Part shown: positions 1 to 27,964 of the stretch, one piece after another
How the letters are laid out: the number at the start of each line of letters is the position of its first letter
How positions within the stretch are numbered: position 1 is the stretch's first letter
DNA from: a virus
Strand: one strand, 5' to 3'
IMG/VR virus record: IMGVR_UViG_3300021960_000389
Coordinates: 1-27,964 of that record
DNA length: 27,964 nucleotides
Translations under genes and position numbers: made by a program
The notes under the pieces: generated by a model
Databases searched by the model: none
What the model was told of the DNA's origin: nothing
The model's input: the letters and a program-made list of their open reading frames with translations, nothing else

Positions 1-337
1 TTTCCAAGTTGATATTTTTCTTATAACCTGCAGCGTATCCCATACGACCCGTTACAGATTCTGCGTGTAAACGAACCCACTCCATCAACGCTTGAGAAGC
101 AGAAGGACCGATTGGGTCACGGAATGTCACGTTTAGAGTGCTCCAAGTAAATCTACCTGCCACATATGTTTCTGTGTTCAGGAATGGTATTGGAACCGCG
201 TTAATTGATACTTGTGGACGTGAAGTTGATTCAACGTACCAAGAGTTGATACCCAATGAAGAGTCAAAGGTCATGATGAACCTATTCTTTCTTTTTGGTT
301 CATAGGGTACCGGCATTTTCATTAATAAATCAGCCAT
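1..337 (-). CDS. Tail tube protein, gp19-like (partial, C-terminus outside window)
   Basis: This is the major subunit of the inner tail tube of a contractile tail, the conduit through which DNA passes. Only the first 112 codons are in the window; the gene runs off the left edge. The protein begins MADLLMKMPVPYEPKRKNRF and continues with FIMTFDSSLGINSWYVESTSRPQ, then a segment ending in TWSTLNVTFRDPIGPSASQA. This is the T4 gp19-type pattern: a short N-terminus, the conserved 'RxNRF' segment, and a beta strand followed by 'DPIGPSAS.A...W'. It lies downstream of the tail sheath gene on the same strand, as in T4 (18 then 19), although a HAD gene sits between them here. No Shine-Dalgarno sequence is visible; the leader is A-rich. 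The family assignment is from memory of gp19-like proteins. Confidence 0.8.
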   Translation of the reverse strand, partial: MADLLMKMPVPYEPKRKNRFIMTFDSSLGINSWYVESTSRPQVSINAVPIPFLNTETYVAGRFTWSTLNVTFRDPIGPSASQALMEWVRLHAESVTGRMGYAAGYKKNINLE

Positions 338-371
338 TGTATTTTCGTTTTTATATTTTTTGTTTATTACT

Positions 372-379
372 TATAAATA
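372..379 (-). promoter_or_regulatory. Late-promoter-like octamer TATTTATA before tail tube gene
   Basis: The minus strand reads TATTTATA followed by AGTAATAAAC, 34 nt before the tail tube start codon. The same octamer in the same sense orientation precedes most other virion-gene units in the window. It lies in the 115-bp gap between the tail tube gene and the HAD gene, which otherwise holds only AT-rich sequence. Confidence 0.5.
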
Positions 380-452
380 GTTGGATAAGTGAAAATTTTT
401 CTATTTACTTTATTTTGAAAAACCACATTATATAGAAGCTAACTAGAAATTA

Positions 453-1328
453 TTATACTTCTTTTTTCTCTCCTCCTTTAGTTAAATAAGTTTTTACTGG
501 TTTATCTCCATCTGGATAAGCTTGTCTTAAATAATCTTTCATTTTATCTACATTGCTTTTGTCATCATCTGAAAAACCAATTGTAGGTTCTACATTTTCA
601 AAATCAGGAATAAAATTATTACTTACATCATCCTTAAAGAATGCTCTTCGTCTTAGTCTCGAAGCCATATCTTTAACATAAGAGATAAATCCTTGCATTG
701 CTTTTATTTTCCCTTCTTCAGGATTTGCTGCACTTCCTTCTCCATAAGTCACAGGGTGGAACTTCAACATATCCAAATATCTTTCAACCATATCGTCGTC
801 TGTCATTTCGTCCTCACCCGCAAAGTCACGAAACTTTTTCAGGTTAGTGATTAACTCACCCTTATTTATACCTTTATGATTGGTCATAATCATATTATAT
901 ACCGCATCTTTTAGGACTGAAGGGGTATGTCCACGAGCGGTAATAATTGAGAATATTGAACCTCCATTGATTGCCTCAACAAAATCATCCCATGAAGGAC
1001 CCGTCTCAGCAACCATTGCATCAACAATAAATTGTGAGTCTCCTTCAGTTGTGAAGTTTCTATAAGGATTATCTGCATAACCAACAATAGTTTCACCCTT
1101 ATATTCAAAAGGTTCTTTGTTAATCATACTACGATACTCAGCGAAGTCTTCAGTTGACATACCAACCTCTTTACCATCTTCTGTTTGAACGATAATTTGA
1201 GTCGGCATCATCATGATGTTGTCATCCCAGTCAAAAGCATAATACTTCATATCAGGACGACCAGCATCATCAAAACCTTCCATGAGATTTCTTTTCTCAA
1301 TAATTTCGTTTAAGATACTACGAATCAT
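453..1328 (-). CDS. HAD-like phosphohydrolase between tail sheath and tail tube genes
   Basis: A 291-residue protein with haloacid-dehalogenase (HAD) hallmarks. Motif I is FDWDDN at residues 32-37 (D33 nucleophile, D35 acid/base, in D-x-D context). Motif II is SIITARGHT with T130. A later acidic motif, GFSDDDKSNVDKM (D254-D256), matches HAD motif IV. A lysine near 207-209 could be the motif III lysine. The family removes phosphate from small molecules, sugars, nucleotides or nucleic-acid ends; the substrate cannot be told from sequence. Between motifs I and II there is a long cap-like insertion (about residues 40-120). The start codon overlaps the stop of the preceding 47-codon gene (TAATG), so the two are probably translated together. 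Its place between the sheath and tube genes is unusual for a T4-like phage. Residues 15-18 (LMEG) resemble a prohead-protease cleavage site, but the motif is short. Confidence 0.7.
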   Translation of the reverse strand: MIRSILNEIIEKRNLMEGFDDAGRPDMKYYAFDWDDNIMMMPTQIIVQTEDGKEVGMSTEDFAEYRSMINKEPFEYKGETIVGYADNPYRNFTTEGDSQFIVDAMVAETGPSWDDFVEAINGGSIFSIITARGHTPSVLKDAVYNMIMTNHKGINKGELITNLKKFRDFAGEDEMTDDDMVERYLDMLKFHPVTYGEGSAANPEEGKIKAMQGFISYVKDMASRLRRRAFFKDDVSNNFIPDFENVEPTIGFSDDDKSNVDKMKDYLRQAYPDGDKPVKTYLTKGGEKKEV

Positions 1329-1471
1329 TACTTTGTCTCGTTTAGTCTCTCAATTAATCTTTCTAATTGTTCTTCTGAAATCACAATGTTTTGTGGTTTT
1401 TCAGAAAATGTTTTTACACCATTGTTCTCAACATTTAGGTGTTCCATTAAGTTTGATTTCTTAAATTCCAT
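1328..1471 (-). CDS. 47-aa hypothetical protein coupled to the HAD gene
   Basis: A short ORF, ATG at 1471-1469 and TAA at 1330-1328, encodes 47 residues starting MEFKKSNLMEHLNVENNG and ending ISEEQLERLIERLNETK. The stop overlaps the ATG of the HAD gene by one base (TAATG), an arrangement seen at several real junctions in this window. The last 20 residues (from ISEEQLERL) would form a charged amphipathic helix with leucines at regular spacing. I recognise no family. Coding status rests on the coupling, codon composition like that of its neighbours and the lack of any other gene in this gap. Confidence 0.55.
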   Translation of the reverse strand: MEFKKSNLMEHLNVENNGVKTFSEKPQNIVISEEQLERLIERLNETK

Positions 1472-1483
1472 GTTCTTATTTTA

Positions 1484-1497
1484 ATTAAACGTTTAAT
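1484..1497. repeat. 14-bp perfect palindrome upstream of the 47-aa gene
   Basis: ATTAAACGTTTAAT at these positions is its own reverse complement. It lies 12 bp upstream of the 47-codon gene's start and just past the hairpin that follows the sheath gene. It could be a protein-binding site, or chance in AT-rich DNA. Confidence 0.3.
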
Positions 1498-1505
1498 AAG
1501 GCTAA

Positions 1506-1530
1506 TGGGGGTCACCATCGGTAACCCCCA
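1506..1530 (-). terminator. Strong hairpin after the tail sheath gene
   Basis: In minus-strand RNA the arms pair over 11 bp, including five G-C pairs in a row, with a 3-nt loop. One position is a U-G pair in the minus transcript but a C/A mismatch in a plus transcript, so the structure suits minus-strand RNA best. It lies 18 nt after the sheath stop codon. The sequence after it is only moderately U-rich, so it could be a terminator or attenuator, or an RNA-stabilising hairpin between the abundant sheath message and the genes downstream. Confidence 0.6.
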
Positions 1531-1533
1531 ATT

Positions 1534-1541
1534 TATAAATA
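1534..1541 (-). promoter_or_regulatory. Late-promoter-like octamer TATTTATA after the sheath gene
   Basis: The minus strand reads TATTTATA eight bases past the sheath stop and just before the hairpin at 1506-1530. The start of the 47-aa gene is 62 nt downstream. If it is a late promoter, its transcript would begin with the hairpin. Confidence 0.4.
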
Positions 1542-1548
1542 TATCAAA

Positions 1549-4500
1549 TTAGATATCTTCGAAAGATGCTCCCGTTGGAGTAATCAAGAACTCAATATCG
1601 ATGAATTCAAGTGCTCTCGTTGGTTTCAAGTAGATTTTACCTGTCAACTGGTTGTTATCCAAATCTTCAGGTGTGTTTTCTACAACCACACGGAAGTCGA
1701 TTAAACCTCTGTCTCTTCTAATAGAGTCTAAGATTGGGTTAACCGAATCTAAGAAGTCTTGTCTTACTTGGTCATCGTTCTGTTCGAACAACAATCTTAC
1801 CGCTACAGCTGAAATCAACTTACGAGCTTGTAACAACAATCTTCTTACGTTAATTCTGTCAAGTGCAGATTCTCTAATTTGTAGAGTCTTATTACCCCAA
1901 ATTACTGTGCCCACATCTGAGAATGTTGCGATTGGGTTCAATCTACCTTGGTATAATGTATCTCTATCTTCTTGAGTTAACTTCTTACGTGCTTTAACAG
2001 CATTTACCAAACCTCTTGTGTAACCCGCAGTTGCGAACCAAGGGAATGCGATGTTATCTGTTAATGCTAAGTTCTTAACAACCTCTGCCGTTGGTGGGAT
2101 GTAGATTTGTGTGTTGTTCACACTATCTCTTGTCAATACCCACGGGTAGTAAGTTGCTGTGTAGTTAGAATCAATTGATGACTCTTCTAAGTTATCAACC
2201 GCTTCATCAGGGTAGATGAAATCTGTTTCAAACGATGAAGTATTAGGTACATACATGTTGTAATCCGCAGTAGTACAGATGTAGATAGAATCTGCTCTGT
2301 CTGTTTCAATCATTTCAATCGCTTCTTCCACCAAGTTAGAATGGTTATAATAATCAACACCAGGTGTTGTGAAGATGTTAATGTTAACCGCTTCAGGATT
2401 TTCAAATGTTTTCTGACCCAATAAGTAAGCGTAGTAATCAGTATTTGCCCAATCAGTTTGATTTTCACCTACAGTAATTTGTTTAAACTGTCCCCATCCT
2501 GTTGCAGTTGGGAATGAAGGTGAAGGAGTAGCACCTGCCAAGTAACCAGTACCACCTAAACGGAATGTGTCTTTATTTGAACGGAATTCTCTATAAACAT
2601 CCCAACCATCAAAACCACCTTTAGGTAATAATGTAAACTTACGTGTATTAAGTTTGTAATATGGATTTGTTTGAGAAGTTGGTTCACTTCTAAATTCAGC
2701 CACACCTACTTCAAACGCAGTTTCACCTGAAGTTACAAATTGACCTGAAATTGTAACAACCGTAGCTCCTGAATCCATGTGGAAACCTTTTGTTAGATAA
2801 GCCCAATCATTACCTTCGGTTGCAGTACCCAAGTTAGTTGGGTTTTGTTTACCTTTATACATGAAGAAGTCAGAATCAATACCTACAGTATTTGAAATAC
2901 CTAAGTAAGTCTTTCTTACTTTATCACCCGCACTTCTTGTAGAATTATCATTTCCATTAGTAGTACCGAATGGTGGATTATAAATTATTTCACCAGGTGT
3001 GTTATATTTAGTCTTGTATGCAATAAATGGACTCTTAACTCCTGAGTACTCTCTAAAGTTATAACCTTCGAAACCACAAGGAAGTGCATCGATTGGTGCA
3101 TCTTCATCCATTTCTAACATAATAAATTTAGACTTAAGTTCAAACTCACCATTTGATGTACCAACTTTCTTAGCTACGTATCCATTTTCACCAGGATTCA
3201 TCGTACAGTTAGTGAATTTCTCAATTACCACAGGATTTGCATCAGTATCGAAGAAATCACGAACGATAATATCAAATGTTAAGTTAGCAAATGAGATATT
3301 AGCAATTGAAATTTTTATTTCATTATTTGCTGCGTTACCATCAGAAATTGAAATAAACCTAAATAATCTATCAACTTGAGAACCTCTTAATTCTGAAACC
3401 ACAAATGGTGTTGACGGTGTTTGATATTGTTCTAAATACCAACCAATTGAAGTATTGTTACCATCATCTTCTCTAGCCGAAGGTAAAGCAGTAAGGTTAC
3501 AGTTCAAACCACGAATTTTACCTTTTCTATATCCTTCAGTCAATAATGAGTAATAAACTTCCTCAGCAAATACAGGAACCTCTGTTCTATTTTTACCAAA
3601 GTTTGTACCACCAAATACTTTATTTATATAGTTAGTATCTGATAATGAGAACGATGTTTTGAATGTGAATACATCACCATCATTAGTCACACCTGAAATA
3701 CCAAATGGTGAGTAAGGGTTTTTCTGAACTGCTTCATACTCACCTGTACAATCCATAACAACTTGTGATACTCCACTCGCAATATATACTGGACCACCGT
3801 CACTATCATTGTTAATACCTCTTGAACGAAGTGTTGTAACTACTAAATCATTATACTCAGTAAACGCAGTTGCATTGTAACTCAAAACCGTACCACTAAT
3901 AGTACCATTAAACGCACCATTACCATTATCTGTTAATGACGTAACAACTCCGTTAAATGAAATACCTGAGTAATTATCACCCGTACCTGGTTCGAAACAA
4001 CCGTAGTACCAAGGGTCCATTAATGAATCGTCGTAATCTGCAACTGAATTGTATAGACCGTCAACAGATAAGAAGTTATTACTATCTGAAACAGTATATC
4101 CAGCACCAGTAAATGAGTTATACACTGCATCTGTAACTACACCCCATTGAGCACCTGTAGTAGCACTTAATGAGTTAGTAATCATTATACCGTTTAAGAA
4201 TGATTGCATTTGACCCGACATTGTTGTAGAGTCTCCATTGTATAATGTGATTGAATCGTTGATATAATCAATAATCGGAGCAGGAAATGAAGTAGTGAAG
4301 TTAATACCTGAAGTAGAACCTGTATTACCCGAGAAGTTTACTGACCATGTTGCCTCTGTTGGTGTAGATAATGTTGCGGGGTCTAAATTTGCTTGTGTCG
4401 TAATTGACCAAGATGGACCTGCATCATAACCTGACAACCCTAATACTCTTGTCACGAATAATTGGTTTGATTGTTGTAAATACGCCTTCGCTATGTAAGC

Positions 4501-4731
4501 GGCTTCATATTTTGGAATCTGCGTGTTTACAAATTTTGTTGGATTTGTTCCTCCGAAGTAAGCTTGAAATTCGTCGAAGTTGGAGATGAATATAGGTTCG
4601 AATGCTGGACCCGATAAGGTCTCACCAACAATACCCATAGTAGTTACACCTACACTCTGTGCCACGAAACTCAAGTCTCTTTCTGATGTATAAACACCCG
4701 GAGAAACGAAAACTTTGTTTGAACTTGCCAT
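1549..4731 (-). CDS. Tail sheath protein, gp18-like, unusually large
   Basis: Contractile tail sheath subunit that surrounds the tube and drives injection. The N-terminus (MASSNKVFVSPGVYTSERD, then TTMGIVGETLSGPAFEP and FQAYFGG) is the classic sheath opening. The last roughly 280 residues contain the conserved sheath C-terminal half: GYTRGLVNAVKARKKLTQED, the segment LNPIATFSDVGTVIWGNKTL, RINVRRLLLQARKLI and a final beta-rich stretch ending TPTGASFEDI. At 1060 residues it is much longer than T4 gp18 (about 660). The extra length lies in the middle (roughly residues 130-780), which is rich in Asn, Ser, Thr and Gly and should form surface-exposed beta domains. It is the first gene of a minus-strand unit with a TATTTATA motif 31 nt upstream of the start; a strong hairpin follows its stop. 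Confidence 0.93.
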   Translation of the reverse strand: MASSNKVFVSPGVYTSERDLSFVAQSVGVTTMGIVGETLSGPAFEPIFISNFDEFQAYFGGTNPTKFVNTQIPKYEAAYIAKAYLQQSNQLFVTRVLGLSGYDAGPSWSITTQANLDPATLSTPTEATWSVNFSGNTGSTSGINFTTSFPAPIIDYINDSITLYNGDSTTMSGQMQSFLNGIMITNSLSATTGAQWGVVTDAVYNSFTGAGYTVSDSNNFLSVDGLYNSVADYDDSLMDPWYYGCFEPGTGDNYSGISFNGVVTSLTDNGNGAFNGTISGTVLSYNATAFTEYNDLVVTTLRSRGINNDSDGGPVYIASGVSQVVMDCTGEYEAVQKNPYSPFGISGVTNDGDVFTFKTSFSLSDTNYINKVFGGTNFGKNRTEVPVFAEEVYYSLLTEGYRKGKIRGLNCNLTALPSAREDDGNNTSIGWYLEQYQTPSTPFVVSELRGSQVDRLFRFISISDGNAANNEIKISIANISFANLTFDIIVRDFFDTDANPVVIEKFTNCTMNPGENGYVAKKVGTSNGEFELKSKFIMLEMDEDAPIDALPCGFEGYNFREYSGVKSPFIAYKTKYNTPGEIIYNPPFGTTNGNDNSTRSAGDKVRKTYLGISNTVGIDSDFFMYKGKQNPTNLGTATEGNDWAYLTKGFHMDSGATVVTISGQFVTSGETAFEVGVAEFRSEPTSQTNPYYKLNTRKFTLLPKGGFDGWDVYREFRSNKDTFRLGGTGYLAGATPSPSFPTATGWGQFKQITVGENQTDWANTDYYAYLLGQKTFENPEAVNINIFTTPGVDYYNHSNLVEEAIEMIETDRADSIYICTTADYNMYVPNTSSFETDFIYPDEAVDNLEESSIDSNYTATYYPWVLTRDSVNNTQIYIPPTAEVVKNLALTDNIAFPWFATAGYTRGLVNAVKARKKLTQEDRDTLYQGRLNPIATFSDVGTVIWGNKTLQIRESALDRINVRRLLLQARKLISAVAVRLLFEQNDDQVRQDFLDSVNPILDSIRRDRGLIDFRVVVENTPEDLDNNQLTGKIYLKPTRALEFIDIEFLITPTGASFEDI

Positions 4732-4762
4732 GTTTTTTAATTTCTTAAGAATTTATTTTTAT

Positions 4763-4770
4763 TATAAATA
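4763..4770 (-). promoter_or_regulatory. Late-promoter-like octamer TATTTATA before tail sheath gene
   Basis: The minus strand reads TATTTATA followed by ATAAAAATAAATTC, ending 31 nt before the sheath ATG. It lies in the 125-bp divergent gap between the sheath gene and the plus-strand ribbon-helix-helix gene. Confidence 0.55.
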
Positions 4771-4807
4771 TTTGGAAAAATCTTAAAAAACATTTACACC
4801 AGCCCTA

Positions 4808-4815
4808 TATTTATC
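4808..4815 (+). promoter_or_regulatory. Late-promoter-like octamer TATTTATC before the RHH gene
   Basis: The plus strand reads TATTTATC, 41 nt upstream of the 49-aa gene's ATG. The final C variant also occurs before the 690-aa appendage gene. The spacing is longer than the usual 13-15 nt, so support is weaker here. Confidence 0.3.
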
Positions 4816-4856
4816 GATTAGGGAGAATTTTTTCTGCCTTTTTTCACACTAATATT

Positions 4857-5006
4857 ATGAAAGACATAAAAAACATTAAGATATCTACAGAGGTTCACTC
4901 AACACTAAAAGAGTATTGTGATGAGAATGGATTGAAGATGTATAAGTTTTTGGAAAAGTTAATTATGGACAAATGTTCTCGTCCAAAGGATATCTACGGT
5001 GAATAA
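4857..5006 (+). CDS. Small ribbon-helix-helix (Arc/CopG-like) DNA-binding protein
   Basis: A 49-residue ORF (ATG 4857, TAA ending 5006) on the strand opposite to the flanking structural genes. The sequence IKNIKISTEVHSTLKEYC followed by DENGLKMYKFLEKLIMD fits the ribbon-helix-helix layout: a short beta strand (KNIKIS), helix 1 (about residues 11-22), a G-containing turn and helix 2 (about 26-38). Such proteins bind DNA as dimers through the beta ribbon and act as repressors or antitoxins. No toxin gene is adjacent. It ends one base from the stop of the convergent gp15-like gene. A regulator of late or neighbouring promoters is plausible, but its target is unknown. Confidence 0.7.
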   Translation: MKDIKNIKISTEVHSTLKEYCDENGLKMYKFLEKLIMDKCSRPKDIYGE

Positions 5007-5007
5007 A

Positions 5008-6045
5008 TTATAACAACTTAGCGGTTGTATAAATTTTTGATTCTCCTGGAGAATCTTTAGTAACTACGAACCTTACCAAATCATTAGTGTTGATTTGAAT
5101 TTTAGTTAATTTATCACCCACATAATTATTATTAATATACACCGAATAGGTTTCAACATTATCATCTTTCTCAACAATCAAGTCCGCAGTGTATCTAAAA
5201 ATTTCACTCAACTCATTGTTACCATCAACAAATAATAAATCCACAGGAAACTCGTTTGGATTTTCAGGTTGTGGGTTTACCTTCCTTGCTTTGTTTAATT
5301 GAGGTACTTCAATCATTGTCAATGTTCTTGAGATACCCGGACTTACTTCAAACTCATCTTCATCCATTAAGAAACCTAACATTGTGAACTCATAGTTTTG
5401 GATGTAGTATTTTCTTCTGTCAATGTCTAAAACAGACTCATCAGAAATGTTGTTTAATATAATAGGAATGTAGTGACCTTTGATGTTTGTATATGCTTGA
5501 CGAGAGGCAAAGTTTTGTAATACGTTTTTGTTGAATTCATTCAACGACCTCATTCTGTTTACAAACAGTTTAACATTATAAGTAATATCAACAGGAATAG
5601 GTTGAGGAATTTTATAGACATCGACACCTTTTCTTTGTCCGTCCCAAGTTGGTACTTTAGCATAATAAAATTGTTTTCTATTTGGTATAGTATATTGTAA
5701 TGATGGGTTGGTACCATAAGGAACCTCAGGTTGTCTTACTGTTGACACAAAAGGTGGTTTCACGTTCTTATCCAAATCTTGGAAGTTCCATGTCTCAGTA
5801 AACTGAGCCCAATTCTGTGTGGTGATAATAATATCTACAGTAGGTATAACCTTACCATCCATAAATGTTTTCAAATCATTCTTAACGAAGTCCAACATAC
5901 CACGGTCCAAATCTGCATGACCTATACCTTTTGGCAAATAAGTTCCATCCTTTTGAATATCTTCCAAAAGTTGTTCCCTTCTTGCAAGTCCCGTTTTATT
6001 AGGAATGAGGTCAAGTGTCTTTTTTATTTTCTTTGGTAATGCCAT
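5008..6045 (-). CDS. Tail terminator / sheath-stabilising protein, gp15-like
   Basis: A 345-residue protein resembling T4 gp15, which caps the tail and joins it to the neck. The conserved core is about residues 145-240: a beta strand and long helix around PIPVDITYNVKLFVNRMR and LNEFNKNVLQNF, then GHYIPIILNNISDESVLDID and the closing strand YYIQNYEFTMLGFLMDEDEF. T4 gp15 has the same progression (P..Y.LSIFTRY.DD...EQILPYF, then a DIKIVL strand, then RRIEW.LTFEV.GWM). The N-terminus is basic, and the C-terminal 80 residues form an extra beta domain not obvious in T4. The start overlaps the stop of the upstream gp14-like gene (TAATG), so the two are coupled. It precedes the sheath gene in transcription order, matching T4 15-18. 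Confidence 0.7.
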   Translation of the reverse strand: MALPKKIKKTLDLIPNKTGLARREQLLEDIQKDGTYLPKGIGHADLDRGMLDFVKNDLKTFMDGKVIPTVDIIITTQNWAQFTETWNFQDLDKNVKPPFVSTVRQPEVPYGTNPSLQYTIPNRKQFYYAKVPTWDGQRKGVDVYKIPQPIPVDITYNVKLFVNRMRSLNEFNKNVLQNFASRQAYTNIKGHYIPIILNNISDESVLDIDRRKYYIQNYEFTMLGFLMDEDEFEVSPGISRTLTMIEVPQLNKARKVNPQPENPNEFPVDLLFVDGNNELSEIFRYTADLIVEKDDNVETYSVYINNNYVGDKLTKIQINTNDLVRFVVTKDSPGESKIYTTAKLL

Positions 6046-6560
6046 TAGATTCCGTTGAATTCATCATTTGATACCGGCGATGCAGTGATACTGCGGTAAT
6101 ATGGTTTATAACCACCATAAGTGTGCCTGTTATCCGAGGTGATACGACCGTCATCAACGACGGAATAATATCTAACTCTATCTTCTTTTTCATAATAACC
6201 AATGTAGTCTCCGAACTCAATGTCGACACCCATCTCATCTAAATAAGATTGATAGATACCCACTTTAAGATTACCTGGTTCTACTTGTCCAATTCTTGAT
6301 GACCCCATAAACGCATTTGTAGGAGCCTCAATCTGAACATAACCTTTAAGTTCCACAGGTGCTTGGTACTGAATACCTTCAGATACCACCTCACCATAGA
6401 CATCGTCTTTTTTTGTCCTTTGTTTATCAACACGATACAATACAAACGTAAAGTTCATATCCCCGTGTAACCATTCTTGGCCGAGGGATACGTCTAAATC
6501 AAAATCTTCTTCTGCGAAGAATTTGTTTAATCTCGTTATTGGAACTTTTCTTTGACTCAT
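6045..6560 (-). CDS. Neck / head-closure protein, gp14-like (tentative)
   Basis: A 171-residue protein translationally coupled (TAATG) to the gp15-like gene. I place the start at the ATG 6560-6558 (MSQRKVPITRLNKFF) rather than the TTG one codon earlier. Features resembling gp14/head-closure proteins are the strand TFVLYRVDKQRTKKDDVYGE (a 'YR...D..YGE' pattern), then a beta strand with VELKGYVQIEAP and GVDIEFGDYIGY, and a C-terminal strand around RYYSVVDDG. T4 gp14 is longer (256 aa). Gene order (before gp15, sheath and tube) also supports a neck role. Identity by position and pattern only. Confidence 0.5.
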   Translation of the reverse strand: MSQRKVPITRLNKFFAEEDFDLDVSLGQEWLHGDMNFTFVLYRVDKQRTKKDDVYGEVVSEGIQYQAPVELKGYVQIEAPTNAFMGSSRIGQVEPGNLKVGIYQSYLDEMGVDIEFGDYIGYYEKEDRVRYYSVVDDGRITSDNRHTYGGYKPYYRSITASPVSNDEFNGI

Positions 6561-6581
6561 CAATTGATAAATATCTATAAA
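6552..6581 (+). promoter_or_regulatory. Sigma70-like promoter for the helicase gene
   Basis: TTGACT at 6552-6557 and TATAAA at 6576-6581 are separated by 18 nt, about 29 bp upstream of the helicase ATG. The element overlaps the start of the divergent gp14-like gene. It fits host-type early or middle transcription, as expected for a DNA-metabolism gene. The match is by eye only. Confidence 0.4.
6566..6573 (-). promoter_or_regulatory. Late-promoter-like octamer TATTTATC before the gp14-like gene
   Basis: The minus strand reads TATTTATC only 5 nt before the chosen ATG (6560). The element matches others in the window, but this spacing would give an almost leaderless message unless a later start is used. 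Confidence 0.3.
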
Positions 6582-6609
6582 ATGATTATTATTAAAGGTA
6601 TTTAACTGT

Positions 6610-8367
6610 ATGGAAGAAAATAAAGTAATGTCTAAAATACCTGAAGTAAGGGCAACCCGTATCTTAGAAGACTACGAAGGGTTCAACAATTACATATTGG
6701 GTCTAAAGAAAAAAATGCAAGTCAAAAAGCATTTTAAGATGACTCGTGCTCAGGCAGATTACATTATTGACTTCCACGATGTCACCCCAAAGGTGGCAAG
6801 AAAATGGGTAGAGTTGGACGAATATTTTGGTAAAAAAATGATGGAAGAAAAACTTCTTACCAAAAGACCGACACAAATATACGTAGAAAAAATCTTAGTA
6901 GAAAAAGATAAATCATTTCATATCTACGGAAAGTTATTTGAGACCGAAGAATTGTACGACTTTTGGTTACCTAAAGCGGCAGTGATTCAAAACAGAGAAA
7001 GAAAAGTGGAAATTGATTACACTAAGTATTCTCATCGTCCACCACTCGAACATCAGAAACTCGCTATTGAAAAGTTGGTAGGTAATGACAAATACATCTT
7101 AGCGGATGATATGGGATTGGGTAAGACCACAGCAACGGTGATTGGTGCATTGGAAGCTAAAGCCAATAAAGTATTGATTATTTGTCCTGCATCTTTGAAA
7201 ATTAACTGGCAACGTGAGATTGCCAATTACACAGATAAAGAGGTATCAATCATCGAAGGTAAGAAGTGGGAACCAAAAGATTTTACCATTATCAACTTTG
7301 ATATCTTAAAGAACTTCCACGACTTAAAGAAAGTAAAAGAGTCTTTGGTATTAAAGGAAGAATTTGATTTGGTTATTATAGATGAAGCTCATTACATCCA
7401 AAACAAACAAGCTCAGAGAACAAAGATTGCAAACGACATATGTAAGAAAGTTGGAAAGGTATGGTTACTAACGGGTACACCAATGACCTCACGACCAATT
7501 AACTATTTCAACCTATTAGATTTGGTAGACTCACCAATCGCTTATAATTGGATGGCTTATGCAATCCGTTATTGTGAAGGTTACCAATTCAATGTTGGTA
7601 ACAGAAAGGTATGGAATGTCAACGGGGCATCTAACCTAACAGAATTAAGAGACAGAACAAAAACACACGTACTAAGAAGACTAAAACAGGATATATTAGA
7701 TTTACCTGAAAAAATTCTCACACCCGTTTATCTAAGATTAAAGTCAAAACAATACGAAGCACTTATGGGTGAATACTTCGATTGGTATGACAACAACTCC
7801 GAGGAGTCATCCTCATTAACCGTGCAGTTCTCAAAACTGATGAAAGTAAGACAGGTCATTGCCGAAGAGAAGGTAAAAGACACCATTGAGATTGCAGAAA
7901 ATATTATTGAACAGGGAAAAAAAGTTATTATCTTCACCAACTTTACCGATACATTAAACCAAATTAAATCACATTTTGGAAAGTCCGCCGTCGCATTGGA
8001 CGGAAGGATGAGTAAACCCGCAAGACAAAACTCTGTGGATGAATTCCAAAACAATGAAAAGGTAATGGTATTTGTTGGTAACCTCAAAGCCGCAGGTGTG
8101 GGAATCACACTGACCGCAGCAGAAGCCGTTATTATGAATGACCTCTCGTTCGTCCCTTCTGACCACTCACAGGCAGAAGACCGAGCATATAGATATGGAC
8201 AGAAATCAAACGTATCTGTCTTTTATCCAATTTTTGAAAATACAATTGAAGGTGTTATTTACGATATATTATCCAATAAAAAAAATGTATTTGAAACAGT
8301 TATGGGTGATAATATAGACAGAGGGACGGTTGTAGAGGAAATATTGAATACAATTTCAAGAAGGTAG
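6610..8367 (+). CDS. SNF2-family DNA helicase/translocase
   Basis: A 585-residue superfamily 2 ATPase of the SNF2 type. Motif I (Walker A) is LADDMGLGKTT at residues 164-174, motif Ia ICPASLKINW (191-200), motif II DEAH (258-261), motif III LLTGTP (286-291), motif V around KAAGVGITLT (493-502) and motif VI QAEDRAYRYGQ (521-531). 'DDMGLGKT' and 'QAEDRAYRYGQ' are diagnostic for SNF2 proteins, with resemblance to the compact SMARCAL1-like group. The N-terminal 140 residues may bind DNA. It may remodel replication forks or recombination intermediates, a role T4 gives to UvsW (a different SF2 subfamily). No TATTTATA motif precedes it; a sigma70-like promoter does. An in-frame ATG at 6628 is an alternative start. 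Confidence 0.9.
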   Translation: MEENKVMSKIPEVRATRILEDYEGFNNYILGLKKKMQVKKHFKMTRAQADYIIDFHDVTPKVARKWVELDEYFGKKMMEEKLLTKRPTQIYVEKILVEKDKSFHIYGKLFETEELYDFWLPKAAVIQNRERKVEIDYTKYSHRPPLEHQKLAIEKLVGNDKYILADDMGLGKTTATVIGALEAKANKVLIICPASLKINWQREIANYTDKEVSIIEGKKWEPKDFTIINFDILKNFHDLKKVKESLVLKEEFDLVIIDEAHYIQNKQAQRTKIANDICKKVGKVWLLTGTPMTSRPINYFNLLDLVDSPIAYNWMAYAIRYCEGYQFNVGNRKVWNVNGASNLTELRDRTKTHVLRRLKQDILDLPEKILTPVYLRLKSKQYEALMGEYFDWYDNNSEESSSLTVQFSKLMKVRQVIAEEKVKDTIEIAENIIEQGKKVIIFTNFTDTLNQIKSHFGKSAVALDGRMSKPARQNSVDEFQNNEKVMVFVGNLKAAGVGITLTAAEAVIMNDLSFVPSDHSQAEDRAYRYGQKSNVSVFYPIFENTIEGVIYDILSNKKNVFETVMGDNIDRGTVVEEILNTISRR

Positions 8368-8388
8368 GTATATTTTCCCATACGATAT

Positions 8389-8396
8389 TATTTATA
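8389..8396 (+). promoter_or_regulatory. Late-promoter-like octamer TATTTATA before the SOD-fusion gene
   Basis: TATTTATA followed by AGAAAATGAAAACGT lies 15 nt before the ATG at 8412, in the 44-bp gap after the helicase gene. It suggests this gene is expressed late with virion proteins rather than with the helicase. Confidence 0.6.
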
Positions 8397-8411
8397 AGAA
8401 AATGAAAACGT

Positions 8412-9953
8412 ATGGAATTCAAAAAAAGCCAAGAAAGAATCCATGAGATAGAAAAACAAATCTCAGGTTCTGAAAGAAAAGAAATAATTCAAGAAAACAA
8501 AAAAGACGTGAAAAGAATATCGGCAATTAAGTTACCGTATTCATATTCTTCACTAAGCCGTTTTGTGGACAAAGAAACAATGAACGTTCACTATAACCAA
8601 CATTACAAAGGTTATCTTAAAAAACTCAACAAAGCTTTAGAATCGGTAAAAGATAAGGATATGGACCTTGAACTACTCATTAAAGGTATTTCAAGATACA
8701 ATAGAACAATCAAAAACAACGCTGGTGGTGCTTACAACCACGAATTGTTTTGGCAAATGTTATCACCAAAAAAACAAGAACCTAATGGACCTGTTTTTGA
8801 TAAGATTAAAAAACAATATAAAACATTATCCAACTTCAAAAAAGAATTTAAGAAAAAAGCAGTTTCACAATTTGGTTCAGGATGGGTATGGTTAGTCCTT
8901 AATAAGAATGGTAGTATTAAAATTATGACCACTTCAAATCAGGACAACCCACTTATGAACACAATGAAAAATGGTGGAATTCCTTTATTAGGGTTGGATT
9001 TGTGGGAACACGCCTATTACTTAAAATATAAAAATAGAAGAGACCAATATGTTGATAATTTCTTTGAGGTTATTAACTGGTCGTTCGTTAACAAACAATT
9101 TGACCAATATCAAAAAGGTAAGATAAACGAATCTAAGGTGGTGAAATCATTAATTACTGAAGGTACATCAAGAGGATGTTCACCAAAACAGGTAAACACT
9201 TATAGAATGATTTTTAACAGAAACCCTCAGGTTAAGAAGAAGTTTATGTATGCAATTATGGATATCTTAAAAGAAGTATATTCTGAATTCCATTATGGGA
9301 AGAACGAATATGCACCTGGACAGATGTCGGGTATCTATGATTTTGAACAACCTGGTCGTTCAGTAATCAACAAATTAAATACCAACTACTCAGCATTCTG
9401 TATATTAGTTAATGACTTAAATGCGGTATTAAAACACTACGGTCAGGACCCACTGAACTTTATTGGTGGTAACAATCAACAACAACTTAAAGAGACTGAT
9501 AGAATGATACAACTTATGATACAATTCAGACACCGTATATTCAATCAGGATTCCGCAACATTCCAAACAATTATGGCTTCATTAGATAGGTCAAACAAGT
9601 TTGGTGATGAAAGAGAATTGAAAGCTGTTGTCAATATGAAGGATATCTTTAATACAAAGAAGGTGTTCAAAGTAGGTGAATTAGGGGGTAAAGACGACAT
9701 GATTGGTGGTATTGATGCAACGGTTGAAATTGACGGTCAAAACAAAACCATTCAAATTAAACCCTTCAACGGTTACGAAGAAGAAGACGGTAGAATGGTA
9801 GTGTTCGGTACAGGTAACGTAAAACCTTACAAAACAGACTACATTGCTTTCCATAATGACTCTAAAGGTACTATCGTATTTGCAAACGATAATACTGAAA
9901 TCAAAAATGGTAGGTTTACGTTCCCTGTGGATAGTTGGGTCAATCCTAAATAA
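8412..9953 (+). CDS. Mn-type superoxide dismutase fused to a putative PD-(D/E)XK nuclease-like domain
   Basis: A 513-residue two-part protein. Residues about 38-228 are a complete Fe/Mn superoxide dismutase. Metal ligands H60 (NVHYNQHY), H110 (AYNHELFW), D196 and H200 (LDLWEHAYY) are all present, as is the second-shell Tyr Y68. Gly at 106 and Gln at 177 (SNQDNPL) match the Mn-SOD signature rather than Fe-SOD. A linker (about 229-260) contains SLITEG, an I-x-E/G site like those cut by T4 prohead protease gp21. The C-terminal part has a helix GDERELKAVVNMKDIF, D435 after GGI, and Q448-I-K450, followed by a strand YKTDYIAFHND; this resembles a PD-(D/E)XK nuclease core with QxK in motif III. SOD detoxifies superoxide; the C-terminal function is inferred. 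A TATTTATA motif 15 nt upstream groups it with late genes, directly before the gp13-like neck gene. SOD part certain (0.95), nuclease part about 0.5. Confidence 0.85.
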   Translation: MEFKKSQERIHEIEKQISGSERKEIIQENKKDVKRISAIKLPYSYSSLSRFVDKETMNVHYNQHYKGYLKKLNKALESVKDKDMDLELLIKGISRYNRTIKNNAGGAYNHELFWQMLSPKKQEPNGPVFDKIKKQYKTLSNFKKEFKKKAVSQFGSGWVWLVLNKNGSIKIMTTSNQDNPLMNTMKNGGIPLLGLDLWEHAYYLKYKNRRDQYVDNFFEVINWSFVNKQFDQYQKGKINESKVVKSLITEGTSRGCSPKQVNTYRMIFNRNPQVKKKFMYAIMDILKEVYSEFHYGKNEYAPGQMSGIYDFEQPGRSVINKLNTNYSAFCILVNDLNAVLKHYGQDPLNFIGGNNQQQLKETDRMIQLMIQFRHRIFNQDSATFQTIMASLDRSNKFGDERELKAVVNMKDIFNTKKVFKVGELGGKDDMIGGIDATVEIDGQNKTIQIKPFNGYEEEDGRMVVFGTGNVKPYKTDYIAFHNDSKGTIVFANDNTEIKNGRFTFPVDSWVNPK

Positions 9954-9968
9954 ATCGTCTTTACTGGA

Positions 9969-9976
9969 TATTTATA
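9969..9976 (+). promoter_or_regulatory. Late-promoter-like octamer TATTTATA before gp13-like gene
   Basis: TATTTATA ends 14 nt before the ATG at 9991. Here it extends to the 12-bp palindrome TATTTATAAATA (9969-9980), so this site alone also reads as the canonical T4 late promoter TATAAATA in the sense direction. Confidence 0.6.
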
Positions 9977-9990
9977 AATAAAAGTCTGCG

Positions 9991-11103
9991 ATGTCGATTA
10001 TTATAGAACCACAAAGAACCAAACTTTATACGAGAATTCGTCACTTACTCGGTGCACCTCTTAGAGGTATTGAGATTGAGGATGAAATGATGGATTCACT
10101 ATTGGAGTTATCCGTTGAAGACTATTCTCAATATGTGAATGATTGGTTAATTGAATCACAATGGACATCTTTATATGGTCTTAATCAAGATACACAATCC
10201 GTAGCTAAAGCACTTATCACACGTTCTTTAGATTGGGAAACACAATACACTTACGCATATTCTAAGATTGTCGGTTTACAGACAGGTGGTGATGCTGTTC
10301 TTAAAAAGGACTACATCAACCTACAAAGAAACCAACAAATTTATGAAATCCCTGCAGGTCGTGAACTTAATGAATTATTATGGTTCACAAGAGCAGAATT
10401 AGACGCAGCGTTCTTCGACCCATTCATGGGTGGTTTCGGAGGATTTGGTGGTATTGGTCTTGGTGGTGGTGCAGGTTTCTCACAAATGGGAGGTCAAGGA
10501 AACTACTTCGTAACACCGGCATTTGATATCTTATTAAGAATGCAAGACATCAATATTAAAAGAAGACTTATTGGTGGTGAACTTACTTATAGAGTAACCG
10601 CACTTCCTGAAGGTAAAAAGGCCGTTCACCTTTATAATGTACCTGGTGGTAAGTTTGATTTTGGTAATATTGCAAACAACGAATACAAAGTATGGTATTG
10701 GTACTATGAAACAGATGACAGAGAATCATGTCTCGCCGAAAATCCCGATATTGTTCGTTTACCTTCAGACGTAAACATGGACAACCTTAGATGGGATGAA
10801 CTTAACTCACCAGCACAAACGTGGGTTCGTAGATGGTTTACCGCATATGTTAAAGAAACATTAGGAAGAGTAAGAGGTAAATTCAGTGGTAATCTAAAGA
10901 CTCCCGATTCTGAACTTCAATTGGAATATGATTCATTATTAAGTGAATCTAAAGATGAGAAGTCTAAATTAGAAGAGGAGTTAAAAATGAGATTAGAAAG
11001 ACTCCGTCCTGATAAAATGATGGAAGTTAAAGCAAGTCAAGCTGAAAGTTTGAACAAACAATTACAATATAGAGCACTTCCACGACAGATATACATTATC
11101 TAA
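9991..11103 (+). CDS. Neck protein, gp13-like
   Basis: A 370-residue protein matching T4 gp13, part of the neck/connector that closes the filled head and receives the tail. The N-terminus, TRIRHLLGAPLRGIEIEDEM followed by MDSLLELSVEDYSQYV, parallels T4 gp13 ([23 protein letters not shown]...EYH). The C-terminal region, QTWVRRWFTAYVKETLGRVR then GKFSGNLKTPDSELQLEYDS and a charged helix, parallels T4 (NNRWVKDYATALAKELNG...GQRLIEEARLEKEALREEL). Residues 146-170 are a Gly/Phe-rich stretch (GGFGGFGGIGLGGG), also seen in shorter form in T4 gp13. Unlike in T4 it is not next to genes 14 and 15, which lie on the other strand 3-5 kb away. The TATTTATA motif 14 nt upstream supports late expression. Confidence 0.8.
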   Translation: MSIIIEPQRTKLYTRIRHLLGAPLRGIEIEDEMMDSLLELSVEDYSQYVNDWLIESQWTSLYGLNQDTQSVAKALITRSLDWETQYTYAYSKIVGLQTGGDAVLKKDYINLQRNQQIYEIPAGRELNELLWFTRAELDAAFFDPFMGGFGGFGGIGLGGGAGFSQMGGQGNYFVTPAFDILLRMQDINIKRRLIGGELTYRVTALPEGKKAVHLYNVPGGKFDFGNIANNEYKVWYWYYETDDRESCLAENPDIVRLPSDVNMDNLRWDELNSPAQTWVRRWFTAYVKETLGRVRGKFSGNLKTPDSELQLEYDSLLSESKDEKSKLEEELKMRLERLRPDKMMEVKASQAESLNKQLQYRALPRQIYII

Positions 11104-11104
11104 T

Positions 11105-11437
11105 ATGGCAATCTTTAAGAGTTATCCTGTCATAAAAATAGTGAACGGGATTGAAGTAAGAACTTCAGACGCAATAATACTAACAAATAGTGAATATACT
11201 ACTAATGGTGAAGCGGCAATTATCGTAAAAAATGTGGAACAGTGTGTCGTAACTTTAGATGAAACAACCACTGACCACATTACAATTAAATCTATGACTA
11301 ATGTCACAATCAAAAGTGACAAACTAATCGATGACGAATATAATCAAATAGAAACCGAAAAAGGTGCCTCTGTTGAATTACGTTATGTAGGACAAGGTTG
11401 GTATATTATGTCGTCTGATGGGTTAAAGAACTCATAA
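11105..11437 (+). CDS. Small beta-rich putative virion protein
   Basis: A 110-residue protein starting two bases after the gp13-like stop codon, so co-transcribed with it. It has alternating hydrophobic/polar strands with many Thr, Val and Ile, and ends ELRYVGQGWYIMSSDGLKNS. The closing 'ELR(Y/F)VG..WYI(M/L)S' pattern is common in small beta-sandwich phage structural domains (fibre tips, decoration proteins). I cannot name a family. The last 32 bp overlap the 3' end of the convergent DNA polymerase gene. A neck, whisker or capsid decoration role is inferred only from position and fold-like pattern. Confidence 0.6.
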   Translation: MAIFKSYPVIKIVNGIEVRTSDAIILTNSEYTTNGEAAIIVKNVEQCVVTLDETTTDHITIKSMTNVTIKSDKLIDDEYNQIETEKGASVELRYVGQGWYIMSSDGLKNS

Positions 11438-14165
11438 GTTTTCTATTCTTAGAAACATACTCTTCATCCACTAATTCCATCGTACCGTCTACATACATAT
11501 AGTATGGGTCAATACCTACACTATCCCAAAACTTAATTTCAGTATCTGAGATGGTTAATACCTCCTCTAAGGTATCTTGGTCCCCTTCACGACGAGGATA
11601 ACCCCTCACCAACTCCGTCTGTGTCTTAGTAAAGAATGGACGTTTAGTAGGGTCATCTACTAATATTTCATCACGAATATCTGTTGAGAATACAACCAAC
11701 AAAGGTTCAATACGTTTGTTAAATGACGCTAGATAACGAGGTACATTGTATTCACCTAACATATCAGGTTTTTCAGATATATCTTTTTCATCAATCAAAT
11801 AACAATTCAAGACTACTTCATCTTTTTTCTTTTGTACATCACCGTGAGACTTTCTTTCACCATTATTTACATAGTAGATAGTATCACCCAAACCAACTTG
11901 TAGGTCATGCTTCATAGCCAACTCCATATGAGCTTGACGAGACATAAATGAACCTGATTTGGTTCTTTTTGTGATGTGAACTTTGTATTCGTTAATCGTT
12001 TGTTTAACACGGGCTTTATTAGCAATCTTTGAGATAGGTATCTGACGATTGTAGATGATATCTACATATTCGTAGTAGTACTCTAAGAATTCGTGACCCT
12101 TACCGTCTAACAACATACGAAGACCTTTATCCAAAAATTCAGCAACATAAGTTGGAAGTTTCTTAGACTTAATCGTGTTACCAGTAAGTTTTACTTTACC
12201 TGTGTCTGTTAATAATGCGTAGTTTTTACGTGCCACGTTAATTGTTGCGGGCCATTGACCATCAGTATCGAGACCCATTTCACCTCTCATAAAGATATCG
12301 TTGTACTCAGCAACATCTGCTTCGGAACCGTGATATTCCTTACCCTCAACTACAAGACCATTAATACCTTTACCTATATATGTGTGAGAATCTCTACCAT
12401 CAGGTACTGAGAAGTTCACACCATCCGTATCCATTACGAGTGGTTTGTATCCTCTTTCCATAAACCACATAATCATCTGACGAAGGTATTGACGACCTGT
12501 ACAGGTAATCTGTTCACCCATATCCATATCTCCCCATGGAAATACGTGTGGTGCCGACAAAGAACCGAAGAATGCGTTAATGAAAATCTTAATCGGTAAC
12601 TGTTTACGGTTATATTGTGAAGATAGTTTTTTATCTGTGGAGGCATAATCCGCAGCCAACTTCTTATACTTGATACGAGTATCACGGAAATACTTCAACA
12701 TACTCTTCATCGCACCTGTAACATCACACTTAGGGAACACATCGTGGACCAACTGAATGGATGGGTATAGTGATGAGTAATCGAGTTTTAGTACATCTGT
12801 TGAATAACCCACTGCTAACAAACGTGACAAACCACCTGTAAATGGTCGTTTATCTCCTTTCTGAGGGATTGCAAGTCCGTGTTTGTATGACCACGAAGCC
12901 ATAATCATTTTCCACAGTGTGGCGGTACCCATAGTGGACAGACGTTCATAGGTGGTTGGTACCAACTTAGCAAGTAAGAAGTTAGCTTGATTGTATTCTT
13001 CATCAACTACCATTGTTTCCCAAATATCATCGTATAGATATCTTTCAATGATGTACTTACCATTAACCTCTTCAAATGCACCTGGAAAACGTTCCATTAA
13101 ATTTTCTGTACCAGGTGCTCCAACTTCTTTATATCCACCTGACTTGGGATTAAAGTAGTAGTCCTTATTGTCAAAATAGATTTTACCAATCTTATCACCC
13201 TGAACATACACACGGTTTGGTTTCTCAGCCCCGATAAATTGGGTAATATACTTAAGACCCCAACTCTTAATGTCTGAGTTGATAGCCTGTGCTCTACGAA
13301 CCGCATGGGCAATATCCACAACATTGTAACCCCACATCTGCATCTGAGTGTATTCTTCCATCTCATTTGCCAACTTCAACATCCCGTCCTTTGTTCTAAA
13401 ATTAACTTCAGGATTAAGGGTTTTGATAATCTTCTTTGGGTCCAAACCTAAAATCTCTGCTCTACGAATTAAGAATGGAAAATCGAAGAATGCCGAGTTG
13501 TATCCACCAATAAGTGTTGGTTTGAGGTGATTTACAATATCAAAAAACTCAATGATAAGTTTTCTTTCTTCTTCAGGGTTTTCTGCTGATAATACCTTTT
13601 CATACCCTCTATTGTCTTTCATACCAATGAGGAAGATTTGACTGTCTTCAGGTGAGAGACCTGTGGTCTCGATATCGAATACAAAACGATGAACTTCATC
13701 GTATTCATCAAACCCCTTGAAGAGTCGTTTCCCCTTCTGACATAGATATTGTTCTGTTGGTGGTAGAATCATAATGTCCCCTGAGTTATCTCTATTCCAT
13801 GGGTCTAATCCCCCACCTTTGAAGAAGTTAACTAAGTTTGAGTATGATTTGGTTGTCTTGACTATATATTTCAAACCTTTCTCCATTCTCTCATCACCAT
13901 GAGTGTCTAACTTCTCAATAAGGATACCGTGGGTTGACATTGCTTGTTTCTGAGATGCTTTTGAACCACCATAGAAATTCTTTCCATGAAGGTCTCCCAC
14001 CCATGCAAAAGGAATAAATGAGTCTGATTTGATTTGTTTACCCTGAATAGGGTCTTGAATTACTTTGAATATTTTTCCTGAACGATAGTCGTACTCTAAC
14101 GCAACTATATACTTTTCAGGGTCCTCCCCTAATAGGAATTCTTCGATTACTTCTTGTGATACCAT
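11406..14165 (-). CDS. Family B DNA polymerase, gp43-like, with proofreading exonuclease
   Basis: The replicative DNA polymerase, 919 residues (T4 gp43 has 898). Exonuclease motifs are Exo I FDIETTGL (D164, E166), Exo II GGYNSAFFDFPF (N223, D228) and Exo III RYLYDDIW (Y376, D380). Polymerase motifs are A KLDYSSLYPSI (D462; DxxSLYPS), B KIFINAFFGS (K526, N530, G534) and C LVMDTDGVNFS (D579, D581). All catalytic acids are present, so it should be active in both synthesis and proofreading. Motif B reads NAFFG rather than NSxYG: the usual Tyr is Phe. It is alone on its strand in this part of the window, with a TATAAT element and an inverted repeat upstream and no TATTTATA motif, fitting early or middle expression. 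Its 3' end overlaps the convergent 110-aa gene by 32 bp. Confidence 0.95.
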   Translation of the reverse strand: MVSQEVIEEFLLGEDPEKYIVALEYDYRSGKIFKVIQDPIQGKQIKSDSFIPFAWVGDLHGKNFYGGSKASQKQAMSTHGILIEKLDTHGDERMEKGLKYIVKTTKSYSNLVNFFKGGGLDPWNRDNSGDIMILPPTEQYLCQKGKRLFKGFDEYDEVHRFVFDIETTGLSPEDSQIFLIGMKDNRGYEKVLSAENPEEERKLIIEFFDIVNHLKPTLIGGYNSAFFDFPFLIRRAEILGLDPKKIIKTLNPEVNFRTKDGMLKLANEMEEYTQMQMWGYNVVDIAHAVRRAQAINSDIKSWGLKYITQFIGAEKPNRVYVQGDKIGKIYFDNKDYYFNPKSGGYKEVGAPGTENLMERFPGAFEEVNGKYIIERYLYDDIWETMVVDEEYNQANFLLAKLVPTTYERLSTMGTATLWKMIMASWSYKHGLAIPQKGDKRPFTGGLSRLLAVGYSTDVLKLDYSSLYPSIQLVHDVFPKCDVTGAMKSMLKYFRDTRIKYKKLAADYASTDKKLSSQYNRKQLPIKIFINAFFGSLSAPHVFPWGDMDMGEQITCTGRQYLRQMIMWFMERGYKPLVMDTDGVNFSVPDGRDSHTYIGKGINGLVVEGKEYHGSEADVAEYNDIFMRGEMGLDTDGQWPATINVARKNYALLTDTGKVKLTGNTIKSKKLPTYVAEFLDKGLRMLLDGKGHEFLEYYYEYVDIIYNRQIPISKIANKARVKQTINEYKVHITKRTKSGSFMSRQAHMELAMKHDLQVGLGDTIYYVNNGERKSHGDVQKKKDEVVLNCYLIDEKDISEKPDMLGEYNVPRYLASFNKRIEPLLVVFSTDIRDEILVDDPTKRPFFTKTQTELVRGYPRREGDQDTLEEVLTISDTEIKFWDSVGIDPYYMYVDGTMELVDEEYVSKNRKLMSSLTHQTT

Positions 14166-14188
14166 AATATTTTCTTTTCGTCTGAGAC

Positions 14189-14194
14189 ATTATA
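14189..14194 (-). promoter_or_regulatory. Consensus -10 element (TATAAT) upstream of the DNA polymerase gene
   Basis: The minus strand reads TATAAT here, 23 nt before the polymerase ATG. I see no good -35 hexamer at 16-18 nt, so activation may depend on a bound factor; the inverted repeat at 14196-14214 occupies that position. Confidence 0.4.
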
Positions 14195-14195
14195 C

Positions 14196-14214
14196 TCACA
14201 TCGTAGTGATGTGA
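14196..14214. promoter_or_regulatory. Inverted repeat (possible operator) at the polymerase promoter
   Basis: TCACATC, five bases, then GATGTGA: perfect 7-bp arms in a 19-bp site. It begins 1 bp upstream of the TATAAT element, where a -35 element would lie. This suggests an activator or repressor site, or an RNA hairpin if transcription starts further upstream. T4 gp43 is known to be autoregulated through an mRNA hairpin, but that one overlaps the ribosome-binding site, whereas this one is 30 nt away. Confidence 0.4.
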
Positions 14215-14246
14215 TTACTCTTTGACATTTATACTATGGAAATAAT

Positions 14247-14265
14247 AAGAAGTGTTTTCCTTCTT
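14247..14265 (-). terminator. Weak hairpin after the 117-aa gene
   Basis: In the minus transcript, AAGAAG, a 7-nt loop and CTTCTT are followed by ATTATTT, starting one base after the stop codon at 14267. The stem is short and AT-rich, so it would be a weak terminator at the end of the adhesion operon. Confidence 0.35.
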
Positions 14266-14266
14266 G

Positions 14267-14620
14267 TCAAATGATATTGATATAAAGATTTTCCCTAATT
14301 GGTGCAATCAGTTCACCCATTGAATTGATGATTGAGAATTCACCTAAATACCTACCTTTTCTACGCGTGTCTCTTTGTGACCACTTATAGAAAATATAAT
14401 AGGATGGTGTGGCATCAGGGTTTTGTTGAATCTTTTCGGTGATGAATGCGTTGTTCATCACAATCTTTGGAATACCTGTGGATTCTTCTTTCATTGAGAA
14501 ACGGATTGTTGCATTGTCTAAATCCGCATCGAACAACTTCCACGAATCTGTTCGACCATCTCTAACAACCTCCATCTTTAAGATTGGTAACTCACTGTTT
14601 TGTTTTATAAAGAATTCCAT
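14267..14620 (-). CDS. Stand-alone baseplate-anchor (BppU-like) domain protein
   Basis: A 117-residue protein, clearly paralogous to the first ~117 residues of the 1767-aa adhesin: both begin MEFFI(K/R)xNSxLPI(L/I)K, share VV(R/K)DGRxD, xITFSM/IRFSM, a YYxYY/YYIFY strand, and end with GRY(I/L)(A/G)EF..I.N..GE...P.R..L(F/Y)IN. This is the pattern of the Ig-like N-terminal domain of BppU-type upper baseplate proteins, which fixes receptor-binding proteins to the baseplate ('G.Y.AEF.....G....P.......I'). Here it is free-standing and is the last gene of the adhesion operon, one base after the stop of the short fibre gene. It may cap or compete for the same docking site, or bind another adhesin. 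Confidence 0.65.
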   Translation of the reverse strand: MEFFIKQNSELPILKMEVVRDGRTDSWKLFDADLDNATIRFSMKEESTGIPKIVMNNAFITEKIQQNPDATPSYYIFYKWSQRDTRRKGRYLGEFSIINSMGELIAPIRENLYINII

Positions 14621-14621
14621 A

Positions 14622-15074
14622 TTACCAATTAGTATCTAAACTAATTCGTTTCCAAGTATTTGTTGATACACATACGTACATAAAATTATCATCGAAGACA
14701 ACATCCCCTTTATTTCCTTCAGATGTTGAAGAGGATGGTACGGATATATTTTTAATTTCCATACTGTCATGAACATTAGATTCACCAAATGCCGTATCAC
14801 CTAAATACATCGTGGCATTATGTAGGTATAGGCTTCTAAATTTTTTCTCAGCTGACCCTAAATCATATGTTGCATTTACTGTTGGTATTATGTGACCCGT
14901 TAAATTAAATTGTGACCCATCAGCCTGTAATGATGTTGAACCTGAGAAAATTTTTGTTAATAATTCTGCGTATGTTATTTTTTTGGCGTTATTACCATCA
15001 TGGATAATAATAAGGTCAGTATTTTGAGGAGAACCCGTGAATGATGTTAATTGTTCTATCGTTAAATTAGCCAT
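14622..15074 (-). CDS. Short tail-fibre-like protein
   Basis: A 150-residue protein. Residues 1-45 (MANLTIEQLTSFTGSPQNTD, then an acidic/aliphatic stretch) look like an attachment segment. The middle, HIIPTVNATYDLGSAEKKFR followed by SLYLHNATMYLGD, is the 'LG(S)..K.FR.LYL....(I/M)YLGD' motif common in phage tail fibres and spikes. The end, EGNKGDVVFDDNFMYVCVST then NTWKRISL, is another common fibre-tip pattern ('GD...(D)....YVC....W.R..L'). A TATTTATA motif ends 13 nt upstream of the start. It probably acts as a small fibre or tip next to the giant adhesin; no receptor-binding specificity can be inferred. Confidence 0.65.
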   Translation of the reverse strand: MANLTIEQLTSFTGSPQNTDLIIIHDGNNAKKITYAELLTKIFSGSTSLQADGSQFNLTGHIIPTVNATYDLGSAEKKFRSLYLHNATMYLGDTAFGESNVHDSMEIKNISVPSSSTSEGNKGDVVFDDNFMYVCVSTNTWKRISLDTNW

Positions 15075-15087
15075 TTTCTTTTTATTT

Positions 15088-15095
15088 TATAAATA
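15088..15095 (-). promoter_or_regulatory. Late-promoter-like octamer TATTTATA before the short fibre gene
   Basis: The minus strand reads TATTTATA then AAATAAAAAGAAA, 13 nt before the ATG at 15074. It sits in the 37-bp gap after the giant adhesin gene, so the short fibre and 117-aa genes can be transcribed separately from it. Confidence 0.6.
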
Positions 15096-15111
15096 TCTTT
15101 TTTTATTTAAA

Positions 15112-18100
15112 TTACGTCAAACATGAAGAACATACGTTATATGGTCCTGCCGACATTGTTATATTTACTGTTCCAGGAGATTCGTTAACAACTAAGTAAC
15201 AGAAACCGTCGGTATCTTTAATATATTCGGACGAAACCGCACTCAAAGTATTATATGCCCTATAGATTATAGATGTGTCAATATTACAATTTACCGATGG
15301 GTCAATAATCCTTCTTAATTGCCATACTGACGAAGATACAACACTAGAAGAAGGTGTTGGACTAACACTTATAGAAGGTGTAACTGTAGTTGTTACCGAT
15401 GGAGTTGGTGTTGGTGTGGGTGTTATACAATCATCCGCAAAATAACCTGAAACTCCACCTCCATTATTTTGGAAAATATTTCTTAGTGTTACAAAACTTG
15501 GTTTAGTTAAAACCGGTGCGAAATAAGAATTAAATAGGTTGTAACCTAAAATATTATTAGTTTGAATTCCTGATGGAGTTCTCATATTATCATTCCATTC
15601 TGGAGATAATGACCCACCATCCCAAAACTCGGACATTTCCCACATACCGAAGTTTAATAAGTACATATACTCTTTATACGCCACTTGAGCTTGACCGGTA
15701 TCCCCACTCCAATCAGGTGCGTAACCACTAGGGTCGTACATACCATTATCAATGGCTTGTTTCATAGATAAGTGTAGGTCAGTCGTTTGCCAATTTGGGT
15801 TTTCTTCCGCCATCCAATTTACCGCAGTTGATGACCCTGGAACTGCACCCATAATACCAAATAAGTGAACGGTATGGAAAATATGTTCAAATACCTCAGA
15901 TATTACAGTATCACCACTTGTGGAACCACTTTGGTACCATACCATATCATTAACTGCGTGGGTATCTAAGAATTCTTGATATCCTGTATATCCTGATATA
16001 CCTTCATCGGTTAACCAATTAGGGTCATAGTCATCTCCACTACCATACCCAATTCTTTGAGCCGTTGGTAACCCCTCGTGTATAGTACCCTCATCACCTC
16101 TTAATGTTGCCACTAAATTATTTTGATATGATAGGGTAATTCCCGTGGCTGATGGGTCCATTATTAATTGGAATGAACGAGCAACTTTTTTAGAGAACTC
16201 ATCAGGTACCGCTGCCTGACCACCAACCGCACCAGCAATGACCTCTAACATACCACTAACGTTAATACTTCTATCGAATACTGCCCCATTACTGGTATCT
16301 GCAGTTAAAGGTCCTGCAACATAACAACTAAGAAGAGCTGCGGCGGATGTTGTCGGTGTTGGGGTTACCGAAGTCGTGATTGAAGGTGTTACTGTTTTAG
16401 TTACTGATGGTGTAGATGTAATGGTTGATGTTGGGGTAATGGTCGGTGTTGAACTAGTACTAATAGAAGGTGTAACGGTAGTTGTTACCGTTGGAGTTGG
16501 TGTTATACTTGGACATGTTATAGTTTCAACACTAATATAAACAATGTCACCAATCACCCATTGTGTTGATGCTGATTGAACTAACTGTATTTGATTATTT
16601 CCATCACCTCTAAAGTAATATCCCGTTCCTTCAGTACCTCCTGTCCATCCTCCGTATGGTAAACCTGCACCTCCGACATCCTCTAACGTTCCGTCATATA
16701 TCGCGGTACTACCATTTTGAGAAATCGTCAAACGAACACAATTACCCACAAAAGACGAATAGTAAGAATCTCTATCTACACCATCCTTATCGATTGCATT
16801 CCAATATATTCCATCCATCTGAGGACCATCATTGAATGAGTTTGGATTAGTAGAACCACTAGCTACACCACCGTTACCATTACTAATAATTGTATTACCT
16901 GAAGTTGGAATCTGATATGGTGTTGATACTAAATTATAACCATAACCTGTTGTCGGTACAGGTGATGATGTTACCGAAGGTGTTATTGATGGTGTTATGG
17001 TATTAGTTGGAGTAACAGTTATTGATGGAGTAGGGGTTACTGTCGATGTAGGTGTATTTGTTGGTGTTGGGGTAGGACATACCCATTGAGATGAAGTGTT
17101 ATTATATAAATTAGTAATTTGTGTTTGTGATAGGGCGGTGTTATAAACCTCAAACGTACCCATTCTACCAACACCATAAGGTTGGCCACTTGTAAAGTTA
17201 GTTTGAGTACCATATGCCAATGCGTAATGTAATTGAGTAGACCCATTATTATATGGTGTTTGTCTGGCAGTTGCAACTGACCCAGCAGGTGAACCATTAA
17301 CATATGCTCTTAAAGTTGTACCATCATAAGTTAAACCTAAGTAATGCCATTGATTTAATGGGGTACTAATAGACGATTGTATTACTGGTGAGGCGGTTGA
17401 ACCAATAGCGTATGGCCACACACTAAAGTAAGCGTTACCTGAAACTATTTGTATCTGAGAATCATACCAACCACTATCAGGAGGAGTTACACTACCTTGT
17501 TCTGAAACAATAACACCATCACCAGTTGGATAGAACCAAGTAAATAATGATATCACTGTTGATGTATTTGCTGGTGATAATTGACTGTTGAGGTCTATAT
17601 CAGTTGTAACATAACCATTCGTTCCATTAAATTGTATTGATTGATAACAATCATTAAAAGATGGTGAATTATAAACCGTACCATCAGAATTACCCTCTAA
17701 ATCAAACACTATAGATGACCCACTATACGATGAAGTATCGTTAAAATCATAATACAGTATTCTACTTGAAGGTACATATGTACTTGAGGATGGTGTTACT
17801 GTTATCGTTGGTGTTATGGTATTAGTCGGCGTTATACTTGGAGTAGGAGTAACACTATTAGTTGGTGTTATGGTATTAGTTGGAGTAACAGTTATTGATG
17901 GAGTAGGTGTTATTGTCGATGTAGGAGTATTTGTAGGTGTTGGTGTAGGTGTTGGTAATGGACCTGTAGACATCAATAAATAATCACCATCATTTGTAAT
18001 TATATTATTTCCTAAATTATCCACTAATAAATTTTGTTGTGGTGGAGTGGCAGAAGGTGTCGGTGTTATTGTACTTGTCGGGGTTGGTGTTGGTGTTGGA

Positions 18101-20415
18101 CAACCAACATTTATAGACCATTTACCTGATAAATAATTTTCAACAACTGTTAATTCACTAACGGTTAATGCTCGACTATATACTAAAACATCAAAGATAA
18201 ATCCATTATAGTAATATTGTTCAACACCTGAAACGGCATTTGAGTATGAAACACCCATAAATACATAATCCGTTAAGGATGATGTTGTGGCACTTATTGG
18301 TGAATTAAATGATAATGTTTGCTCACAACTATCAATTCTAAATTTAAGTCTGTCAGAATTATTAGTCCCCGAACCACTAAACACAGTTGTTAAAATATGT
18401 GTATTACCATCAACACCACCACCAGTGGCACTACCAAATGCCGTTCTAATGTCATATGTACCACCACTCTGTCTTATAAAGACTTCGTCTAATCCTGTAT
18501 TACCGTCTTCACCACCTTGTATGTATTGACCTGTCGATGAAGGACTTAATGATTTTGCAACAACAATAATAGTCTGACCTGTAACCGATTGTAAATCAGT
18601 TAGAGGATTAACACTCAGACCGTCAGTGGTACCATTAAAGTATACAGCACCTAAACCATTCTGAACATTTGACCACCATTCAGGTGCAGGTCCACTACCA
18701 CCACCTATTGGGTTAGCATTATGAGCATTAGCAGATGAATCTTCCCATTGAGTAAACGTGTCCCCACTTGTCGGTGTTGGTGTAAAGTAAGATGATAAAT
18801 CACCTTGATAGTAAATTTCAAGTGTCGGGTCATTGATAGGTATTGGCGGTGTCGATGAAGGTGTAGGTGTGATTGTTACCGATGGAGTAATTGAAACACT
18901 TGGAGTAACTGAAGAAGTAGGTGTAATAGAATTAGTCGGTGTAATAGTTACTGAAGATGTGGGAGTAATAGACACACTAGGAGTTATTGAACTAGTTGGA
19001 GTTATCGTAACTGAAGGAGTAATTGATGGTGTAGGTGTTACTGAACTCGTAGGGGTAATAGAAGTGGTTGGCGTTATCGTAACTGAAGGAGTAATAGAAC
19101 TAGTTGGTGTTATTGTTACTGAAGGTGTTACTGAAGGAGTAGGTGTAATAGAACTAGTTGGAGTTATCGTAACTGAAGGAGTAATTGATGGTGTAGGTGT
19201 AATAGAAATAGTTGGTGTGTTAGTTGGGGTTGGTGTTGGTTGTGGTGGTGCTGGAGTTGGATTACAAATACAATTACCATTTGTGTATGCACCACCTCCA
19301 CAACTTGGGTTTGTATTAACAACACTTAGTGCACAAATTGTGGCACTATCGTATATTCCGACAGTAATCTCCTGATTAAGACCATCGCAATCGACATATG
19401 TAAATGTTGTGCCTGTTGCACAATCCATACCACCATATAAACTCCAAGTATCACAACATGGTGTTGTTGGTGTAACGGATGGTGTCGGTGTAGGCGTTAC
19501 AGTTTGTGTTGGAGTTATACTACTTGTCGGTGTAATTGATAATGTAGGTGTAATTGAACTCGTAGGTGTAATACTTGAAGTTGGCGTAATTGATGGTGTT
19601 GGTGTAGTTGACGGTGTTGTACTTACACTTACACCCGCGGTTACTGACGGAGTAGGTGTTACCGTAACACTTGGTGTAACAGACGGTGTTGAAGTAATTG
19701 TTATACTTGGAGTCGGCGTAATAGTTACTGAAGGTGTAATTGAAGAACTAGGTGTTATACTTGGTGATGGAGTAATTGAAACACTTGGAGTAACTGAAGA
19801 AGTAGGTGTAATAGTTACTGAAGGTGTAACTGAAGATGTGGGTGTAATAGACACACTAGGAGTTACTGATGAAGTGGGTGTTGGGGTAGAATATAGTGTG
19901 TTTGATGGTGTCGGTGTTATAGTGTTTGTGGGTGTAATAGATGGGGTTACAGTTACCGATGGAGTTACTGACGGAGTTACTGAAGGTATAGGGGTTTCTG
20001 AAGGTAAAATTACATCACTATTACCTCTATTTGGTCTACAACATAAATCAGGGATACTTATCGAATCTCTAACGTTTATAAATAATTTTTTTCTTAATGG
20101 TAATGTAATTTCTCCTTGTTCGTTAGAAATTTTAAACTCAGCGATATAACGACCAGGATTACGGGTTTCATGAGATGTTAATTGATAATAAACATAATAC
20201 TCAACTTCAGGACTATCACCTGTAGCCTCTTTTACCATAGTTCTTGCTGCTTTATTTACAACATAGTACCTATTGGTTTCCTCATTCCACATACTAAAAG
20301 TAATAGTCGAGGTGCTCGTTAAGTTATCAAACTCACGAAAATCAACTCTTCCATCTTTTACTACCTGTACCTTTATAATTGGTAGTGTACTATTTTTCCT
20401 TATAAAAAACTCCAT
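15112..20415 (-). CDS. Giant modular adhesin: baseplate anchor, Thr/Pro stalks, LamG-like domains
   Basis: A 1767-residue virion protein built from globular modules separated by Thr/Pro/Ser stalks (TPTPS, TPSVT, TPTSS units). Residues 1-130: BppU-like baseplate anchor, paralogous to the 117-aa protein. 141-319: stalk. 320-386: Cys-rich module (8 Cys). 387-526: stalk. 527-771: LamG/concanavalin-like domain ending in [20 protein letters not shown]. 773-792 and 820-878: stalks around a 27-residue segment with LLVDN and YLLMS. 879-1112: second LamG-like domain ([28 protein letters not shown]). 1113-1156: stalk. 1157-1300: beta-rich module. 1301-1358: stalk. 1359-1663: larger module with a Glu/His cluster (E1507, E1510, H1511, H1514, H1517). 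1664-1690: stalk. 1691-1767: C-terminal module with 4 Cys. Likely function: multivalent binding to host surface glycans. Start overlaps the upstream stop (TAATG). Stalk DNA carries long in-frame direct repeats. Confidence 0.85.
16991..17034 (-). repeat. 44-bp direct repeat, copy A (downstream flank of LamG-2 module)
   Basis: Identical over 44 bp to 17864-17907. The two copies are 873 bp (291 codons) apart in the same frame, and they bracket the second LamG-like module of the giant adhesin. They encode the stalk segment containing [12 protein letters not shown]. Confidence 0.9.
17864..17907 (-). repeat. 44-bp direct repeat, copy B (upstream flank of LamG-2 module)
   Basis: Partner of the copy at 16991-17034, identical by direct reading. 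Recombination between the two would remove 291 codons without shifting the frame. Confidence 0.9.
18838..19257 (-). repeat. Degenerate tandem repeats encoding the second Thr/Pro stalk
   Basis: Encodes residues 387-526 of the adhesin. The DNA is made of short units such as GGTGTAATAG, AACTAGTTGG and ACTGAAGGAGT (plus-strand view) in varied order. It contains a perfect 50-bp direct repeat at 18989-19038 and 19151-19200 (162 bp = 54 codons apart) and one copy (18881-18929) of a 49-bp repeat shared with the first stalk. Confidence 0.9.
19459..19995 (-). repeat. Degenerate tandem repeats encoding the first Thr/Pro stalk
   Basis: Encodes residues 141-319. It includes 19766-19814, identical over 49 bp to 18881-18929. 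The spacing is 885 bp (295 codons), in frame; the pair brackets the Cys-rich module at 19258-19458. Long open frames on the opposite strand here are a by-product of the repeat composition. Confidence 0.9.
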
Positions 20416-22487
20416 TACGTAATTATATCAAAATTAGGGTTACAATCAGGTTCTGAAATATTAAAACCAAAATCACAAGTTATTTCATTGGATACAAAAT
20501 CAAAGTTACATGCAGCCTCTTCAATATTAAAGTTAAAGAAACAACCCAATAAACATGGGTAACAATTTGAACACCAAAAATCATATAAATCAAATTTACC
20601 TTTTAGGATTCTTGCATTGTGTTGTATCTGTGGTGTACTTAAAGGTTCGGTATACATCCTAAATTGAGATATACCACCCATGAATGTCCCTCCAAAATTT
20701 GGTTCCAATAAAATATCGGTAGTTAATCCTGAAAGTGAAGTTCCTGATAAAACCTCATTCGGCATTGATTCAGGGTCTTGAATATATGGACCTTCAGTTG
20801 CACTACAACCACTAAACATTAAACTTTCTCTAAGACCTTGTGTTCCTCCACCCCAACTAACATTAAAAGGGACCCCTAACTGCTTTTCTTTTTGAGTGTT
20901 TAACTCACGAGGTATAATTTCTTCAAAGTCTTCAATAACCATAAAGAGATAACCATTAACATATAATTTTAACAATCCTTTTCTCTTATCTCTTTCTCTT
21001 AACCATTTACGGTTAAGTTCGGTAATGTTTGTTAATTTTTCCTTTGTAGAACCTGGATGTGTTTGTGGTGGCATAATTAGATTCGGTGAAGCACCATTAA
21101 TTGATGACGGATATAACAGTTCTCGTATATCACCTAACCCACCCCAATTAATTAAATCACAATCTTCAAGGGTCTCATATCTTTCAAAAACTGCTGATAT
21201 GGTTACCCACCTTTCTTCTGTGTTTGCTGTTAAACACACTAAACTATCATAACCACAATCGCCATATATACCTCTTACTGAACATATTTCATTCACACAA
21301 TACCCTGACGAGTATGTTAATCCTGTGGTACCACAACTACCCGTTGTAACACAATCACCTGTTAATTTTATGTATTTAACACAAAGGTGTGGATTTTTAG
21401 GGTCACCACTTAACCTAATCGCCATCGCATTTGAAAACACATCTTTACCTGGGTCTACAGGTGGATTGGTAACTTTACTGTTGTAACTATTACAATTACC
21501 AATATTATGTTGAACTGTTGTAGCTGTTGTAGGAAATACATTAAAACAATTTGAATTGGTTACTCCTGTGTCTGAACATGCACAAGTTTTAATACAATTA
21601 GTTAAACCTGATGTCACTCTATCATAAGTCCAACCTGTTACTTCACCAATCACATCAATACCAAAATCACATTTAAATGTGTTAATACTTTGTACATCAC
21701 CTGATGCGGGATGGTAATACTTATTTTCAGCCCTCGCACCAAAGAAAAAGAACATACCTGAATTATCAGGATATACATCATTCAAATAAACCTCAGAAGG
21801 TTGAATTTCATACTCTTCCCTTTGTCTAGGTTTTATGACAGTTTCCATGGTCCATCCTTTATTCACTCTTTCAGGAAAAACTTCATAATCGTACCCATAT
21901 AATTTGTAGAACCCTTGATAGAATCCTCCGTACAATTCGTTATAGTAACCTACATTGTCATCATTTTTTGAAACAATATTGTATATCGTTTTTGAATTCC
22001 CTGAAAACCTATGGTTAGGGTAATCGGCATATGACGTAACTGGATGAAATTTCATTCTCCTATCGTAGTAGTGAGGGTTAAATTTTTCAAAGTCATTAAT
22101 ACCCATAGTAAATGTAATGGATTCACCCGTCATTTTGTTGTATAAACCGTTGTCAGTAGCGGTAAGACCTATATCACATAATGTAGTTGCCGTATAACAA
22201 CTTAAGTCGTCATTATTTGGGTTATAATAATTTTTTGATACTAAGGTGTTACCAGTGTAATTGACATTCCATAATAAATCTAATTTTTGATTAGATAAGT
22301 AAGAATTTAAGTCGACATTAACAGGTAATCTGTTACCGTCATTAACCGCAATAATATTTGTTGAGAATACAACTTCTTCATCATAGTCTCTTTCATCTGA
22401 CGCTAATGTAAGGTCAAAATAACTACTATAATCTAGCTTAATGTCGTATCTGTTAAAATAATAATTATTGATATTCTGACTCGGCAT
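20415..22487 (-). CDS. 690-aa tail/baseplate appendage protein with LamG-like domain and CxFxF tail
   Basis: A 690-residue protein that starts the adhesion operon. The N-terminus ([20 protein letters not shown], then [21 protein letters not shown]) looks like a virion attachment region. The middle and C-terminal thirds resemble a concanavalin/LamG-type sandwich: [12 protein letters not shown]-type opening (here [13 protein letters not shown]), a [15 protein letters not shown] strand, [19 protein letters not shown], and a closing [19 protein letters not shown] followed by [13 protein letters not shown]. Many Cys residues lie in the insert (about 290-430). The protein ends in four consecutive 11-residue units each starting C-x-F-x-F (residues 649-690). 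The start has a TATTTATC motif 13 nt upstream and shares the 55-bp divergent promoter region with the plus-strand head-type operon. The stop overlaps the giant adhesin start. Function as a host-binding appendage is inferred from domains and context. Confidence 0.7.
20418..20543 (-). repeat. Four 11-residue CxFxF units at the C-terminus of the 690-aa protein
   Basis: Units at residues 649-659, 660-670, 671-681 and a shorter final one at 682-690. Each begins with Cys; the first three have Phe at positions 3 and 5 and an acidic residue near position 9, the last has N-P-N-F. The repeat is at protein level; the DNA is diverged. Confidence 0.8.
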
Positions 22488-22500
22488 ACTTGTTTTTATA

Positions 22501-22508
22501 GATAAATA
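22501..22508 (-). promoter_or_regulatory. Late-promoter-like octamer TATTTATC before the 690-aa gene
   Basis: The minus strand reads TATTTATC then TATAAAAACAAGT, 13 nt before the ATG at 22487. It is paired head to head with the plus-strand copy at 22521-22528 in a 55-bp divergent region. Confidence 0.55.
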
Positions 22509-22520
22509 CTTTGTTTGCAG

Positions 22521-22528
22521 TATTTATA
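22521..22528 (+). promoter_or_regulatory. Late-promoter-like octamer TATTTATA before the plus-strand operon
   Basis: TATTTATA followed by GTAAAAAAGAATCT, 14 nt before the ATG at 22543. With the minus-strand copy 12 bp away it forms a compact bidirectional promoter. Confidence 0.6.
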
Positions 22529-22542
22529 GTAAAAAAGAATCT

Positions 22543-23295
22543 ATGAAGTCATATCTTTATAAAACAGAAGAGGGTGCAAAGAACGCAACAAAAGAGTTGG
22601 GTTGTAAAGGTTTTCACAAACACAAAAGGAAAACTTTTATGCCCTGTGATTCACATGAAGTATTTTTGAAAAAAACAAAAAAAGAAACACCTGAAGGTGA
22701 GTTGGATGAACTAATCGACTACGATGGTACAATGTTAAACTCTAAAGTTCCTATTTTGGACCCTAAAGTAACTGCTAAGGGTGACGAGACTATGGATAAA
22801 ACAGTGGCCATGACTCGTATCACTCAAGACCCACTTATGAGAGGTTATCGAGTATATTATGGAGAAGGTGTTGAACCTAAGTTTATTTCTGAAGAAGATA
22901 TGGAAGACGCTTTTGGATTTGAAGAAACAAAGTATATGGATGCCGAAGAAACTATCGAATACTTTATGGACCAATTAGGGTTTGAAGAAATCGATGCCGA
23001 AGGTAGAGCAGAAGAAATGGGTAAGGACCCTGAATTAGATGAAACATCACCCTACAAAAAGAAAAAGAATTTTGTCGGTAAGTTAAGGTTAACAGAAAAA
23101 GGTAGAGAACTTAGTAAAGAACAAATATTAAAAATGGCTGAAGATTCTTTAGTATTGAAGTCAGACGATAAAGATTTAAAAACTGAAAAAGATGTTTCAC
23201 CTATTTTACAAAGAAACATTAAAGCATTAAAAAAATTGGCGGTTATGGACGGTGTGTCCACAAACGAATTAATTAAAATGTTAAAAAATGAATAA
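22543..23295 (+). CDS. Conserved phage protein with N-terminal Cys/His motif
   Basis: A 250-residue, highly charged protein. The N-terminal segment, LYKTEEGAKNATKELGCKGF followed by HKHKRKTFMPCDSHEVF, holds C21, H25, H27, C35 and H38. A 'LGC.G.H.H.....(Y/F)MPC..H' module of this kind recurs in phage proteins and could bind a metal. The middle is acidic (long Glu/Asp runs). The C-terminus, SPILQRNIKALKKLAVMDGV then STNELIKMLKNE, is helical. First gene of a tightly packed plus-strand operon preceded by a TATTTATA motif; its 3' end overlaps the next gene by 8 bp. A role in head or virion assembly is inferred from the late promoter and neighbours; no named family is claimed. Confidence 0.6.
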   Translation: MKSYLYKTEEGAKNATKELGCKGFHKHKRKTFMPCDSHEVFLKKTKKETPEGELDELIDYDGTMLNSKVPILDPKVTAKGDETMDKTVAMTRITQDPLMRGYRVYYGEGVEPKFISEEDMEDAFGFEETKYMDAEETIEYFMDQLGFEEIDAEGRAEEMGKDPELDETSPYKKKKNFVGKLRLTEKGRELSKEQILKMAEDSLVLKSDDKDLKTEKDVSPILQRNIKALKKLAVMDGVSTNELIKMLKNE

Positions 23296-23752
23296 AGACC
23301 TTTACGATAAAAAAGTAAAATTACCTGAATCATTAAAAAACCATTTATCAAAAAGTTTTGAAATGGTTGAAGCTGACAGTAATGTTGAGGGTTACAATCG
23401 TAATAAAGAATTACGTGAAAAAGGTATTATGACTTATCAACAGTTAAAAAGAGTTAAAAATTGGTTTGATAGTTATGATGGTAATAAAGAAGATACACCC
23501 TTTATTTTAAATGGGGGTGATAGAATGCAAAAATGGTGTGGTCACGTATTAAACCATTGGAGAGATTCTTTAGAAAGTGGTAAGAAAGTAAAAATGGATA
23601 CAGGTATGGATAACCAATACATCGATAACCATACAAAAGATGGTATTGTTGTTAATCCAGGTGATAAACACGAAAAAGGTATTAACAAATACGACACAGC
23701 CGTAACGGAACAAATTAAACAAATAAACTCAATAATGAAAACATTACTATAA
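23288..23752 (+). CDS. Hypothetical phage protein (154 aa), likely virion-assembly operon
   Basis: A mostly helical, charged 154-residue protein. The central block, GIMTYQQLKRVKNWFDSYDG then FILNGGDRMQKWCGHVLNHW, and the later GMDNQYIDNHTKDG look like a conserved core: a helix, an 'NGG.RM..W' motif and a 'GM.NQYI..HTKD' motif. I recall similar small proteins in other large phages but cannot give a function. Overlaps the preceding gene by 8 bp and the next by 1 bp (TAATG), so it belongs to one translationally coupled operon. Confidence 0.6.
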   Translation: MNKDLYDKKVKLPESLKNHLSKSFEMVEADSNVEGYNRNKELREKGIMTYQQLKRVKNWFDSYDGNKEDTPFILNGGDRMQKWCGHVLNHWRDSLESGKKVKMDTGMDNQYIDNHTKDGIVVNPGDKHEKGINKYDTAVTEQIKQINSIMKTLL

Positions 23753-24045
23753 TGGCAACTCAAAACGACAAATTACAATTTGACCAACCAGCAAACAGAT
23801 TATCTGATATTGCTGAAGCAGAAAGAGGAAAATTATTCCCAAAAAATGATTTTTCACCTAAGTCTGATTCATACTCACCACAACACCCTGACGCAATGGC
23901 TGACGGTGACGAGTTAGGTAGAGGTACTGCAAAATTTTTAGATGTTTACAACGAAAACGCAGGAACTTCAACAGATATTCAAGAAAGAATAGGTGATATC
24001 AAAATTAATAAATTTAATTCAAAGAATACCTACCCTAATTTCTAA
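23752..24045 (+). CDS. Hypothetical phage protein (97 aa)
   Basis: A polar protein of 97 residues beginning MATQNDKLQFDQPANRLSDI. It appears low in hydrophobic content and probably partly disordered. A short block, DELGRGTAKFLDVYNENAGT followed by STDIQERI, looks like a conserved helix-turn segment. Both ends share a single base with neighbouring genes (TAATG overlaps). No family recognised; context suggests a small virion or assembly component. Confidence 0.55.
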   Translation: MATQNDKLQFDQPANRLSDIAEAERGKLFPKNDFSPKSDSYSPQHPDAMADGDELGRGTAKFLDVYNENAGTSTDIQERIGDIKINKFNSKNTYPNF

Positions 24046-24443
24046 TGAAACTTTTAGAAACATTCAAAGGACTCATCAATGAGGTTGCATCCCTTAACGA
24101 TATTCAAAAATCGATAAGGGATAAGAATGTTACTATTATATATTATGACGGGGACAACCCTGGAGGTACAGGTGTGAGAGAAATTGAACCTGTTTGTGTA
24201 GGATACAGTAAAGCAGGAAACTTGGTTTTAAGGGCTTGGGACCGTGAAGGTGCGTCCCATACTGCGACAATCGGAGAGAAACCTCTACCAGGGTGGAGAC
24301 TATTCAGAGTGGATAAAATCTTTACTTATAAACCAACATTAGATAATTTTACACAAGAACAACCAGGTTACAACCCTAACGGTGATAAAAGTATGACGAG
24401 AGTTATTCTAAACGCACAATTTAATACAGAAGAGAATGAGTGA
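24045..24443 (+). CDS. Stand-alone WYL-like domain protein
   Basis: A 132-residue protein. From about residue 18 it follows the WYL-domain pattern: helix LNDIQKSIRDKN, strand VTIIYYDGD, REIEPVCVGYSKAGNLVLRA (conserved R-x-I-x-P and the strand in the place of 'WYL'), then GWRLFRVDKIF. WYL domains are SH3/Sm-like ligand-sensing modules, usually fused to a DNA-binding HTH in bacterial regulators. Here there is no HTH. The first 14 residues (MKLLETFKGLINEV) form an amphipathic segment similar in style to the capsid-targeting N-termini of T4 internal proteins (MKTYQEFIAEA in IPI), so it may be packaged in the head; this is inference. The gene is coupled to both neighbours by 1-bp and 8-bp overlaps. 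Confidence 0.6.
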   Translation: MKLLETFKGLINEVASLNDIQKSIRDKNVTIIYYDGDNPGGTGVREIEPVCVGYSKAGNLVLRAWDREGASHTATIGEKPLPGWRLFRVDKIFTYKPTLDNFTQEQPGYNPNGDKSMTRVILNAQFNTEENE

Positions 24444-25020
24444 TTTAATGCAAAAATTAGCGATATCTAAACAAATAATGGACAAACACAATCAAGTACC
24501 TAGAGGCTCGGCTTCAGGTAACTTACCGATGAGTGAAAATGTAAACGCAACATATAATATACCGAATGAGGTATTACAAGAATCTGTACCACAACAACCA
24601 GTGGTTAAACAATCAGTACAGATAAACCAACCCGCAACTGCCGATGCTATTAAAAATTCTAAATTACCTGATGAAATTAAACAACTGATGATTGAAAATC
24701 CAATATCACAACCACAAATGGCTGGACCTGTTTTATCAGATGATATTATTGAGGGAGCATCAAGACTTATGAATTCTTCACCTAAACAACAGGTTATTGA
24801 GTCCACACCAAATACCGTATCAACACCTAACAATAGTGATTTAAAACAAATGATTAGAGATGTTGTTCGTGATACAGTGAGAGATGTAGTAAAAGAAGAA
24901 TTACAAAATGCTGGTTTATTATCTGAATCATCACAAAAAGCAAATGAAATGCTATCCTTAAGAGTGGGTAAACATATCTTTGAAGGTAAGGTGTTGAAGA
25001 TTAAAAAAGTAAAACAGTAA
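24436..25020 (+). CDS. Putative prohead core/scaffold-like protein (194 aa)
   Basis: A 194-residue protein with a Gln/Pro/Ser/Asn-rich, probably disordered N-terminal and central part, then a charged helix (DLKQMIRDVVRDTVRDVVKE, residues 135-154) and a basic C-terminal strand ending FEGKVLKIKKVKQ. Three sites match the T4 gp21 prohead-protease consensus (L/I-x-E followed by A/G/S): I104-I-E106/G107, L162-S-E164/S165 and I181-F-E183/G184. T4 core proteins are cut at such sites during head maturation. Low complexity, a helix and cleavage-like sites fit a core or scaffold role, but the consensus is short and chance matches are possible. Last gene of the first part of the operon; a 55-bp gap follows. 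Confidence 0.5.
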   Translation: MSDLMQKLAISKQIMDKHNQVPRGSASGNLPMSENVNATYNIPNEVLQESVPQQPVVKQSVQINQPATADAIKNSKLPDEIKQLMIENPISQPQMAGPVLSDDIIEGASRLMNSSPKQQVIESTPNTVSTPNNSDLKQMIRDVVRDTVRDVVKEELQNAGLLSESSQKANEMLSLRVGKHIFEGKVLKIKKVKQ

Positions 25021-25075
25021 TCATCACTTTTCTTATTCCTTAAGTTTTATTATACTTTGTCTAAAAGTAATATAT

Positions 25076-26284
25076 ATGGCAAAGATAAGAGTACTCGTGT
25101 TACCCTCTGACAGAACAGGGGTAGGTAAGTTCCGTTCTGTGGAACCACACATTTTCCTACAAAACAAATATCCTGAAGATTTTCATGTGGATATTGACTA
25201 CGAACCAAAAATTAATGATGATAACTATTGGAAAAACTACGACATAGTACACTTCCATAGAACAATTACCAAAGATTATGTAAACACTCCAAAATTAATC
25301 GAGAAGTTACATAAGATGGGTATTGTAACCATTGCAGATATCGATGACTATTGGTTACCAACAAGAGAACATCCTGCACATGCAATGATTATGAATAACA
25401 AACTCCATGAAAAAATCATAGATAATTTACGTGCAGCACAATACGTAACAACCACAACAAAAATATTTGCACAGGAAATAAAAAAACTAAATAAAAATGT
25501 TTTTGTCCTACCAAATTCAATCAACCCTAAAGAACCACAGTTCATGGAAAAGACTTTACCTTCAGATAAATTGAGATTTGGATGGTTGGGTGGTTCATCA
25601 CACTTGCACGACTTAAAATTATTGGAGGGTAACTTCTCTAAGATTTCTAATCTAAAAGACCAATACGATTTATATTTATGTGGTTTCGATGTTCGTGGCA
25701 CTGTCACAGAAATTGACCAACGAACAGGACAACAAAAACAAAGACCTATCAAACCTGAAGAAACGGTATGGGCTGCGTATGAAAAGATTTTTACCGACAA
25801 CTATAAGTTTGTCTCTGAAGATTACAAAAAATATCTTTTGAATTATAAACCTGAGTCTTATGACGATGAAAACTTTTATCATAGAGTTTGGACTTTACCT
25901 GTAACGTCATACGCAAAAAACTACTCAAAGTTTGATGTTTCATTGGCACCTATTAAGAATCACATTTTTAATAGAATGAAATCACAACTTAAGGTTATTG
26001 AAGCAGGGTTTTATAAAAAGGCAATTATTGCATCAGAAGTGGGTCCTTACACTATCGACTTGAAACATTCACTTGAAAATGGTAATTTTGTGGACGGTAA
26101 CGCTCTTTTGGTTAAGGAACACAGAAACCACGGTGATTGGTCTAAGTTTATGAAAAAACTGATTCAAAACCCTTCATGGGCCGAAGACTTAGGTGAGAGA
26201 CTATACGAGACAGTAAAAGACACATATGATTTAAATAACGTAACAGATACAAGAGCACAAATTTATAAATCTTTAGTACAATGA
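25076..26284 (+). CDS. GT-B fold glycosyltransferase (GT4-like)
   Basis: A 402-residue glycosyltransferase. The N-terminal Rossmann-like half opens with MAKIRVLVLPSDRTGVGKFR (a strand then a Gly-rich loop), followed by YDIVHFHR and IVTIADIDDYW. The interdomain region has VFVLPNSINP, and the C-terminal half begins RFGWLGGSSHLHDL (residues 167-180), the 'GW.G....H' opening of the donor domain. Near residue 302, KSQLKVIEAGFYKKAIIAS holds the Glu typical of the E-x7-E region of GT4 enzymes. Donor and acceptor are unknown: candidates are phage DNA bases, virion proteins or host surface sugars. It follows a 55-bp gap with no TATTTATA motif and an AT-rich leader. Its stop overlaps the exonuclease start by 4 bp (ATGA). 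Confidence 0.8.
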   Translation: MAKIRVLVLPSDRTGVGKFRSVEPHIFLQNKYPEDFHVDIDYEPKINDDNYWKNYDIVHFHRTITKDYVNTPKLIEKLHKMGIVTIADIDDYWLPTREHPAHAMIMNNKLHEKIIDNLRAAQYVTTTTKIFAQEIKKLNKNVFVLPNSINPKEPQFMEKTLPSDKLRFGWLGGSSHLHDLKLLEGNFSKISNLKDQYDLYLCGFDVRGTVTEIDQRTGQQKQRPIKPEETVWAAYEKIFTDNYKFVSEDYKKYLLNYKPESYDDENFYHRVWTLPVTSYAKNYSKFDVSLAPIKNHIFNRMKSQLKVIEAGFYKKAIIASEVGPYTIDLKHSLENGNFVDGNALLVKEHRNHGDWSKFMKKLIQNPSWAEDLGERLYETVKDTYDLNNVTDTRAQIYKSLVQ

Positions 26285-26982
26285 TAGATATACCCTTAAA
26301 TAAACTTTTATTTTTTGATTTGGAAACTGTTGGTATTGAAAAAGACTTACCAACACTTAAAAAGAACAGACCTGAACTTGCAAGACTATTTGAAAGTTAT
26401 TTGGACTGGTTTGTTAAGAAATATCCTGACCAAGAAGGTAAGTCACCTGAAGAAATTTTTGTTAACAAAGCCGCGTTAGTTGCTGAATTTTCAAAAATTA
26501 TTGTAGCATCATTTTCATTTATCACACCAAAAAATGATATTCATACACAAACCATTGCGGAAGATGATGAAAGAGAATTACTACTACAGGTTAGAGATTT
26601 ATTAAGAAAGGTTGAAAAATTAGATTTTTATTTATGTGGTCACAATATAAAATTCTTCGATATACCGACATTAGGTAAGAGATTTTTATCTCATAGAATA
26701 CTACCACCAAAAATATTACCGAGTTATGAAACAAAACCGTGGGAAATAAAAGCGGTGGACACCAAAGAGGTGTGGCAGTTCGGTAACAATTTTGGTATCT
26801 CATCATTGGACCTAATGTGTGTTTCTATGGGTGTTGATAGTCCAAAGACGGGTGAAGTATCAGGAAACTTAGTACACGACACTTATTGGAATGCAAATGG
26901 ATTAACACCTATCGCTGACTATTGTGAGAAAGATGTTTCCGTTTTGGTTGAATTAATGAAGAAAATTTATAATTTAAAATAA
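26281..26982 (+). CDS. DEDDy 3'-5' exonuclease (PolB-exonuclease-like)
   Basis: A 233-residue member of the DnaQ-like RNase H fold. Exo I is FFDLET (D13, E15), Exo II CGHNIKFFDIP (N122, D127) and Exo III DYCEKDV (Y214 and D218, the Y-x3-D form that marks DEDDy enzymes). It resembles the free-standing exonuclease family related to the proofreading domain of family B polymerases. It would trim 3' ends of DNA or RNA in replication, repair or nucleotide recycling. The polymerase in this window already has an intact proofreading site, so this enzyme is extra. Its start overlaps the glycosyltransferase stop, and the dUTPase follows 3 bp later. Confidence 0.85.
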   Translation: MIDIPLNKLLFFDLETVGIEKDLPTLKKNRPELARLFESYLDWFVKKYPDQEGKSPEEIFVNKAALVAEFSKIIVASFSFITPKNDIHTQTIAEDDERELLLQVRDLLRKVEKLDFYLCGHNIKFFDIPTLGKRFLSHRILPPKILPSYETKPWEIKAVDTKEVWQFGNNFGISSLDLMCVSMGVDSPKTGEVSGNLVHDTYWNANGLTPIADYCEKDVSVLVELMKKIYNLK

Positions 26983-26985
26983 GAT

Positions 26986-27585
26986 ATGTTTAACAAGTTT
27001 AAAAATTTAAAAGATAGTTTTTCACAATTAAGTGAACTACAAGAGAGTTTAAAAAATATGGATTCTACTGACCCTCAATCATTTTTGAATTCAATGGGAA
27101 TTGATTATGAAGAATTGGAGAAAGGGTTTAATTCAGAATATTATAAAACACCTGAAATTGAATATGTTTATAAATCTGTAAATCCTGAACCTAAGTACCA
27201 CTATGGTAGTGATTCAGGTTTTGATTTAAGAGCAAATGAAAAGGTAACATTAAAACCTTTTGAACGTGCAATGGTACCCACAGGGTTACACATTAACGTA
27301 CCCACAAGACACGAAGTACAAGTTAGACCCAAAAGTGGGTTAGCGTTTAAAAAAGGTCTTACAGTCCTTAATACACCAGGAACTGTCGATGAAGGATATA
27401 CAGGTGAGATTAAAGTCATCTTAATAAACCTAAGTCAAGAAACTCAGGTAATTGAATTTGGTGATAAGATAGCACAAGCGGTTATTTGTCCTGTAGTACA
27501 AGGAAGAGATGTTATTCTCAAAAGGGTACAAGAAATAAAAGATAAAGACCGAAATGAAAATGGATTTGGTTCAACAGGAAACTAA
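26986..27585 (+). CDS. dUTPase (trimeric type) with N-terminal helical extension
   Basis: Hydrolyses dUTP to dUMP and pyrophosphate, keeping uracil out of DNA and feeding dTMP synthesis. All five trimeric-dUTPase motifs are present: 1 SGFDLRA (77-83), 2 RPKSGLA (114-120), 3 TPGTVDEGYTGEI (130-142) with the catalytic Asp at 135 and Tyr at 138, 4 GDKIAQAVICPV (159-170) and 5 RNENGFGSTG (189-198, the glycine-rich lid). Residues 1-55 are an extra helical, acidic segment (MFNKFKNLKDSFSQLSELQE...) not found in standard dUTPases of about 145-150 aa. The gene overlaps the HAD gene by 32 bp in another frame. Confidence 0.93.
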   Translation: MFNKFKNLKDSFSQLSELQESLKNMDSTDPQSFLNSMGIDYEELEKGFNSEYYKTPEIEYVYKSVNPEPKYHYGSDSGFDLRANEKVTLKPFERAMVPTGLHINVPTRHEVQVRPKSGLAFKKGLTVLNTPGTVDEGYTGEIKVILINLSQETQVIEFGDKIAQAVICPVVQGRDVILKRVQEIKDKDRNENGFGSTGN

Positions 27586-27964
27586 TACAAGTCCTGTTTT
27601 ACCAAACGGGAGAAAAAATTACTTAATAGACATTGACGGTACAATAACTGATGATGTACCAAATGAAGAACCTAATAGAATGGAAAGTTGTCTTCCGTAC
27701 ACGGGGTCCGTTGACATTATAAACGGATGGTATGATGAAGGTCACATAATTACTTTCTTTACCTCAAGGACTGAAGAACACCGTGAGGTGACAGAAAATT
27801 GGTTCAAAAAACATGGTTTTAAATACCATAATTTATTGATGAATAAACCACGTGGTGGTAACTATCATTGGATAGATAATCATATTGTTAGAGGAACTCG
27901 TTATAATGGTAAATGGACTCCTTTAACAGAAAAAGAAACCACGATACAAGTATTTGACGATTAA
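27554..27964 (+). CDS. Small HAD-family phosphatase
   Basis: A 136-residue HAD protein with motif I YLIDIDGTITDD (D26, D28), motif II ITFFTSRTEEHREV (T70), a lysine in MNKPRGGNYHW (K98) and a motif IV-like acid WIDNH (D108). It lacks an obvious large cap domain. Similar small HAD proteins occur in Bacteroidota and phages (from memory), sometimes in sugar or nucleotide contexts; the substrate is unknown. The start lies inside the dUTPase gene (32-bp overlap), with a second ATG two codons later as an alternative. The TAA stop occupies the last three bases of the window, so the gene is complete. It is unrelated in length and detail to the 291-aa HAD protein at the left end. Confidence 0.8.
   Translation: MKMDLVQQETNTSPVLPNGRKNYLIDIDGTITDDVPNEEPNRMESCLPYTGSVDIINGWYDEGHIITFFTSRTEEHREVTENWFKKHGFKYHNLLMNKPRGGNYHWIDNHIVRGTRYNGKWTPLTEKETTIQVFDD

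Follow-up and report, generated by a model that had tools for sequence, protein, structure and literature searches.

The locus described here lies in a 27,964-nucleotide stretch of viral DNA (hereafter the window), a 28-kb fragment of a genome from a large family of T4-like phages represented in environmental samples. It contains an open reading frame with an ATG start and a 513-residue product, in which a superoxide dismutase (SOD) is joined to a nuclease-like half; the existence of this fusion gene, first reported in an earlier note made from the letters of the DNA, is confirmed (Table 1). In the gene order of this family, the tail sheath gene and two further genes on one strand are followed on the other strand by an SNF2 helicase, the fusion, a head-tail-adaptor-like gene and a gene for a 110-residue protein, and then by DNA polymerase B. 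Elsewhere in the window (15112-20415, minus strand) there is a gene for a 1767-residue protein with long, repetitive stretches rich in T, P and S, possibly a tail fibre or an adhesin.

Table 1. Positions in the window of the fusion gene, its predicted parts and its conserved neighbours
Feature	Position	Strand	Basis
Conserved upstream neighbour, SNF2-type helicase	6610..8367	+	Domain matches, synteny
Promoter-like motif TATTTATA, 15 bases before the ATG	8389..8396	+	Enriched upstream of ORFs in a 297-kb relative
SOD-nuclease fusion gene, entire	8412..9953	+	ORF, ATG start, 513 aa
N-terminal segment, residues 1-28, ending I26-Q27-E28; candidate propeptide and cleavage site	8412..8495	+	[IL]xE, weak
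Fe/Mn superoxide dismutase domain, residues 39-232	8526..9107	+	Pfam, PDB sequences, fold Z 24, invariant residues
Linker, residues 237-257	9120..9182	+	Low model confidence; residues 236-251 with pLDDT <50
First linker candidate site, I238-N239-E240/S241	9123..9134	+	E240 in at least 90% of 25 rows
Second linker candidate site, I248-T249-E250/G251 (proposed in the earlier note)	9153..9164	+	E250 invariant in 25 rows
C-terminal half, residues 255-513: helical domain ~258-391, PD-(D/E)XK-like core ~392-513	9174..9950	+	AlphaFold, Foldseek, VIA-align
Putative nuclease active site, E402, D435, Q448-I449-K450	9615..9761	+	Invariant in 25 rows; kept in a relative from a 735-kb phage
Conserved downstream neighbour, head-tail-adaptor-like	9991..11103	+	PHROG 211 over residues 273-336 only, E 2.7e-10; synteny

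The first domain is, judged by its sequence, an Fe/Mn SOD whose active-site residues are intact and whose activity is predicted. Both Pfam models of the family matched it above their curated cut-offs (Sod_Fe_N, 2e-19, 70 bits; Sod_Fe_C, 4e-39, 133 bits), the Staphylococcus aureus SOD 5n56 matched the fusion protein at 1.3e-55 in a search of PDB sequences, and comparison of the domain fold with SOD structures gave a Z of 24. The four metal ligands (H60, H110, D196 and H200) and the Gly106/Gln177 pair are where the earlier note had placed them, and all six are invariant among 12 aligned homologues sharing 64-91% identity with the window protein; together with the Pfam and 5n56 matches, these residues argue for a Mn-type-looking enzyme, as had been proposed. 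A member of the glutathione peroxidase family (Pfam E 2.5e-14) is encoded in genome G001, a 297-kb relative (13155-13664, minus strand), and could dispose of the peroxide made by an SOD. It was rejected as a regular partner of the SOD, as it was found in only one of nine relatives, and was dropped as a propeptide case because its ITES motif lies inside the peroxidase domain itself.

The C-terminal half has the GDERE segment, D435 and Q448-I-K450 described previously, and E402, D435, Q448 and K450 are invariant across 25 diverse members of the family. In an AlphaFold model of this half built from 24 sequences, the row of a 735-kb phage being omitted (mean pLDDT 89), D435 and Q448/K450 lie on neighbouring strands and E402 in the preceding helix. 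The top Foldseek match of the model was the PD-(D/E)XK homing endonuclease I-Ssp6803I (E 3.3e-3, probability 1.0), and archaeal Hjc came next; VIA-align returned Z 8.0 for Hjc over 104 residues (12% identity), 7.9 for I-Ssp6803I and at least 7 for Eco15I, NhoI and SPARDA DREN, where a Z near 8 is not decisive by the program's own note and the top rows belong to one superfamily. That is, almost all fold matches fall in the PD-(D/E)XK superfamily, but at a Z of about 8, and the second helix typical of the fold does not show in the model, in which the strands come directly. The earlier assignment of a PD-(D/E)XK-like core is therefore borne out by the structural matches and by the invariant D-QxK residues, although not in that helix, and the modelled residues ~392-513 very probably form a nuclease core of this superfamily, preceded by a helical domain to which no family is assigned. 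Pfam nuclease families matched none of 24 members at E values up to 5, the C-terminal half gave chance-level matches only against Pfam and PHROGs, and a sequence-profile search of the PDB with it returned no match; a suspected resemblance to Mrr-cat was likewise not borne out by Pfam. Divergent PD-(D/E)XK members are often missed by curated family models.

Related nuclease domains also occur in other proteins. Genome G001 encodes a 383-residue paralogue of the nuclease half (287530-288681, minus strand) with its own N-terminal IQES...LMSE segment and a TATTTATA motif, and in locus L093 (434-1915, minus strand), and similarly in L084, a protein of 492-493 residues with a CxxC zinc-ribbon-like segment has a C-terminal domain that resembles the nuclease half of the fusion (GGVDVTIDGVNYQIKP), two genes off and on the opposite strand. 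The uncharacterised BFVD entry A0A8D9CCA0 (1113 residues, uncultured marine phage) matches the nuclease half with a TM-score of 0.81, and therefore another domain arrangement may exist.

A first scan of IMG/VR returned 20 loci. In 19 of them the match covers the whole fusion or the greater part of it, at 62-99% identity; the remaining one ends at a contig edge. Each profile scan with the C-terminal half gave more than 400 matching stretches, and the best 80 per scan were retained. Among the nearest relatives so obtained are 105 distinct ones whose 5' side can be read, 81 of them SOD-fused and 24 with the nuclease half but no SOD, SOD-only orthologues at the locus being outside the reach of this query. 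The neighbours are constant across 34 loci, as far as the contigs extend, and among relatives down to ~40-60% identity. Hence, the search of phage genomes for the same fusion that the earlier note had suggested was successful, and its description of the architecture as unusual gives way to that of a widespread, syntenic gene. The phage collection searched yielded no cultured member of the fusion family. In bacterial and archaeal genomes, profile A5 gave 35 pattern matches and no relative, so that this search points to no cellular origin of the nuclease half. The uncultured Caudovirales phage protein A0A6J5L953 (501 residues), annotated as 'superoxide dismutase' only, was compared by model; it appears to be the same fusion, because the model of its second half matches (TM-score 0.88, 38% identity). 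The 735-kb phage LR756501 encodes a stand-alone protein of 290 residues that corresponds to the whole C-terminal half and keeps the E, D and QxK residues; it is 24% identical to the fusion, which it differs from in having neither SOD nor (I/L)xE linker site, and an IMG/VR search with this protein alone found no relative.

In one SOD-less member (L100), an apparent SOD start (INEMKKIEIEKL) runs straight into the linker (KSIISEG), and the tree places this member as sister to a SOD-fused one (support 99/83); the SOD was thus lost there. The remaining SOD-less rows form one clade of 21 rows, for which the very long outgroup branch leaves the direction of change unreadable. Since the SOD is absent or lost where the nuclease stays, it is the nuclease half that forms the gene's constant part. 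These patterns bear on two alternative origins. The gene could be a moron-type auxiliary gene, in which the SOD brings the benefit and the nuclease half is a passenger or degenerate domain, and stand-alone SODs do occur in unrelated jumbo phages; yet the nuclease half persists without SOD in the 24 relatives, its putative catalytic residues are invariant and the locus is syntenic throughout, and we accord this view little probability. Alternatively, a homing endonuclease may have invaded an SOD gene, as the best Foldseek match, I-Ssp6803I, might suggest. In place of the varying sites, introns or inteins that mark the mobility of homing endonucleases, the same neighbours and a fixed position were seen in 34 of 34 loci despite the divergence of the relatives, the fusion has its own conserved upstream motif, and it is the SOD, not the nuclease, that comes and goes; such an invasion is very unlikely indeed.

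The two domains are joined by a linker that carries two candidate protease sites, one of them the I248-T249-E250/G251 site of the earlier note, present as described and with E250 invariant in 25 members. (I/L)xE is the motif of the T4 protease class, and gp21 cleaves it before A/G/S, a pattern that the window protein fits with ITE|G and INE|S. A single [IL]xE[AGS] match is no evidence, because at the rate found in a 297-kb relative (~0.0019 per residue) about one per 513-residue protein is expected by chance. Across 42 non-redundant fusions, [IL]xE occurs in the linker of all 42 versus 18.1 expected from within-segment shuffles, a comparison of related sequences rather than independent trials, and before the SOD in 41 versus 33.5 expected, hardly above chance. 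Of the two regions, it is only in the linker that the excess is convincing, within the limit set by the kinship of the sequences. The P1' residue of the linker site is G in most SOD-fused proteins, Q in one clade, and S, T or K in SOD-less members; at the N-terminal candidate site it is mostly M. The linker motif is absent in 4 of 25 SOD-less relatives. The proposal of a prohead-protease-like site between the domains is hence supported by the excess of the motif but loosened at P1', which is not strictly A/G/S, and the further proposal of a cut into an SOD half and a nuclease half has to allow for the second candidate region, before the SOD, and hence for an SOD that may be excised instead.

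The conserved linker also bears on the possibility that the protein is an uncut and unpackaged two-domain late enzyme, that is, a nuclease of the Holliday-junction-resolvase type, active in recombination or packaging together with the SNF2 helicase, the SOD shielding the site of DNA processing. The resemblance of the fold to Hjc (Z 8.0) and the helicase as constant neighbour are in its favour, as is the result of a RuvC search, which gave no match in nine long relatives, the control being positive. Endonuclease VII was likewise not found, but as control genomes gave no match to it either, this result carries no weight. However, a resolvase-type enzyme of this kind leaves the (I/L)xE linker unexplained, some members have lost the SOD while the nuclease stays, the same phages have nuclease-domain paralogues, and junction cutting does not follow from similarity of fold alone; we consider this explanation somewhat unlikely.

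Upstream of the fusion, TATTTATA is probably a promoter motif of this phage group, as suggested by its distribution. It lies no more than 45 bases upstream of 46 ORFs in the 297-kb relative versus 1.8 expected, at a distance of ~15 bases from the start codon, and these ORFs include the tail sheath, the protease and the fusion; of 84 SOD-fusion genes, 81 have the string TATTTAT no farther than 120 bases away, in most cases 20-28 bases ahead of the start. In the window, TATTTATA occurs at 8389-8396, 9969-9976 and 22521-22528 and precedes the sheath, fusion and adaptor-like genes, not those of the polymerase or helicase. We infer that it may be a late promoter.

The relatives supply the context of head assembly that a 28-kb fragment without a protease gene does not. 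A gene for a gp21-type prohead protease is present in seven of the nine long relatives, among them the one whose fusion is 91% identical to that of the window (G003), and the other two gave no protease match; a T4-type gp23 capsid protein is encoded in eight of the nine. The presumed propeptides of the capsid proteins end in INE|A in all seven that were read and hold further (I/L)xE motifs. In the 297-kb relative, 5.8% of ORFs have [IL][TNS]E[SAGNQ] among their first 30 residues versus 1.9% of internal 30-residue windows, and a profile of the linker gave weak matches in its proteome, the best besides the fusion itself being an N-terminus, LTESDLVRIINRVINEG. Several proteins of genome G001 (e.g., 290279-290563, 231438-232598 and 286254-286643) start with the related segments MKKNVTLTESDLVRIINRVINEG, MAKKIIRLTESDIQKIVRNILNEQ and MKKIIKLTESELKSLIKRIVTEN, and it is possible that N-terminal segments of this type are capsid-targeting propeptides. 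The internal proteins of T4 carry a short targeting propeptide at the N-terminus, which is removed by gp21 (PMC5694885; PMC3012670); such propeptides are 10-20 residues long (PMC5694885). The N-terminal segment of the fusion, at ~28-45 residues, is longer than these, and the site within it is weakly supported.

The same material could be read as a protein that is packaged but remains uncut, or is cut at its N-terminus only, with SOD and nuclease staying joined and the linker motif kept for another purpose, e.g., scaffold binding. This reading shares the support for a packaged and cleaved protein, minus the cleavage step, and the linker motif does resemble the N-terminal LTES...INE segments of other proteins of the 297-kb relative, which could be targeting rather than cleavage signals; but proteases of the T4 class have (I/L)xE as their known motif and the capsid proteins of the relatives carry it, and we consider this reading distinctly unlikely.

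Hence, we favor, at a probability of about 0.5, the explanation that the fusion is a packaged, gp21-cleaved SOD-nuclease polyprotein of T4-like, often jumbo, phages, an interpretation drawn from sequences and predicted structure. Under this explanation, a probably late-expressed single chain, made up of a short N-terminal segment, a Mn-type SOD, the linker, and a helical domain with a PD-(D/E)XK nuclease, would enter the prohead in the manner of T4 internal proteins. The gp21-type protease of the phage would then cut after (I/L)xE and set free an SOD and a nuclease, which would travel with the DNA into the next host. There, the nuclease may act on DNA, be it the host chromosome, rival DNA or recombination intermediates, and the SOD may limit harm from superoxide, either inside the head or in the cell just infected. 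The fuller proposition, namely that SOD and nuclease are packed together, separated in the head by the prohead protease and injected as an antioxidant and a nuclease at infection, and that similar N-terminal segments elsewhere mark a wider set of effectors, is more tentative, and we place it a little short of even odds. The interpretation in the earlier note is partly supported, as regards packaging indirectly: its outline is strengthened, and its details are corrected with respect to the conserved family, the looser P1', the possible further site ahead of the SOD and the constancy of the nuclease half.

Phage SODs are usually classed as auxiliary metabolic genes. The present one is joined to a nuclease-like half and adjoins head-protease motifs, within a syntenic gene that is kept across phages differing by about half in sequence. 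If packaged, the fusion would be a dual-cargo internal protein, what oxidative stress does as infection begins could be tested directly, and a sequence handle would be at hand for predicting the injected proteins of uncultured jumbo phages. We found no earlier description of an SOD-nuclease fusion in the open-access literature, subscription papers lying outside the scope of the search.

The fusion can be set beside two kinds of protein already known, the phage SOD and the T4-type internal head protein. Its likeness to S. aureus SodA and the Clostridioides difficile SOD is one of fold (Z 24), with 37-39% identity in structural alignment; all metal ligands and the Mn-type Gly/Gln pair are common to it and the bacterial Fe/Mn SODs, to which it adds an N-terminal extension of ~38 residues and the nuclease-like half. 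Phage-encoded Fe/Mn SOD homologues are known from Pseudomonas phage PA5oct, whose homologue carries an 'ESI-MS/MS' flag in its database record, and Vibrio phage 2.275.O (genomes of ~290-350 kb), but these share only ~27-29% identity with the fusion and are single-domain proteins of ~180-190 residues without the nuclease half. Among giant eukaryotic viruses, SOD is found among the virion proteins (PMC9405923). The best fold matches of residues ~392-513, i.e., I-Ssp6803I, archaeal Hjc and SPARDA DREN, include in DREN a nuclease that, like the fusion, has D and QxK as active residues (D41, Q60 and K62; PMC12205087), although identity to the three is low (8-19%), Z is only ~8, and the fusion has an extra helical domain and no visible second helix of the usual kind. 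With the internal head proteins of T4 and Alt, the fusion has in common the (I/L)xE motif and a short N-terminal extension, and its relatives the T4-type capsid protein and protease; it differs from them in combining two enzyme domains in one chain and in a less strict P1'.
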